Positions 1-64,000 of a stretch of 64,000 nt of DNA are shown in pieces. This DNA is from Bacteroidota bacterium (GTDB taxonomy: Bacteria; Bacteroidota; Ignavibacteria; Ignavibacteriales; Ignavibacteriaceae), in NCBI GenBank assembly GCA_020161395.1, contig JAIUOE010000013.1:1-64000 (forward strand), in the 5' to 3' direction. Position numbers and translations under genes: made by a program. Each line of letters opens with the position of its first letter. The first letter of the stretch is position 1. The notes beneath the pieces were generated by a model that was given only the letters and a program-made list of their open reading frames with translations, made no database searches and had not been told where the DNA came from.

Positions 1-5
1 ATTTT

Positions 6-86
6 GGGCATCCTTTTGACTGTTTGTGTTGGTTGTTTAATGATACACAAATTACTGAATTTTAGTAATATGCAGCGAGGATGCCC
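6..86. repeat. 9-bp inverted repeat at the window edge
   Basis: The arm GGGCATCCT (6-14) is matched exactly by AGGATGCCC (78-86). A smaller hairpin, TTACT...AGTAA (52-56 with 64-68), lies between them. The element is downstream of the ROK kinase gene on the minus strand and could be a long-loop terminator or the end of a structured or mobile element that continues left of the window. It contains no open frame. Confidence 0.35.
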
Positions 87-119
87 CTTATTATTTTAAA
101 TTAACTTTTTAAACATACC

Positions 120-154
120 TTCTCATAGTTCATATTTCATAGCTAATAGCTACA
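120..154. repeat. Heptamer word array abutting the ROK stop codon
   Basis: Five consecutive 7-nt units read TTCTCAT, AGTTCAT, ATTTCAT, AGCTAAT and AGCTACA on the plus strand. The array ends one base before the stop codon (155-157, read on the minus strand) of the ROK gene, so it begins right at the 3' end of that gene. The word is the same family as the array at 13532-13566. Confidence 0.7.
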
Positions 155-1129
155 TCAAACTTTAATCCCCAAAAACTCCTCTGTTAAAACAAGTCCGCCA
201 TAAATTGCTGCATCGTCACGGAGATTGGTACCAACTATGGAAACGCATTTTGCTGCATCGGCAATTGAATATTTGAAGAAGGTGTTTTGAATTTTAGGGA
301 GCATAAAGTTTTCGTTTGCCTCCATCATACCGCCACCGAGGATGATGAGTTCAAAATTCATCAGGTTGTTGATGCCTGCGAGAACTCTTCCGATGGTCTT
401 ACACGATTGATTAACGGTTTTTACAGCAAGTTTGTCGCCAGCTTCGAGAGCCTTGAAGAGAGCCTTGCTTTTAATTTCTTTGCTTTTGTCGATTCTCTCT
501 TTTAGAACGCTCTGTTTCCCTTTTTTGATTTCGGAGACTATCTGCCTTACAACAGCGGTTCTGCTTGCCAGAGCTTCGAAACAACCCACTTTCCCGCAGC
601 CGCACTTCGGACCTTGTTCGTGAACATTAATATGTCCAATTTCACCGGCAACCCATCCCGAACCCCGGTAAATTTTTCCGTCAGTGATCAGTCCGCTTCC
701 AATTCCTGTACCGATGAACACAACAAGAACATTCTTTTTACCTTTTGCAGCACCGAAGGCAAGTTCGCCCGCTGCAGCGAGGTTCACATCATTTTCGATC
801 AGGACAGGGTAGGGGAGCCGGTTGTTCAGGTGTTCTTTCACATTGTAGTTTTTCAACCCGAGATTTGGAGCCATTCCTATGATCCCGGTTTCTATGTTTA
901 CAGATCCGGGAATACCTACTGCAATGGAGGCTACCTGTTCGGGCGTGATGCCCGACTGTTGAATAACCTCATTGGTCAGATCGACAAGAGAACCTGAGAA
1001 TGACTCGTGCGAGTTGTTCTCCGGGGTCTGTTTTTTAAGGCTTGAAATTATTCCTTGGGCTGAGTTGACGACTGAGGCGAGTTTTTTGGTGCCGCCAACA
1101 TCCAGACTTACGACAAATTTCGGTTCCAC
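155..1129 (-). CDS. ROK family sugar kinase (glucokinase-like)
   Basis: This 324-residue protein has the ROK/actin-like ATPase fold. The N-terminal phosphate loop is DVGGTK (residues ~10-15) and the second phosphate motif is GTGIGSGLI (~140). EIGHIN is followed by the ROK zinc site CGCGKVGCFE (~175-184), whose cysteines and neighbouring His hold the structural zinc. ROK members are either glucose/N-acetylhexosamine kinases or NagC-like repressors. No helix-turn-helix precedes the ATPase domain, so a cytoplasmic kinase is favoured; substrate is not readable. Start is GTG with AAAGGA eight bases upstream. The gene is followed directly by a heptamer array. Confidence 0.88.
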   Translation of the reverse strand: MEPKFVVSLDVGGTKKLASVVNSAQGIISSLKKQTPENNSHESFSGSLVDLTNEVIQQSGITPEQVASIAVGIPGSVNIETGIIGMAPNLGLKNYNVKEHLNNRLPYPVLIENDVNLAAAGELAFGAAKGKKNVLVVFIGTGIGSGLITDGKIYRGSGWVAGEIGHINVHEQGPKCGCGKVGCFEALASRTAVVRQIVSEIKKGKQSVLKERIDKSKEIKSKALFKALEAGDKLAVKTVNQSCKTIGRVLAGINNLMNFELIILGGGMMEANENFMLPKIQNTFFKYSIADAAKCVSIVGTNLRDDAAIYGGLVLTEEFLGIKV

Positions 1130-1252
1130 AATGTGTCCTTTTTAATAATGGAAATGGTCTGACTTGAAAGTCATCTAATATTAGTAAGTTTCGGTCTCAT
1201 TTTACAAAATTCTGAATCTAAAAATATAAAATTAATAGAACCCGCAAAACAT

Positions 1253-2032
1253 TTGAAGCCACTAAAAAGATTTGGTCAGAATTTCCTGACAGACCCCCAC
1301 TATATAAACAAGATTGTTGACTCATTTTCCCCTCAAAAAGATGACACTATTCTTGAGATAGGTCCCGGCAAAGGAGCCATCACAGAAAAAATTCTTGCTG
1401 CAAGCGAAAATCTCCGGGTTGTCGAGATTGATACCCGTGCAATCGAACTGCTCAAAGTAAAATTTCCGTCACTTCAAATTATCGAGGGAGATTTTATGAA
1501 AGTGAATATAAGGGAAGTGGCGGGAAGCAACAAAATCCGGGTAATCGGTAACATACCTTACAACATCACCACTCCAATAATTTTCAAGTTACTCGAGGAT
1601 AGAGATGTCGTAAAAGATGTGATGCTTATGGTACAACTGGAAGTGGCAAAAAGAATAACTGCTCCACCCGGGAACAAGGAATACGGAATTTTAAGCGTAG
1701 TTCTTGGGGTCTATGCAACTCTGGAGTATCATTTTAAGGTACCTTCAACTGTATTTTTCCCCAAACCAAAAGTGGATTCGGCTATCATTTCACTTCATTT
1801 CAACAAAGATGAATCCCTGATAAAGGATCACAAACTTTTCAGAAGGGTAGTCAGAACCGCTTTTAACCAAAGGAGAAAGACTCTTCGCAATGCTCTTTCT
1901 CCGGTCCTGTCGGAAATGAATGTTGATTATATACCCCCCGTTGACCTCGGTTTGAGAGCCGAACAGCTTACTCTCGCAGATTTTATCGAACTTTCCAACT
2001 CTTTATCAGGGAATTTTGAAACAGATTCGTGA
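1253..2032 (+). CDS. rsmA: 16S rRNA dimethyladenosine transferase (RsmA/KsgA)
   Basis: This 259-residue protein dimethylates two adjacent adenosines in the 3'-terminal hairpin of 16S rRNA late in small-subunit assembly. It opens with RFGQNFLTDP, followed by the SAM-binding motif LEIGPGKGAIT (~residues 35-45) and the catalytic NIPYNITTP motif (~100-108) typical of N6-adenine methyltransferases. Length is normal for the family. The only suitable start in frame is TTG at 1253, with no clear Shine-Dalgarno, common in this phylum. It is followed 40 nt later by ubiE on the same strand, probably one transcript. Confidence 0.95.
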   Translation: MKPLKRFGQNFLTDPHYINKIVDSFSPQKDDTILEIGPGKGAITEKILAASENLRVVEIDTRAIELLKVKFPSLQIIEGDFMKVNIREVAGSNKIRVIGNIPYNITTPIIFKLLEDRDVVKDVMLMVQLEVAKRITAPPGNKEYGILSVVLGVYATLEYHFKVPSTVFFPKPKVDSAIISLHFNKDESLIKDHKLFRRVVRTAFNQRRKTLRNALSPVLSEMNVDYIPPVDLGLRAEQLTLADFIELSNSLSGNFETDS

Positions 2033-2072
2033 TTTTGATTGTTACTATTTTATAATTATTAATTGAGCAAGA

Positions 2073-2777
2073 ATGTCAACCTCCTTATTCGCAAAAGAAG
2101 AAAAGAAAATTGAAGTAAAAAAAATGTTTGACTCGATAGCCTCGCGCTACGACCTGCTGAACAGGGTTTTAAGCGCCGGTGTCGATAAATATTGGAGGAA
2201 AAAGGCTCTGAAACTTAGCAGGCTCGACGGAAATTCGATTCTGCTCGACATGGCGTGTGGAACCGGTGATGTGGCTATTCAGGCAAGAAAATATGGCGTA
2301 ACACAGATTTACGGTGCGGATTTCTCCTACAATATGCTTACACTATTCAATAAAAAAGTTGACTGGATAAATAAAAAGAACTTTCAGACTGCTGCCGAGT
2401 TTATTCCTCTTAAGGCAGATTCAGTAACAAATGTAACAGTCGCATTTGGCGTAAGAAACTTCTATGATATCCCGCTGGCATTCAAAGAATTCAACAGAAT
2501 AATAAAAAAAGGCGGACGGGCTACAGTTTTGGAGTTCGCAATGCCAAAAAACAGATTTTTCAAAGCAATCTACAAATTCTACTTTAAAAATGTACTTCCG
2601 ATGGTAGGTAAAATGGTTTCGGGACATCCTATGGCTTACGACTATCTGCCCGACTCCGTGGAAGACTTCGACAAAAATGTTGATCTCGTCAAACTCTTCA
2701 AAGAAGCCGGTTTCTCCAAAGTTGACCGTCACCTCTTCACCTTCGGCATCGTTCAGGTTGTGATAGCAACAAATTAG
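2073..2777 (+). CDS. ubiE: Demethylmenaquinone methyltransferase (UbiE/MenG)
   Basis: A 234-residue class I SAM methyltransferase that performs the last step of menaquinone synthesis; family members also act on ubiquinone precursors. The N-terminal family signature MFDSIASRYDLLNRVLS (from residue ~18) precedes SAM motif I LLDMACGTGD (~61) and the motif VAFGVRN (~121). A menaquinone role is inferred from the lineage and from the succinate dehydrogenase in this window. The stop codon TAG (2775-2777) is the first three bases of a TAGGTAT heptamer array, an unusual gene end. Confidence 0.93.
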   Translation: MSTSLFAKEEKKIEVKKMFDSIASRYDLLNRVLSAGVDKYWRKKALKLSRLDGNSILLDMACGTGDVAIQARKYGVTQIYGADFSYNMLTLFNKKVDWINKKNFQTAAEFIPLKADSVTNVTVAFGVRNFYDIPLAFKEFNRIIKKGGRATVLEFAMPKNRFFKAIYKFYFKNVLPMVGKMVSGHPMAYDYLPDSVEDFDKNVDLVKLFKEAGFSKVDRHLFTFGIVQVVIATN

Positions 2778-2942
2778 GTATTAATTATTAGGTATTAGGT
2801 ATTAATTCGATATACAGACTTTGTACCGAGGACAAAAAATTCTACCCAAATCTCGTCGCTTCAAAAAAAAATGAATTTGGAATAGACAGTAAATTTCTGT
2901 AAATTCTATACCTAATACCTAATACCTAATACCTAATACCTG
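2775..2942. repeat. Inverted heptamer arrays between convergent ubiE and recJ
   Basis: The left array has five 7-nt units (2775-2809; TAGGTAT, TAATTAT, TAGGTAT, TAGGTAT, TAATTCG). The right array has five inverted units (2908-2942; ATACCTA four times, then ATACCTG). They flank 98 nt of AT-rich DNA. The TAG of the first left unit is the ubiE stop, and the TAG of the fourth right unit (2933-2935, minus strand) is the recJ stop. Paired, the arrays would form a long imperfect stem and could act as a two-way terminator. Confidence 0.85.
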
Positions 2943-4645
2943 ACTCTAAGGTCTTTTATCCTCAGTTGTGGATGCGGTTTACATTCGCGACCGGTATTGT
3001 CAATGGTGTAGACGATATCGAGTCGGGTAGATTTCTCTTTTACCTGTTCTTCGAAGTGACCCAGATCGAAACCGATTGCATCGAAAATTTTGTCGTTGCC
3101 GTTCTGCCGAAGCTGGAGGAGCAAGTGGTTGTGTCCCACTTTTCTGACAAATCCTGTGTGCGAAACATCTTCGGACAAAAAGACGGGTCGCGGGTTATCA
3201 GGTCCGAATGGAGCAAACTGGTGGAGTATTCTTAAAAATTTTGGTGTGATTTCAGAAAGTTTGATTTTGGTGTCAATTTCAATTTGAGGGATGAGGTCGT
3301 CATTTTTTATCTGTTCCTTTGCCAGAATATTGAATCTCCTCCTGAACTCCGGAATATTATCAATGTTAATCGAAAGTCCGGCGGCAGCCTGATGTCCTCC
3401 ATAATGATTTAACAGGTCACTACAGTGTTTAAGTGCTTCGTAAATATTGAAGTTGGGAATACTTCTTGCGGAACCTTTCGCCACACCGTCAATGGTCGTA
3501 AGCATTACAGTTGGTCTGTAATAAAGTTCGACCAGTCTGGAAGCAACAATGCCAATCACACCCGGATGCCATTCTTCTTCGTGAAGCACCAGTGCCATGT
3601 CTTCTTCGAGATCGTGGATTCTTAACACCTTCTCGAGAGCGGAATTCAGAGTCTCCTCGTCAAGCTTTCTTCTTTCCCAGTTTTCAGTTTCGAGGAGACG
3701 GGAGAGTTCTTCAGCGCGCGAATAATCATCAGTCATCAAGAGTTCGACGGCAATTTTTGCATCGCTTAATCTGCCGGCAGCATTAATTCGCGGCGCGATG
3801 GAAAATACGATTTGTCCCGCATTCAACTGTCCGGGCTCTATTCTTGTCGCCTTCATGAGCGCCAAAACCCCCGGTCTGGGTGACTTGTTGATCAAATCAA
3901 GGCCATACATTACAAGAATTCTGTTCTCATCAGAAAGTGGAACAATATCTGCTGCACCTGCCATTGCTACAAGATCAAGATATTTCATCGGGAGTGACTG
4001 CTTGCCGAGAAGTGCTGCTACAGCCTGTGCAAGTTTGAATGCTACACCTGCTCCGGAAAGATATTTGAAAGGATAGTTGCAACCCGGTTTCAAAGGGTCG
4101 AGAACTGCAAAGGCAGCGGGTAAAACCTCTCTGGGCTGATGATGATCACAAATAATCATGTCGATGCCGAGGGATTTTGCATAAGCAGCCTCTTCCACCG
4201 CGGTAATTCCGCAATCCACAGAGATAAGGAGGGAGGAGCCTGTAGACTTTACATGGTCGATACCGTGACTGGTAATTCCGTATCCATCACGAAGTCGATT
4301 GGGGATAAAAAACTCAACATTGGCACCCAGTTCCTTCAGAAACATATACATTAGTGCAGTTGAGCATGTGCCATCAACATCATAATCGCCGTAGACGAGT
4401 ATTTTTTCATTTGATGTAATGGCTTGAATTACACGCCGTGCAGCAATCTGCATGCCATGCATCAGGAATGGATTGTGAAGACCTTCGAGGTCAGGCTTAA
4501 AGAAATATCTCGCTGCCGGGAAACTTTTTATGTTCCTGTGAATCAGCAGTTTAGCGAGTACTTCGGAGATGTTCAGAGAGTCTGCGAGAGATTTAATCTC
4601 GAGATCGTCACGAACAGATCTGATCTTCCACCGTTTAGTTGGCAT
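2933..4645 (-). CDS. recJ: Single-stranded-DNA 5'-3' exonuclease RecJ
   Basis: A 570-residue DHH/DHHA1 phosphoesterase that degrades ssDNA in recombination and mismatch repair. Metal-binding motifs are visible in order: YGDYDVDGTCS (~residue 81), SVDCGIT (~142), CDHHQP (~165) and RINAAGRLSDA (~287). The DHHA1 substrate-binding motif GGHQAAAGLS follows at ~415, then an OB-fold C-terminus. Length matches the family. The last two codons and stop (AGG TAT TAG) lie inside the right heptamer array, so the repeat intrudes into coding sequence. Confidence 0.95.
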   Translation of the reverse strand: MPTKRWKIRSVRDDLEIKSLADSLNISEVLAKLLIHRNIKSFPAARYFFKPDLEGLHNPFLMHGMQIAARRVIQAITSNEKILVYGDYDVDGTCSTALMYMFLKELGANVEFFIPNRLRDGYGITSHGIDHVKSTGSSLLISVDCGITAVEEAAYAKSLGIDMIICDHHQPREVLPAAFAVLDPLKPGCNYPFKYLSGAGVAFKLAQAVAALLGKQSLPMKYLDLVAMAGAADIVPLSDENRILVMYGLDLINKSPRPGVLALMKATRIEPGQLNAGQIVFSIAPRINAAGRLSDAKIAVELLMTDDYSRAEELSRLLETENWERRKLDEETLNSALEKVLRIHDLEEDMALVLHEEEWHPGVIGIVASRLVELYYRPTVMLTTIDGVAKGSARSIPNFNIYEALKHCSDLLNHYGGHQAAAGLSINIDNIPEFRRRFNILAKEQIKNDDLIPQIEIDTKIKLSEITPKFLRILHQFAPFGPDNPRPVFLSEDVSHTGFVRKVGHNHLLLQLRQNGNDKIFDAIGFDLGHFEEQVKEKSTRLDIVYTIDNTGRECKPHPQLRIKDLRVRY

Positions 4646-4674
4646 AGTGAACTTACCGTGGAAATATAAGATAT

Positions 4675-5184
4675 AGACCTGACTTGTAAGCCGGATTCTG
4701 TTCCGGTTAAAAGAAATTTCTACAAATGACTACACTTAATGGCGAGTGAGCCGAACGGAATTATCTTCCGGGTGGATACTTAAATCTTTGCACAGACAAT
4801 GTCATCAGGTGTAAACTCATATTGTAAAAATTAAATAAACCGAAGGCAATCATTTATCTGGGATGAAAATTACTTTTCACCTCGAGCAGCCTACCCGAAG
4901 ACATTGGACGGACAGCCCTTCATCCCGCAGAACGGGAATCGTCTTCTGCTTGGCTTTGCTCCGGACGGGGTTTACCTTGCCGAGGATGTTACCATCCACG
5001 CGGTAGGCTCTTACCCTGCCATTTCACCCTTACCCCGATCACTCGGGGCGGTATCTTTTCTGCGGCACTTTCCGTAAATTATCCATTACAGATAACCTCC
5101 CGGGCGTTACCCGGCGTCCTGTCCTGAGGAGTCCGGACTTTCCTCTGCCGTTATAATCGCGACAGCGATTGCCAAGTCAAGTCT
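4675..5184 (-). ncRNA. rnpB: RNase P RNA, type A, with enlarged P19 region
   Basis: On the minus strand the 5' half contains the conserved GAGGAAAGTCCGGACTCC and AGGACAGGACGCC. The middle has AAGGGTGAAA and GGTAAACCCCGTCCGGAGCA, and the 3' half has GGTAGGCTGCTCGAGG, AGATAAATGATTG and ACAGAATCCGGCTTAC. Helix P1 pairs 5175-5184 with 4675-4684 over ten positions (one G-U pair), which sets both ends. At about 510 nt it is longer than the usual ~380-400. The excess is ~144 nt inserted between AAATGATTGCC and ACAGAATCC (4701-4844), closed by a CGGTT/AACCG stem where helix P19 occurs. Confidence 0.95.
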
Positions 5185-5264
5185 ATAAAAATATTCCGTG
5201 ATTTAAAAATTTATGAAAATTATTTACAATGAGCAAATATACAAAAAGGGAAGGAGAAAAACAG

Positions 5265-5290
5265 TTTTTAGTTATGAGTTATTATTTATT
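5265..5290. repeat. Heptamer array, 3' side of the four-helix-bundle gene
   Basis: Units TTTTTAG, TTATGAG, TTATTAT and a partial TTATTT run in 7-nt register. The stop codon of the four-helix-bundle gene (5282-5284, minus strand) falls inside the TTATTAT unit. It is the inverted partner of the array at 5667-5694. Confidence 0.65.
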
Positions 5291-5647
5291 TTTTGGTTGG
5301 GAGTTCTTTTGTTTGAGAGTTTTTATTGATGAGGTCAGCAACCTGAGCAGTTCTTCACATTCTGCATGTATGCTTTCAAATTCGATTTGTGTAAGAATTT
5401 CAGATTTAAATAATAATTTTAGCCAAAATGAGGTCTCTGAACACTCTTTTTGAGCTATGGAGAGTTTGTGTATAAAATCTGTTGTAGATTCTGCATATTT
5501 TGCCTCACTTATGTTTGCTCCGATGCTTGTACCGGATTTCAGGATTTGTGTTGCGAGCACAAATTCTTTCTTCTCTGAAAGATATCTGGAAAGTTTTACA
5601 ATCCTGACAGCAAACTCCATGCTTCTATCCTCGTGCAGAGTCATCAA
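5282..5647 (-). CDS. Four-helix-bundle protein (S23 / 23S rRNA intervening-sequence family)
   Basis: A 121-residue, highly helical protein matching the four-helix-bundle family (PF05635) first found as ORFs inside 23S rRNA intervening sequences. Family-like stretches are AVRIVKLSRYL near the N-terminus, LKSGTSIGANISEA (~residues 46-59) and LSIAQKECSETSFWL (~76-90). Molecular function is unknown; relatives form pentamers and one clade is the accessory protein of diversity-generating retroelements. No rRNA or reverse transcriptase is nearby. The gene sits between inverted ATGAGT-type heptamer arrays, so it looks like an inserted cassette. Start is ATG; the preceding codon order allows either of two adjacent Met. 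Confidence 0.85.
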   Translation of the reverse strand: MMTLHEDRSMEFAVRIVKLSRYLSEKKEFVLATQILKSGTSIGANISEAKYAESTTDFIHKLSIAQKECSETSFWLKLLFKSEILTQIEFESIHAECEELLRLLTSSIKTLKQKNSQPKNK

Positions 5648-5666
5648 TCAGCCTCTAATACACAAA

Positions 5667-5694
5667 CTCATAACTCAAAACTCATAACTAATAA
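5667..5694. repeat. Heptamer array, 5' side of the four-helix-bundle gene
   Basis: Four units in 7-nt register: ACTCATA, ACTCAAA, ACTCATA, ACTAATA. The reverse complement (TATGAGT) matches the array at 5265-5290, giving an inverted pair around the gene. It ends five bases from the stop codon of the zinc-ribbon gene (5699-5701). Confidence 0.7.
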
Positions 5695-5698
5695 ATAG

Positions 5699-6433
5699 CT
5701 ATTCGTCCATTTCTCCGGCTTCATTGGCGATTTCGGCAGACACGATGATTCTTCCGCAGTATTCGCAAGTGAACATACGGGCATTGCGTCTGATTTCAAG
5801 TTGTCTTTGGGCAGGTATGATGGTCTGGCATCCGGAGCAGGCGTTTCTTCTGATTCTTGCTACGGCGAGTCCTTTTTTAGCAGAGCGAACACGGGTGTAG
5901 AGTGAATAGTCGCTCTTTTTCATCTGGGCAACGAGGGATTCTCTCTGTTTAAGGAGTTTTTGCTCTTCCATTGCGTTGTTTTCTTTGATGAGAGCCAGTT
6001 CATTCCGTTTGTGTTCAAGGTCTTCTTCAAGTTCAGCAACTTTTGGGTTGAGGGCTGCAATCTCTTCATCAACTTTTTCCATGGTCGAAACAAGGAAATC
6101 GCTCTCTTTTTCGAGTCTTGTACATTCAGCATCCGCAGCGTCGATCGACTTTGTGATGGTATCGTACTCTTTGTTGTTTCTTACTTTGTAGAGTTGTGCT
6201 TTGGCTCTCTTTTGATTGTCGAGAAGCTCTTTGATCTTTTCATTGTTAGCTTCTCTTCTTTCGACCGCGTCAACTCTCTGAGCTACCATTTCTTCAATGG
6301 TTTGTTTGAGGGTTTCCAATCTTGATTCGAGAGCTTCAACTGTCAGAGGAAGATCGCCTCTTTGCTCTTCGAGTTTGTCTATACTTCTGTCTATCATCTG
6401 AACCTGATAGAAAAGCACCAAGTTATTTTTCAA
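5699..6433 (-). CDS. Coiled-coil protein with C-terminal C4 zinc ribbon (zf-RING_7)
   Basis: A 244-residue protein with a long heptad-rich coiled coil (about residues 10-180) and a C-terminal zinc ribbon with CSGC (~200) and CEYC (~224). This is the architecture of PF02591 proteins such as HP0958 and CT398, which bind nucleic acid or chaperone export and sigma-factor partners. In Bacteroidota it often neighbours the NIF3 gene, as here (15 nt downstream of it), so the two are probably co-transcribed. Exact role in this organism is unknown. Confidence 0.85.
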   Translation of the reverse strand: MKNNLVLFYQVQMIDRSIDKLEEQRGDLPLTVEALESRLETLKQTIEEMVAQRVDAVERREANNEKIKELLDNQKRAKAQLYKVRNNKEYDTITKSIDAADAECTRLEKESDFLVSTMEKVDEEIAALNPKVAELEEDLEHKRNELALIKENNAMEEQKLLKQRESLVAQMKKSDYSLYTRVRSAKKGLAVARIRRNACSGCQTIIPAQRQLEIRRNARMFTCEYCGRIIVSAEIANEAGEMDE

Positions 6434-6448
6434 TGTATATTCTCCTAT

Positions 6449-7564
6449 TTAAAAATTGAAGTAGTGGACAGGATTCGCATCACCGTCGTAAATAAAAACT
6501 TTTGTGTCCTCGTTTTCTTTTGCAAGAAAATCATCGAGTTTTTTCTTCATTTCCTGAAGTACCGGGACCTCAGTTTCAAAATGTCCTGCGTCCACAATCA
6601 GAATGTCGTCTTCTGCATCCTGAAATGTATGGTATTTTATATCCGCTGTCACGAAGGCATCGCAACCGGCGGCAGTGGCATCCTCCCAGTATTCTGAGGC
6701 AGAACCTCCAAATACAGCCACTTTTTTAATCTTTTTATCTGTTACTTTTGAATGTCTTAAAGCCTTGCAACCGAGAGCTGTAGCCACATGCTCCAAAAAG
6801 GTTGTTCCATTCATCTCTTCGGGCAAAGTTCCGGTAACACCCATACCGTAACGGGTTTCATCATTTTTTAAAGGGTAGATATCGTAAGCGGGTTCTTCAT
6901 AAGAATGAACACTCTTCATGGCATGCACAACTTTTTTTACATTTCCTTCGTCGACCAGAACTTCGAGACGGATTTCGTTCACCTTTTCAAAAGATGATTT
7001 CTTGCCGATTGAAGGATTGCTGTTTTCGCTGCCAAGGAAACTCCCTGTACCGGTTGAGGTGAAACTGCAGTTTTTGTACTCACCAATTACTCCACCTCCC
7101 GCAGAAAAAATTGCAGCAGAAACGGCATCCAGATCATTTTCAGGCACAAATACCACCAATTTCATCGACTTGCCTGATACAGGTTTCAAGTATGATAAAT
7201 TTGAAAGGTTTAATTTTTTTGCCAACTGGTGGTTGACGCCGTCATGGGTGAAATCGAGGTTTGTATGGTAAGAAAGGAGGGTGAGATTGTTTTGGATAAG
7301 TTTGTAAATCAATTTTGAAGTTCTGCCTGAGTCCGGGGTTATCTTTTTAAGAGGAAAAAAGATCAGCGGGTGGTGGCTGATTATCAGGTTGCACTTTAAT
7401 TTCTGTGCTCGCTCGAGGGCATCTTCAGTAACATCGAAACAAAGCAAGACTCCGGTTACCTCCTGTCTGCCTGAGCCGACCAGTAATCCGGTGTTATCCC
7501 GCTCCCATTGGATGAACTTTGGTGCCCAACTTTCAAAAAAAATTGATATTTGTTGTACTGTCAT
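6449..7564 (-). CDS. NIF3-like dinuclear metal centre protein (YqfO type)
   Basis: A 371-residue NIF3/DUF34 family protein. Metal-ligand motifs are ISHHPLIFFP (~residue 64), SYHTNLD (~98) and the C-terminal DAGHFETE (~330), which build the two-metal site of the hexameric toroid. An insert of ~100 residues in the middle (about 130-230) is the CutA1-like domain of the long YqfO form (YbgI-type proteins are ~250). Suggested roles include GTP cyclohydrolase-like hydrolysis and metal handling; none is proven. It lies upstream of the zinc-ribbon gene in one operon. Confidence 0.92.
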   Translation of the reverse strand: MTVQQISIFFESWAPKFIQWERDNTGLLVGSGRQEVTGVLLCFDVTEDALERAQKLKCNLIISHHPLIFFPLKKITPDSGRTSKLIYKLIQNNLTLLSYHTNLDFTHDGVNHQLAKKLNLSNLSYLKPVSGKSMKLVVFVPENDLDAVSAAIFSAGGGVIGEYKNCSFTSTGTGSFLGSENSNPSIGKKSSFEKVNEIRLEVLVDEGNVKKVVHAMKSVHSYEEPAYDIYPLKNDETRYGMGVTGTLPEEMNGTTFLEHVATALGCKALRHSKVTDKKIKKVAVFGGSASEYWEDATAAGCDAFVTADIKYHTFQDAEDDILIVDAGHFETEVPVLQEMKKKLDDFLAKENEDTKVFIYDGDANPVHYFNF

Positions 7565-7774
7565 AAGAAAAAAAAAGCACTTCGTAAACGTGAAGTGCGG
7601 TAAATAAAACGGTAACTAAAAAGCGTTGCTGTTGTTAGGTATAAATTGTCTAATTGGTTTTTTCGTCATTTTGCAAAGTGTAAACATAAACTTTACAAAA
7701 ATATAAATTTTTCGTTACGTGGCAAAATATACCTGAAAGTTTATAATGAAATTGCAATACATTAAGGCAAACAA

Positions 7775-9766
7775 TTAAACAGGTTCCACCCAATTGTCAT
7801 CTTCTTTTATCAGATCAATCAGTTTGTCTACTGCAAATTCGGTAGCGATGGCTTTTGTAACAACCTCTTTTCCCCGGTAAAGGGTAATTTTTCCGGGACC
7901 GCTTCCTACATAGCCATAATCTGCATCAGCCATTTCACCGGGTCCGTTCACAATGCAACCCATGATGGCGATCTTTACTCCTTTGAGGTGCGAGGTTCTT
8001 TTACGGATCATTTCCGTTGTCTCCTGCAGGTCGAAAAGGGTTCTTCCGCACGAGGGGCATGCAATATATTCAGTTTTGGAGGTTCTCACCCGGGCAGCCT
8101 GTAAAATTCCGAAGAGTACTCTGTTCACAGTTTCAGTATCATGATTGAACCCGGTTTCCGAACTCTCAACCGTAACGAATACTCCGTCACCAAAACCATC
8201 AATAAGTAAACCTCCAAAATCAGTTGCAGGATAGAGGAGAAAATTTTCAGCGTTAATATTTTTATAGTGGCGGTGAAGTACCACGGGATTCCTGATTTCA
8301 TTTTGAATCAGTTCGAAGAAAAACCGTCTTTGTTCGGCGAGTCCGTGTTCGTTATCTGTTCCGAGAATAATAATAGTATATGAATCTTCCTTCAGACGGC
8401 TGACTGTTTCCTTGTCAAGTTCAGGCAGCGAAATGCTGAGAAATTTGAAAAGGAGTTCGGGATCATTTTCCGAAAGATATTCCTCTTTAGTCAGGAGGGG
8501 GAGCGACCTTCCCTTGTTCTCGAGACTTTTCCAGAATTTATAGGTGAAAATTCCCCTTGAGCCGTGAGGAAGATCAAACCCGGGCAGATTTTCACCGAAG
8601 TAAAAATAATCGCTTGCCTGATCATTCATGTTCCACTTGTCGGTTGGTTCATCATAAAAATAACCGACAGAAGCCAATGCCTCAGGAGTTGAGACATCAG
8701 CGTTGGATAAATCAGAGACTACGACAGGCACTGATGAACCACCTGTATTCAGAAGCTGCAGTGTCTCGCGCCTCTTGTAGTCGAATGGGTTTATTGGGGA
8801 GACACCTGCATCGGGTATTGGTGTATGGCTTTTTCTGTCATCGTATCTGTTGGCAAGGGCGATGGCAACGGGTGATTCGAATTCGGGGTCTTCAGTCAGA
8901 CTGACCCTGATTGTGTCTCCCAAACCATCTTCGAGCAGTGCACCAATTCCAAGAGCCGACTTTATTCTGCCGTCCTCGCCTCCACCGGCTTCGGTTACAC
9001 CGAGATGAAGGGGGTAATCCATTCCCTCCTCTTCCATTTTACTTACGAGCAGTCGATATGCTTCGACCATCACCTGGGTATTGCTCGCTTTCATTGAGAG
9101 GACAATATTGTGATAGTTTTCATCCCGGCAGATTCTTACAAACTCAAGGGCAGATTCAACCATTCCCAACGGGGTATCGCCGAAGCGGCTCATTATTCTG
9201 TCAGAAAGAGAGCCGTGGTTTGTGCCGATTCTCATGGCTGTACCATATTCCTTGCAAATCTTGACGAGAGGGGTGAACCTCGTCCTGATTCTGTCAACCT
9301 CTGCCATATAGGTTGTGTCATCGTACTCAATTACTTCAAATCTTTTTCTATCGACATAGTTTCCGGGATTTACCCTTACTTTTTCCACAATTCTTGCGGC
9401 GAGTTCGGCAGCATTTGGTGTGAAGTGGATGTCTGCCACGAGAGGTGTGTTATAACCTCTTGCCCTGAGCTCATTTTTAATGATCTCAAGGTTTTTTGCT
9501 TCTTTCAGGCTGGGTGCGGTTATTCTTACCAGTTCACAACCGGCTTCGATCATTCGTATCGACTGTTCGACAGTGCCTTTTGTATCCATTGTGTCAGTCG
9601 TGGTCATGCTTTGAATGCGGATGGGATTCGAACCACCAATTCCGATATCTCCAACCTTCACTTCCCGGGTTACATATCTGGAATATTCAGTCAATGAATT
9701 GCAATACTTCTTTAGAGCATAAACATTGTTGGTCAACAGCACTTTTGGATCAAAAATTTGTGTCAT
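7775..9766 (-). CDS. ispG: 4-hydroxy-3-methylbut-2-enyl-diphosphate synthase (IspG/GcpE), long form
   Basis: This enzyme converts MEcPP to HMBPP in the non-mevalonate isoprenoid pathway. The N-terminal TIM barrel has VKVGDIGIGGSNPIRIQSM (~residues 36-54). The C-terminal reductase-like domain holds the 4Fe-4S ligands in ACPSCGR (~559) and MGCIVNGPGEMADADYG (~595), with the bridging Glu. At 663 residues it is the three-domain form with a central insert (~290-530) known from Bacteroidota, Chlamydiae and plants, against ~370 for the E. coli form. Monocistronic, on the strand opposite dnaG. Confidence 0.95.
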   Translation of the reverse strand: MTQIFDPKVLLTNNVYALKKYCNSLTEYSRYVTREVKVGDIGIGGSNPIRIQSMTTTDTMDTKGTVEQSIRMIEAGCELVRITAPSLKEAKNLEIIKNELRARGYNTPLVADIHFTPNAAELAARIVEKVRVNPGNYVDRKRFEVIEYDDTTYMAEVDRIRTRFTPLVKICKEYGTAMRIGTNHGSLSDRIMSRFGDTPLGMVESALEFVRICRDENYHNIVLSMKASNTQVMVEAYRLLVSKMEEEGMDYPLHLGVTEAGGGEDGRIKSALGIGALLEDGLGDTIRVSLTEDPEFESPVAIALANRYDDRKSHTPIPDAGVSPINPFDYKRRETLQLLNTGGSSVPVVVSDLSNADVSTPEALASVGYFYDEPTDKWNMNDQASDYFYFGENLPGFDLPHGSRGIFTYKFWKSLENKGRSLPLLTKEEYLSENDPELLFKFLSISLPELDKETVSRLKEDSYTIIILGTDNEHGLAEQRRFFFELIQNEIRNPVVLHRHYKNINAENFLLYPATDFGGLLIDGFGDGVFVTVESSETGFNHDTETVNRVLFGILQAARVRTSKTEYIACPSCGRTLFDLQETTEMIRKRTSHLKGVKIAIMGCIVNGPGEMADADYGYVGSGPGKITLYRGKEVVTKAIATEFAVDKLIDLIKEDDNWVEPV

Positions 9767-9950
9767 GGCAGGGTTTTATTTTTCAAAATTTAAAAGAATC
9801 AAAAATTAAATTTAAATATATCTTCTGAAGAGTTATTTTTGTGAATAAACTTAAAAGGAAAGAATAAAGTTCATAGTTCCGGTGGAATGCAAGAAGGTAA
9901 ATCCGGTTTACAAGTCTGCTCATTCCGCTTCTGCTCTATCAAGTCAAAAA

Positions 9951-11858
9951 ATGCAAATATCTGAAGAAAAAATCCAAGAAGTTTTACTTGCCGCGGATAT
10001 AGTCGATGTGGTTTCGAAGTATGTCCGTTTGAAACGGTCGGGTTCCAACTACAGCGGACTGTGCCCGTTTCACTCCGAAAAATCTCCTTCGTTCATGGTG
10101 AGCCCCAAAAAGCAGATTTACAACTGTTTTGGCTGCCACAAGGGGGGGAACTCCATAAAGTTTCTGATGGATTACAGCAATCTCTCCTTTTTGGATGCTG
10201 TTCGTGAGCTCGCCCGCGAATATGGAGTGGATTTGCCCGTTCAGGATGAAAAAGCGAATGAAGAACAAAAAAGGTATGAAGAATATTACAATCTGACGAA
10301 AGCCACAATTCGTTTTTTTGCTGAACAGCTAATTCAAAACCCCGACCACAAACATATTCTTGAGTACATCCGAAACCGGAAAATTAATGATGCTTCCATC
10401 AAAAATTTCAGTCTCGGATATGCACCCGGAGTCCGCGGAAAGCTGATTGAATTTTACAAAAAAGGCGGATTCGACCTGAAAAAAGCGATTGAACTTGGAT
10501 TTCTGGGTGAGTCTGAAGGGAAATTGTATGAGAGATTTGCGGGCAGACTGATATTCCCAATCTTCTCTCACCACGGAAGGGAAATCGGGGCAGGTGGCAG
10601 AATTCTCGAAAAGCGGACTGATACGGGAAAATATATCAACTCACCCGAAAGTCCGATTTACAACAAGTCGCGGGTGTTGTATGGTCTTTCACATTCCAAG
10701 GATGAAATCCGCAGACTCGATCAGGTCATTGTGGTTGAAGGCTATCTGGATGTAATCTCCCTTTTTCAGAATGGTATAAAGAATATTGCGGCGGTTTCCG
10801 GTACTGCTCTAACTGATGAGCAGGTGAAACTCCTTTCATCCTACACAAAAAACATTTACCTTTTGTTCGATTCGGACCCTGCAGGTTATAAAGCTGCAAT
10901 GCGAAGCATCGAAGTGGTGCTCAGGCACAATCTGAATTTGATGATAATGTCACTTCCCGAGGGTGAGGATCCCGATTCCTTCGTACATAAACACGGTGCC
11001 AAAGAATTTTTGGAATTCGTTAAGAATGCAAAAGAGTTTATAGATTACCAGTATCTGTCATTTGAAAAAGGGGGCTGGTTCAACAATCCCGACAAGATGA
11101 CTGAAGCGATAAAGGAGATGGTGCGTCCCGTTGCTCTTATTCCTGACGAACTCAGACGCACAGTACTTATCAAAAAAATTGCCGAGAAGTTTCAGTTCCG
11201 TGAAAGAATTCTCGAAGAGGAAGTCAGCAGGATCAGGACTCAGGATGTGGAACAGCGACACATCGAACCGAGGGAAAGACAGCTTCCAACCGGGGAAAAA
11301 AGGGGTGACACCGGTACCGCCGTTGTAAAAACCGATGAATATTCAGGGCATCAGACAAGAACTGCCACCGAATTGAATGAAATTGAACTGATAAGATTGA
11401 TGTTTGAGGGGGATGAGCGAGTGCTGCAGTTTATTTTCCAGTTCATCAGACCCGAAGAATACACCGTACCGATACATTACGGTATCGCAGAAAAAGTTTA
11501 CGAGGAGCTCGAATCGGGCACAATCCCTTCGGTCAATAACCTGCAGGGAAGATACCTGGAAGAGGAACAGTCATATATTATGAATCTCGTTCTCGAAAAG
11601 CACAGAATCAGTGAACACCTCGAAGACCTGCTCCCTGTGAATCCGGCAGCAGCCCTCTCTGTTTTTACGATTGATTCGGTAAAAAAATTCAGACTTCTGC
11701 GAATAGATCAGACAATTAAAGATATTCAGGCAGATATTGCCCGTACTTCCGACCCCTTAAAAACAAGCGAACTTGCTCTTGACCTCCGTACCTGCATGGA
11801 AGAAAAAAAAGACATCAACCGGATAATGGAAGAAATTAAAGCCGACCTGATTCCGTAA
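9951..11858 (+). CDS. dnaG: DNA primase DnaG
   Basis: Primase that lays down RNA primers at the replication fork. The protein opens with ISEEKIQEVLLAADIVDVV, then the CHC2 zinc finger (CPFHSEKSPSF ... CFGCHKGG, ~residues 38-66). The Toprim core follows with VVEGYLDVISL (~262) and LLFDSDPAG (~305), and then a C-terminal helicase-binding region. The frame opens at 9882, but homologues start at the ATG at 9951 (635 residues), which removes 23 low-complexity residues. A possible Bacteroidetes -7 box TATTTTTG lies at 9834-9841. The gene ends one base before the convergent DUF5009-like gene. Confidence 0.95.
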   Translation: MQISEEKIQEVLLAADIVDVVSKYVRLKRSGSNYSGLCPFHSEKSPSFMVSPKKQIYNCFGCHKGGNSIKFLMDYSNLSFLDAVRELAREYGVDLPVQDEKANEEQKRYEEYYNLTKATIRFFAEQLIQNPDHKHILEYIRNRKINDASIKNFSLGYAPGVRGKLIEFYKKGGFDLKKAIELGFLGESEGKLYERFAGRLIFPIFSHHGREIGAGGRILEKRTDTGKYINSPESPIYNKSRVLYGLSHSKDEIRRLDQVIVVEGYLDVISLFQNGIKNIAAVSGTALTDEQVKLLSSYTKNIYLLFDSDPAGYKAAMRSIEVVLRHNLNLMIMSLPEGEDPDSFVHKHGAKEFLEFVKNAKEFIDYQYLSFEKGGWFNNPDKMTEAIKEMVRPVALIPDELRRTVLIKKIAEKFQFRERILEEEVSRIRTQDVEQRHIEPRERQLPTGEKRGDTGTAVVKTDEYSGHQTRTATELNEIELIRLMFEGDERVLQFIFQFIRPEEYTVPIHYGIAEKVYEELESGTIPSVNNLQGRYLEEEQSYIMNLVLEKHRISEHLEDLLPVNPAAALSVFTIDSVKKFRLLRIDQTIKDIQADIARTSDPLKTSELALDLRTCMEEKKDINRIMEEIKADLIP

Positions 11859-13313
11859 TCAACTCCTCCAAAATATTTTATATTTTGTGAAAAGCTTCAC
11901 GATGTAAGCGAGTGCGAGAGTGACCAGGAATCCCTTTAGTGCTCCAAGTACCGGGGTAGTGAAGTACTCGTTCATCAAGCCTTCAATTGCCAACAGCCCC
12001 AAAACCGGGGTTATCAGGTTTCCACCGCCAGCATAGGCGATCATTGGATTCTGTCCGCTGTCTATCAGGAGACTCATATAGCTCTTCTTTTTGAAGAAAT
12101 CGATTAACAATGAGGAGAAAATGATGAAGTAAAGTGCAAGTCCTGATGTAAGGAAATAGTAACTCATTGTTGAGTGATCTTTCTTTATCCCTCCTTCGAA
12201 AGGTTCAAAAAAGAAACCGGTAATAAACCAGAATGAGCCCCAAATGAAAAGCTGTTTGAGGATATCGTAGTAGTCTCCCTTCATTTCCTTAATCAAAACC
12301 CATGATGCTGCCACAAGAGTGAGCCCACCGATGAAGCCCTACCAAACCCATCTGTTATAAAGAGTTACGAGGGATAGCAGAATGAATCCTGCCATAAAAA
12401 GCATGAGCCAGAGGGCCTTGGTTTTGTATTCCGAAAATGTTCCCGAAATCACGGAAGTGTCGGTCCTCATCATTTTAACGATAATGTCTCCTGCGATTGT
12501 CCCGGGTATCACAACAAAAAGGTATTTCAGGAAATTTACATTCACTACCCAGCCCGATGGTTGAAGTGATGCAAGATCTTTGATGAATCCAGCATCGGAA
12601 TTGTGGGAGAGCCTGATTGCAAGAATTATCGCCATTATTCCGAGTCTTACTAAAATGTTTTCACGCGTAAAGAGCCAGATCAGCGAGCCTGCCACAGAAA
12701 CATTCGCAAGAACGGCAATGATGATGTCAAACCGCGACATTTTGAAACCTGAACCGTCGGGGTATGTAACGAGAGCAAGAAGAACCGCGATTCCAACCCA
12801 GCCGGCACTTCTGAGGATTAAGCCCGTATTTTTGGATATCGATGAAGGAAATCGCCAGAAAATCAGGAAAAGGAGTCCGAATCCCAACAATGCAATCAAA
12901 TATGTGGCTGCATCAGGACTTTTACTCATCACATGTGGACGAAGGTGTTGAATTGCAATCGCAAAAAATGAGAGAAGAACCCCTCTTTTGAAAATCTGGA
13001 TAATCAAGTCGGTTGATACTTTACCGTCCTTGATTTTTTTAGAGAGAGCAAGTGGAAATGCCGCACCCATGGCAAAAAGGAAGAAAGGGAATACGAGGTC
13101 AACCCAAGTAATTCCGGGAAGTGTCGGATCAAATTTATGTGCCGGTGGAGGAATCTGAGCATGATACATCCAGCCCGGGAGGTTACCCCAGGAAATTCTC
13201 CCTGATAGTATCATGGTAAGAATTGCAAAGCCTCTTAGTGCATCAAGTGCCCAGGAACGAATGCCGGTTTTCTCTTCCAAAGTTCTGCCTCTCAAAATTC
13301 TAAAATCTCTCAT
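11859..13313 (-). pseudogene. DUF5009/NagX-like acyltransferase-fold membrane protein, interrupted by in-frame TAG
   Basis: Two frames, 12339-13313 (324 residues) and 11859-12314 (151 residues), lie in the same reading frame. They are separated only by one amber codon (12339-12341) and eight sense codons. Joined, they give ~483 residues with about ten membrane segments, the size of DUF5009/heparan-alpha-glucosaminide acetyltransferase-like proteins. The N-terminus SWALDALRGFAILTMILSG and the WVDLVFPFFLFAMGAA motif are typical. The downstream part has a GTG (12312-12314) that could serve as a restart. Relatives may acetylate or transport amino sugars. Decay, readthrough or a base-call error are all possible. 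Confidence 0.8.
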
Positions 13314-13359
13314 TCAAAACTAAACATTATTTGTAATTAGCAGAGAATAGAAACAGTTA

Positions 13360-13395
13360 CACAGATTTCACGGATATGGCACGGATTCCACAGAT
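13360..13395. repeat. Nonamer array, CACAGATTT type
   Basis: Four 9-nt units in register: CACAGATTT, CACGGATAT, GGCACGGAT, TCCACAGAT. It lies upstream of the start of the interrupted DUF5009-like gene rather than at a gene end. Confidence 0.6.
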
Positions 13396-13531
13396 GATAA
13401 AAGCCGCTCCATGATTATTTTCGAAAAATCACTAAAAATTACCATAAAAATTTGCCAAAGCTTTCATAATTTTGTTTTTAGGGTATTTTGCAACTATTCA
13501 AAAATGAACTTTAAAATTTGAGGTTTGAAGT

Positions 13532-13566
13532 AGCTCATAGCTCATAGATCATAGCTCACAGCTCTC
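13532..13566. repeat. Heptamer array, AGCTCAT type
   Basis: Five 7-nt units: AGCTCAT twice, AGATCAT, AGCTCAC, AGCTCTC. It is 48 nt upstream of the repeat-lipoprotein start codon and of the same word family as the array at 120-154. Confidence 0.7.
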
Positions 13567-13613
13567 CAGAGCAGGATGAATTTAATAAATCAAAAACGAA
13601 CGAGAAAATATTT

Positions 13614-16337
13614 ATGATTCATACGATACTAAAAATGGTTACTCTTTTTGCGGTGTCAATATTTATGATTTTTATTCAAGGTTGTGCTTCAGTCGACAAC
13701 CCTGTACAGGTGTTGCCGAGCGGTTCCGTTCAGGTGATTACAACCGCGGACGCTAAATGCATACTTTACAAATCGAGTGATATAGTATCGGAATGGACAG
13801 GATCGAAATTAATTCCGGGCTTGGCTGAAGGGACTTACAAGGTCAAAATTACCTCTGATAAATTCAACTCGTCTTTTGAGGAAAGTTTTGAGCTTGGTGT
13901 AAATCAGAAAAAAGTTGTTGAATCTGCCATCGGGTCATTGGATATAAGACTCAAATCCGATTTTACCTGGGAAGTTACAAAAGACAATAAATCCCTTTTT
14001 TCCGGAAAAGGAAGTCTCAAAATTGATACAATCTGGACTGGTGCCTACAAAGTTAAACTGGGTGTTCCGGGAGTTCCCGATTATTTGACAAGGGATATTA
14101 CTGTATCAAAAGCACAAACTTTCGTTCTTGAGATGGAGTCAGGAAAACTGGATGTTAGAATTCCCTCTACAATGGAGGCAATCCTGTCGATTAACGACTC
14201 GACTGAGCTGTACCGGTGGAATGGCAGGAGGATTATCGATTCACTTTGGGCAGGTACCTATCAGATAAAAGTAAAAGTGCACCCGCTGGTTCCGGATTAC
14301 ACATCCAATATTACGATTGTGAAACAACAGACAAAAGTGGTTGAACTGGATTATGCAAAGCTCGATATCAAAGCCAGAAATCAGATGGAATGTATCTTGT
14401 TTCGGGGGAATGTTGAGCTTGACCGCTGGTTTGGGAGTAAACGGTTTGACTCTCTTTGGGTTGGGGATTATACCGTGAAAATAAAGCCAAATCCATTACT
14501 TCCGGAATATTCAACAAGTTTTACATTAATAAAACAGCAGGTCAAAGTAATTGAACTCGATTATGGCACGCTCGACATAAGGGTTCCGGTTCAGATGGAA
14601 TGTGTGCTGTTGAGTGGCGCTACAGAACTTGAACGATGGAACGGCAGCAGAAAATATGACTCTCTTTGGGTCGGGGATTATACGGTGAAGATAAAAGTTA
14701 ATCCCTTGCTTCCTGAATATTCCACGAGTTTTACTTTGGCAAAACAGCAAACCAAAGTGGTTGAGCTTGAATACGGTAAACTTGATGTCAAGGTTCAGAG
14801 TCAGATGCAGTGTGTTTTGTTGAGGGGAACTACAGAAGTTGAACGCTGGAACGGCAGCAGATTATTTGATTCACTTTGGACAGGAGATTACACCGTAAAG
14901 GTTAAGGTTAATGCGTTGCTCCCCGATTATGTAAGCAATGTGTCAATTGTTAAACTTCAAACCAAAACAGTTGAACCACCGATTGGCAGTTTCACGATAA
15001 AAACAAAGAGTGACTACAAGAATACTCTTCTGGTGGATGGCGTTGGGCAACATGTATGGTCAGGGACAAAAGAGTTTAATCCATGGCTTGCGGGAAGTTA
15101 CACTTTAAAGAGTCAGATGTTCCCGGGGGCACCTGCTCCAAGCACCAATTTTACCATCAATCAAAACGAAAACAGGATTATTGAATGGGAAACGGGGAGT
15201 ATTAATGTAGTCGCACCCGGCTCCACATGCAAACTGAAAAGAGACCTGGTGGACCAGTTCACCTGGCAAGGCAGCAGATTACTGGATTCGTTGATTACAG
15301 GTTATTATACTGTTGAAATTCAGGAACCAAATTCACCGTTATGGTTCGGGGATTTCAATTTGATTAAAGACGAACAAAAGATTGTAAGTATCCCCTATGG
15401 TTCGGTTCAGATAACATCGAATATCGCGACCACAGTAACAAAATTGATTTACAACGGAACGACCTTAAAAACTCTCTCCGGGAACGGAACAATCTCGAAC
15501 ATAGTACCCGGAAATTATACCTTGAGGGTGGAGGCTCCCGATTATATCAGCCAGACGGAAAATATATCTGTAACAAGCGGACAAAACCAGCCGAGGAGTT
15601 ATCAGTTACAGCAGGATTACACTCAGATGGTATTCATTCCGGGAGGCACCTTCACGATGGGATGCACTTCAGATCAGGGTGTATGCCTCGATAATGAACG
15701 ACCCTCACATCAGGTTACTCTTTCTGCATATGAAATAAGAAAATTTGAGGTAAATCAGATGGAATGGCTGACAGTAATGGGAACCAACCCGGCGAATTTT
15801 ATTGGTAACAGCAAACCCATGGAATCTGTAACCTGGTTCGAAATTATTAATTTTTGTAATTTATTGAGTACGAGGGAGGGACTTACTCCAGTCTACACCA
15901 TTAACGGTTCAATCGTCACTGCCAACTTGAGCGCTAACGGCTACAGATTGCCAACAGAAGCCGAGTGGGAATATGCTGCAAGAGGTGGTGCCTTGACGAC
16001 CAACACCCTGTATAGTGGAAGTAACAATATTGATGCTGTCGCGTGGTACAACAACAATTCCAATAACACCACACATGATGCAGGTGAGAAAAGTCCGAAC
16101 CAGTTGGGTATTTACGGTATGAATGGAAATGTTTGGGAATGGTGCTGGGACTGGTACGGCGACTACTCGGCGGCAAGTCAGACAAATCCGACAGGTCCCG
16201 AAACAGGTACCCACCGGGTTGCTCGTGGAGGCAGTTGGAGCAGCAGCGCCCAGTACTCCCGCGTGGCTGTCAGGTACAATTTTGCTCCGGACCTTAAGTA
16301 CGACTTTCTCGGTTTCCGTCTTGTAAGAACGAGATGA
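13614..16337 (+). CDS. Lipoprotein with nine ~70-residue tandem repeats and an FGE-fold (SUMF1-like) domain
   Basis: A 907-residue exported protein. The N-terminal segment ends in FIQGCAS, a lipobox that would be lipidated at Cys (~residue 28). Residues ~40-675 form nine tandem beta-rich, PEGA-like repeats of ~68-72 residues with the recurring frame 'WNGSR...DSLWxGDYTVKVK...KQQTKVVELxYG'. Four central copies are very alike even in DNA, suggesting recent duplication. Residues ~680-907 are an FGE-sulfatase domain (MVFIPGGTFTMGC, YRLPTEAEWEYAARGG, GNVWEWCWDW, GFRLVRTR). The tail reads VARGGSWSSSAQYSRVAVRY, without the cysteines that true formylglycine-generating enzymes need, so a binding role is more likely. 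Partner unknown. Confidence 0.85.
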   Translation: MIHTILKMVTLFAVSIFMIFIQGCASVDNPVQVLPSGSVQVITTADAKCILYKSSDIVSEWTGSKLIPGLAEGTYKVKITSDKFNSSFEESFELGVNQKKVVESAIGSLDIRLKSDFTWEVTKDNKSLFSGKGSLKIDTIWTGAYKVKLGVPGVPDYLTRDITVSKAQTFVLEMESGKLDVRIPSTMEAILSINDSTELYRWNGRRIIDSLWAGTYQIKVKVHPLVPDYTSNITIVKQQTKVVELDYAKLDIKARNQMECILFRGNVELDRWFGSKRFDSLWVGDYTVKIKPNPLLPEYSTSFTLIKQQVKVIELDYGTLDIRVPVQMECVLLSGATELERWNGSRKYDSLWVGDYTVKIKVNPLLPEYSTSFTLAKQQTKVVELEYGKLDVKVQSQMQCVLLRGTTEVERWNGSRLFDSLWTGDYTVKVKVNALLPDYVSNVSIVKLQTKTVEPPIGSFTIKTKSDYKNTLLVDGVGQHVWSGTKEFNPWLAGSYTLKSQMFPGAPAPSTNFTINQNENRIIEWETGSINVVAPGSTCKLKRDLVDQFTWQGSRLLDSLITGYYTVEIQEPNSPLWFGDFNLIKDEQKIVSIPYGSVQITSNIATTVTKLIYNGTTLKTLSGNGTISNIVPGNYTLRVEAPDYISQTENISVTSGQNQPRSYQLQQDYTQMVFIPGGTFTMGCTSDQGVCLDNERPSHQVTLSAYEIRKFEVNQMEWLTVMGTNPANFIGNSKPMESVTWFEIINFCNLLSTREGLTPVYTINGSIVTANLSANGYRLPTEAEWEYAARGGALTTNTLYSGSNNIDAVAWYNNNSNNTTHDAGEKSPNQLGIYGMNGNVWEWCWDWYGDYSAASQTNPTGPETGTHRVARGGSWSSSAQYSRVAVRYNFAPDLKYDFLGFRLVRTR

Positions 16338-16435
16338 CAGTTTGAATTATCCCAGCGGGTCGTAATCGCTTTCAGGATTGGAAGTCAGACATCCGGGATT
16401 TTGAGTTTTAGTAGATCATCATCTGTGTCAGGATT

Positions 16436-17053
16436 TTAGTTTTGATTAAACAAATCCGGTCCAATTATGTGATCAATAAATGTTTTTCGGTGGTAATGAG
16501 TTGGTCCATACTTCTTGAGAGCAGCAATATGTTCTTTCGTCGGGTATCCTTTGTTGTGCTCCCAGCCGTATTCGGGATGGATTCGCGATAGTTCGAACAT
16601 GGCATCATCCCTTGCGACTTTTGCGATGATCGAGGCTGCGGCAATGGAAAGGGATTTTGCATCGCCTTTTACAATGGGGAGAAGCGGAACATCTGAATCG
16701 AAAGATTTATTTCCGTCAACGAGGATAACGCCCGGTTTTGTGGTAAGCGATTCCACTGAGACCTTCATGGCAAACAGGGAGGCCCTTAAAATATTTATTC
16801 TGTCGATCTCTTCGGCATCGATTGCAGTAAATCTTACCGTTAGAGCATAAGTATAAATTACCTCTTTCAATTCCCTTCTTTTTTTGTCGGTCAATTTTTT
16901 GGAATCATTCACTCCGGGAAGATCCAGATCCGGGGGAAGAATGACTGCAGCTGCCATTACAGGTCCGGCAAGCGGTCCTCTTCCTGCTTCGTCAGTTCCC
17001 GCGAGAAATTCAGTTTTAAATCTGACCCGGTAAAAATCGTCAAATGATTTCAT
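16436..17053 (-). CDS. rnhB: Ribonuclease HII
   Basis: Removes ribonucleotides and RNA primers from RNA:DNA hybrids. The catalytic acidic residues are in AGTDEAGRGPLAGPV (near the N-terminus) and LVDGNK (~residue 110), followed by SIAAASIIAKVARDD (~132). The open frame extends 14 codons further upstream, but the ATG at 17053 is preferred. It overlaps the ubiA stop as ATGA (17050-17053), implying translational coupling, and gives the family-typical ~205 residues. Confidence 0.94.
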   Translation of the reverse strand: MKSFDDFYRVRFKTEFLAGTDEAGRGPLAGPVMAAAVILPPDLDLPGVNDSKKLTDKKRRELKEVIYTYALTVRFTAIDAEEIDRINILRASLFAMKVSVESLTTKPGVILVDGNKSFDSDVPLLPIVKGDAKSLSIAAASIIAKVARDDAMFELSRIHPEYGWEHNKGYPTKEHIAALKKYGPTHYHRKTFIDHIIGPDLFNQN

Positions 17054-17868
17054 AAGCCGAACAATATCGCCACGATTCCGAGAATCATTATCCATTTAAG
17101 ATTTCTGCTGATAACTGTATAGTCTTCTTTACGGCTTGCTTTTCTCACTGCGTCCATTGATGATACCAGCCCCGGAGCCACAGACAACGAAATAATGACA
17201 AGATATTCAATCCTGTACACCTGAAATGCAAAAGGGAGGAATACAAGAACTACCAGCACAAGACTCAGTATGGAAATTAATTTCTTTGATGCATCCAACC
17301 CGAAAACTATGGGAAATGTAGTCACTTCAGTCGCTTCATCCCCTTCCATATCCTCAATATCCTTTACAATTTCTCTGATCAGATTAATGAAAAACGAGAA
17401 AATGAAGGGAAAAATCACACCATTGTAGTTGTCGACCGCCGAGGCACCGAAAACGAAAATCAACCCCGTGAAAAATGCAACCGTGATGTTTCCCGCCAGT
17501 GGAATGTTTTTAAGATAGTATGAATAGAAAAAGATGACGATGGAGGAGAGCGCTGCAATAACCGCCGGGATTATCCCTGCGAGGGATGCAAAAAATATTC
17601 CGCCCATTTTGGTGAAAAGATAGAGACGCATCGCAGTCGTCTCGGAGACCTTCCCTGAGGGGAGCGGGCGATCGGGACGGTTGATTTTATCCGTCTCCAC
17701 ATCCAGAATATCGTTAATGATATTGCCACCTGATCCAACAAGTCCCGCTGAAAGTCCGATGAGACTTCCAAAAAAAAGGACAGTATCGGAGTATACTCCA
17801 CCCATGGCAATAAAGACAGAGAGGAATCCCGAGATAAAAGAAATGATAAAATTGACGGGTCTGAACAA
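17050..17868 (-). CDS. UbiA-family prenyltransferase
   Basis: A 272-residue integral membrane protein with about eight helices. The two aspartate-rich prenyl-diphosphate sites are NDILDVETDKINRP (~residue 48) and KDIEDMEGDEATEVTTFP (~168). The second motif with DxEGD resembles geranylgeranylglycerol-phosphate or chlorophyll/menaquinone-type transferases. The acceptor cannot be assigned. It is first gene of a two-gene operon with rnhB. A TATATTTG box (17924-17931, minus strand) lies ~55 nt upstream. Confidence 0.85.
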   Translation of the reverse strand: MFRPVNFIISFISGFLSVFIAMGGVYSDTVLFFGSLIGLSAGLVGSGGNIINDILDVETDKINRPDRPLPSGKVSETTAMRLYLFTKMGGIFFASLAGIIPAVIAALSSIVIFFYSYYLKNIPLAGNITVAFFTGLIFVFGASAVDNYNGVIFPFIFSFFINLIREIVKDIEDMEGDEATEVTTFPIVFGLDASKKLISILSLVLVVLVFLPFAFQVYRIEYLVIISLSVAPGLVSSMDAVRKASRKEDYTVISRNLKWIMILGIVAILFGL

Positions 17869-17923
17869 AGTGAGCAGGGAATACCTCTTTATTTGAGAAA
17901 ATTAGATTGAGAAAATATCGTCA

Positions 17924-17931
17924 CAAATATA
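17924..17931 (-). promoter_or_regulatory. Candidate -7 box for ubiA-rnhB
   Basis: TATATTTG on the minus strand matches the Bacteroidetes -7 consensus TAnnTTTG exactly and is 56 nt from the ubiA start. No clear TTG is found 19-21 nt upstream, so the call is tentative. Confidence 0.3.
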
Positions 17932-18003
17932 AAAAAACATATATTAAAATGTTATTTTTTGATATTTTGTAACCGAAAAAGTTTTCACATAAGAGAGGAA
18001 AAA

Positions 18004-19362
18004 ATGAAGAGAACAATACTACTTCTCTCCGTACTTGTGTTGATGGTTTTTAACCTCAATGCACAAATGAGCAGCTTCCCCGATTTCAGTCACTATCCCG
18101 GAGCAGGAACAGGAAATGTTGAGGGCAGTGCCGGTCTTCTTTGGATCGACGGTAAGCCTCATTACAATCTGAGAATCACTCCTGATATCAGCTTCGCTAA
18201 ATTCGGAGTCGGTCTCGACCTCAATCTTGAATTCACACCAGAAGGTAAACTTCGCGATGAGAATTACAAGACAGCATCTCAGGTTCTATCCATCATCCGC
18301 TATGTGAGATATGGTGAAAAGAAAGATGAAATATTCGCAAAGGTCGGTATGATCGACTATTATACACTTGGGCAGGGAAACCTGATCTACATGTATAACA
18401 ACAGCTCGAGCTTTGATAACAGAAAAACCGGTTTCAACTTCGATGTCGATATGGGCAAATGGGGTTTTGAATCGATGTACAGTGATTTTGCCGCCGGTGG
18501 TGTTGCGGGATTAAGAGGGTATGTAAGACCTCTCCGTTTCTCCGAGGCTGCTGCAAAAATTCCTGTAATAAGCAACCTTGAAGTTGGTCTTTCATTTGCC
18601 GGTGACTTTAACGAAAAAGCCGGTGTTCTAAAAGGAGCCTACAATTCACAGGGTGACTTTGTCGTAACAGACAAGAAAAATTCTGTAACCGGTTTCTCGG
18701 TAGATCTCGGGCTTCCTGTGGTTAAAACCGATATGTTGAGTGTGGATCTGTTTACGAACTACACAAAAATGGCTGATTACGGTTCAGGAGTTAATGCAGG
18801 TTTCATGCTCTCTTTGAACGGGCTCGGAATGGTAAAACTTTCGACGAAGTTTGAAAGAAGATTCAATGATGGTAAATTCCTCCCTTCATACTTCGACGGT
18901 CTTTATGAGATCGAAAGATTTGCGATCATTGGTGGCGCACCTGCCGGAAAGATCATGGCTCTCGAGTTCATGGGTGAAAGTGACAACGGCTGGTTTGGTG
19001 CTTTAAGAGCTGACATTGCAAACTATGCGGTTGTTTATGGAAGTTACCAGAGACTGGACAAGACTCCGAACAGTGGTATCCTTCAATTAAAAACCGATCT
19101 TTCACCAAAAGACGGAGCATATGTTCTTTATGCCGGATATGAAAAGTCGGGAATTCAATCAGAATCCGAACTTTTTACAACGGATGAAAGATCGCATGCA
19201 TATGTTGAAGTCGGGTACAAACCATATAAATTCCTTATTGTGTCACTTGTATATCACTGGACTTTTCTGCCACTCAGAGACGGCTCCAACAATGTAATTG
19301 GATATGAACCACAGAAGAGAATTGAACCCAGAGTCAGTTTTGTGATGCCATTTAAATTCTAA
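18004..19362 (+). CDS. Outer-membrane beta-barrel protein, function unknown
   Basis: The protein of 452 residues starts with a clear signal peptide (MKRTILLLSVLVLMVFNLNAQ). The rest is alternating hydrophobic/polar beta strands typical of an outer-membrane barrel, with a C-terminal strand ending in FKF. Start at 18004 is chosen over the upstream frame start (17959) because it begins the signal peptide and has GAGAGG just ahead. No specific porin family is recognised. It stands alone between ubiA (divergent) and sdhC, followed by a hairpin terminator at 19462. Confidence 0.7.
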   Translation: MKRTILLLSVLVLMVFNLNAQMSSFPDFSHYPGAGTGNVEGSAGLLWIDGKPHYNLRITPDISFAKFGVGLDLNLEFTPEGKLRDENYKTASQVLSIIRYVRYGEKKDEIFAKVGMIDYYTLGQGNLIYMYNNSSSFDNRKTGFNFDVDMGKWGFESMYSDFAAGGVAGLRGYVRPLRFSEAAAKIPVISNLEVGLSFAGDFNEKAGVLKGAYNSQGDFVVTDKKNSVTGFSVDLGLPVVKTDMLSVDLFTNYTKMADYGSGVNAGFMLSLNGLGMVKLSTKFERRFNDGKFLPSYFDGLYEIERFAIIGGAPAGKIMALEFMGESDNGWFGALRADIANYAVVYGSYQRLDKTPNSGILQLKTDLSPKDGAYVLYAGYEKSGIQSESELFTTDERSHAYVEVGYKPYKFLIVSLVYHWTFLPLRDGSNNVIGYEPQKRIEPRVSFVMPFKF

Positions 19363-19461
19363 AAATCAGAAATAAAAGCCTGAAGGCACTTTATTGATGG
19401 TTTTTGAGTTTGAATATATACTCTGAATTCAATAAATTCATGCAGAAAATAAAATTATCAG

Positions 19462-19500
19462 GGCGGTTGTTCCTTCAGGGATCAACCGTCTGTTTTGTTA
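19462..19500 (+). terminator. Rho-independent terminator after the barrel gene
   Basis: Stem GGCGGTTG (19462-19469) pairs with CAACCGTC (19483-19490), with one G-T pair, around a 13-nt loop. TGTTTTGTT follows. It separates the barrel gene from sdhC. Confidence 0.7.
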
Positions 19501-19537
19501 AAAAACACTACAATTCAATTTTTCGGAGATCAATGTA

Positions 19538-20197
19538 ATGGGATGGTTTTTGCGGTTTTTGAGCTCTTCGATCGGCCAGAAATTTGTATCCGGTCTAACT
19601 GGGCTCTTTTTAATTTCCTTCCTGCTGGTGCATCTCGCCGGTAATTTTCAACTTTTTATGAATGATAACGGGGTCGCATTTAATGCCTACTCGGAATTCA
19701 TGTCAACCAATCCAATTATCAGAACACTTGAGATCGGTCTGGTTTTGGGATTTGTATTCCATATGTTCATCGGTACCAGACTCTGGCTAAAAAACAGGGC
19801 AGCAAGACCCGTTGCTTATGCTGTCAGGGATGCGAACGCAAACAGTGACTGGACTTCCCGTTCTATGTTTCTGAGCGGATTGATAATAGTTGTTTTTCTT
19901 GTGATTCACCTGAGGAGTTTTTTCGTGGAGACAAGATTTCTTGGGCAACATGACATGTATAAACTCGTTGTCGAGGCTTTCAAACAACCAGTTTATTCAG
20001 GATTTTATGTGTTTGCAATGATCCTGCTCGGAATACACCTCAACCATGGTTTTCAGAGTTCCTTCCAAACCTTTGGGCTTTTGGGAAAGAAATACTCGCC
20101 GGTTATAAAAGGGCTTGGTCTGGCTTTTGCGATCATTGTTCCCCTTCTATACGCTGTCATTCCACTCTATTTTTTATTTGGAACAGGAGGTAAATAA
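19538..20197 (+). CDS. sdhC: Succinate dehydrogenase cytochrome b subunit
   Basis: A 219-residue membrane anchor with five predicted helices, the Bacteroidetes/Wolinella FrdC-like form (family TIGR02046). It carries two haem b groups and the menaquinone site. [23 protein letters not shown] begins the first helix with the His ligand, and further His residues lie in helices 2, 4 and 5 ([24 protein letters not shown]). Its TAA stop overlaps the sdhA ATG (TAATG). Confidence 0.92.
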
Positions 20198-22110
20198 TGG
20201 CTTTAGATTCGAAGATCCCTTCCGGACCAATCGAGAAAAAGTGGTACAACCACAAATTCAACCTTAAACTTGTAAATCCTGCCAACAGAAGAAAATATCA
20301 TGTGATAGTAGTCGGCACAGGTCTTGCCGGAGGAGCTGCTGCAGCCACTCTTGGTGAGATGGGATATGAAGTTTCGGCTTTTTGTTATCAGGACAGTGCC
20401 CGGAGGGCTCACAGCATTGCCGCTCAGGGCGGAATTAACGCTGCAAAAAATTACAGAAATGACGGCGATTCAATTTACAGACTTTTTTACGACACCGTAA
20501 AAGGTGGCGACTACCGTGCCCGTGAGGCAAATGTTTACCGCCTTGCAGAATTAAGCGTAAACATAATCGACCAGTGTGTGGCACAGGGTGTTCCGTTCGC
20601 AAGAGAATACGGCGGATATCTTGACAACCGTTCATTCGGTGGAGCACAGGTTTCGAGAACATTTTATGCAAGAGGACAGACTGGGCAGCAGTTGTTGCTG
20701 GGTGCATACAGCGCACTTTCGCGCCAGGTTGGCCTTGGTCAGGTTAAGATGTATGAACGCCACGAAATGCTTGATGTTGTAATGATTGACGGGAAAGCCC
20801 GCGGAATTATAGCCCGTAACATGGTTACAGGTGAAATCGAGAAGCACGCAGCAGATGCCGTGATTCTTGCAACGGGTGGATACGGGAATGTCTACTACCT
20901 CTCCACCAATGCCAAAGGCTGCAACACAAGTGCAATCTGGCGTGCTCACAAAAGAGGAGCCTACTTCGGAAATCCCTGCTTTGTTCAGATACATCCGACA
21001 TGCATACCTGTAAGCGGCGAACACCAGTCGAAACTTACTCTCATGTCTGAGAGTCTAAGGAACGACGGAAGGGTGTGGGTTCCGCTGAAAAAAGGAGATA
21101 CAAGAAGGGCACAGGACATTCCTGAAGCAGAGAGGGATTATTATCTCGAACGCCGTTACCCGTCATTTGGTAACCTGGTTCCGAGAGATGTTGCCTCCCG
21201 TGCCGCAAAACAGGTATGCGATGAAGGCAGAGGAGTTGGTTCTTCCAAAATGGCGGTTTATCTCGATTTTGCAGATGCCATTAAAAGACAGGGCAAAGCC
21301 AAAATTGAAGAGAAATATGGTAATCTTTTCGACATGTATTATGAAATAACCGATGAAAATCCGTATGAAGTACCTATGAGAATCTATCCGGCAGTTCATT
21401 ACACAATGGGCGGATTGTGGGTCGACTACAATCTTATGACCACGGTTCCCGGACTTTTTGCCGCGGGTGAAGCCAATTTCTCGGATCATGGTGCCAACAG
21501 GCTCGGTGCCTCTGCACTCATGCAGGGTCTTGCCGATGGTTATTTTGTACTTCCTTCCACTGTTGGAGGATATCTTGGTTCTAACACCTTCCCGAAAGTT
21601 ACCACTGATGCACCTGAATTTGAAGAAGCTGTGAAAAATGTCAAGTCAGGCATCGATAAACTTCTTTCAATAAAAGGAACGAATTCTGTCGACTATTACC
21701 ACAAAAAGCTTGGCAAGATAATGTGGGACAAAGTCGGTATGGGAAGAAACGAGACAGGACTGAAAGAGGCAATCACAGAAATTCAATCTCTGAGAGAGGA
21801 TTTCTGGAAAAATGTCAGAGTTCTTGGAGTGAATGAAGAGTTGAACCAGTCGCTTGAAAAAGCCGGACGGGTTGCAGATTTCTTTGAACTCGCTGAACTT
21901 ATGGCAAAAGATGCACTCAACCGTCGTGAATCGTGCGGTGGTCACTTCAGAGAGGAATCTCAGACAGAAGACAATGAAGCCAAAAGAGATGATGAAAACT
22001 TTAGTTTCGTATCAGCCTGGGAATATAAAGGTGCCGGAAATGACCCCGAACTTCACAAGGAAGAGCTGACATTCGAATACTGCAAACCCAGCCAAAGAAG
22101 CTACAAATAG
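20197..22110 (+). CDS. sdhA: Succinate dehydrogenase/fumarate reductase flavoprotein subunit
   Basis: 637 residues, Bacteroidetes type. FAD binding: [19 protein letters not shown] (~residue 38). The covalent flavin His lies in [17 protein letters not shown] (~68). The dicarboxylate-site motif is [10 protein letters not shown] (~265), and the [14 protein letters not shown] region (~428) completes the FAD site. It acts in the TCA cycle on the cytoplasmic face of the membrane with SdhB and SdhC and would transfer electrons to menaquinone. The gene overlaps sdhC by one base and is followed by sdhB after 15 nt. Confidence 0.95.
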
Positions 22111-22125
22111 GAAGGAGATGTAAAT

Positions 22126-22866
22126 ATGAACTTTAAGTTGAAAATATGGCGTCAAAAGAATTCGAAAGATTCAGGCAGATTTGTTGATTATTCGGTAGCT
22201 AATATTTCTGAAGACACATCTTTCCTTGAGATGCTCGACATACTGAATGAGGACCTTATCGCCAAAAATGAGGAACCCGTTGCATTCGACCACGATTGCC
22301 GTGAAGGTATTTGCGGGATGTGCAGCCTCCACATTAGTGGCAGACCTCACGGTCCGAGACAGAAAGTAACAGCCTGCCAGTTGTTTATGAGGTCCTTTAA
22401 GGAAGGAGAAACAATTACAGTAGAGCCATGGCGTGCAAAGCCGTTCCCTGTGATTAAAGATTGCATCACTGACCGGTCAGCTTTCGACAGAATAATGCAG
22501 TCGGGCGGTTTCATTTCTGCAAGCACGGGTTCTGCTCCCGATGGTAACGCGGTTCCGATCCCTAAAAAGGATGCTGAACTGGCAATGGATGCCGCTGCCT
22601 GTATCGGATGCGGTGCATGTGTAGCTGCATGCAAGAATGCTTCAGCCATGCTTTTTGTTGCAGCAAAAGTCTCACACCTCGGTCACCTTCCTCAAGGGAA
22701 AGTGGAAAGGAAAGAGAGAGTGCTCAATATGGTTGCCCAGATGGACAAGGAAGGATTCGGATCATGCACAAACACTTATGCATGTGAGGCTGAATGTCCT
22801 AAAGGCATTTCTGTGGCGAATATTGCGTTCCTCAATCGTGAATACCTGAAAGCGGGTTTATCGTAA
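22126..22866 (+). CDS. sdhB: Succinate dehydrogenase/fumarate reductase iron-sulfur subunit
   Basis: 246 residues. The 2Fe-2S ligands sit in [18 protein letters not shown] (~residue 57) with a later Cys in TACQLF (~85). The 4Fe-4S and 3Fe-4S ligands are in [16 protein letters not shown] (~152) and [10 protein letters not shown] (~222). It passes electrons from SdhA flavin to the SdhC haems. GGAG lies before the ATG. A strong terminator follows 22 nt after the stop, closing the operon. Confidence 0.95.
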
Positions 22867-22887
22867 GCGGAAATATATTTAATAACG

Positions 22888-22924
22888 GGCTGTCGGCGGT
22901 GATATTGCCCGACAGCCTTTTTTG
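22888..22924 (+). terminator. Rho-independent terminator after sdhCAB
   Basis: Stem GGCTGTCGG (22888-22896) with CCGACAGCC (22909-22917), a 12-nt loop, then a run of seven T. Confidence 0.9.
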
Positions 22925-22931
22925 TTAGAAA

Positions 22932-24263
22932 ATGATGTTTAAAGAAAAAGCAGCAAAGTTACTAAAACTCAACAGTGAACTGATTTCCCGTTCGCCTGTT
23001 ACCGAATTTTTGATTGAAGAGCTTGAGTCCATGGGTATTCATCCTGCATTCATCAAATTTCTTTGGGCTGAAAGCATTTTGGAAGGTGAAAAAGAGGGGA
23101 GCTTAAAAGCCTCAATTTCGAAGGAAGAATTGTTAGTCATTTTGAAAAAGGCGGCCGTATTCAATCTAAATTTTCTTTTTAACCCAGTGTTCCTTCTAAA
23201 AAAGCACATCTTTTCCTCGAAAGACGGAGTAAATCCGGGGCTCCTTGCCGATCTTCGAAACAGGGTTTACTATTTTAGATATTATATTGACATCCTGGAG
23301 AAACTTCAGAAGTCGGGTAAACTGCTTGAATCGGATTATGATGAAACGATGCAGAGAGTAAACAAAAAGCTCCTTGATGGTAACTTCAATTCCATAATCT
23401 CTGACGGTGTGGATGCTCTGAGTCACTTCTTCAATTATAAAGATGAGTTCCCTTCGCTCGACAGGGAATGTATGAAGCTCTTCCTCCTTTCAAGGGGGTT
23501 GAATGACGCATATGAAAAGTTGCTTCCTCACTACGAGAGGAAAGAATTATTAAGTGTCTGGAAAATAAAGGATGTTCTCACAGGGGATGAAACCTCAATT
23601 TTTGATGCCCATCTCGAAGTAACCAGGGAAATCAAACCTCAGCGACCGGTTTTGGCACCACTTCCACAAGAGGAGACCCCGACAGTTGCGGATCAGGGGA
23701 TTACGGAACCCGTTCCGGTGATCGAAAAGAAAAAGGAAGACCTGCCTCCCATTGATTTCAAACGGGAAGAGCAGGTAAGAAAAGCTCCGGAAACGATGTC
23801 CTCAAAAACAATTGAAGAAACGATCTCAGCTCCTAAAAAGAAAATTGAGTTCGAAGAAGTGGTAGAACCCGGGGTGATTAAGCCCAGTGATGATGCAATG
23901 GAGATAATTTCAAAACTGCCATCGATAAATGATGAACCACAGGTTAAGATAATTGATGACGAACCTGTTCAGCGGTATGAATTCAGTTTCCCTCCCAGAG
24001 TGGATCCTGAAATTTCGACCGTTAAGGAAAAAAAGAATATTTTGTCGCTCCTCGATCAGGATGAAAGTCTGAAGATAATTCAGCATATCTTCGACGGTGA
24101 TCATTCCGACTTTTTCAGCAGCATTGAGGCTCTTGAGAAATGTGCAGGTATCAGTGAGGCACGAAACCTTCTCTCAATCATTTTTGCAAATGCCGGATTG
24201 AGCGAAAAAAACAAGTATGCGCGTTTACTAACAGAAAAAACAGAAAGAAGTTTTACGGGTTAA
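22932..24263 (+). CDS. Protein of unknown function upstream of obgE
   Basis: 443 residues, soluble, no signal peptide. Three parts are visible: a helical N-terminal domain (~1-230), a charged Pro/Glu/Lys-rich and probably disordered linker (~235-365), and a compact helical C-terminal domain (~370-443, from ILSLLDQDESLKIIQHIF). I recognise no family. The gene ends three bases before the obgE GTG, so the two are almost certainly co-translated, which hints at a role in ribosome assembly, division or stress signalling. That is inference only. Confidence 0.7.
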   Translation: MMFKEKAAKLLKLNSELISRSPVTEFLIEELESMGIHPAFIKFLWAESILEGEKEGSLKASISKEELLVILKKAAVFNLNFLFNPVFLLKKHIFSSKDGVNPGLLADLRNRVYYFRYYIDILEKLQKSGKLLESDYDETMQRVNKKLLDGNFNSIISDGVDALSHFFNYKDEFPSLDRECMKLFLLSRGLNDAYEKLLPHYERKELLSVWKIKDVLTGDETSIFDAHLEVTREIKPQRPVLAPLPQEETPTVADQGITEPVPVIEKKKEDLPPIDFKREEQVRKAPETMSSKTIEETISAPKKKIEFEEVVEPGVIKPSDDAMEIISKLPSINDEPQVKIIDDEPVQRYEFSFPPRVDPEISTVKEKKNILSLLDQDESLKIIQHIFDGDHSDFFSSIEALEKCAGISEARNLLSIIFANAGLSEKNKYARLLTEKTERSFTG

Positions 24264-25265
<1,002 letters not shown>

Positions 25266-25286
25266 ACAACCGAATCGAGGTATAAT

Positions 25287-26135
25287 ATGAGAATCCATAA
25301 ATACAGTGCGGTCGTCCTTTCGGTCGCATTTACTTTCTTCATTTCAGCCTGCTCGAGTCTGGGACTGAATATATTTTCAGACGCTGATGAAGTATCATTG
25401 GGGTCAAATGTGGCTGCGGAGATAGCTGCAGATCCGAAGGAATATCCAATATTCCGGGGAGATCCATCCATAAAGCAATATTTGAACGACAGGATTTTTT
25501 ATCACCTGTTGCAATCAAATTCGATCACCAAAAAAAATGTGTACACTTATCAGTTGGAAATTATCGACAGACCCGATGTGCTGAACGCATTTGCTCTTCC
25601 GGGTGGAAGAGTGTATGTTTATACGGGACTGTTAAAGTATCTTGACTCTGAAGCAGCACTCGCAGGTGTACTTGGACATGAAATCGCACACGCCGAACGG
25701 AGGCACGCAACCCAGAGAATGACTGCACAGTATGGCACTTCAATGTTGATCGGTCTGGTTTTGGGTCAAAATCCAAACAAATATGTGGAAATTGCCGCAA
25801 ATCTTTTTGCAGGGTTATCGTTGCTTTCCAACAGCCGTTCGAATGAAGATGAAAGTGACAAATATTCGATTGAATACCTGAAAGACACACGCTATTATCC
25901 GGGTGGAGTGAAATTCTTTTTCGAAAAGATGAGAGATGACGGTAAAGTCAGTTCCAAAAGTGGTGGAATTGAGACTTTTCTTTCCACACATCCTGATCCA
26001 ATTGCCAGAATATCGAGTACAGATCAGCGTCTGAAAGAAAAAGGAATGGCAGTGTTTTCCTACACAAACTACGCCGGACAAGGGGTATTCAGAGACGAGT
26101 ACAAAAGAAACATTACCGATAAATTACCTAAATAG
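25287..26135 (+). CDS. M48 family metalloprotease lipoprotein (BepA/LoiP-like)
   Basis: 282 residues. The N-terminus ends in the lipobox SACSS (Cys ~22), so the mature protein is a periplasmic lipoprotein. The gluzincin site is GHEIAHAERRHA (HEXXH at ~132), with the third ligand Glu in SNEDESDKYS (~196). Relatives in the M48B/C groups take part in outer-membrane protein quality control. AGGT precedes the ATG. It lies 21 nt after obgE and 9 nt before the S9 peptidase, in one run of genes. Confidence 0.9.
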   Translation: MRIHKYSAVVLSVAFTFFISACSSLGLNIFSDADEVSLGSNVAAEIAADPKEYPIFRGDPSIKQYLNDRIFYHLLQSNSITKKNVYTYQLEIIDRPDVLNAFALPGGRVYVYTGLLKYLDSEAALAGVLGHEIAHAERRHATQRMTAQYGTSMLIGLVLGQNPNKYVEIAANLFAGLSLLSNSRSNEDESDKYSIEYLKDTRYYPGGVKFFFEKMRDDGKVSSKSGGIETFLSTHPDPIARISSTDQRLKEKGMAVFSYTNYAGQGVFRDEYKRNITDKLPK

Positions 26136-26144
26136 AGAGAGTTC

Positions 26145-28178
26145 ATGAGAATCTTTGCAACCATCATTTTTGCCGTTTTAGTCGTTTTTTCTGCTGTTCC
26201 TCAGGATAAAAAACCTTTGACAGCCGAAGATATCTGGAAAATGAAACGAATCGGAAGTTTTGTTGTAAATCCTGCAAAAACCGAAGCGGTATTTTCAGTA
26301 ACCACTTATGACGCATCCAAAAATGAATCCGAAAGCGACCTTTTTCTGCTTGATCTGAAGACTGCTGATTACAGAAAGTTCACTTCAAGCAAAGGAGGAG
26401 AATCATCACCTGTATGGTCACCTGACGGGAAAAAGATCGCTTTCGTTGCAAAGAGAGAAGGTGATGAGCGGGGACAAATTTATATCATCTCCCGTGAAGG
26501 CGGGGAAGCGGTACGCCTTACCGAAATGCCTCTCGGCGCCGGTTCAATAAAGTGGTTCCCGGACGGGAAGAAAATCGCGTTTGCTGCTAATACATATCCT
26601 GAAGCCCAAGGTAATCTTGATACACTCAAAAAGCTTATCAAAGCCAAAAAAGAGAACAAGGTTACGGCAAAAGTCACCGAAGACAGATACTATCGTTACT
26701 GGGACAGTTGGCTGACTGACGGTTTTGTTACACATCTTTATGCAGTAGATGTGACAACGGGAAAAGTGACCGATCTTACACCCGCAAATGAAGCAATTCT
26801 TTCAGCAGGGGGAAGTGGTGCCGATTTCGACATTTCACCTGACGGTTTGCAGATCGTACTTTCGGCAAATGTTACTCCAAAACCATATTTCAAAGAATTG
26901 AATTTCGACCTCTTCCTCCTTAAAACAGATGGAAGTGGTAAAATGGAAAACATCACGGCAAGTAACATGGCAGGTGATGGAGGTGCCCGCTTTTCACCTT
27001 GTGGCAAATTTGTTTTTTATCTTAAAACTCTTGATGTAAATAAACTTGCAGAAAACAACAAACTCGCAAGATTCGAACTTTCCTCCAGGAAGGATACACT
27101 TCTTACCGCAAAAATTGATCTTTCCATCGGTGAATACGAGTTTGATACAAAAACAGGCACAATTTATTTTGCATGTGATTTTAAAGGACGGACAGGAATT
27201 TTTAAGGTTAATCCTGATGGTAGAGATTTGCAGCATGTTTTTGCTGAAGGTACAAACAGCGGTATCGATCCCGACAGCAGTATAGTTTATTTTCTGAATC
27301 AAAACAATAGCACCCCACAGAGAATTGTGTCTTATGATCAGTCTTCAAAAAAACTCACCAAAATAGTTGACCTGAATGAAGAACTTACAGCAAAAATTCA
27401 GTTCGGAAAATTCGAAGAGCACTACTATTCAGGTGCGGACAAAGATTCTGTACAGCTTTTCCTCCTTTATCCACCAAACTTCGATAAAACAAAAAAATAT
27501 CCTCTTATCCACCTGATTCATGGCGGACCTCACGGAGCATTCAGCGATGATTTCCATTACAGGTGGAATTCACAGGTTTTTGCCGGGATGGGTTATGTAG
27601 TAGCGATGGTTAATTTCCATGGAAGTACAGGATTCGGTGAGAAATTCGCCGAATCAATCGTGGGTGCCCATGGTGACAAACCTTATACCGACATCATGAA
27701 TGCAAATGAATTTCTTTTCGACAAGTTCGACTTCATCGATGAAAACAAAGTCGGAGCTGCGGGTGGAAGTTATGGCGGATATCTTGTAAATTACATTGCC
27801 GGACAAACGAATAAATTTTCTGCTCTCGTCTCTCATGCCGGAGTTTACAATTATTACGGACAGTTTGCTTCCGACATGACTCACTTCCGTGAACTTGCAT
27901 ACGGAGGTGCTCCCTGGTACAATCAGGAACAGGTACTTAAGTACAGCCCGTCATCATATGCAAGCAAGATGATTACCCCTATGCTTGTCATCCATGGCGA
28001 AAAAGATTATCGAGTAGTTGTAACACAGGGACTCGAATTATACGGTGTCCTTAAAGGAAAAGGTGTACCTGCACGGCTCGTCTATTTCCCCGACGAAAAC
28101 CACTGGGTAATGCAGGCTCAAAATTCAATCTTTTGGTACAAAGAAGTAAAAGACTGGTTCGACAGGTTTTTGAAGTAG
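26145..28178 (+). CDS. Secreted S9 family prolyl oligopeptidase / acylaminoacyl peptidase
   Basis: 677 residues with a signal peptide (first ~18 residues). A WD40-like beta propeller (~30-400; repeated SPDGKKIAF-type strands) covers a C-terminal alpha/beta-hydrolase. The catalytic Ser is in GGSYGGYLVN (~542), Asp in HGEKDYRVV (~622) and His in DENHWV (~656). The family removes dipeptides or acylated residues from the N-terminus of peptides, so peptide scavenging in the periplasm is likely. The stop codon is 13 nt before the left nonamer array of the transposase module. Confidence 0.92.
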   Translation: MRIFATIIFAVLVVFSAVPQDKKPLTAEDIWKMKRIGSFVVNPAKTEAVFSVTTYDASKNESESDLFLLDLKTADYRKFTSSKGGESSPVWSPDGKKIAFVAKREGDERGQIYIISREGGEAVRLTEMPLGAGSIKWFPDGKKIAFAANTYPEAQGNLDTLKKLIKAKKENKVTAKVTEDRYYRYWDSWLTDGFVTHLYAVDVTTGKVTDLTPANEAILSAGGSGADFDISPDGLQIVLSANVTPKPYFKELNFDLFLLKTDGSGKMENITASNMAGDGGARFSPCGKFVFYLKTLDVNKLAENNKLARFELSSRKDTLLTAKIDLSIGEYEFDTKTGTIYFACDFKGRTGIFKVNPDGRDLQHVFAEGTNSGIDPDSSIVYFLNQNNSTPQRIVSYDQSSKKLTKIVDLNEELTAKIQFGKFEEHYYSGADKDSVQLFLLYPPNFDKTKKYPLIHLIHGGPHGAFSDDFHYRWNSQVFAGMGYVVAMVNFHGSTGFGEKFAESIVGAHGDKPYTDIMNANEFLFDKFDFIDENKVGAAGGSYGGYLVNYIAGQTNKFSALVSHAGVYNYYGQFASDMTHFRELAYGGAPWYNQEQVLKYSPSSYASKMITPMLVIHGEKDYRVVVTQGLELYGVLKGKGVPARLVYFPDENHWVMQAQNSIFWYKEVKDWFDRFLK

Positions 28179-28191
28179 AGTGCCAGAGAGG

Positions 28192-28320
28192 CTTGAGAAA
28201 CTTGAGAAACCTGAGAATCTCGAGAGAATTGAGAAACCTGAGAACCTGAGAGACCTGAGAGACTTGAGAAACTCGAGAGACATGAGAAACTTGAGTAATC
28301 GAGTAACTGAGAGACCTGAG
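28192..28320. repeat. Outer left nonamer array (CTTGAGAAA type) of the transposase module
   Basis: About 14 imperfect 9-nt units with consensus YTTGAGAAA or CTGAGAGAC, starting 13 nt after the S9 peptidase stop. It is the inverted partner of the array at 29554-29670. Its 9-nt period gives a spurious open frame (repeating Leu-Glu-Lys) that should not be read as a gene. Confidence 0.9.
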
Positions 28321-28356
28321 TCATATTGGGTCGCGACAAACTCAAAAAATTGGTTT

Positions 28357-28500
28357 GGCCCCGGACGGGGTCAAGTATGGGTAGCATGTACGGGTAGCAA
28401 CGATATCAAAAAATGTTATGGCCCCGGACGGGGTCATGTATGGGTAGCAACGGAATTAACAAATGTTTTGGCCCCGGACGGGGTCAAGTATGGGTAACAA
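28357..28500 (+). repeat. Inner left REP-like array, three hairpin units
   Basis: Hairpin GGCCCCGGACGGGGTC occurs at 28357-28372, 28420-28435 and 28470-28485. Each is followed by the word GTATGGGTAGCAA (the last copy reads GTATGGGTAACAA). Start-to-start spacing is 63 and 50 nt; the 63-nt unit has the GTAYGGGTAG word twice. A degenerate unit may precede the first copy (28321-28356). The last unit ends at 28500, directly before the transposase start. Confidence 0.9.
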
Positions 28501-28950
28501 TTGTCACATTCAACATACACACAAATATATTTACACATAGTTTTTGCGGTTAAATCGAGAGAAAAAGTTCTTAAATCAACATTTCGTCAAGAGGTGTTAA
28601 AATTCATTACCGCAATCATTCAATCACGCAAGCACAAAGTTCGTGAGATTAACGGTGTCGAGGATCATATACATATCCTTATCGGCTATAATCCCATTCA
28701 ATCTCTTCCTGACTTGATCCGCGACATTAAATCGGAATCATCAAAATTTATAAACGAAAAGCGATTTATTCACGGGCATTTTAGTTGGCAGGAAGGTTAC
28801 GGCGCATTTTCTATCGGAAAAACGGAGCTGGATAGAATTCACATATATATTCGTAATCAGGAAGTGCATCATTTGGAAGAAAGTTCTATTTCCGAGATAA
28901 GGCGTTTTCTTGCATCTTACGGGCATGAAAACCCTGAAAATTATAAATGA
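28501..28950 (+). CDS. IS200/IS605-type Y1 (HUH) transposase, RAYT-like
   Basis: 149 residues. The family core is present: TQIYLHIVFAVKSRE at the N-terminus, the HUH metal motif in GVEDHIHILIG (~residues 54-64), WQEGYGAF (~98) and the catalytic Tyr in IYIRNQEVHH (~118-127). These enzymes cut and join single-stranded DNA at hairpin feet. No tnpB or guide RNA gene accompanies it. The only in-frame start is TTG at 28501 (TAA at 28495 lies just upstream), so expression may be weak. Hairpin units touch both ends of the ORF: one ends at 28500, the other begins at 28951. The gene looks intact. Confidence 0.9.
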   Translation: MSHSTYTQIYLHIVFAVKSREKVLKSTFRQEVLKFITAIIQSRKHKVREINGVEDHIHILIGYNPIQSLPDLIRDIKSESSKFINEKRFIHGHFSWQEGYGAFSIGKTELDRIHIYIRNQEVHHLEESSISEIRRFLASYGHENPENYK

Positions 28951-29534
28951 TCTACCCATACACGACCCCTTGCGGGGCCGACGCAATTATTGATTTTTGC
29001 TACCCATACATTTCTACCCATACACGACCCCATCCGGGGCCGACGCAATATTTGATTTTGGTGTTACCCATACATTTCTACCCATACACGACCCCTTGCG
29101 GGGCCGACGCAATTATTGATTTTTGCTACCCATACACGACCCCATGCGGGGCCGACACAATTATTGATTTTTGCTACCCATACACGACCCCATGCGGGGC
29201 CGACACAATTATTGATTTTTGCTACCCATACACGACCCCTTGCGGGGCCGACCAAATATTTGATTTTGGTGTTACCCATACATTTCTACCCAACACGACC
29301 CCTTGCGGGGCCGACGCAATATTTGATTTTTGCTACCCATACACGACCCCATGCGGGGCCGACGCAATATTTGATTTTGGTGTTACCCATACATTTCTAC
29401 CCATACACGACCCCATCCGGGGCCGACACAATATTTGATTTTTGCTACCCATACATTTCTACCCATACACGACCCCATGCGGGGCCGACTCAATTATTGA
29501 TTTTTGCTACCCATACACGACCCCATGCGGGGCC
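28951..29534 (-). repeat. Inner right REP-like array, eleven inverted hairpin units
   Basis: Core GACCCC-NNNN-GGGGCC starts at 28964, 29026, 29090, 29138, 29186, 29234, 29297, 29345, 29409, 29471 and 29519. Loops are TTGC, ATGC or ATCC. Spacings are 62, 64, 48, 48, 48, 63, 48, 64, 62 and 48 nt, so units come in two sizes. The long ones carry an extra 14-nt copy of the GTATGGGTAG word (minus-strand sense). Because 48 nt is 16 codons, all three plus frames stay open for long stretches; these frames are not genes. Confidence 0.93.
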
Positions 29535-29553
29535 AATTTTTCATTTGTTCGAT

Positions 29554-29670
29554 CTCTCAGGTTTCTCAAGTCTCTCGAGTTTCTCAAGTTTCTCAAGTTT
29601 CTCAAGTTTCTCAAGTCGCTCAAGTTTCTCAATTCTCTCAAGTCTCTCGAGTTTCTCAGGTCTCTCAATT
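29554..29670. repeat. Outer right nonamer array (inverted copy)
   Basis: Thirteen consecutive 9-nt units (117 nt), consensus TTCTCAAGT, the reverse complement of the left array word. The last unit (29662-29670) contains the stop codon of the adjacent membrane-protein gene (29665-29667). Confidence 0.92.
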
Positions 29671-30177
29671 CCCTCTCTTCCACAGAAGTTCATACAACAC
29701 AACTGACACCATGATCAGGAATGAAATGTAGATCAGTGTGGAGGAGAGTGCCGTAAGGTAAATAAAACCAGGATGAACAAATCTTACAAGCCAGATACCG
29801 CCAAATGTGAAGAGGGTGGAGAAGAGAGGTTCGACCATGAAGAAACCCTTCCAGAAGCCGCCAATGGTTGAGTTAAACCAAAAGATTCCTCCAAGTGCGA
29901 GAAAAATGAATGCAAAACCAAACAGATGATTGTGGGTTGTGATCAACAGCTCCGAAACCGGTTTTTCATATTTTTCGGGAATGTCAAACTCATCGGCTTT
30001 ACCTGTATCCGTGCCGTTAAAATGTTCGACTGCCTTGTCCGGTTGGTAACTTGTATTGTGGTAAAGAAATATGAGCCCCGTTGCTACTGCGGCTGACAGC
30101 AGAATCGTAAAAGCTGCCAGGAAGATTTTAAGATTTTTCGGCAGCAAATGAAGTTTGATTTTTAAAATTGATTCCAC
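29665..30177 (-). CDS. Four-helix membrane protein of unknown function
   Basis: 170 residues with predicted membrane helices at ~18-40, ~80-100, ~108-128 and ~138-162 and a ~35-residue periplasmic loop after helix 1. The start of helix 2 reads TTHNHLFGFAFIF, with two His that could bind haem or metal. The gene is last in an operon after a porin and an FMN-binding protein. That setting suggests an envelope electron-transfer or metal-related system, but I do not recognise the family. Its TGA stop is supplied by the nonamer array, so the C-terminal residues WKRGN may have been altered by the repeat. Confidence 0.7.
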   Translation of the reverse strand: MESILKIKLHLLPKNLKIFLAAFTILLSAAVATGLIFLYHNTSYQPDKAVEHFNGTDTGKADEFDIPEKYEKPVSELLITTHNHLFGFAFIFLALGGIFWFNSTIGGFWKGFFMVEPLFSTLFTFGGIWLVRFVHPGFIYLTALSSTLIYISFLIMVSVVLYELLWKRGN

Positions 30178-30188
30178 ATTATCCTTTT

Positions 30189-30728
30189 CTAAAATATTTC
30201 GTGAAACAGAACAGCGAGTTTTTTAATGCCTTTTGAGACTGAATTGGCAGAGATAGTAGCACCTGAAATTGAGTCTATTGCTTTCCCGACCGTATAATCG
30301 GAATCTTTGTTCTTCCCTTTGAATTGTTTGTTCCATCCCTTATCAGCAACCTCTCCACCATACTGTTCTCTGTACTTTACGATGTGTGAGGAGAGAATAT
30401 TTCCTTTTGTATCGAACAGTACCAGAAATGTTATCGGCATTGCTTTGCCGTAAACATTATCCAGGAGTCCGTAAGAGGTGACTTTCCCTTTGTTGGAAAC
30501 TGTATAAATATAGATAAAGTCATTTGCGAATTTTTGTTTCGAGGCAGATTCTGCATTCTTTTTTGCTTTTGCGGGGATGGTGTATTTCTCCTGTTTGATG
30601 GAGACACCTTTCCCCATTTCTGAGCGGATTATCGATTCCGTCAGTTCTTTTATCTCCTGCCCGCGGGTTTGATTCCACAGGCAGGAAATGGCTATAACAA
30701 ATGTAATTGTGATTATTTTCGCAGTCAT
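30189..30728 (-). CDS. Exported FMN-binding domain protein
   Basis: Begins with MTAKIITITFVIAISCLWNQ, a likely signal peptide, and is 179 residues long. The C-terminal half is an FMN-binding domain of the RnfG/NqrC type (PF04205). The flavinylation motif is DSISGATIS, where the Thr would be joined to FMN by an ApbE-type transferase. The frame opens 34 codons upstream, but the ATG at 30728 lies one base past the porin stop, gives a proper signal peptide and fits operon coupling. No apbE is in the window. Role probably extracytoplasmic electron transfer. Confidence 0.82.
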   Translation of the reverse strand: MTAKIITITFVIAISCLWNQTRGQEIKELTESIIRSEMGKGVSIKQEKYTIPAKAKKNAESASKQKFANDFIYIYTVSNKGKVTSYGLLDNVYGKAMPITFLVLFDTKGNILSSHIVKYREQYGGEVADKGWNKQFKGKNKDSDYTVGKAIDSISGATISANSVSKGIKKLAVLFHEIF

Positions 30729-30729
30729 A

Positions 30730-31803
30730 TCAGAACATGTATCCAACGCCAAGATTGAATGACTTCGTTTCTTCATCGTTTGATTTTCTCTTTTTGGAAC
30801 TGAAATCGACTTTGAGAACGATGTTATCAAGGGGCAGGATATTTAATCCGACCATAATTTGAGTATAAGCGAAATCATCCGGTTTCAGGTTTGTATTTCT
30901 TACAGTTGATGCGGTGTTGTAGAATGAATATCTTACAAACGGGATTATTTGCCAGTCGGATTTAATGAATCTGTTGATGTCATATCCAAGGTCGAAGTAG
31001 TAACCTGTTGAAGTTTCGACTGATCCTCTGTTGTAATTTATCATTGCGCCTTCAGCAACGGCATATAATCCGTTTTTGCTGTATTTGGCGTGTAATTCCA
31101 CGAGGTTAAATTCGATAGTGGAGGAGTCACCTCTCGCTTTGTTGTAAGTTGCAGAAGCTCCTGCTTTGAAAGCTGATGAAATGTTATAGTCGAGTCGAAG
31201 TGTGTACATGAGATCGGTCGCGTCTGCAAGATAACCTTTTCTTCTTCCGCTTCGAAGTGCTGATGCAGGTGAAAACTTCTCGCTGTTCAGTCCTTCCATA
31301 ACATTCAAAGTATATTCCAGACCTTTGTAATTTCCGAAAACTGATGCTCCGTTTCCATACCATGTGGTTGGGATGATTGCATTGTGGTAGTCGGGTCTTT
31401 CCACTCCAAAGAAGGTCGGGGGTTCATGAATTTCGTTGATTATTCCTACAGGAGCAAGCACGACACCTGCTCTGAATCCAAGCCAGTTGTAGGGAAGGTA
31501 GCTGACATACGCCTGCTCAAGTTCCACTTCGCCATTTCCACCGCTGACGAAGTTATGCTCCAGTTCGAGTTCAGCTTTGAATGACCATTTCTCTGAAAAT
31601 GAGTGACTGAAAAAGAGGACGAATCTGTGAAAATCGAGTTTCTTTTCAGCTTTTTTTGTATCGAATGTATTATTGTTGTAATGCAGTTCTCCATATCCAC
31701 CGACACCGGTCTTTGGGGTAAAAAAATCATCCTGGGCGAACAGGCTTGTTGTCATAAGTATGACAAGGATAAGGAGGGGTTTAAAATTATTGGCATAGTA
31801 CAT
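30730..31803 (-). CDS. Outer-membrane porin (phosphate-selective porin O/P-like)
   Basis: 357 residues. Signal peptide (~1-24, ending LFAQ), then GVGGYGELHYNN and a repeated beta-strand pattern, with a final strand ending in GYMF. VGIINEIHEPPTFFGVERP is typical of porins of the OprO/OprP-like or 'porin' family of Bacteroidota. Substrate is not readable. First gene of the porin, FMN-protein, membrane-protein operon, with a well-formed Bacteroidetes promoter 58 nt upstream. Confidence 0.8.
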   Translation of the reverse strand: MYYANNFKPLLILVILMTTSLFAQDDFFTPKTGVGGYGELHYNNNTFDTKKAEKKLDFHRFVLFFSHSFSEKWSFKAELELEHNFVSGGNGEVELEQAYVSYLPYNWLGFRAGVVLAPVGIINEIHEPPTFFGVERPDYHNAIIPTTWYGNGASVFGNYKGLEYTLNVMEGLNSEKFSPASALRSGRRKGYLADATDLMYTLRLDYNISSAFKAGASATYNKARGDSSTIEFNLVELHAKYSKNGLYAVAEGAMINYNRGSVETSTGYYFDLGYDINRFIKSDWQIIPFVRYSFYNTASTVRNTNLKPDDFAYTQIMVGLNILPLDNIVLKVDFSSKKRKSNDEETKSFNLGVGYMF

Positions 31804-31860
31804 ATGGGCTAACTTTCATTGTTTTATGTTTATATTAAGATTAAGTCTAAATAACAATAG

Positions 31861-31891
31861 CAAATATAAGAAAGCGTTTGATTCTGTGCAA
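31861..31891 (-). promoter_or_regulatory. Bacteroidetes-type promoter of the porin operon
   Basis: On the minus strand TTG (31889-31891) is followed after exactly 20 nt by TATATTTG (31861-31868), matching TTG-N19-21-TAnnTTTG. The porin start is 58 nt downstream of the -7 box. Confidence 0.6.
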
Positions 31892-31919
31892 TATATATTA
31901 AAGGAAGTATAAGATTTTT

Positions 31920-31933
31920 TTTACAATTGTAAA
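31920..31933. promoter_or_regulatory. 14-bp perfect palindrome TTTACAATTGTAAA
   Basis: A perfect palindrome nine bases past the murI stop and ~30 nt upstream of the porin promoter -33 box. It could be an operator for the porin operon or, with the adjacent A-run on the minus strand, part of the murI 3' end. No regulator gene is nearby. Confidence 0.35.
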
Positions 31934-31942
31934 GGAACGGGG

Positions 31943-32788
31943 TTATTTTTTAATCGAAAAGAGGGAGGAAATGTAGTCGGTCTCCACTTTATGGATGTTT
32001 GTTATCTCCTTTCCGAGGAAGAGGGATGCGACAAACTGAAAAGTGGTTGGCACATCACTTACATAATAAATATGTGAACCCTGTGAATTTGAATTGTTGA
32101 GAATATCCCGTTCGGTGAGTTCTTTCACCACCGAGTAGGAAGCCGCAATACCGGAATCAACAAGTTTTATTTCGGGTCCCACCTCCCGTTGAATAACCTC
32201 GCGTAGTATGGGGTAATGGGTGCAACCGAGAATGAGTGTGTCAATTCCTGCAGTTTTAAGTGGTGCAAGATATTCAGCAGCCACAGCCTGTGTTGCCGGA
32301 TGATCAACCCAACCTTCCTCTGCAAACGGGACAAAAAGGGGACAGGCTGTCTCGAATACCTCAACATTCGGGCTGAGTTCTTTAATCTTCCGGGAGTAGG
32401 CATTGTTGTTAATCGTGGCGCGGGTACCAATGACACCGATTTTATTGTTGGAAGTGTAGCCGAGACCATACTTTGAACCGGGCTCAATCATTCCGATTAC
32501 GGGAACATCAAATTTGTTTCTCAGGCTTTCTATGGCAACGGAAGAAGCTGTGTTGCAGGCAACCACAATGGCTTTTACACCGAACTCCATTAAAAATGCT
32601 GCATTCTGAATTGAGTATTCAATGACTGTATCGTTTGACTTGGAGCCATAGGGGACCCTTGCGGTATCGCCAAAGTAAACGATATTTTCATTTGGGAGGG
32701 CATCGATGAGGTGCTTTACAACGGTAAGTCCACCAATACCTGAATCGAAAACGCCAATTGGAGCCGGTCTGTTTTTCATAAAATCCAA
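31943..32788 (-). CDS. murI: Glutamate racemase
   Basis: 281 residues; makes D-glutamate for peptidoglycan. The two catalytic cysteines are in VVACNTASSVA (~residue 77) and ILGCTHYPILREV (~188), and PIGVFDSGIGGLTVVKHL (N-terminal) and YFGDTARVPYGSKS (~38) are family motifs. The ATG four codons in (Met-4) is an alternative start. It is downstream of glnD with a 41-nt gap on the same strand. Confidence 0.94.
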   Translation of the reverse strand: MDFMKNRPAPIGVFDSGIGGLTVVKHLIDALPNENIVYFGDTARVPYGSKSNDTVIEYSIQNAAFLMEFGVKAIVVACNTASSVAIESLRNKFDVPVIGMIEPGSKYGLGYTSNNKIGVIGTRATINNNAYSRKIKELSPNVEVFETACPLFVPFAEEGWVDHPATQAVAAEYLAPLKTAGIDTLILGCTHYPILREVIQREVGPEIKLVDSGIAASYSVVKELTERDILNNSNSQGSHIYYVSDVPTTFQFVASLFLGKEITNIHKVETDYISSLFSIKK

Positions 32789-32829
32789 AATGTTGAACTC
32801 AAAAATAAGAAAAAGAAATGATCAGAGTC

Positions 32830-35391
32830 TCAGAGAATCTCTTCAATACAATTTTTAAGCTCTTCGGTGATTACGGGATAAAAATTGCGCGAGACTTTTT
32901 TCTTGCGGGAATCGAGTACATAGAATGAATCCACAATGTCGCTTCCCATGGTAAGGATTTTGGCAAAGTAGATGTTTAGACCCAAATCATGCAGTTTTGA
33001 GGTAACTTTAAAGAGGAAACCGATCCTGTCTGGGGAATGGATATCAATAATCGTATATTTTTTTGATTCTTCAAACCTGATGGAAACTTTCCCTTGTTTC
33101 TTGAAGAACTTGCTTTCGAGTCGCCACCATTTCGATTTGTGTTTTTTCAGTTCTGTGGAAAGCTGGAGCATTCCTTTTTCCATCTTTACAAAGTCAGCTT
33201 CAATTTTGGAAAATTTAAGCTCATCCACATTGGAACCGGTTCTGAAATCAGATACATTAAAACTGTCGATGATTATTCGGTCTTTCCTTGTGAAAATCTT
33301 TGCATCGTGAATATTTACATCATTGATCAGAAAGACACCGCAAAGTTTTGCCAGGAGTGATTCCGCATCGAAAGTTATTACTGTTACATTGGTGAAGTTC
33401 CCAGCCTGCTTAAACATAACAGAAATTGGTGAGCCTGAGACAATCTCCTCGATATGTCGTGCCATTTCCTCTTCCGAAAAGTAATTGGCATAAGCAAGGT
33501 CTTCAAACGAATCGATATGCGATTTCACATGTGCGTGAGAAATATTTGATGAGTGTTCAAGTATTTTCTCTGCAGCGGGAAAAGTTGACTGATAGAGAAG
33601 TTCTTCGGCGGGAAGTTCCTCTTTGATCATTTCCGACGATTTACGGTAGAGTTCATTAAGCAGGTCGTTTTTCCAGGATGTCCAAAGGGCACTGTTGACG
33701 GCAGAAAGGTCTGAATAAGTGAGGAGGTAGAGCATGTCAAGCTCTTCAGCAGAACTTATATTTGATACAAACCGGTTAAGCGTCTCAGGGGAGTTCAGGT
33801 CTCTTCTGAAAGCGGTATGTGCCATTAAAAGATGATTTTTGACCAGGAACTTCACCATTTCAATCTCTTTTTCCCTGTAACCGAGGCTTTGCATAAAGGA
33901 GTCTGCTATTTCAGCTCCCAGCAGATGATGCCCCTCAAGGTTAATTGGTTTGGCAATATCGTGAAATAAAATCGCCAGATACAAAATATCTCTTCTAGCG
34001 ATTGTATTAAAGAGTCTTCCCAGAACCGATTTTTCGTGCTGTACTTTCTCGACATTCATTATAGCGATAATAGTGTGCTCATCGGCTGTGTAACTGTGAT
34101 ACACGCCATGCTGGATAAATCCTGACAGATCAACAAATTCGGGGATCAGGGCACCAAGCACTCCGAGTTCGTGCATTGAAGCGAGAGTTGCACCGACATT
34201 GTCTTTTTGCTGCAGGATTTTCTTAAAATAGTTTGTTGCCTGGGGAGTGCGTTCGATGGTAGTGTTGTCGAGGCTGTTTACAATTTGCGACCTCAATTTT
34301 TCATCGAAGAGAGCTGCCTGATCCGCCTTGAGGTAAAACGCTTTCATTATCTGATCAGTATTAAGATAACCCTCATCGGAAGAATAAAGAGTATCGCCTA
34401 AAATATAAAAATCGTCATCGAGTCTGATTGCAAGGGAAGAAGAGGGAAGAGGGAAGAGGATTTTTCGGTACCGTTTTATAAATGATTTCAAAAATCTGTT
34501 TACAATACCTGTGGCATTGTAATATTCCTTCATCAGCTCCTTGTAACCGCCACCAAATCCCATTGCATCTGCCACTGTTATCTGTGCTTCAAAATCGAGT
34601 CTGTCGGCTTTCCTTCCAGCGGAGAGGTGGAGGATATTTCTGACTGTAATCAGAAATTTGTAACTTTTTATTAACCGGGCAATCTCATTGACCGGAAAAG
34701 GTTTCTCCTCAAAGATTGTATTGATAAAGAGTTCAGACTGCGACAATCCCTCTGTTTGTCCGAAAGTTCTGGCATGGGAGAAGATATAAATCCATTGAAG
34801 AAGCTGGAAATCCCTTAATCCACCGTTGGAAAGTTTCACATTCGGTTCAATCATTTTGCTCGAGAGACCATGCTTGTTGTAACGGTTGGTCATATCTTCC
34901 ACAAATTCCTTAAAGAGATTTTGCTTTAATTCGGGAGTAAAAATCTCTTCCAGGGTCGACAACCAGCTCTGATATACAGGACTGTTTCCGCAAATAAAGG
35001 AAGTTTCGAGAAGGGATGTGAAGACATGCAGATCTGTTGTGGAATATTTGCTGATGTCATCAAGTTCTCTTACGGTATGCGATATCTCGAGACCCGAATC
35101 CCACATAAGAGTGACAAATGCGGAAATTTGTTCCGAATCCTTTTTGGAATCAGAGGAAATTATGGTGATATCGATATCAGAGTAGGGTGCAAGTTCTCTT
35201 CTTGAGAGGGAACCTCCGGAAACCACAGCAAAACTAAAATCCTGATGACCTGCAACACGACGAATGAGATTCTCAACTTCAAGGCTGAAACGGTAGGAAC
35301 AGCCCAGTCCGTTTTTAATAACTTCATCGCCCGAAAAGAAATTTTTAATCAGGTCTTTAAGATTATACTTTGCAGGGTCTCCGGAATCCAT
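32830..35391 (-). CDS. glnD: [Protein-PII] uridylyltransferase-like protein (GlnD)
   Basis: 853 residues. The N-terminal nucleotidyltransferase has VSGGSLSRRELAPYSDIDITII (metal-binding DxD at ~residue 74), then KLSNGGLRDFQLLQW (~187). The central HD phosphohydrolase domain has LAILFHDIAKP (~475), and two ACT domains lie at the C-terminus (~670-740 and ~780-850), with the typical DRIGFLFKVTSKL segment. GlnD senses glutamine and modifies PII, but no glnB/glnK or glnA is in the window, so the partner is elsewhere. It sits between queF (6 nt upstream) and murI. Confidence 0.88.
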   Translation of the reverse strand: MDSGDPAKYNLKDLIKNFFSGDEVIKNGLGCSYRFSLEVENLIRRVAGHQDFSFAVVSGGSLSRRELAPYSDIDITIISSDSKKDSEQISAFVTLMWDSGLEISHTVRELDDISKYSTTDLHVFTSLLETSFICGNSPVYQSWLSTLEEIFTPELKQNLFKEFVEDMTNRYNKHGLSSKMIEPNVKLSNGGLRDFQLLQWIYIFSHARTFGQTEGLSQSELFINTIFEEKPFPVNEIARLIKSYKFLITVRNILHLSAGRKADRLDFEAQITVADAMGFGGGYKELMKEYYNATGIVNRFLKSFIKRYRKILFPLPSSSLAIRLDDDFYILGDTLYSSDEGYLNTDQIMKAFYLKADQAALFDEKLRSQIVNSLDNTTIERTPQATNYFKKILQQKDNVGATLASMHELGVLGALIPEFVDLSGFIQHGVYHSYTADEHTIIAIMNVEKVQHEKSVLGRLFNTIARRDILYLAILFHDIAKPINLEGHHLLGAEIADSFMQSLGYREKEIEMVKFLVKNHLLMAHTAFRRDLNSPETLNRFVSNISSAEELDMLYLLTYSDLSAVNSALWTSWKNDLLNELYRKSSEMIKEELPAEELLYQSTFPAAEKILEHSSNISHAHVKSHIDSFEDLAYANYFSEEEMARHIEEIVSGSPISVMFKQAGNFTNVTVITFDAESLLAKLCGVFLINDVNIHDAKIFTRKDRIIIDSFNVSDFRTGSNVDELKFSKIEADFVKMEKGMLQLSTELKKHKSKWWRLESKFFKKQGKVSIRFEESKKYTIIDIHSPDRIGFLFKVTSKLHDLGLNIYFAKILTMGSDIVDSFYVLDSRKKKVSRNFYPVITEELKNCIEEIL

Positions 35392-35397
35392 AAATTT

Positions 35398-35793
35398 TTA
35401 TCCCTTGAAGTCTTCCGCTTTATGCTCAACTTCTACAACGGATGAAACTCCACCTCTCACCGAAAAATTGGCAGTAAGTTTGAAGTATCTTGGCTGAAGT
35501 ACACCAATCAGGTCATCAGCTATTCTGTTGGTCACATTCTCATAGAAAATGCCGTCGTTTCTGAACGACTGGAGGTAAAGTTTTAAAGATTTCAATTCCA
35601 CGCACCATTTTTCAGGAATATATTCAAACTGCATGGTTGCAAAATCGGGATGTCCCGTTTTTGGACACACAGATGTAAATTCATGAGCGGTATGGATAAT
35701 TCTGTAGTTTCTGTGAGAATTACTGTTTTCAAAAATTTCGAGTATTTTGACTTTTTCGTCCACTAACAAGCCTTTCTTTTCTTTTTCTAACAA
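35398..35793 (-). CDS. queF: NADPH-dependent 7-cyano-7-deazaguanine reductase (QueF)
   Basis: Reduces preQ0 to preQ1 in queuosine synthesis. Short, type I form. The nucleophilic Cys is in TSVCPKTGHPDFA (~residue 40-52), and the QueF-specific ELKSLKLYLQSFRNDGIFYE motif (~72-91) binds NADPH. The frame begins with TTG at 35793 (131 residues); a GTG at 35763 (121 residues) is equally plausible because the first ten codons are Lys/Glu-rich and resemble a ribosome-binding region. First gene of queF-glnD-murI. Confidence 0.92.
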   Translation of the reverse strand: MLEKEKKGLLVDEKVKILEIFENSNSHRNYRIIHTAHEFTSVCPKTGHPDFATMQFEYIPEKWCVELKSLKLYLQSFRNDGIFYENVTNRIADDLIGVLQPRYFKLTANFSVRGGVSSVVEVEHKAEDFKG

Positions 35794-35870
35794 CTATTGC
35801 GTTAAATTAATTCAAAAACCAAACTTTAAATTTAAACTCTTTGGCGGATTCGACAAATTGTGGGGGTAAG

Positions 35871-35949
35871 TCAGAACCTCAGAACTTCGGTGCGCCGCGG
35901 CGCATCGGAGTTACTGAAGCAACGGAGTTCCAGTGTTCTCGGAGTAAGT
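35871..35949. repeat. Nonamer array with 14-bp perfect palindrome
   Basis: 9-nt periodic words (CCTCAGAAC, ATCGGAGTT, ACGGAGTTC types) surround TGCGCCGCGGCGCA (35891-35904), a perfect 14-bp GC palindrome in AT-rich surroundings. The tail TTCCAGTGTTC recurs in the array at 36045-36099 as TTCCGGTGTTC. Confidence 0.6.
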
Positions 35950-36044
35950 TTTGCATTAACTATATATATTGTTATTTTTGATACTTAAATCAGGATTATA
36001 AAAGACAACCTGGAACAATTCATCGGACAGATAAATGAAAAAAG

Positions 36045-36099
36045 AACCTCAGAGTTTCAGGACCTCAGAATTTCGGAGAAACTGAGATTCCGGTGTTCG
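36045..36099. repeat. Nonamer array upstream of the beta-helix gene
   Basis: Six 9-nt words: CCTCAGAGT, TTCAGGACC, TCAGAATTT, CGGAGAAAC, TGAGATTCC and partial GGTGTTCG. The opening CCTCAGAGTTTCAG recurs right after the gene at 38819. Confidence 0.65.
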
Positions 36100-36131
36100 A
36101 CAATTATTGAAAACTAAAAGAAGACAGATCA

Positions 36132-38816
36132 ATGACCTGTAGATACAGTTTATTAAGTTGTGCTATTTTTACGATCGTTTTGGTACAAACCATAAAATCA
36201 CAGGTACCAGACGGGATACTTTTCGGGAAAAATTTTGCACAAAACAGCTTTTGGAATATATCTGAACCCGATGAAAGGCAAATTGACTGGGAGAAACTAT
36301 TCTCTCACGGTATCCATAATGTTTGGGAAGCAGAAGGAGGCAGTGGTGGTATGTATCCCGGCACTGTCAGAATGAACCGTGACTCCAATTACACAACCGT
36401 CATAAGCGATCAATCGGGGAGTTATATCAAAACCAAATTACCTGAAAGGTGGCTGACAGACACAACCTGCAACAAAACCCGCCAGGAAATCACACTCGTT
36501 GAAGGTCCTTTCATTTATCAGGAAAGGGATTACAGGTTTACAAATCTGCCGGGACTTCCAAATTCAATGCTGATACAATATCTGGCACAATTTAAGTTAA
36601 AGGGAGGAGGAAGGCCTGATTCGAACATCACGGTTTGTTCATTACGGGTGAATCTGAACCTGACAGATATATCGGGGAAGACGACAACCGTCACATTAGC
36701 GGGAAAGGAAGTAAAACGGGATGATTTGTCCGATGAATATTTTACGCTGATCATTCTTCCATACGATTTGCGAATAATAAGCAGTCCCAATAACAGTTCA
36801 TCCGGTACAATCGACCCGCAGAGCATAAAATCGATGAATATATCGTATGCAGTTGTACTTCCTGAAGGTATCAGCACATTGAACCACGGTGAACTTTACA
36901 TCGATAATATTGAAGTTATGGATGAGTTAATCTGGTATGTTTATGGCAGAGACAAGGAAAGAATACTGGAACGCTTCTCGCTGAAGAACGGCCAAATGCT
37001 CAGTAAGACGAACAGCAATATAAAGACAGGATACCTCAACAAAAAAGATGAGATTGCTGAGAAGGGTCACTCCGGACGGACTCCTCATTCAGGGAGCGGT
37101 CGGGCTGTTGTACCAACCATCCGCTATGTGAAAGCGGGCAACCCGACACCTGTGTATCCATACACAAGTTGGGCGACTGCATCTGACAGTATACAAAAAG
37201 TTGTGGACATGTGTGAGAGTGGAGATACGATACTTATTGGAACGGGTATTTACAGGGAGCAGGTGGTATCAGAACACCAGGGAAGAGACCTTGCGATAAT
37301 CGGTGTTGATGTTGACAGTTGTATCGTGGATTTGAGTGGGTTTCCTCAGTTTTCTGAGATATATGCGTTTTTTATGAGAGATAATCTTACACTTGAAAAC
37401 CTGTTGTTTAGAACAAAGAAAGCCACTACTTACCATAGCGGTCTCTATATATCACGACCAACAGGAATAGCAAAAGTCCGTATTCGTAATAATTGGTTTC
37501 AAGGGAATTTTCGATGTGCACTGTCTGTATGGTCTGGAACAGGAGAAGTTTCAATGAATCTATTTACGGGTACCGAAACAGCAATTGAGACTGCTTATCA
37601 AACATCAGCTTCTCCAATAGAAATAAAGTCAAACATAATGTATAAAAATACTTACACATTATCATTAAGTACAGGTCTTATAAGCGGAAACTTGATATTA
37701 TATAATGACTGGAAGGCAATTTCATTAGGGCTCTTCGGCGGAACGTCTAAATTCTATAATAATTTAATTTCATTTGGGGGTCAATCGTCAACGGGTGTTG
37801 GGATGGGACGCGGTTATCTTGAAAACAATATCTTCAGATTCTTTACGAAAGCTGTTGAGTCTTGGACAGCAAACACGCCAATCAATTTTATAAACAACAT
37901 AATTGATTCATGCGGAATGGTATTCGATTTATACAGAGAAAATGTGGTAGCAGGAAATATAAATTACAACAACTTCTATGGCAACGGCACAATCTCCAAT
38001 GACATTTCAAAACTTGATCCCGATACTCTGATCTACACTTCATTTGACCCGATGTATGAAGGCACCGACAGTAGCAATTACCGTCTTCAGATGTATTCCC
38101 CCCTCATAGATGCCGGTGACCCGACCATCCTTGATGTTGACGGAACCAGTAGTGACATCGGAAGATATGGAGGTCCCTATGGTCAGAGATACGAATATCT
38201 TGATCTTGCACCCAAAAAACCAAGGTTTACTCTTGTTACCAAAAAACCGGTAAGCATTGAAACACGCTGGCGGGGAGGTACAGAGGCGGATTTCAATTCA
38301 TTTTCGCTTCACAGGGGGAAAGACCCGTATTTCATCCCGGGAGAATTAAACAGAATATATACGGGCAGAGACACAATGTTTACCGATTCACTCTCTGACC
38401 CGACAGGAAACTATACATACAAAATTACAGCGAAGGATAATCAGGGACTTGTAAGTAAATGGGACAGTGTAACGGTGGTACTGACAGATATTGCTGAAGG
38501 AGGTGAACTTTCACCCAATGGAGTGGTACTCTACCAAAATTATCCCAACCCGTTCAACCCATCCACAACAATAAGATTCAGGCTTGAAGAACCGGGAGAG
38601 GTGATACTGAGGGTTTACGATGTAAACGGAGGAATTGTGGCAGTATTGAACAACGGCTGGCTTCCTGCCGGAGAGCACGAGAGGGATTTCACCCCGGGAA
38701 AGACAGGAACGATGAATGACATGGCATCAGGAGTATATTTCTACAACCTCACCGTAAGGGATGCAAACCTGAAACCCCTGTTCATCCGCTCGGACAAGAT
38801 GCTTTTTGTGAAGTAG
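36132..38816 (+). CDS. Secreted beta-helix protein with T9SS sorting domain
   Basis: 894 residues. Signal peptide (~1-24). Residues ~25-310 are a beta-rich N-terminal domain I do not recognise. Residues ~335-690 are a right-handed parallel beta-helix (pectate-lyase fold; starts VRYVKAGN and SGDTILIGTGIYREQVV). An FN3-like segment spans ~705-790. The C-terminal ~85 residues are a type A T9SS sorting domain with NYPNPFNPSTTIRF (~809). The protein is probably exported through the type IX system and attached to the surface or released. Polysaccharide binding or cleavage is possible; no catalytic residues could be assigned. Nonamer arrays bracket the gene. Confidence 0.85.
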   Translation: MTCRYSLLSCAIFTIVLVQTIKSQVPDGILFGKNFAQNSFWNISEPDERQIDWEKLFSHGIHNVWEAEGGSGGMYPGTVRMNRDSNYTTVISDQSGSYIKTKLPERWLTDTTCNKTRQEITLVEGPFIYQERDYRFTNLPGLPNSMLIQYLAQFKLKGGGRPDSNITVCSLRVNLNLTDISGKTTTVTLAGKEVKRDDLSDEYFTLIILPYDLRIISSPNNSSSGTIDPQSIKSMNISYAVVLPEGISTLNHGELYIDNIEVMDELIWYVYGRDKERILERFSLKNGQMLSKTNSNIKTGYLNKKDEIAEKGHSGRTPHSGSGRAVVPTIRYVKAGNPTPVYPYTSWATASDSIQKVVDMCESGDTILIGTGIYREQVVSEHQGRDLAIIGVDVDSCIVDLSGFPQFSEIYAFFMRDNLTLENLLFRTKKATTYHSGLYISRPTGIAKVRIRNNWFQGNFRCALSVWSGTGEVSMNLFTGTETAIETAYQTSASPIEIKSNIMYKNTYTLSLSTGLISGNLILYNDWKAISLGLFGGTSKFYNNLISFGGQSSTGVGMGRGYLENNIFRFFTKAVESWTANTPINFINNIIDSCGMVFDLYRENVVAGNINYNNFYGNGTISNDISKLDPDTLIYTSFDPMYEGTDSSNYRLQMYSPLIDAGDPTILDVDGTSSDIGRYGGPYGQRYEYLDLAPKKPRFTLVTKKPVSIETRWRGGTEADFNSFSLHRGKDPYFIPGELNRIYTGRDTMFTDSLSDPTGNYTYKITAKDNQGLVSKWDSVTVVLTDIAEGGELSPNGVVLYQNYPNPFNPSTTIRFRLEEPGEVILRVYDVNGGIVAVLNNGWLPAGEHERDFTPGKTGTMNDMASGVYFYNLTVRDANLKPLFIRSDKMLFVK

Positions 38817-38819
38817 AGC

Positions 38820-38900
38820 CTCAGAGTTTCAGAACTTCTGAACTTCCGAGATACTGAGGTACTGGAGTTCCGAGGTTCAGGAGTTCTGAAGTAATGAAAC
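38820..38900. repeat. Nonamer array starting three bases after the beta-helix gene stop
   Basis: Nine 9-nt words from CTCAGAGTT to TAATGAAAC, beginning three bases after the TAG (38814-38816). The first ~40 nt are nearly self-complementary (CTCAG...CTGAG with CAGAACTTCTG inside), so a hairpin is likely. Confidence 0.65.
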
Positions 38901-38983
38901 ATCTCCCAACTCAATTGTTAATAGAATTGATAGTTAGGGAAATAATCTATATATTTCGAGATGAGATTTTTTAAGGAAATTCA

Positions 38984-40561
38984 ATGAATATTGATAAAGA
39001 CCTGCTCTCGATACAAGAGGCAAGAGAGCTTTCGAGGAGAGCCAAAGAGGCTCAAATGGAATTCAAGCATTTCTCACAGGATCAGGTTGATCGCATTGTA
39101 AAGGCGATGGCTGACGCAGGTTATGCTGCTGCTGAGAAACTCGCAAAAATGGCTTGTGAAGAGAGTGGATTTGGAAAGTGGCAGGACAAGGTAATAAAGA
39201 ATCAGTTTGCCACCAAAAATGTATGGGAATCGATAAAAGACTTTAAAAGTTGTGGTGTAATCGAGAGTTTACACGGCGGCAAAGTACTAAAAATAGCAGA
39301 ACCGATGGGAGTTGTTGCCGCACTGGTTCCTTCCACTAATCCGACTTCGACAGCAATGTTTAAGGCTATTATTTCCCTTAAATGCAGAAACGGCATAGTT
39401 GCCTCGCCTCATCCAAGAACAGTGAACTGTACTGCTGAAGCCCTCGCAATTGTTGCCCAGGCGGCTGAGAAGGAAGGTGCTCCGAAAGGATTGATTCAGT
39501 GCCTCCGGACACCTACAATCGAGGGGACCGAAGCCCTGATGAAAGATAAAAACATAGCTGTGATACTCGCCACCGGAAGCACTCCAATGGTTAAGGCAGC
39601 CTACAGTTCGGGGACTCCTGCATACGGCGTGGGAGCGGGCAATGTCCCTGCATTCATTGAGAAAAGTGCCAATGTAAAAAAAGCGGTTCTCGATATTGTT
39701 TATGGAACCACTTTTGACAATGGGACACTATGTTCTTCCGAACAGGCGATGATAGTGGACAGGTCAATCAAAGAAACAGCAATTGCAGAGGCGAAATCCG
39801 CCGGTTGCTACTTTGTTAATGGGGAAGAGAAAAAGAAACTTGGGGCTGCAATTCTTAAAGGTGGCAGAATAAATCCGGAAATAGTGGGAAAACCTGCTCC
39901 ATGGATTGCCAACTATGCGGGATTTACTGTTCCGGAGAATATCAAAGTTCTTGTTGCTGAATGTGACAAGGTAGGGAAGGAAGAGCCCCTTTCATACGAA
40001 AAATTGTCTCCGATACTTGCTTTTTATACGGTTGACGGCTGGCTTGAAGGCTGTCATAAATGCATAGACCTCCTGCATTTCGGCGGGGTGGGGCATACAA
40101 TGGTAATTCATTCGAACGACCGTGAGATTATAATGAAATTTGCTTTGGAGAAGCCTGCTTTCAGAATTCTATGCAATACTGTTTCCTCCATAGGGGCGGT
40201 TGGTTATACAACAGCACTTCTTCCATCCCTGACTTTGGGACCCGGAACATGGGGTGGCTCGATTGTTTCCGAGAATGTCAGCGCCAAACACCTTATGAAC
40301 ATAAAACATCTGGCATTTGAGGTGAATCCGGTAAATCACGGAAATTCTCTTTCGGGAATGGGTGATAATATTACCCGTTCGCAAAGCTATCTTCAGGAAA
40401 TTGAGGAAAGACTGAGAGCAAGAGCGGGTAACCCGGTGATAAACCAGAATAATGCTGTGAAAGAAACTCCGAAAAAAGAAGCTAAAAACCCGGAGAGTTC
40501 GGGAGAGAAAGTGCTGACGGCGGCAGAAGTGCAAAAAATAATCGACGAGTTCAAGTTTTAG
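38984..40561 (+). CDS. Acylating aldehyde dehydrogenase (EutE/PduP-like) with C-terminal tag
   Basis: 525 residues. Converts an aldehyde, CoA and NAD to acyl-CoA. The Rossmann domain has the NAD region [22 protein letters not shown] (~205), and the catalytic Cys lies in [16 protein letters not shown] (~250). It lacks the alcohol dehydrogenase half of AdhE. After the fold (ends ~480) come a flexible Lys/Glu/Pro linker and a final amphipathic helix, [15 protein letters not shown]. This linker-plus-helix layout resembles encapsulation peptides that direct enzymes into bacterial microcompartments. No shell gene is in the window. PHP-domain gene follows directly (stop TAG then ATG). Confidence 0.88.
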
Positions 40562-41611
40562 ATGTTTGTTTATTCAGGATCCCTGCATATACATTCAAAA
40601 TTTTCAGACGGTTCGGGCGAAGTTCGTGAAATAGCGAACCTCGCCAATGAATCGGGGCTCGACTTCATTATCCTTACAGATCACAACACTCTTAGAGCGA
40701 AAGATGAGGGGTACGAGGGATTTTACGGTAAGACACTTCTTATTGTGGGGTGCGAAATAAATGATAAAGAGAATAAGAATCACTACCTAGCCTTTGGAGT
40801 GGACAAGACCTTTTCAACAAGAATGCCGGCTGCGCAGTATGTAAAAGCTGTCAATGATGCCGGGGGAATCGGCTTTTTGGCACATCCGCACGAAAAACGG
40901 GACTCGATGGAGCAACACCCGCCTTATCCATGGACTGACTGGGAAATTTCAGATTTCACCGGAATAGAGATATGGAACCACATGTCGGAATGGATGGAAA
41001 ACCTCACCGAGCAGAACAAATACAATTCTTTTGTACATCCACTCAGAACAATAGAGCGACCAGCCGAAGAAACTCTTGAGGTCTGGGACAGACTGAATCT
41101 GCAGCGGAAAGTAACAGCAATTGGAGGAATTGATGCCCATGCCCACCGGGTGAACCTGCTCGGATTTTTTGAAGTGGAGGTCTTCCCCTACAAAGTCCTT
41201 TACAGATCGATCAGAACCTATGTAATCCTTACTGAACGGATGTATCCCACTGATGACCCTGCTGTTCAGAACCATTATCAAAAGCTGATATTTGAGGCAT
41301 TAAAAGAGGGAAGAAGTTTCGTTGCGAATTACTATCACGGGGATGCCACGGGGTTCAGGTTTGTTGCATCTGCGGGGGGGCAAAATTACAATATGGGTGA
41401 TACGGTTCCACATGGCGAAAAAATCAATCTGCGGGTACTTGTACCTGCCCAGCTCGCCGTGATGAAACTTGTTCACAACGGCAGGATTATCGACGAGACT
41501 ACGGGCAGTGATATCGAGTTCGTTGTATATGAAAAAGGGGTTTACAGGGTCGAAGTTTATCATGAGGGGAGAGGATGGATATTTTCAAACCATATTCGTG
41601 TAGGAATTTAA
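40562..41611 (+). CDS. PHP-domain metal-dependent phosphoesterase-like protein
   Basis: 349 residues. Metal-binding PHP motifs: HIHSKFSDGSG (~11), LTDHNTL (~39), GCEIND (~61), LAHPHEK (~104) and GGIDAHAH (~193). Family members hydrolyse phosphoesters, for example histidinol phosphate or nucleotides; substrate here is unknown. The last ~100 residues form a beta-sandwich-like extension. ATG follows the aldehyde dehydrogenase stop immediately, so the genes are coupled. Confidence 0.85.
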   Translation: MFVYSGSLHIHSKFSDGSGEVREIANLANESGLDFIILTDHNTLRAKDEGYEGFYGKTLLIVGCEINDKENKNHYLAFGVDKTFSTRMPAAQYVKAVNDAGGIGFLAHPHEKRDSMEQHPPYPWTDWEISDFTGIEIWNHMSEWMENLTEQNKYNSFVHPLRTIERPAEETLEVWDRLNLQRKVTAIGGIDAHAHRVNLLGFFEVEVFPYKVLYRSIRTYVILTERMYPTDDPAVQNHYQKLIFEALKEGRSFVANYYHGDATGFRFVASAGGQNYNMGDTVPHGEKINLRVLVPAQLAVMKLVHNGRIIDETTGSDIEFVVYEKGVYRVEVYHEGRGWIFSNHIRVGI

Positions 41612-41666
41612 AGAAATTACGGTTATCTTTGTTATTCGCAATTTTTAGAATTTAGAAAGGTTAATA

Positions 41667-42353
41667 ATGGCTAAACCTGTCAGCAAATTTAAACAAAAAG
41701 AAATCAAAAGAGAAGCATCGGTCGAACTGTATTACCGTGTTCTCGGCTGGTACGAAGAGAATAAAAAGATTGTTTTCGGCGGTCTTGCTGCATTTGTTAT
41801 AATCATTGCAGCAATCGTGTTTTACGGAATTAACAAAAAGCAGAATGATGAAGCTGCAGGAACCGCTCTTACGCTCGTTCTTTCACAGTATGAATCAGGC
41901 GCGTATCTTCAGGCAATTGACGGTGACCCTGCCAAGAAAATTATCGGATTGAAAAAAATCGCCGAAGACTTTTCCGGGACCGAAAACGGTGAGGCTGCAA
42001 AAATATATGCCGCTAACTCATACAACTACCTTGGAAAACAGGAAGAAGCTTTCAAATATTACGATGACTATTCAGGCAGTAACCCGATTTTCAAAGCTGC
42101 GGCCGAAGTCGGCAAAGCGGGCTACTATGAAATGAAAAAAGAATATGAAAAAGCCGTGGAAGGTTATGAGAAGGCAGCAAGCTTTTCAAAAGACAATCCT
42201 ATGAATGCACAATACCTTTTGAATGCTGCAATTGTTTACATCGAGATGAACAATAAAGAGAAAGCAAAAGATATTCTTATTACTTTAAAAACCGATTATG
42301 CAAAGTCGACTGTTATTCCTGAAGTTGACCGTTACATGTCGATAGTCGAATAA
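41667..42353 (+). CDS. Membrane-anchored TPR protein (YfgM-like)
   Basis: 228 residues. One membrane helix (~38-58, KIVFGGLAAFVIIIAAIVFYG) follows a basic cytoplasmic N-terminus. The periplasmic part is built of TPR-like helical pairs (~95-225). It resembles the YfgM/tetratricopeptide family that assists periplasmic folding at the Sec machinery. AGAAAGG precedes the ATG, and a -7-like TATCTTTG lies at 41624. It is probably co-transcribed with bshB1. Confidence 0.8.
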   Translation: MAKPVSKFKQKEIKREASVELYYRVLGWYEENKKIVFGGLAAFVIIIAAIVFYGINKKQNDEAAGTALTLVLSQYESGAYLQAIDGDPAKKIIGLKKIAEDFSGTENGEAAKIYAANSYNYLGKQEEAFKYYDDYSGSNPIFKAAAEVGKAGYYEMKKEYEKAVEGYEKAASFSKDNPMNAQYLLNAAIVYIEMNNKEKAKDILITLKTDYAKSTVIPEVDRYMSIVE

Positions 42354-42363
42354 GGCAATAAAG

Positions 42364-43083
42364 ATGAAGATTGATGCCATAGTTTTTGCTGCACATCCGG
42401 ATGATGCCGAACTCTCGATGGGTGGTACCATCGCCAAACTTGCATCACACGGGATGAAGGTTGGAATAATTGACTGTACGAGGGGTGAGCTGGGAACCCG
42501 CGGTTCTGCCGAGATAAGACAACACGAAGCCATTCAGGCAGGAATTGTTTTGAAAGCTGAATTTAGAGACAATTTTAACATTCCTGATGGTGAGATACAG
42601 GTGAATCGCGAAAATCTGCTGAAGTTTATTCATGCGATCAGAAAATACAAGCCTAAAGTTATTTTTGCGCCATACTTTAATGACAGGCATCCTGATCATA
42701 TCGCAGTGAGTCAGCTCGCAAAACAGGCATATTTCTATTCAGGTGTTGGGAAAATCCACACATTCGAAAATGAACATATGCAACCATCTTACAGACCTTC
42801 GGCTCTCTATTATTACATGCAGACTTATGAGTTTGAGCCTTCGTTTATAGTTGACATTTCAGGATACTTTGATACAAAGATGAAATCTGTAAAGGCGTTC
42901 TCGAGTCAGTTTTTTGACCCCAAAAACAAAGAGCCTGAGACATTTATCAGCAAACAAGGTTTTCTCGACTTCATTGAATCAAGATCAAAATTGTATGGAT
43001 TCAGAATCGGGAAAGATTACGGCGAGGCTTTTTATTCAGAAGAGGCAATCGAACTTGATCTTGTGCATAAACTGAAACATTGA
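42364..43083 (+). CDS. bshB1: Bacillithiol biosynthesis deacetylase BshB1
   Basis: 239 residues, PIG-L/LmbE-like zinc deacetylase. The zinc motif AAHPDDAELSMGGTIAKL (~9-26) and the later HPDH in NDRHPDHIAVSQL (~115) are present, as is the family segment TRGELGTRGSAEIRQHEA. It would remove acetate from GlcNAc-malate to give GlcN-malate in bacillithiol synthesis, a low-molecular-weight thiol. bshA and bshC are not in the window. A bidirectional terminator follows. Confidence 0.9.
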   Translation: MKIDAIVFAAHPDDAELSMGGTIAKLASHGMKVGIIDCTRGELGTRGSAEIRQHEAIQAGIVLKAEFRDNFNIPDGEIQVNRENLLKFIHAIRKYKPKVIFAPYFNDRHPDHIAVSQLAKQAYFYSGVGKIHTFENEHMQPSYRPSALYYYMQTYEFEPSFIVDISGYFDTKMKSVKAFSSQFFDPKNKEPETFISKQGFLDFIESRSKLYGFRIGKDYGEAFYSEEAIELDLVHKLKH

Positions 43084-43103
43084 TTTCTGTTCAAATATTA
43101 AAA

Positions 43104-43136
43104 AAGGCTGTCCCGCAATGAGACAGCCTTTTTAAT
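43104..43136. terminator. Bidirectional terminator between bshB1 and the cupin gene
   Basis: Stem AAGGCTGTC (43104-43112) with GACAGCCTT (43122-43130), flanked by A-run and T-run so it can act for both convergent genes. Confidence 0.9.
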
Positions 43137-43168
43137 TTTAAAGAACTGCAGTGAAGTTCGCGGAAATT

Positions 43169-43660
43169 CTATCTGCAAAGTCTCTTTACGATTTCAAGAG
43201 GGAACTGCGAATAGAGGATATCTTTTTCGGCGAGTTGGAAATCATTAAAATCGAATCCAGGCGCTACCGAGCAACCCACCAAAGAAAAGTCACCGCCATC
43301 TGCCACTTCTGCTGCAAACCAGACACCTCGAGTTATGGTAAACTGTGGTTCTGCACCATCTTCAAGTCCGAGTGTTGTTGTTATCACTCCTTTTCCCGGA
43401 TGGAGGCAGTGCAACAGCACGGGAGAACCGTCGTAGAAATGCCATGTCTCGTCTGAATTTACCTTATGGAATGCGGAGAAATTCCCGGACACGAGCATAA
43501 AATATATCTGAGTGGAAAATGATCTGTTGCCACCATACCTTTCGGGAAGGGCAGATTTTTCAATTTCCTCGTCTGAACGGTATGTTTCACCAAAGAAACC
43601 TCCTTCCGGATGTGGGTTCAGATGAAGTTTCCCGATCCAGTATTCTTTGTTGCGGTTCAA
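43169..43660 (-). CDS. Cupin domain protein (DUF985 family)
   Basis: 163 residues, single RmlC-like cupin. Family features: LHLNPHPEGGFFGETYRS at the N-terminus, FHKVNSDETWHFYDG (~70) carrying the His/Glu of the cupin site, and GCSVAPGFDFNDFQLA (~137). Structures of relatives show a small-molecule pocket but no proven activity. Start is TTG at 43660 with AGGAG nine bases upstream. It follows the acyl-CoA synthetase gene by 25 nt. Confidence 0.88.
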   Translation of the reverse strand: MNRNKEYWIGKLHLNPHPEGGFFGETYRSDEEIEKSALPERYGGNRSFSTQIYFMLVSGNFSAFHKVNSDETWHFYDGSPVLLHCLHPGKGVITTTLGLEDGAEPQFTITRGVWFAAEVADGGDFSLVGCSVAPGFDFNDFQLAEKDILYSQFPLEIVKRLCR

Positions 43661-43685
43661 GTATCAATTCTCCTGAGATGAGAAA

Positions 43686-45515
43686 TCAGGCATACATTCT
43701 TTCAATTTCTTCAGCGTACTTCTTTTCGACAATCTTTCTTTTGATTTTCATTGAAGGTGTCATCTCTCCATCTTCGATCGTAAAAGCTCTTTCCATCAAG
43801 GCGAATTTTCTGACTTTTTCATAGCTCGCGAGAGGTTTCTGAATGTTTACGATTTCCTTTTCGTAAAGCTGAATGATCTCCTTTTTCTTTATGAGGTCAG
43901 GAACATCCACATATTCGACATTGTTGGCTTTGGCGAAATCCTTAAGATTATCATAATCCGGTACGATAAGCGCACTCAGAAAAGTTCGTTTATCGCCAAT
44001 TAGCACAAACTGCTCTACATATTTGTTTGCGAGGAAAAGATTCTCAATTGGTGTCGGGGCTACATATTTTCCACCCGATGTTTTGAAAAGATTCTTTTTC
44101 CTGTCGGTGATGAGGAGGAATCCATCTGAATCAATATATCCGATATCTCCTGTGTGAAGCCAGCCGTCTTTTATGGTTTCGGCAGTTTCGTGCGGGAGTT
44201 TGTAGTAACCTTGCATGATGTTTGGTCCCTTGGCAAGGATTTCGCCATCATGATCATCAGGATGCTCCTTAACAATTTTCACCTGTACACCCGGTATTAT
44301 TTTACCAACGGCTCCAAATTTGTATGCCTCAACTCTGTTCACTGCAATCACGGGGGAGGATTCAGTTAGTCCGTAACCTTCAAGTATCAATATTCCAAGT
44401 GCTTCGAAAAATTCACCGATTGGTCCGGGAAGTGCTGCTCCACCTGAGACGAAGAACTTCAGTCTGCCCCCGGTTCTTTCCCTGATTTTCTTAAGCACGA
44501 GAGCATCGGCAGCTTTATGCTTTAATTTAAGTGCCATTGGTATTTTGCCGGCTTTTTTGGCTTTGACGAAATCTTTTCCGACTTGAAGCCCCCAATGGAA
44601 AATTTGTTGCTTTTTCTCTGATCCGCTTTCTACAGTCTTGATTACCCGGGCATGGAATCTCTCAAAAAGTCTGGGCACAGCGGTCATGAGAGTAGGCCGC
44701 ACTTCAACCATGTTTTGTGGGACGGTTTCAATACTTTGAGCGAAGGCGACCTGACTACCGGAAGCGAGTCCGAGATAAAATCCCGCCATTCTCTCAAAAA
44801 TATGGCAGAGGGGGAGGAATGAGAGGAACACTTCGTTATGTGTAACTTCTATTACCTCGAGGACAGACAGTACATTGGAAACAATATTGTGGTGAGTCAG
44901 AAGCACACCTTTAGGTTCACCTGTAGTTCCGGAAGTGTAGATAATAGTACAAAGGTCATACTCTCTCACACGGGAACTCATTTCGACAAACAGACCCGGA
45001 CTGAATTTTCTGTGTTCTTCTCCCATTTTCTGCAGATGTTTCAGTGAATAGAGGCCTGTAATTGAATCATCGGCATCCTTCTCGTTGATCACAATTATAT
45101 TCTCTACGCTCGGGCACTGATCTTTTACCTTGAGATATTTCGAGAGCAACAGTTTATTGGAAACGACTACAACTTTGGCTTCAGAATTATTTACTATAAA
45201 TCCGATATCATTTGGAGTGAGGGACGGATAGAGGGGAACATCCACAGCACCAATTCCGAGTATGGCAAAATCGAGCATCATCCACTCAGGCCGGTTTTCA
45301 GCGAGAAGGACAATTTTATCTCCCTCTTTTACTCCAATCGAGAGAAAACCGTGTGCCATCAGTTCCACTTCCGTCTTGACCTGCTGATAAGTGATATCCA
45401 CATATTCTTTGCCGACTTTATGTTTCAGCATAACCTTCGAGGGGTCTTTGCCATAGTCATCTACAAGAATTCTGAATAGTTCAGGGATTGTTTTAAAATT
45501 TCTTGATGGTCCCAT
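43686..45515 (-). CDS. Long-chain acyl-CoA synthetase (AMP-binding)
   Basis: 609 residues. ANL superfamily: P-loop TIIYTSGTTGEPKGVLLTHHN (~191, split here only for reading), GYGLTESSP (~378), and the GWLHTGDIGYIDSDGF (~450) and TSGGKYVAPTPIEN motifs of the C-terminal lid domain. It activates fatty acids as acyl-AMP and then acyl-CoA at the inner face of the membrane. FadD15-like form common in Bacteroidota and Actinobacteria. In an operon with the downstream cupin gene. Confidence 0.93.
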   Translation of the reverse strand: MGPSRNFKTIPELFRILVDDYGKDPSKVMLKHKVGKEYVDITYQQVKTEVELMAHGFLSIGVKEGDKIVLLAENRPEWMMLDFAILGIGAVDVPLYPSLTPNDIGFIVNNSEAKVVVVSNKLLLSKYLKVKDQCPSVENIIVINEKDADDSITGLYSLKHLQKMGEEHRKFSPGLFVEMSSRVREYDLCTIIYTSGTTGEPKGVLLTHHNIVSNVLSVLEVIEVTHNEVFLSFLPLCHIFERMAGFYLGLASGSQVAFAQSIETVPQNMVEVRPTLMTAVPRLFERFHARVIKTVESGSEKKQQIFHWGLQVGKDFVKAKKAGKIPMALKLKHKAADALVLKKIRERTGGRLKFFVSGGAALPGPIGEFFEALGILILEGYGLTESSPVIAVNRVEAYKFGAVGKIIPGVQVKIVKEHPDDHDGEILAKGPNIMQGYYKLPHETAETIKDGWLHTGDIGYIDSDGFLLITDRKKNLFKTSGGKYVAPTPIENLFLANKYVEQFVLIGDKRTFLSALIVPDYDNLKDFAKANNVEYVDVPDLIKKKEIIQLYEKEIVNIQKPLASYEKVRKFALMERAFTIEDGEMTPSMKIKRKIVEKKYAEEIERMYA

Positions 45516-45591
45516 TAACTGCTTGTGCCTCGCATTTAATTGAAATGATTACCGGGAATTATTAATGTAAAAATACAAAAAATTGTTCATT

Positions 45592-46521
45592 TTAATTCTT
45601 ATAAAATTCAACTTTGGTTACATATATCTTATGGTCGCTGCCTGTAAATATAATCGTACCGTCATTGGAAGCCGAAGGGAAAAGAGCAGGGGTCATAAAT
45701 TCCTTTGTAATAATTGTTGATTCGCTTCTGTCGAACCGGGCAACCATGACCTCACTGTTCAGCAGTGTGTATCCGTCGTCTTCAGTCATCATGTACGCAA
45801 AATAATCATCGTTTATCCAGGAAGGATATTCACACTTCGGAAAGTTATATTCTTTTCCGGATTCGAGATCAAAAACAAAAATTCCATTGCCTGCGGAGTG
45901 AACGGCAAGTCTTTTCCCTGAAGGTGACCACTCTGCAAAGAGGACTTTTTCCTTCAATGAGGTTTGTTCCACTGCTCCCGGCTTCAGTTTCCCTGAAGGG
46001 TCGACGACAGTTAATCTTCCTTCGTTAATCGATGTGAAAAGATCATCAGAACGGTTTGAATTCCGTAAAATCTGACCGGTTCCGTTTTTCCCGCCGGTAG
46101 ATATTCCATCTCCGAGAAGAGAGTAGAAGAAAAGATTGTTTGATTCGGGATCCAGTTCTGCAATTTGTGACAATCCTTTTCCATCGGTGTATTCAAAAAG
46201 GGAAACTGTCTTTCTGTCAGGGGTTGAATTGCTGTTTGTTTTAAACAGGAATCTCTGACCATCGCGATTCCACCTCATACCCCAACCGGAACCGGGAGAA
46301 TTTTCTGTGATAATCTTCGATTTCCCTGTGGGGATTTCAAGGAGTTCAATTTTTGTATATCCCTTACCCGAGAGGAGGGCGTATTTCCCGTCAGGAGAGA
46401 GTTTTCCGAGTGAATACAGGGCATCACCATTTGTCAGGAGCACCGGGTTTATCGTCACCGAAATACCCTGGCCTAACAAAAGTGTTGCTGAAATAAGAGT
46501 TATAAATAATATTTTTTTCAT
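45592..46521 (-). CDS. Exported WD40-like (TolB-type) beta-propeller protein
   Basis: 309 residues with a signal peptide (~1-19). Repeated PD40-type strands are visible: LSPDGKYALLSG (~42), GMRWNRDGQRFLF (~86), AEWSPSGKRLAV (~200) and PSASNDGTIIF (~285). No enzyme domain is attached. It follows the T9SS amidase by 14 nt on the same strand, so the pair may act together at the envelope. Role unknown. Confidence 0.75.
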   Translation of the reverse strand: MKKILFITLISATLLLGQGISVTINPVLLTNGDALYSLGKLSPDGKYALLSGKGYTKIELLEIPTGKSKIITENSPGSGWGMRWNRDGQRFLFKTNSNSTPDRKTVSLFEYTDGKGLSQIAELDPESNNLFFYSLLGDGISTGGKNGTGQILRNSNRSDDLFTSINEGRLTVVDPSGKLKPGAVEQTSLKEKVLFAEWSPSGKRLAVHSAGNGIFVFDLESGKEYNFPKCEYPSWINDDYFAYMMTEDDGYTLLNSEVMVARFDRSESTIITKEFMTPALFPSASNDGTIIFTGSDHKIYVTKVEFYKN

Positions 46522-46535
46522 TTTAATTTCCGGAC

Positions 46536-48734
46536 TTATTTAAGGAGTAATATCTTTTGAACAGAATTCACATTATTTCCCGAAACATGGATAAAATAAG
46601 TTCCGGAGGGGAAATTGTTCATTTCCACATTGTAAGAATGTGAACCTCTGACAAGAGATCCATCATAAAGGGTTTGAATTTCTCTGCCAAGAATATCAAA
46701 GAGTTTGATCTTGTAGAGACCTTCTTCTGGAAGATTCACCGTCAGTTTTGTCGATGGATTGAAAGGGTTCGGATGTACTGTCATTGAAAATGAACCGGGG
46801 AGCAAGCCATCAGCCAAATCATCCACTGAAACAAAACCGCCAAAGTATCCCATAATCATGTCCACGAGCGCTTTTCGCTTGGTTGCATCGCCGATGGTTT
46901 CCACGGTAAAAGCCACATAAACAAGTTTACCGGGGTTTGTTCCTGAAGGAAACATACCATCAAATGCTACGGCTGCATTTTGAGTGGCATTATATCTAAG
47001 AATTGATGTGCTGCCATTAAGCGGGGCAATAACATCTGGCCAGTCTTCAGGATATGTCACTCCAAAAGTTGCAGAAAAACCATCAGTAAAAGTACCCGGA
47101 ACACCCGATGCTGAAGGTGTATTGGGAGTCGGGTTGTCAGCTATATAAGAAGCTTTCAGAAACTGATTAAAAAATTCCTTGTCGGTGGTCGTGCCGCGAC
47201 TGTCGAGATCCCATGCCACTTCAGAACCGGTAACGAAAAGCTTTCCGCCGTTTTGAAGGTATTCCTTCACAAATGTTTGTTCAGTTGTGGAGAAAGTTTC
47301 ATCGAGGGTCGATTCATCACCTAAAAGCCAGAAAAGGTACTTAAACGGCTTTATTTGAGATGAAGAGGTAATAGCCATATTGGAGACAGTGGAAAACCTG
47401 AGCAGAGACTCACCCAAAATTTCACCGTAATAAGAAGTGAAATTGTGGTAAGGTTGCTGCCAGCTTCCGGAGCCGCGATAACGGTTGAATCCGTCAACCA
47501 CTAATACCTGGTCACCACTTCCGGTGGTGAGAGCTCCATAAACTTTTGAGATTGCCGGACTGATACCGAAGAGATTTTTGGCTTTAAGGGCAACATAATA
47601 AGTCTGGTTAGCCGTTAGTCCCGAAAGGATATGGGTAGTAACATTCCCGGCTATTGTCTTGTAAGGGTTTCCTGTGGGGATGGCACCTGTTTCTGAGAGG
47701 TAAATCATGATCGAATCCACGAGTCCAGCGGGTTGTTCCCATCTTAGATTAAGAGCGCCCTCAGATGCAGTAACAGACAATAATTTCACAATCGGAGGAG
47801 CATCGGCAGAACCGCTGAGGAGATTTTTTTTGTTGATTTTACCGGCTGTTATTGTGACAGTCGTGTTTGTTGTATCCAGATTTGAATAGACCGAGATCGG
47901 GTAGGTACCGGGCGCGAGAGAATCGAATCTGTAAAAACCGTTTCCGAGAGAGTCAACGAGATAAGTTTTGTTAAGCGATGTGAGTACGACTCTCACTCCT
48001 TTTACGGGATTGCCTGTGGTCAGATTTGTAACGATTCCGACGAGACTTCCGTGTGAAGGGAGTGGTTTTTTGTAATATTTCAGGTAAGACAGGTAGAGTG
48101 CTTCAGCCTCTGTCATCAGATAGTCAAGATTAGCCAGTCTTGCCGCTTCAGCAGGGAAATCGAAAAAAGAACCCTCGCTGAGGACCCCGGGCATTGCCAG
48201 ATCATTCAGTACACCCAGATTGTAGCCGAGGAAGCAGTAGTCACCACGGGGGTATCCTACAGTTGTCTGAAGTCCTGCAAAAAGTTCTGCTGCCATATAG
48301 ACAGACATACTGTCAGCAGTTCCAGGCCACTGCGGATTACCGTTAGGGCATAACGAGTTGTTCAACTGTTCAAACAATACGAGAGAGTAATTGCTTGTTC
48401 CCTGGAAGGCGTTGTGATGAATGGAGTGAAAAAAATCGACATTGTTGTTGTTTGCTACTGCTTCTCTCTCCGAGAGGGTGAGGCAGGCACCGAGCGAATC
48501 GAAATCACCTCTCGTCGAAAAAACCGTTGCACCATCCCTTTGCAGGTACCTTTTGAGGTAGGGCATGACGATATGGTTTACATAGGCTTCAAACCTTTTT
48601 GTTTCAGGCTCGCAGGTTGCACTCTTAGGACTGCCGTGTCCGGGATCGAGAGCAAATTTCTTACCCGCAAAATTCTGAGAAAATGTTGAAATTGTAACAA
48701 TTGTCAGAAAAAATATAAAATAGTGTAGCCGCAT
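46536..48734 (-). CDS. N-acetylmuramoyl-L-alanine amidase with FN3 and T9SS sorting domain
   Basis: 732 residues. Signal peptide (~1-19). The amidase_3 domain (~23-230) has zinc ligands in ALDPGHGSP (~28) and HSIHHNAF (~102) and the catalytic Glu in VLSEGSFFDFP (~186). Then come a carboxypeptidase-regulatory-like repeat (~243-305), FN3 (~318-405), a ~220-residue alpha/beta domain (~410-635) I cannot name, and a T9SS domain with HPNPFNPSTKLTV (~657). It cleaves the bond between MurNAc and the stem peptide. Export by T9SS suggests attack on other cells' walls, or surface remodelling. Confidence 0.9.
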   Translation of the reverse strand: MRLHYFIFFLTIVTISTFSQNFAGKKFALDPGHGSPKSATCEPETKRFEAYVNHIVMPYLKRYLQRDGATVFSTRGDFDSLGACLTLSEREAVANNNNVDFFHSIHHNAFQGTSNYSLVLFEQLNNSLCPNGNPQWPGTADSMSVYMAAELFAGLQTTVGYPRGDYCFLGYNLGVLNDLAMPGVLSEGSFFDFPAEAARLANLDYLMTEAEALYLSYLKYYKKPLPSHGSLVGIVTNLTTGNPVKGVRVVLTSLNKTYLVDSLGNGFYRFDSLAPGTYPISVYSNLDTTNTTVTITAGKINKKNLLSGSADAPPIVKLLSVTASEGALNLRWEQPAGLVDSIMIYLSETGAIPTGNPYKTIAGNVTTHILSGLTANQTYYVALKAKNLFGISPAISKVYGALTTGSGDQVLVVDGFNRYRGSGSWQQPYHNFTSYYGEILGESLLRFSTVSNMAITSSSQIKPFKYLFWLLGDESTLDETFSTTEQTFVKEYLQNGGKLFVTGSEVAWDLDSRGTTTDKEFFNQFLKASYIADNPTPNTPSASGVPGTFTDGFSATFGVTYPEDWPDVIAPLNGSTSILRYNATQNAAVAFDGMFPSGTNPGKLVYVAFTVETIGDATKRKALVDMIMGYFGGFVSVDDLADGLLPGSFSMTVHPNPFNPSTKLTVNLPEEGLYKIKLFDILGREIQTLYDGSLVRGSHSYNVEMNNFPSGTYFIHVSGNNVNSVQKILLLK

Positions 48735-48850
48735 TTCGAAAACCTTTTATCCAAATATGTATCATATAAAGTTACGGATAACCAAGCTAATATCAAAGGA
48801 TTGCGGTTCATTTTTAAGGGATACAAGGAGAGTGACGGAGGATCAAATAA

Positions 48851-48880
48851 AAAAGGCTGCCCTTTTTGAGACAGCCTTCA
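48851..48880 (-). terminator. Terminator after the mini T9SS gene
   Basis: On the minus strand GGCTGTC pairs with GGCAGCC (one G-T pair) around a 9-nt loop, followed by six T. The plus strand lacks a good T-run. Confidence 0.8.
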
Positions 48881-48905
48881 AACTTTTAGATGCAGTAAAA
48901 TGAAA

Positions 48906-49283
48906 TTACTTAAGGTAAGTCATTTTTCTGGTAAGAGTGGTGTTTCCCATTTTCAATTTGTAGAGATAAACTCCAGACTGAAGAGGGGCAGCATTAAATT
49001 TTATGCTGTAGGTTCCGGTTGACTGGAACTCATCCACGAGAACTGCGACTTCAACTCCGAGGAGGTTATAGACTGAAAGTCTTACCTGACCCGCATTTGG
49101 AAGATGATAGCTGATGGTCGTTTCAGGATTAAACGGATTGGGATAATTTTGTTCCAATACAAAACTGCGTGGATTATCTCCGTTACCTTTAGGCGTACTT
49201 GCCTTGGTTTCCGTCTTCATCGAGGGAAGACCAGCCACCACCAGTAAGGTGGCTAAAATTATAATTGTAAAAAATCTTTTCAT
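48906..49283 (-). CDS. Mini-protein: signal peptide plus T9SS sorting domain only
   Basis: 125 residues from ATG 49283 (the frame opens 12 codons earlier, but this Met starts the signal peptide MKRFFTIIILATLLVVAG). After a ~20-residue polar spacer comes a complete T9SS type A domain (QNYPNPFNPETTISYHL at ~51, ending in KMTYLK). No cargo domain is present. It could be a remnant of a larger secreted protein or a stand-alone surface beta-sandwich. A promoter 186 nt upstream and its own terminator argue that it is expressed. Confidence 0.85.
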   Translation of the reverse strand: MKRFFTIIILATLLVVAGLPSMKTETKASTPKGNGDNPRSFVLEQNYPNPFNPETTISYHLPNAGQVRLSVYNLLGVEVAVLVDEFQSTGTYSIKFNAAPLQSGVYLYKLKMGNTTLTRKMTYLK

Positions 49284-49596
49284 GATTAAACCTCTATAGT
49301 CTGTATCGTTCTCATTCATTCACTAATAACGCTACAAAAAATGTGCCAAAGTAAAATTTAAGTAATAGATCGCCTTTTATCGCTTTTAGACGCTGTTTGT
49401 CTTTGTAAAGTTTTACGGGTTGCCCTTAATTATGTACACCCGTCCAAAAATGTGTACTATGTACAATGCAAATATAATTTAAAAACAGGTCATTATGCAA
49501 AATAATTCCATGAAAGGATAAATTTTATTTTGGACGGAAATAATTTCGTGATGCAGCGCATTCAGCCCTTCTTTTTCCAGACCGGGAATTCGATTA
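49284..49596. other. Divergent intergenic region with promoter and inverted repeats
   Basis: Between the mini T9SS gene and threonine aldolase. It holds a minus-strand promoter (49469-49500), a GTACAC / GTGTAC inverted pair around 49435-49456, and the exact 10-bp inverted repeat CCGTCCAAAA (49440-49449) / TTTTGGACGG (49528-49537) that brackets the promoter. No ORF. Confidence 0.6.
49469..49500 (-). promoter_or_regulatory. Bacteroidetes-type promoter of the mini T9SS gene
   Basis: Minus strand TTG (49498-49500), 21-nt spacer, TATATTTG (49469-49476). The start codon is at 49283, leaving an unusually long leader of roughly 180 nt. Confidence 0.55.
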
Positions 49597-50688
49597 ATGA
49601 TTGTAAGGCAAACAAAAAAAAGTGGTATTTTTGAAGATGAATTAAAGCAGAATTTGGATGACACATTGAAAATAATTGATTTAAGAAGCGACACAGTGAC
49701 AAAACCTTCGCCCGGGATGAGAAAGGCGATGTACGAAGCTGAAGTTGGGGATGATGTATTTAAAGAAGATCCGACAGTAAATGAATTTCAGGAGTATGCG
49801 GCAGACCTTCTGGGATTTGAATCAGCCCTCTTTGTTTTCAGCGGTGTTATGGGTAACCAGTTGTGCCTCAAAACCCACACTCAGCCGCATGATGAGGTGA
49901 TTTGTGACGCTGAATCGCATATTTTTTATTATGAATCAGGCTCTCCCGCAGTTTTAAGCGGCTTACAGTTGTTTCCTGTCTTTACAAATGACGGTATCAT
50001 GACGCCCGAACTGGTTGCCCCCGCAATCAGACCAGTCGAAGCCTACTACATGCCGAGAACCAGAGTAATTGCACTCGAAAACACACATAACAGAAGAATG
50101 GGGAGGGTTTATCCTCTCGATAACATAAAAAAACTTGAAAAATTTGTACATGACAAGGGATTTATTTTTCATCTGGATGGTGCAAGAGTTTGGAATGCTG
50201 CCGTGAATCTCGGCGTGGAGCCAAAAGAAATTACTTCTCACTTCGATTCAGTTTCCTGTTGTCTCTCGAAAGGTTTGGGAGCTCCTGTCGGATCTGTCAT
50301 TGCCGGGAACAGGGACTTTATTAAAGAGGCATTCAGGTTCAGAAAGGCGTGGGGAGGTGGAGCAAGACAGGTTGGAGTATTGGCAGCAGCCGGACTCTAT
50401 GCGTTAAAAAATAATATTATCCGACTTCAGGAAGACCATGAAAATGCCGGATATATGGCAAAAGAACTCGCGAACATGCCCCAATATGAGATAGATTCAG
50501 ATGCTGTTCAAACAAATATTCTCATTTTCAAACACAGAACAAAATCACCCGAGGTACTGATGGCGGAGTGTGAGGCGGAAGGTCTTCGTTTCCTTCCCGG
50601 TCCAATCGGTACAGTCAGGGCGATAACGCACATGGATGTGAATAAAGATCAGATCAGCGAAGCACTAAATATATTGTGGAGATTGTAA
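49597..50688 (+). CDS. ltaE: Low-specificity L-threonine aldolase
   Basis: PLP enzyme that splits threonine/allo-threonine into glycine and acetaldehyde. IDLRSDTVTKPSPGMRKAM begins the fold, GDDVFKEDPTVNEFQ is the family signature, and the PLP Lys is in SCCLSKGLGAPVGS (~residue 225). The frame opens at ATG 49597 (363 residues). A TTG at 49666 giving MKIIDLRSDTVT (340 residues) fits the family length better and has GGAT upstream, so the true start may be there. Followed by a thioesterase after 2 nt. Confidence 0.92.
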   Translation: MIVRQTKKSGIFEDELKQNLDDTLKIIDLRSDTVTKPSPGMRKAMYEAEVGDDVFKEDPTVNEFQEYAADLLGFESALFVFSGVMGNQLCLKTHTQPHDEVICDAESHIFYYESGSPAVLSGLQLFPVFTNDGIMTPELVAPAIRPVEAYYMPRTRVIALENTHNRRMGRVYPLDNIKKLEKFVHDKGFIFHLDGARVWNAAVNLGVEPKEITSHFDSVSCCLSKGLGAPVGSVIAGNRDFIKEAFRFRKAWGGGARQVGVLAAAGLYALKNNIIRLQEDHENAGYMAKELANMPQYEIDSDAVQTNILIFKHRTKSPEVLMAECEAEGLRFLPGPIGTVRAITHMDVNKDQISEALNILWRL

Positions 50689-50690
50689 CT

Positions 50691-51152
50691 ATGTTTGAGT
50701 ACAATGGACATAAATTTTATCATGTCACAAAGTTGAAAGTCAGATTCCACGAGGTTGATATGCTGGGAGTATGCAACAATGCTGTTTATGTTTCATTTTT
50801 TGAACAATCCCGTCTCGAATATCTGAAAGAGACAGGATTGATTCCGGAGAAGGGTTTGTTTAGTGATGGTTTCGATTTTTTCATGGTGAGAAATGAGATT
50901 AACTACAGAAGACATTCAAAATATGATGACGAACTCGAGATTTATACAAGGATATCCTACATAGGTAATTCCTCTTACGGATTTGAACATGTAATTGTGA
51001 ACACCACTTCAGGAGAGGTGGTGGTGGACGGTTCCGGTGTTGTTGCTCAGGTCGATCAAAAAACTGGTAAAACAGCTCCCTTGAGTGACGAATTTACAAC
51101 AAAAGTTGGAACATTTGAGAGAAGAAGTTTTGACAGGAGTAAAAAAGCATGA
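50691..51152 (+). CDS. Acyl-CoA thioesterase, hot-dog fold (YbgC/4HBT-like)
   Basis: 153 residues from ATG 50691; the five codons upstream overlap ltaE and are discarded. The 4HBT signature is KVRFHEVDMLGVCNNAVYVSFFEQSR (split: RFHEVDMLG with the catalytic Asp, then NNAVYVSFFE). It hydrolyses acyl-CoA thioesters, substrate unknown. Stop TGA overlaps the next ATG (ATGA). Confidence 0.88.
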   Translation: MFEYNGHKFYHVTKLKVRFHEVDMLGVCNNAVYVSFFEQSRLEYLKETGLIPEKGLFSDGFDFFMVRNEINYRRHSKYDDELEIYTRISYIGNSSYGFEHVIVNTTSGEVVVDGSGVVAQVDQKTGKTAPLSDEFTTKVGTFERRSFDRSKKA

Positions 51153-51835
51153 AAAGAATTGTTTTTGATATAGAGACTGTCGCACTACCGTGGGAGTCAT
51201 TTTCTCCCAGCCAGCAGGAATACCTCCTGAGAGATGCAGAAAAAGAAAAAACACCGGAAGACAGGGAACGAAAACAGGCGGAACTGAAAGACTGGACAGC
51301 ATTGTATCCCTTTACATCGAAAGTTGTGGTAATCGGGATGTATTATGTGGAACAGCAAAAAGGATATGTTTTTTATGAGAATGAGACCGAGGAAGTGTGG
51401 CAGTCGGAGGAGACCGGTTTTAGCTACAAGGGATTGCCCGAGCGGGAAATTCTGATAAAGTTTTGGGAATTTGTTTCAAAAGTTGATCAACTTATTTCGT
51501 TTAACGGCAGGGGATTCGATGTTCCTTTTCTTATGTTGCGGTCGGCACTTCTCGGAATAAAACCTTCGAAAAATTTGATGGGGAACAGGTTCGACAGCAA
51601 GCTGCACCTCGATCTTCTCGAACAGTTATCATTTTATGGTGGATTCCGCAAATTCAATCTCGATTTTTACTGCCACAGTTTTGGAATTAAAACTCCCAAA
51701 TCGAAAGATGTTTCAGGTTCTGAAGTAAAAAACATGTATCATGAAGGGAGAATAAAAGAAATTGCTGAATATTGCGGAAGGGATATTTATGCGACATATC
51801 AACTCTATGATATTTGGCAGCAATATCTTGCGTAA
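51149..51835 (+). CDS. PolB-like 3'-5' exonuclease, RNase H fold
   Basis: 228 residues. DEDD exonuclease core: IVFDIETVALP (~4-14), SFNGRGFDVPFLMLRS (~117), then HLDLLEQLSFYGG and the last acidic site in EYCGRDIYATYQLY (~210). It matches the predicted PolB-like 3'-5' exonuclease family (PF10108). No polymerase domain is attached; likely DNA or RNA end trimming. It overlaps the thioesterase gene by four bases. Confidence 0.85.
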   Translation: MKRIVFDIETVALPWESFSPSQQEYLLRDAEKEKTPEDRERKQAELKDWTALYPFTSKVVVIGMYYVEQQKGYVFYENETEEVWQSEETGFSYKGLPEREILIKFWEFVSKVDQLISFNGRGFDVPFLMLRSALLGIKPSKNLMGNRFDSKLHLDLLEQLSFYGGFRKFNLDFYCHSFGIKTPKSKDVSGSEVKNMYHEGRIKEIAEYCGRDIYATYQLYDIWQQYLA

Positions 51836-51874
51836 AATTAAACCCGGAAATTTTGAAACCAATGGAATTGACGA

Positions 51875-54100
51875 ATGAAAGAACCTGAAGTAACACTTGA
51901 ACTCTCTCTCGAACACGGACTCACCAAAGAAGAATATGAAGATATTTGCAACCGTTTGGGAAGGACACCCTCATTCACCGAGCTGGGGATTTTCAGTGTA
52001 ATGTGGAGTGAGCATTGCAGTTATAAAAATTCCATTAAGCTGATAAAAACATTACCCAGAAGTGGTGGCAGACTCCTTGTGGGAGCCGGGGAAGAGAATG
52101 CCGGACTTGTGGATATTGGAGACGGTTACGCTATAGCATTTAAAATTGAAAGCCATAATCATCCGTCTGCGGTCGAACCTTATCAAGGAGCGGCCACCGG
52201 TGTCGGAGGAATTTTAAGGGATATCTTCACTATGGGTGCCCGACCAATCGCTGCCCTGAACTCACTTCGGTTCGGATCACTTGATGATGACAGAACGAGA
52301 TACCTTTTCAACGGGGTGGTTGAGGGTATAGCTGATTATGGAAATTGTTTCGGTGTTCCGACAGTAGCCGGAGAAGTCTATTTTGACGAATGCTATCACG
52401 GTAACCCTTTAGTAAATGCGATGGCTGTCGGAGTTGTCAAACATGGAATGACAGCTTCAGCCACTGCTGAGGGAGCGGGAAATCCTGTGATTATAGTGGG
52501 TTCATCCACAGGACGGGACGGGATTCATGGTGCTACATTCGCTTCCGAAGAAATTTCGGAGAAAAGTGAGGCAAAGCGTCCATCGGTTCAGGTTGGTGAT
52601 CCGTTTACTGAAAAGCTGTTGCTCGAGGCAAGTCTGGAAGTCATTAGAAAAGGTTATATTGTAGGAATTCAGGATATGGGGGCGGCGGGAATCTCCTGTT
52701 CCACTACCGAAATGAGCGGGAAGGGGAACCACGGGATGGTAATCGACCTGTCAAAAGTGCCTCTTCGTGAAACCGGGATGACAGCCTATGAGATAATGCT
52801 TTCCGAAAGTCAGGAGAGAATGCTCGTAGTTGCGAAAAAAGAATTTGAGAAAGATGTAAAAGAAGTTTTTGAAAAATGGGATCTTCATTGCGAAACAATC
52901 GGGGAAGTTACTGCAGACAGAAGAGTAAAAATCTTTTACAACAGTGAGTTAAAAGCCGATGTAGATCCTTACGATCTCGTACTTGGAGGTGGTGCTCCGC
53001 AATATGACAGAGAGACCCGGAAACCACTTTATTTGGAGGAAACAGCAAAATTCCAAAAAACAGAACTTCCCGTTCCCGGAGATCTGAAAGCTGCAGTTCT
53101 GAAGGTTTTGTCGTCTCCGGTGATTGCATCCAAAAAATGGGTTTACAGGCAATATGACAGTATGGTTAGAACCAATACAGTAAAAGGTCCGGGAACAGGT
53201 GACGCTGCTGTGGTATACCTGAAAGACACCAATAAAGCAATTTCAGTGAAAACAGATTGTAACTCAAGATTCGTTTATCTTGATCCAAAGGAAGGAGGCA
53301 AACTCGCCGTTGCCGAGGCAGCGAGAAATGTCGTATGCACAGGTGCCATTCCCCTCGCAATCACAAATTGTTTGAATTTCGGAAATCCGTACAAACCTGA
53401 AATTTACTGGCAATTCAAAGAAGCTGTCACAGGAATGGGTGAGGCATGCAGGTTTTTTGATACACCCGTGACAGGAGGAAATGTCTCCTTTTATAACGAG
53501 TCACCTGATTCTGCTGTATATCCGACACCTGTAGTGGGAATGCTCGGGTTAATTGAAGATTTGTCCCACATAACAGGGATGCACTTCAAAAATGAGGGAG
53601 ATCTCATAATTATTGCCGGAGAAGATGCTGAAGAAATTGGCGGTTCCGAGTATTTAAAAATCATTCACAATTTGGTAAAGGGAACACCTCCGGTTTGTGA
53701 TCTGGAGAAAGAGAAAAAGCTGCACGATTTCACTCTTGCAGCCATCAGGGCGGGGTTTGTTAATTCAGCACACGATGTGTCTGAAGGTGGAGTCGTGGTC
53801 ACAATTATTGAGTCGTGCATTGCAGACCCGGAGAGACCTGTTGGAGCGGAGGTCATTCTCCCCGGCACACGCGAAGATTTCGCCCTCTTTTCCGAAACCC
53901 AGGGGAGAATTGTCTTTTCAATTGCACCGGAAAACCTGAAGAAGTTAGAGTCATTGGCACTCGATAAGGGTGTAGCTGTCAGGGTTGCCGGGAAGACCGG
54001 GGGAAAAAGTGTAAAAATTAATGACATTGAATTTGAGATATCGGAGCTAACAGAAAGATATTATGAAGCTATTCCGGCACTTATGGCACGAAAAAGTTAA
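51875..54100 (+). CDS. purL: Phosphoribosylformylglycinamidine synthase subunit PurL (small form)
   Basis: 741 residues, so the small PurL that needs separate PurS and PurQ (neither in the window). Motifs: [13 protein letters not shown] (~42) with the catalytic His, [28 protein letters not shown] (in two parts, ~88-115), [15 protein letters not shown] (~266) and HDVSEGGV (~631). It makes FGAM in purine synthesis. The last 38 bases overlap the next gene. Confidence 0.95.
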
Positions 54101-55118
54101 GCCATTTTTTAAAATATTTGTTTTGATATTTGATGGAGTGTTCGTTTTTGAACCTGAAATGTTCAGGAAGAAATCGACCTATAACCGGGTTAACAGGCTT
54201 TACAAAATTTATGTAGAGTGGATATTAAGATTTATTGACAGATTTGATCAGCATCATGTCTTTCTTTTTTCGGGAGCGCTCGCTTTTTCTCTATTCTTGT
54301 GTATAATCCCGATCACACTGATCATGTTCTTTATTTTGGGAAATTTTCTGACCTCGGTAGAATTTGTTGGCAGGATAAACACATTCATTGATGCATTGAT
54401 ACCTTATCAGAGTTATGCGGAATTTGCGAAGACTATGATTGGCGGCAGAATCGAGGAGCTTGTGGAGTACAAAAATGTCGCCGGAATCATCGGTTTTAGT
54501 GCATTACTTTTTGCTGCGTCCGGCTTTTTCTCAAGTATCCGGACAGTTTTGCACAATGTTTTTGATGTACCTGAGCAGAAAAACATAATCATCTCGAAAC
54601 TCGTTGATTTTCTTCTGATACTTGTGATGATTGTTCTGTTTTTTGCGATATTTCTGATCTTGCCGGCTTTGATGGTTCTTCAGAGGATTGCGCTTGAGAT
54701 GCCATTTCTGGGGCTGCTCGACTCGGTGTTGCTTAAGGACACTTTTACAGTTGCGGTTTCTTTTTTATCGATTTTTATACTCTTTTATTTCTTTTACAGG
54801 ATTGTTCCTTCAAAAAAGATAAGGAAAGTTTCATTGTTTGTCGGAGCCATGATTGCAGCCGGACTATGGATACTTGCAAAGTTTGCATTCGGATATTACA
54901 TCGACAATGTGGCTTCATTCGGTCAGATTTACGGGACTTATTCTCTTCTGATAGTGATAGCGTTCTGGATCTATTACACTAACATGGTTTTTATAATCGG
55001 AGCAGAGCTGGCAAGACTGTACGATGAGAATGTGAAAGTAAAACAAAAAAAATCAAAATTTATTGCGATCAACACCATGCTTCGCTGGCTGGATGATCAA
55101 ACGATCAATAAAAAGTGA
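54063..55118 (+). CDS. YihY/BrkB family inner-membrane protein
   Basis: 351 residues with six predicted helices. [22 protein letters not shown] (in two parts) near residue 70, [24 protein letters not shown] and [27 protein letters not shown] are typical of PF03631. Formerly called 'ribonuclease BN', this is a membrane protein of uncertain function. It starts inside purL (38-nt overlap). Confidence 0.88.
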
Positions 55119-55236
55119 AAATATTGCATATAATTGCAAGAATGTCCGACAGAGATTTTGTTCTGTCAGTATCTATTTATTATATTTAACAGTTATTCTA
55201 AAAAAGTTTATGCTCAATTAGGAGTCAGATAAGTTT

Positions 55237-55476
55237 ATGAAATTTGATTGGTCTCAATTCAAAGGAAAATCTGTACATGTTACCATGTTTGAAAATTACG
55301 GACTGGTAACCGATTCTTTCTCTAATACTCCCGTATATGAGATCGTTTTCAAGATGGGGAAGCTTGAAGCCACTTACGATGACGGCTTGCTTCTGAGGAA
55401 CGAGAGAGAGAATGGTGAAACGGTAAGGATATTTATTCCTTACAATTCGATTAAATGTGCAGAGATACAAGAGTAA
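55237..55476 (+). CDS. Small all-beta protein of unknown function (possibly LSm-like)
   Basis: 79 residues, no signal peptide, predicted as five or six short strands: KSVHVTMFE, GLVTDSFS, YEIVFKMGKLEATY, GLLLRNE, TVRIFIPYNSIKCAEI. The final 'FIPYNSIKCAEI' resembles the Sm2 strand of Hfq/LSm barrels ('YKHAIS...'), but similarity is weak. AGGAG lies ~13 nt before the ATG. Both flanking gaps are over 100 nt, so it may be a separate unit. Confidence 0.65.
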   Translation: MKFDWSQFKGKSVHVTMFENYGLVTDSFSNTPVYEIVFKMGKLEATYDDGLLLRNERENGETVRIFIPYNSIKCAEIQE

Positions 55477-55667
55477 AAATAAATTTTGCTCTTTTAGCTG
55501 ATCAGAAATTTAAATTGAAGAGGAATTTCAGACACCACTTCAAAAGTTTCAAGAAAAGTGGCTCCAACATTTTTAAAATTTGAGGGGTATGGTACCGGTT
55601 GCCCGGGTGATTCATGCCCTCATTTTCCCGCTCAATTCTTTCCTCAAATAAACAAGACAGAAATTCG

Positions 55668-56675
55668 ATGAAAAAGATAAAAACCGGCGTAATTGGTACA
55701 GGCCATCTTGGCACTCTCCATGTCAAGATGCTTAAAAATATTGAATCAACGGAGCTTCTGGGGGTATATGATACTTCCAAAGAAAGAGCAGAAAAATGTG
55801 CGAATGAATTTGGTATCAAGGTTTTTGCCACTCTCGAAGAACTGGTTCTGGAATGTGAAGCGGCTTCGATCGCCGTAACCACCACAGCACATTACAGTGT
55901 AGCCAGATTTTGTCTCGAACACGGGCTTGATGTATTTATAGAAAAACCTGTAACAGCAACAATTGAAGAAGCGGAAAAACTCGTTGCACTGGCAAAAGAA
56001 AAGGGAAAACTGATACAGGTCGGTCACATAGAAAGGTTTAATCCCGCAATACTCGCCGTAGACAAATATAATCTCGAACCAAAATTTATTCAGACAGACC
56101 GGCTCGCACAATTCAACCCCAGAGGTACAGATGTGGCAGTGGTTCTCGATTTAATGATCCACGACATCGATATCATTCTCAGCCTTGTTAAGAGTGAAGT
56201 GGTGAAAGTGGATGCAAGCGGGATAGCTGTAGTGTCCCCAACCACCGACATCGCAAACTGCAGGATAGAATTTGCTAACGGAGCTGTTGCCGTGGTTACT
56301 GCAAGCCGCATTTCACAAAAGAAAATGAGAAAAATGAGGCTCTTCCAAAAGGATAATTACATCACTCTCGATTTTATTACCGGTACAACTGAGATATACA
56401 GACTTGTATCGCCGAGCGAACCGTCAGGAGCTGCCTTCTCATTTGGTCTTATCGGAGTAGGTGCCAATGCAAAAAGTGTGGTTTATGAGCAGGCGGAAGC
56501 TCCGAAGGTGAATGCACTGGAATATGAACTCGAACTTTTTATTAAAGCGGTAATTGAGAGGACTACCCCGGTGGTGTCAGGCGAAGACGGACTGAAAGCA
56601 TTGCAGGTCGCTCATATGATCGGTACAAAAATTGAAGAATCGATTCATAAAATAAATTCAAATATGGAAGCATAA
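55668..56675 (+). CDS. Gfo/Idh/MocA family oxidoreductase
   Basis: 335 residues from ATG 55668, which starts the Rossmann strand MKKIKTGVIGTGHLGTLH; the 18 codons before it are out of family. EKPVTATIEEAEKL (~91) is the NAD-side catalytic motif, and QVGHIERFNPAI (~115) and LMIHDIDIILSLV (~165) complete the family pattern. Its position ten bases before the LptD-like gene suggests a sugar-nucleotide step in lipopolysaccharide synthesis, such as a GnnA-like UDP-GlcNAc 3-dehydrogenase, but no partner transaminase is here. Substrate is inference. Confidence 0.85.
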   Translation: MKKIKTGVIGTGHLGTLHVKMLKNIESTELLGVYDTSKERAEKCANEFGIKVFATLEELVLECEAASIAVTTTAHYSVARFCLEHGLDVFIEKPVTATIEEAEKLVALAKEKGKLIQVGHIERFNPAILAVDKYNLEPKFIQTDRLAQFNPRGTDVAVVLDLMIHDIDIILSLVKSEVVKVDASGIAVVSPTTDIANCRIEFANGAVAVVTASRISQKKMRKMRLFQKDNYITLDFITGTTEIYRLVSPSEPSGAAFSFGLIGVGANAKSVVYEQAEAPKVNALEYELELFIKAVIERTTPVVSGEDGLKALQVAHMIGTKIEESIHKINSNMEA

Positions 56676-56685
56676 TTCAATAATA

Positions 56686-59304
56686 ATGAATCGCTTTTTT
56701 TTATTACTGATTATTCTTGGTGCGGTTGCATCTTCTCCTCTCTCGGGAAGTACCGGGCTGCAGTTTCAACCGGAAAGAGACAGCATTCCACAGGGAAATG
56801 ATTCACTCTCTCTGTTTGCCGATACCGTTCTCACGAAGGATTCAGTAACGAAAAGCGACATTGACACCCTGATATATTCTTCTGCTACTGATTCCATACT
56901 TTTCTTTACAAAGCAGAAACGGATGGAGATTTACAACAAAGGATTGATAAAGTATCGAACGACTGAACTCAGAAGCGGTAAAATTATCGTCCATTTCGAG
57001 TCCTCCAATGTTGATGCCTACGGAAGTTATATTGACAGCGCCGGTTACAAGGTAGTTAAGCAGCTTCCCGAACTGATTGACGGGAAGGAGAAATATAACG
57101 GCGAAGTAATGAAATATAATTTCAAGACCAAAAGAGGTTATATAACATTTGCATCGACCACTAATCAGGAGGCTTCTTACTCGGGCGTAAAAATCAAGAA
57201 AATGGATGAAAAAAACTATTTTGTTGAGGGGGGATTTTACACCACCTGTGAACACAACCCGCCCCACTACGGCTTTAAGTGTACAGAAATGAAGGTAATT
57301 CCGGATGAACAGTTAATCGGAAAGTGGATCTGGCTAACTTTCGGAGGTGTACCTTTTCCGGTGCCACTCCCCTTTGCTGTTATCCCGTTGCAGAAGGGAA
57401 GAAGGTCTGGACTGCTTACACCTGCGTTCGGAAACAGAACCGGTTACGGAAGGTATCTCTCCAGGTTTGGTTATTACTGGGCTATCAACGATTATATGGA
57501 TCTGACAACGACCGGAGATTACTACACCCGTGGCGGATGGGGTATAAATGGAAATTTCAGATATGTGAAAAGGTATGATTTCTCGGGTTTTTTGGAGGCA
57601 GGGTACTCAAATTTAAACCAGGGAGAGTCAACAGATCCCGACAGAACGGATGAAAAAAACTGGCGTTTGAGACTGGTTCACAATCAGCCGCTGACCCCTG
57701 ATTCCAGAATAGATGCCAATATCGAGTTTCTTTCCAGCAATTATATCAAACAGAATTCCTCGAACTATAATGATCTTTTACGGAATAACATCTATTCCAA
57801 TATCTCATATTTCCAGAATTTTGAAGAATTCGGGGCAGGTCTCAGTGTGAATTACAGCAGGGAACAGGATTTGCAGACCGGCAATATCAACGAGATTTTG
57901 CCGAATATTTCCTTTTCGAAGTCTGTTTTCTATCCTTTCCGGAGTGCTGAAATCAAAAATGATGAAGCCTGGTATGAAAAACTCGGAATAAGTTATTCCG
58001 GACAGTTGCAGAATAACCGCAAAAATACCGATGGTGTTTTGGATGTGCGGGGTGGAGTTAGACACAGTCTTAATTTCTCACTCTCTCCAAAGATAGGGTA
58101 CATCAATGTGACTCCTAATGTGAGCTATCAGGAATTGTGGTACAACAAGCAGATAGAACGAACATCGATTTACATTCCTGACGGCAGCAGTGCGAACATG
58201 ATGAGTTCCTATAATTACTCATTGATGTCGTCAAATGCCCTGAAAGATTCAATTATTACGAATGATGTCGATAAAATCGGATTTGTCAGGACTTTTCGTG
58301 TGGGGATATCAGCAACCACCAAGCTCTATGGAATTTTCCCGATAAACACTTTCGGAATTTCCTCTCTTCGTCACACAATCATACCCACTTTGAGTTACGA
58401 CTATCAGCCTGATTTTTCCCTGGATGGCTGGGGTTATTTTGGTGCATATACAGATGCAACAGGGAGGGTTGTAAAGTATAACAAATATGAGAGAGAAATC
58501 TTTGGCGGAGCATCGACAGGCGAGCAGCAAAGCATGCGGCTCGGACTGTCCAATATTTTTGAAATAAAGACAAAACCTGATCCGACAGATACCACTTCCA
58601 AAGAAAAGAAAATCCAGTTGCTCAATGTTAACGGCGGGATTTCATATAACTTTGCAGCGGATTCCCTAAAACTTTCAAATCTTTTTCTCGATTACAGGAC
58701 TCAGGTGCTCGATTTTCTGAGCCTTTCCGGTTCAGCAGTGTTCAGTCCTTATGTCTGGGATGCAAACGGCAGGGAAATTAATAAATTTCTCATAGCCGAG
58801 GGGCAGGGGTTGCTGCAGTTGCGAAACTTTAATTTTTCAGCCTCAGCCACTCTCACGGGAGAAAGGATTGCTGACGGGACAAAAAAAGATTCTGTTAATG
58901 TGGAGCAAAAAGTTTTTTATCAGAACAGGAATTATCAGGGACTTTTTGCGGAAGTTGACCCCGATTTCTCCATCCCGTGGTCGTTGAATCTGTCATTTAA
59001 TTACAACGAGAACAGGGTTACACCCGTTCAGATCTTAAAATACACGACCCTCCGGGCAGATTTAAATTTCAACCTGACCAAATTCTGGAAATTTACGCTT
59101 GGGGGAAGTTATGATTTTGAAAACAAGGAGTTCGCAGCACCGCAAATAGTCGTGAGCAGGGATCTCCATTGTTGGATCATGAATTTTGTGTGGAATCCTG
59201 TCGGTACTTATACAGGCTACAGATTTGAAATAAAGGTTAAAGCCCCGCAATTGCAGGACCTTAAACTTGAAAAATCTGATAATTTCTTCAGTGGAAGACG
59301 GTAG
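56686..59304 (+). CDS. LptD-like LPS-assembly outer-membrane protein
   Basis: 872 residues. Signal peptide (~1-20), an OstA/LptA-like N-terminal beta-jellyroll (~70-230; KRMEIYNKGLIKYRTTELRSG), then a large barrel (~240-872) with alternating strands and a C-terminal region ending in KVKAPQL. This is the form of LptD seen in Bacteroidota, where the usual Cys pairs are mostly absent. It would insert LPS into the outer leaflet with LptE, which is not in the window. Coupled to the Gfo/Idh gene. Confidence 0.85.
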   Translation: MNRFFLLLIILGAVASSPLSGSTGLQFQPERDSIPQGNDSLSLFADTVLTKDSVTKSDIDTLIYSSATDSILFFTKQKRMEIYNKGLIKYRTTELRSGKIIVHFESSNVDAYGSYIDSAGYKVVKQLPELIDGKEKYNGEVMKYNFKTKRGYITFASTTNQEASYSGVKIKKMDEKNYFVEGGFYTTCEHNPPHYGFKCTEMKVIPDEQLIGKWIWLTFGGVPFPVPLPFAVIPLQKGRRSGLLTPAFGNRTGYGRYLSRFGYYWAINDYMDLTTTGDYYTRGGWGINGNFRYVKRYDFSGFLEAGYSNLNQGESTDPDRTDEKNWRLRLVHNQPLTPDSRIDANIEFLSSNYIKQNSSNYNDLLRNNIYSNISYFQNFEEFGAGLSVNYSREQDLQTGNINEILPNISFSKSVFYPFRSAEIKNDEAWYEKLGISYSGQLQNNRKNTDGVLDVRGGVRHSLNFSLSPKIGYINVTPNVSYQELWYNKQIERTSIYIPDGSSANMMSSYNYSLMSSNALKDSIITNDVDKIGFVRTFRVGISATTKLYGIFPINTFGISSLRHTIIPTLSYDYQPDFSLDGWGYFGAYTDATGRVVKYNKYEREIFGGASTGEQQSMRLGLSNIFEIKTKPDPTDTTSKEKKIQLLNVNGGISYNFAADSLKLSNLFLDYRTQVLDFLSLSGSAVFSPYVWDANGREINKFLIAEGQGLLQLRNFNFSASATLTGERIADGTKKDSVNVEQKVFYQNRNYQGLFAEVDPDFSIPWSLNLSFNYNENRVTPVQILKYTTLRADLNFNLTKFWKFTLGGSYDFENKEFAAPQIVVSRDLHCWIMNFVWNPVGTYTGYRFEIKVKAPQLQDLKLEKSDNFFSGRR

Positions 59305-59312
59305 GTTTTTAC

Positions 59313-59340
59313 TTATCAGTTATGACTTATAAGTTATTAT
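59313..59340. repeat. Heptamer array between convergent lptD-like gene and yajQ
   Basis: Four 7-nt units: TTATCAG, TTATGAC, TTATAAG, TTATTAT. It starts nine bases after the lptD-like stop and ends four bases before the yajQ stop (59344-59346). Same word family as 5265-5290. Confidence 0.7.
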
Positions 59341-59343
59341 TTT

Positions 59344-59841
59344 TTATTTGTAGTTGACGAACTGGACGGGGAAAGGGAAATCCTTCTCTTTCACGAGTTG
59401 CTGAACAGCCTGTAAATCATCAATCTTCGATCCTGTAACCCTCACCTGCTCATCCTGGATCTGAGCATTTACCTTAAGTTTTGAATCTTTTATAAGCTTC
59501 GTGATCTCTTTTGCGTCATCCTTTGAGATACCACTTCTAAGGTCGATTTTCTGCCTGAGAGTTCCCGCAGCAGCAGGTTCGGCTTCATTCATTTTTAATA
59601 CCTTGATCGACATTCCTCTCCGTATGAACTTTGTCTGAAGAATATCTATACTCTGGCTGAGAGAGTAGTCATCCTTTGTATGGATGGTAATACTCTTGTC
59701 TTTTTTTGAAAGTTCAATGGTGGTGTGAGACTCTTTCAGGTCATATCTTTGGATGATTTCTTTGAGTGCCTGATTGACTGCGTTGTCAACTTCCTGAAAG
59801 TCCACTTCTGAAACTATATCGAATGAATGATTTGATGCCAT
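59344..59841 (-). CDS. yajQ: YajQ family nucleotide/c-di-GMP-binding protein
   Basis: 165 residues, two ferredoxin-like domains. N-terminus SFDIVSEVDFQEVDNAVNQA and C-terminal KVNAQIQDEQVRVTGSKIDDLQ are family signatures. Members bind c-di-GMP or nucleic acids. The stop codon lies at the edge of a heptamer array. tRNA-Pro is 21 nt upstream on the same strand, possibly on one transcript. Confidence 0.93.
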   Translation of the reverse strand: MASNHSFDIVSEVDFQEVDNAVNQALKEIIQRYDLKESHTTIELSKKDKSITIHTKDDYSLSQSIDILQTKFIRRGMSIKVLKMNEAEPAAAGTLRQKIDLRSGISKDDAKEITKLIKDSKLKVNAQIQDEQVRVTGSKIDDLQAVQQLVKEKDFPFPVQFVNYK

Positions 59842-59861
59842 AATTCCATCTATTATTTATT

Positions 59862-59939
59862 TGGTCGGGGTGGAGGGATTTGAACTCTCGACCTCGTCGT
59901 CCCGAACGACGCGCGCTAACCGGGCTGCGCTACACCCCG
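59862..59939 (-). tRNA. tRNA-Pro (anticodon CGG), CCA encoded
   Basis: Acceptor stem CGGGGTG / CACCCCG with discriminator A and encoded CCA (59862-59864). Anticodon stem CGTCG / CGACG with loop TTCGGGA, so anticodon CGG reads CCG. T arm GAGAGTTCAAATCCCTC is standard. Confidence 0.97.
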
Positions 59940-59951
59940 AAAAACAGAACG

Positions 59952-59959
59952 CAAATATA
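59952..59959 (-). promoter_or_regulatory. Candidate -7 box for tRNA-Pro
   Basis: TATATTTG on the minus strand, 12 nt upstream of the mature tRNA 5' end. No TTG at the expected distance, so only partial support. Confidence 0.35.
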
Positions 59960-60169
59960 TTGAAAAATCGAGAAATAAAAAAACAGCGAAGTTATGCGGA
60001 GTCAGACATCCGATATGATGCAATTTTTTAAGTAAATTTAGTAATTGTATAAAATAATTGGACTTATGTTTAAAAAAAATCGGGATGGTGACGAAAATTG
60101 TTTGTGTAAGGTTTATTTTTTATTAGATTGCAATGCATAATTGCTAAAAATAGGAAAGCACCCGGTATG

Positions 60170-61936
60170 AAGAAACTTCTGCTACTTACAACAATTATTC
60201 TTGTCTCGATAACCCTTGAGTCATACGGACAGGTCTATACCGACCAATGGCGTTTTGGTTTTGGTGCGATGTATCCAAGACTGATAGGCACGGATGCCGG
60301 TGGTAAAGAGTTTAACTTTGGCGGTGGACTGAGCATTCAGCTTGATCTTTCCGAGCATGCCGGGTTAAGACTCAAACCATTTTATACTCATCTTGAATCC
60401 CAATCTACCAAGAAAAGTACTTCTGACCTGATTGGTACCGGATTCGCACTCAACTATTACTTCATCCCGGGTTACGCAGTTACTCCATACTTAACCCTTG
60501 GGTTTTCCGGATTTCTGCAGCAGATAAAGAACGCAACCGACGGTAAAGATGAGGGAGTGCTCGATTATACTACAGATCTTGGATTTGGACTTGTTTTCAA
60601 GGATTTGCTTGGCAAAAACTGGGATTTAAATGCAGAAATTTCCTACCATTCAGTCACAAACGACAGACTTGACGGCACTAACGGTCTGATTGGCGGTATG
60701 CTGGGTGGCAGAAGAGATTCGTACATGAATTTTGGTCTCGGAGTGTTGTATAACTTTGGATTTGGTCCCAAGAGTAAATATTTTGCGGGAGCTGATCCGA
60801 AAGATAAGACCGCTCCGATGGTGGAGAGATATCCCGTCTATAAAAATAGTTGGCTGTTTGGTTTTGGTTTTGCGTATCCCAGATTCGCAGGTACCGATGA
60901 ACTTGGACAGGAATTCGGATACGGCGGATATGTTGAAATTTCCAAGAAGTTCAACGAGTATGTCACAATTCGTTTGAAGCCTTCATATATTCACATGCCC
61001 GGATCCAACAAAGGACAAAGCACGGACATGGTGAACGGCCAGGTGGATATCCTTTATAAATTTATTCCGAACGAGCCTGTCTCTCCCTACATCGGTATGG
61101 GAGGAAGTGCTTACATGTATTCGGTAAACAAACCGGCAAGCACTTCAATTAAAGACGGCGCATGGCAGTTTGATTATGGATTTAACCTTATTCTGGGAGC
61201 AGACTGGAAACTTTTCTCAGAAGGTTATTCAATTACCACTGAGGTTGGTTACATGACAGTGTCTCATGACCGTTTGGATGGACTGATTAACATGAGTTCA
61301 CCCGTGGGTGGTTTCCTTGGTGGTCCTTACGACAGTTACATGACATTCTCATTAGGTCTGAACATGTATCTCGACAGGGGTGACAAGGCTGATGCACCAT
61401 TGCTTTACGGCGGAATTATTGAGCAAAAAGATAAGGACAAAGACCCCAAGAAGGATGACCCCGGCAAAAATGATACCAAATATGAGCCGGTGGATTATGC
61501 CAAAATCGAGGAAATTGTAAAGAAATATCAGACCGATCCAATTGACTACAATAAGATAGAAGATATTATCAAGCAGTACTCCGGCAAGGATCAGACACAG
61601 AGCTGGGTATTGTACGGTGTGAATTTCGACTTCAGTTCGGCTAAACTTCGTCCCGAATCATATCCGATTCTCAACCATGCTGCACAGATACTGCTCGCAA
61701 ATCCAGGTCTTCTAATAGAAATTGGAGGTCACACCGACGCTGTGGGTGACGATAACAGTAATTTATCACTTTCGCAAAACAGAGCTGAATCTGTGAGATC
61801 TTATCTGATCGAAAAAGGTGTGGAAGCTTCCAGACTAACAGCGAGAGGTTATGGCTCCACCGTCCCTGTTGCTGATAATGGTACTGCAGAGGGAAGAGCG
61901 ATGAACAGAAGAGTCGAATTCAAGGTTTTGAACTGA
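60170..61936 (+). CDS. OmpA-family protein with two tandem barrel domains
   Basis: 588 residues from ATG 60170 (upstream codons lack a signal peptide). After the signal peptide come two similar beta-barrel domains of ~200 residues (starting at 'QWRFGFGAMYPRLIGTD' and 'SWLFGFGFAYPRFAGTD', both closing with a LGG...DSYM strand). Next is a linker with two 'DYxKIEEIVKKY' units, then an OmpA C-terminal peptidoglycan-binding domain (GGHTDAVGDD ... NRRVEF). It anchors the outer membrane to peptidoglycan. The doubled barrel is unusual; the next gene has one. Confidence 0.88.
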   Translation, partial: KKLLLLTTIILVSITLESYGQVYTDQWRFGFGAMYPRLIGTDAGGKEFNFGGGLSIQLDLSEHAGLRLKPFYTHLESQSTKKSTSDLIGTGFALNYYFIPGYAVTPYLTLGFSGFLQQIKNATDGKDEGVLDYTTDLGFGLVFKDLLGKNWDLNAEISYHSVTNDRLDGTNGLIGGMLGGRRDSYMNFGLGVLYNFGFGPKSKYFAGADPKDKTAPMVERYPVYKNSWLFGFGFAYPRFAGTDELGQEFGYGGYVEISKKFNEYVTIRLKPSYIHMPGSNKGQSTDMVNGQVDILYKFIPNEPVSPYIGMGGSAYMYSVNKPASTSIKDGAWQFDYGFNLILGADWKLFSEGYSITTEVGYMTVSHDRLDGLINMSSPVGGFLGGPYDSYMTFSLGLNMYLDRGDKADAPLLYGGIIEQKDKDKDPKKDDPGKNDTKYEPVDYAKIEEIVKKYQTDPIDYNKIEDIIKQYSGKDQTQSWVLYGVNFDFSSAKLRPESYPILNHAAQILLANPGLLIEIGGHTDAVGDDNSNLSLSQNRAESVRSYLIEKGVEASRLTARGYGSTVPVADNGTAEGRAMNRRVEFKVLN

Positions 61937-61990
61937 TTTTCAGAAATATCAGTTTGTAAGTATTATTAGTTTTTCTAAGTTTTTACGGTT

Positions 61991-61998
61991 ATATTTGT
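61991..61998 (+). promoter_or_regulatory. Candidate -7 box for the second OmpA gene
   Basis: TATATTTG matches TAnnTTTG, 103 nt before the GTG start at 62101. The -33 TTG is not well placed. Confidence 0.3.
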
Positions 61999-62100
61999 TC
62001 TTGAATATTTTTTGTGGCTGAAACTTCCCGTGCAGTTTGTCTGGTTTATCACGCTTCAGGCACGAGAGTTTTTTATTAAAGATAATGACAAGGAGTTGTT

Positions 62101-63228
62101 GTGAGAAAATTTTTAGTTGTTATCCTCTTGATGTTTGCATCACTTGGATACGCACAGACATATGAAAACGGATGGGCAGTTGGTCTGTCTGCAACTTCAC
62201 CAAGAATGTTTGGAGACACATATGGTGAAGATCTTGACCTTGGGGCAGGACTCTCCTTAACGCGTGAGTTCGATGCATATAATGCATTCAGAGTAAAATT
62301 GAGTTATCTCAAGTTCACTTCCAAAGGTGCTCCGTTGGGTGTTGTGAACGGTCCCTCTACCGATGCCGTTACTTTTGGGATTAATTATCTGATGACCTTC
62401 AACCCTTGCACCGACTTCATAAAAGTCTACGGTGGTGCCGGATTTGCTGTCACAGCCTACAAAGTTACTAATCCTGTGAGATTCGTTTCAGATAAAACCA
62501 GCTTGAATGAGATTGCTCTGACAGTTAATTTAGGTGTAAATCTTCCTGTCTCAAAGGATTTTTCTACATTTCTTGAGCTTGGTCATCATACATTGTCGAC
62601 CGATAAATTTGACGGATTGATGGGACCAAATGGTGGACTTTTCGGTGGAACTTTGGACAGTTACACTACACTCGATCTTGGTATCATGTATTATTTCTCG
62701 AGAGGTAAAGAAACGAAAATCTGCGATTTACCAAAAGGCGTTTCCAATGAGATCGACTACAAAAAAATCGAAAAAATGATTAATGATGCAAAAGTGACTC
62801 CTCCTCCTGCACCCGAGATCGACTACAAGAAGATTGAGGACATGATCAAGAAAAACAAGCCTGAGAGCACTAAACCTGATGCTATCGATCATGAAATCGT
62901 GCTGGTTGGTATCAACTTCGATTCCGGTTCCGCAGAAATCAAATCCGAAAATTTTGCAATTCTTGCACAGAATGCCGCTCAACTGATTGCCAACAAAAAA
63001 GTCAATGTTGAGATAATCGGAAACACTGACAGCAAAGGCGACCTTAAAGGTAACAACCCGCTTTCAGTAAAGCGTGCTCAGAATGTGAAAGATTACCTTG
63101 TATCAAAAGGTGTGGAAGCTTCAAGAATGACCATCAAAGGTGTTGCTGACACTAACCCTGTTGCAGACAACTCTACCAAAGAAGGAAGAGCCCTCAACAG
63201 AAGAGTTGAATTTAGAATAATCAAGTAA
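62101..63228 (+). CDS. OmpA-family outer-membrane protein, single barrel
   Basis: 375 residues. Signal peptide (~1-19), one barrel domain (~22-205) like those of the preceding gene, two 'IDYKKIEKMI' linker units (~220-260), and an OmpA peptidoglycan-binding domain (IGNTDSKGDLKGNNPLS ... NRRVEFRIIK). Start is GTG at 62101, with AAGGAG 10-15 nt upstream. A strong terminator follows. Probably a paralogue of the upstream gene. Confidence 0.9.
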   Translation: MRKFLVVILLMFASLGYAQTYENGWAVGLSATSPRMFGDTYGEDLDLGAGLSLTREFDAYNAFRVKLSYLKFTSKGAPLGVVNGPSTDAVTFGINYLMTFNPCTDFIKVYGGAGFAVTAYKVTNPVRFVSDKTSLNEIALTVNLGVNLPVSKDFSTFLELGHHTLSTDKFDGLMGPNGGLFGGTLDSYTTLDLGIMYYFSRGKETKICDLPKGVSNEIDYKKIEKMINDAKVTPPPAPEIDYKKIEDMIKKNKPESTKPDAIDHEIVLVGINFDSGSAEIKSENFAILAQNAAQLIANKKVNVEIIGNTDSKGDLKGNNPLSVKRAQNVKDYLVSKGVEASRMTIKGVADTNPVADNSTKEGRALNRRVEFRIIK

Positions 63229-63250
63229 TAACATTACTTTTGAAATTACG

Positions 63251-63287
63251 AAGAGGCTGCCTCAACCGGGGCAGCCTCTTTTTTTAT
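63251..63287 (+). terminator. Rho-independent terminator after the OmpA genes
   Basis: 11-bp perfect stem AAGAGGCTGCC / GGCAGCCTCTT (63251-63261 with 63270-63280), 8-nt loop, then seven T. Confidence 0.93.
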
Positions 63288-63294
63288 TCTTTTA

Positions 63295-64000
63295 TCAACC
63301 AAATAAAAGTCTTACAATAAATACTGCCATAAGAAGACCGGTAACATCAGCAATAAGTCCTGCAGGGAGTGCATGCCGGGTTCTTTTTACACTTACCGAA
63401 CCGAAATAAACCGCCAATACATAAAAAGTGGTTTCTGTACTTCCGAAGAAGGTGGATACCATCAGTCCAAGAATGGAATCGGGACCGTGTGTCTTGATTA
63501 TTTCGGTCATTATTGCGATGGATCCGCTTCCTGACAGTGGTCTCATCAGCGCCATTGGAAGTGCTTCTGCAGGCATTCCGACGAGACTCGTAACAGGAGT
63601 AAGCACCCAAACAAGAAGATCCATTCCACCGCTCGCTCTAAAAATTCCGATTGCAACAAGCATGGCTACAAGATAGGGGATAATCTTAAGTGCTACTCCA
63701 AATCCCTCCTTGGCACCCTCAATAAAAGTCTCATAAACCTTTACTTTTTTCAGAATACCGATAAGAACGAAAGTAAAAATGATCAATGGAATCGCCAAGG
63801 CTGAAAATGTATCAATGATTCCTTTCAAAATTGCAGTGTCGAAACCGGTCGAAGGGAGTGAAATTACATTTGAAGTAAAAAGATAGATTAGAACAGCCAG
63901 GACAGGAAGGATAAAAATTGCTTTTTTAGCAACTTTTTTCAGAAACTCAACACCTTCTTTCCGGTCAGCAGAGAACTTTTCGAGAGTTTTAACCGCTATA
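63295..64000 (-). CDS. SpmA/SpmB-like nucleoside-recognition membrane protein, 5' end beyond window
   Basis: The frame is open to the window edge, so the gene is partial. The visible 234 residues hold a hydrophilic piece, a helix (KKAIFILPVLAVLIYLF), then the SpmB-like part with GSGSIAIMTEIIKTHGPDS and FFGSTETTFYVLAVYFGSV. In Bacteroidota SpmA and SpmB are commonly fused into one ~400-residue protein; the upstream part would then be the SpmA half. Despite the name there is no sporulation here; transport of a nucleoside or another small molecule is possible. An internal TTG at 63828 is not the true start. Confidence 0.85.
   Translation of the reverse strand, partial: IAVKTLEKFSADRKEGVEFLKKVAKKAIFILPVLAVLIYLFTSNVISLPSTGFDTAILKGIIDTFSALAIPLIIFTFVLIGILKKVKVYETFIEGAKEGFGVALKIIPYLVAMLVAIGIFRASGGMDLLVWVLTPVTSLVGMPAEALPMALMRPLSGSGSIAIMTEIIKTHGPDSILGLMVSTFFGSTETTFYVLAVYFGSVSVKRTRHALPAGLIADVTGLLMAVFIVRLLFG

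Follow-up and report, generated by a model that had tools for sequence, protein, structure and literature searches.

A comparison of related genomes makes it quite probable that the feature between the convergent genes ubiE and recJ is an ORF-less member of a family of mobile, exchangeable hairpin cassettes, in which inverted arrays of short words close a core. Judged by their sequences, other members of this family carry a gene for a PF05635 four-helix-bundle protein in the core. The stretch of DNA analyzed here (the window) comprises positions 1–64,000 of contig JAIUOE010000013.1 (C13) from genome G000 (GCA_020161395.1; Bacteroidota, Ignavibacteriaceae). It was compared with the congeners G001, G002 and G003, the last being the sister species of G000, and a fifth genome, G005, was also searched. 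An inverted pair of TAGGTAT arrays occupies the gap between the two genes, as follows.

2073–2777 (+): ubiE, ubiquinone/menaquinone methyltransferase family, with its 3′ end at the left array
2773–2805 (+): left heptamer array, with TAGGTAT words at 2775, 2789 and 2796
2806–2907 (−): cassette core, a dispersed repeat (match 2793–2911, 79% to the C5 copy)
2908–2941 (−): right heptamer array, inverted, with four minus-strand TAGGTAT words
2933–4645 (−): recJ, single-stranded-DNA exonuclease, with its 3′ end within the right array

The preliminary description held that both genes stop on the TAG of a TAGGTAT heptamer, and the coordinates bear this out. The ubiE stop (2775–2777, +) forms the opening letters of the TAGGTAT at 2775–2781, and recJ does end AGG TAT TAG inside the inverted right array, its stop (2935–2933, −) opening the minus-strand TAGGTAT at 2935–2929. 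The related claim that the arrays reach into both reading frames stands in full for RecJ, whose last two residues (RY) and stop are array-encoded, but for UbiE it holds for the stop codon alone. The arms (2773–2802 and 2908–2937) are 30 nt long, 93% complementary and 105 nt apart. That they would pair into a strong stem was confirmed by RNA folding of the element on both strands (−55.2 kcal/mol, z −5.79, for the plus strand and −57.8 kcal/mol, z −5.77, for the minus strand), since none of 200 shuffles folded as low in either case. TAGGTAT occurs nine times in the 64-kb window, seven of them at ubiE/recJ; when the whole window was shuffled the mean was 3.74, and at least nine copies arose in 2 of 100 shuffles. 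No ORF of at least 80 aa was listed in the core, no PF05635/S23 ORF was found in its 105 nt, and no known RNA family reached the Rfam gathering score at the element. The core was also considered as a structured RNA, a candidate that was dropped when a 108-nt stretch of the C5 copy folded with a z of only −0.62.

To follow the core, 116 bases of the C5 copy were searched against the five genomes (G000, G001, G002, G003 and G005). G000 contains three copies, C5:261944–262059 (100%), C2:211435–211551 (84%) and window 2793–2911 (79%), all of which have TAGGTAT/ATACCTA arms and lie between convergent ORFs. G003 has a single full copy, which lies at the C2-orthologous site, besides a weak match of 33 nt, and the search returned no copy in G001, G002 or G005. 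At the C2 site the left arm consists of two TAGGTAT words in G000 versus nine in G003. A fourth TAGGTAT pair in G000, at C9, encloses a PF05635 four-helix-bundle gene; this cassette and the small one have the word in common, and no common core was detected. Because the core recurs at several loci, the sequences indicate that the ubiE/recJ feature is a dispersed cassette, with three core copies in the genome, and not the product of local slippage.

The cassettes turn over at fixed sites. G003 is about 90% identical to G000 in DNA and syntenic over the stretch compared; at ubiE/recJ it lacks the core and has an AGCTATG-like heptamer hairpin with a short, unrelated loop. G002 has other heptamers there (GTGTAGA, AACCACT), and no heptamer array was seen by eye in G001. 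The preliminary description had proposed comparing the two C-termini in relatives without the array. Among the three congeners, this comparison found that G003 and G002 have arrays in other letters, with both stops being TAG at the array edge, and that in G001, the one congener without an array, ubiE stops at the same position, with TAA, and RecJ continues further (it has a serine-rich extension in this genome). An origin of the array from a stop-codon context, as had been suggested, does not agree with these data: the array-less ubiE of G001 ends at the same residue, and the core is also present at two other loci, which together argue that the unit came from elsewhere.

Other sites behave similarly. 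At the C5 site, G003 has an AGCTATG-like hairpin and no core, while no heptamer array was seen by eye in G002 or G001, the latter having a longer-period repeat there. At the C9 site, the TAGGTAT arms around the PF05635 gene of G000 are replaced in G003 by a GGCTGAA/TTCAGCC hairpin; G002 has an AAATGTG array with a short inverted partner, and none was seen by eye in G001. For three of the four TAGGTAT cassettes compared, the corresponding site in G003 holds a heptamer hairpin made of other words. Over 400 kb of C1, where 18 sites were clustered by hand, several keep their words in G003, 208345 has other letters there in each arm, and at 397405 and 258992 the period is 8 in G000 but 7 in G003. 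The site at 142818 has about two words in G000 versus a 71-nt hairpin in G003. An octamer-armed PF05635 cassette in G003 accounts for a difference of 548 nt from G000, which has two words there, being either the remnant of a cassette or one that has not yet grown. No target-site duplication was seen by eye at the cassette sites compared, which included no clean empty site, and neither an excision product nor a recombinase was identified. G001 gave no PF05635 match, and the array pattern AVCTHAT matched it once, against four matches in the reversed control.

The second cassette of the window lies beyond recJ, and an RNase P RNA (RF00010, minus strand, 4671–5184) sits between the two.

5263–5694 (−): second window cassette, with inverted heptamer arrays at 5263–5290 and 5665–5694
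5282–5647: PF05635 four-helix-bundle gene in this cassette, which is kept with its arms in G003

G000 has three PF05635 genes (in the window, at C9 and, with octamer arms, on C1), and inverted short-word arms flank all three. To determine how general this association is, the 250 nt on the left of each gene were compared by alignment with the reverse-complemented 250 nt on its right, with a score of at least 17 as the threshold. Of 140 PF05635 loci, 3 with a flank shorter than 100 nt were left out, and 96 of the remaining 137 scored, compared with 3 of 889 placements made at random within these loci, coding positions included. The loci came from the organism's own order (23 of 30 scoring), from a named set of 79 in many phyla, drawn from the best 80 of 400 (58 scoring), and from further members of the same phylum (15 of 28). 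Poribacteria supplied 27 of the 79 named loci, and 23 of these scored versus 35 of the 52 others. Among the 96 scoring loci the period was 7 in 77 and 8 in 4, with none detected in 15; of the 41 below the threshold, 23 still had an aligned arm of period 7. Read inward, the arms had more G than C at 70 of the 96 loci, less at 19 and equal amounts at 7. In a gene-matched control, 4 of 148 other ORFs of 300–450 nt scored. The PF05635-motif ORFs in the control stretches scored in 7 of 7 cases, a count that is not independent of the first set because most stretches had been chosen for holding a PF05635 gene.

PF05635 was present in 235 of 296 sampled genomes of Bacteroidota. The number of PF05635 genes did not track array density in eight genomes (77–100 kb sampled from each); genomes with 19, 20, 15 and 15 such genes had 2, 13, 0 and 2 intergenic arrays per 100 kb, respectively. 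Recognition of the word by its own PF05635 protein looked positive at first, with a rho of 0.27 between lineages across all sets, and was then rejected, as the between-group rho in the named set was 0.06, a value reached by 53 of 500 permutations, and the signal was gone; Poribacteria taken by themselves still show a correlation (rho 0.495). The idea that DUF559 endonucleases form a second cargo, prompted by one control match, was not borne out over 30 loci. One locus was dropped for a cut flank, 2 of 19 stand-alone genes scored at least 17, neither with period 7, and 5 of 10 in long ORFs scored, with GC-rich palindromes. In L321–L350, the flanks of several DUF559 genes consist of GC-rich CCCCTCC/GGAGGGG palindromes and not of heptamer arrays. 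Sequence relatives of PF05635 in the PDB are 2rld and 2gsc; the latter is XCC0516, a PF05635 protein from the Xanthomonas species for which inverted GGGAATC arrays have been reported. PMC10053308 reports homology between the family and Avd, which serves diversity-generating retroelements as an accessory protein, and PMC4990558 describes PF05635 proteins as having no known function.

The cassettes abut stop codons. Among the 152 assignable sides of 96 cassettes (40 of 192 sides had no assignable neighbor and were left out), 95 face an ORF 3′ end; stop-to-stop ORFs were used, so some of these neighbors may not be genes. Relative to the outer arm edge, the facing stop falls in the interval from −40 to +30 nt in 85 of the 95 cases (median, 1 nt), and in 44 of the 95 it lies inside that edge. 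For arrays of period 7–9 in general, we counted clusters with an edge at most 20 nt from a stop, expectations being derived from random placement within the same gaps over the sampled chromosome; clusters inside ORFs and one window cluster without two flanking ORFs were left out. In G000, 14 of 19 intergenic clusters had such an edge where 6.6 were expected, and in the window 6 of 7 did where 3.2 were expected; the effect was weak in G003 (13 of 24, versus 10.9 expected). A script-made count by gap type placed 18 of 50 clusters in convergent gaps, 27 in codirectional and 5 in divergent ones, whereas the 378 gaps of at least 40 nt comprise 76, 206 and 96, respectively; arrays are thus enriched between convergent genes and depleted between divergent ones. 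Since arrays abut stop codons as a rule, two stops inside one cassette, an arrangement that would be odd by naive chance, are expected fairly often. At C9, the left protein of G000 is seven residues longer than in G001, G002 and G003 and ends inside the array, so that here the array removed one stop and supplied another; of the genes beside this cassette, one ends with TAA inside the array and the other with TGA outside it. Selection of the words for containing stops was considered and is not supported, because the frequency of stop triplets was no lower in the outward reading (0.093 per position) than in the inward one (0.088). Both rates exceed the 0.068 expected from composition (inward reading).

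An alternative is that the tandem words form a two-way terminator, as initially proposed, or an mRNA-end hairpin, the arrays being kept for ending or protecting both convergent mRNAs. The strong stem on both strands, the excess of convergent gaps and the persistence of hairpins at sites where the letters change all agree with it, as does a study of Xanthomonas citri in which transcript starts or stops coincided with G4-forming heptamer repeats more often than with control repeats (PMC4692102). However, a consensus scan found no terminator-like site in 2775–2942, and the G+C-rich stem followed by a U-tract that defines an intrinsic terminator is absent at ubiE/recJ, neither arm being followed by such a tract, so termination is not supported as the main reading. 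Furthermore, at C1 258992 the loop holds a separate, canonical terminator that is unchanged in the sister species while the left array differs, G001 manages without an array at ubiE/recJ, and neither the dispersed core nor the PF05635 cargo is explained. We consider a terminator or mRNA-end function rather unlikely as the account of this element.

The window contains other repeats. At 28186–29668, about 1.2 kb of DNA containing further inverted repeats (CTACCCATACACGACCCC) lies between inverted arrays of 9-letter words (CTTGAGAAA / TCTCAAGTT). The G003 counterpart has no 9-mer arrays and contains a gene for an IS200-like Y1 transposase (L105:9866–10312), suggesting that this region may be a REP/RAYT-like cluster; the transposase gene lies in that G003 repeat cluster and not in the heptamer cassettes. 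A 210-nt tandem repeat (77% matches) is present in about two copies at 14447–14879, and a self-complementary heptamer-like array (ACTTATAAGTTATG) lies at 59311–59337, where two convergent ORFs are separated by 39 nt. Another way to account for the arrays is local replication slippage with fold-back copying: a short direct repeat would lengthen and be copied into the opposite arm, building a palindromic array on the spot with no mobile unit involved. This would fit the whole-word differences in array length (as in the C2 left arm), the site at 142818 and the inverted 9-mer arrays at 28192–29668 that G003 lacks, but we hold it to be quite improbable, given that within a single genome the same few families of words turn up at many sites, that a core common to three loci disfavors it at ubiE/recJ and that a PF05635 gene is the cargo in many phyla. 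Slippage is probably superimposed on the mobile cassette.

MITEs and REP/RAYT elements are short, non-coding, dispersed palindromic units, often found at gene ends and moved in trans. The ubiE/recJ cassette resembles them in having several dispersed core copies (three in G000, one in G003), terminal inverted repeats, namely the 30-nt arms, and sites (ubiE/recJ and C5) at which G003 has another hairpin in place of the core. By contrast, no transposase partner or target duplication was found for the cassettes, and their ends are word arrays whose letters differ between families. The C9 PF05635 cassette, which has the same TAGGTAT word, is a candidate autonomous partner; to our knowledge, PF05635 is not a known transposase.

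Heptamer repeats are over-represented in bacterial intergenic DNA, and their origin is not agreed (PMC4692102). Rehm and colleagues (2015) described G-rich tandem heptamers in Xanthomonas, with similar repeats in Nostoc (PMC4692102). Like the arrays described here, these form close inverted pairs (70 and 75 cases in two species), are mostly intergenic, at most 50 bp from stops or overlapping them, are rare between divergent genes, and accompany the same genes in different species while varying in length and sequence (PMC4692102). The ubiE/recJ arrays likewise are tandem heptamers in inverted pairs beside stop codons. The work on the Xanthomonas repeats dealt with a single word in each species and with G-quadruplex formation (PMC4692102), whereas TAGGTAT has none of the G-tracts of three or more that go with G-quadruplexes of the Xanthomonas type. 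A word search of the text of PMC4692102 found no four-helix, 23S or intervening-sequence gene. TAACTGA arrays, reported from Beggiatoaceae, Cyanobacteria and Bacteroidetes (MacGregor 2015; PMC4679880), are also heptamer arrays scattered through the intergenic DNA of several phyla, again with an unexplained origin, but they are direct, with one inverted set reported in the main genome; most lie just upstream of start codons, and a role in translation was proposed for them (PMC4679880). Prokaryote satellites derived from heptamers are mentioned in PMC6749651.

A close parallel to the PF05635 cassettes is offered by the rRNA intervening sequences, inserts that contain an S23/PF05635 ORF, are excised by RNase III, which cuts their stem, and have been called selfish (PMC4990558); PF05635 ORFs also occur in rRNA inserts of CPR bacteria (PMC11270868). 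Intervening sequences are stem-bounded and have the PF05635 ORF in the loop (PMC4990558), as does the cassette at 5263–5694, among others. Unlike intervening sequences, the cassettes lie between protein genes and have word-array ends, and the ubiE/recJ copy, located outside rRNA genes, has no PF05635/S23 ORF. Heptamer repeats beside stop codons are already known from Xanthomonas. In the open-licence literature, none of the matches listed was recognized as linking PF05635, four-helix-bundle or S23 proteins to heptamer arrays.

We infer that, where an array is already present, one cassette can displace another or insert into it; the probable route is recombination, gene conversion or template switching, with arrays or their hairpins as the partners. 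The four-helix protein, a homologue of Avd, may act in trans on the cassettes. Arrays would extend as far as stops because overwriting is tolerated in intergenic DNA but for the most part not in coding sequence; when an array edge passes a stop, the words could supply a new one, since successive repeats of 7 nt are read in each of the three frames in turn. Once transcribed, the element would fold into a long stem, which may be cut by a double-strand RNase, as in rRNA intervening sequences. More tentatively, and as a possibility that we rate well below membership of the cassette family itself, PF05635 proteins may be the mobility factors of minimal cassettes with inverted heptamer-array ends that occur across phyla and swap at array sites by array pairing, without a transposase. 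Non-coding copies such as that at ubiE/recJ would then ride along, rRNA intervening sequences would be a special case housed in rRNA helices, and many unexplained bacterial heptamer repeats would be traces of such cassettes. The C9 site shows a route by which a gene can lose its stop and gain a new one together with a few new residues. Treating the protein and the arrays as one mobile unit would make both the origin of heptamer repeats and the function of PF05635 testable.
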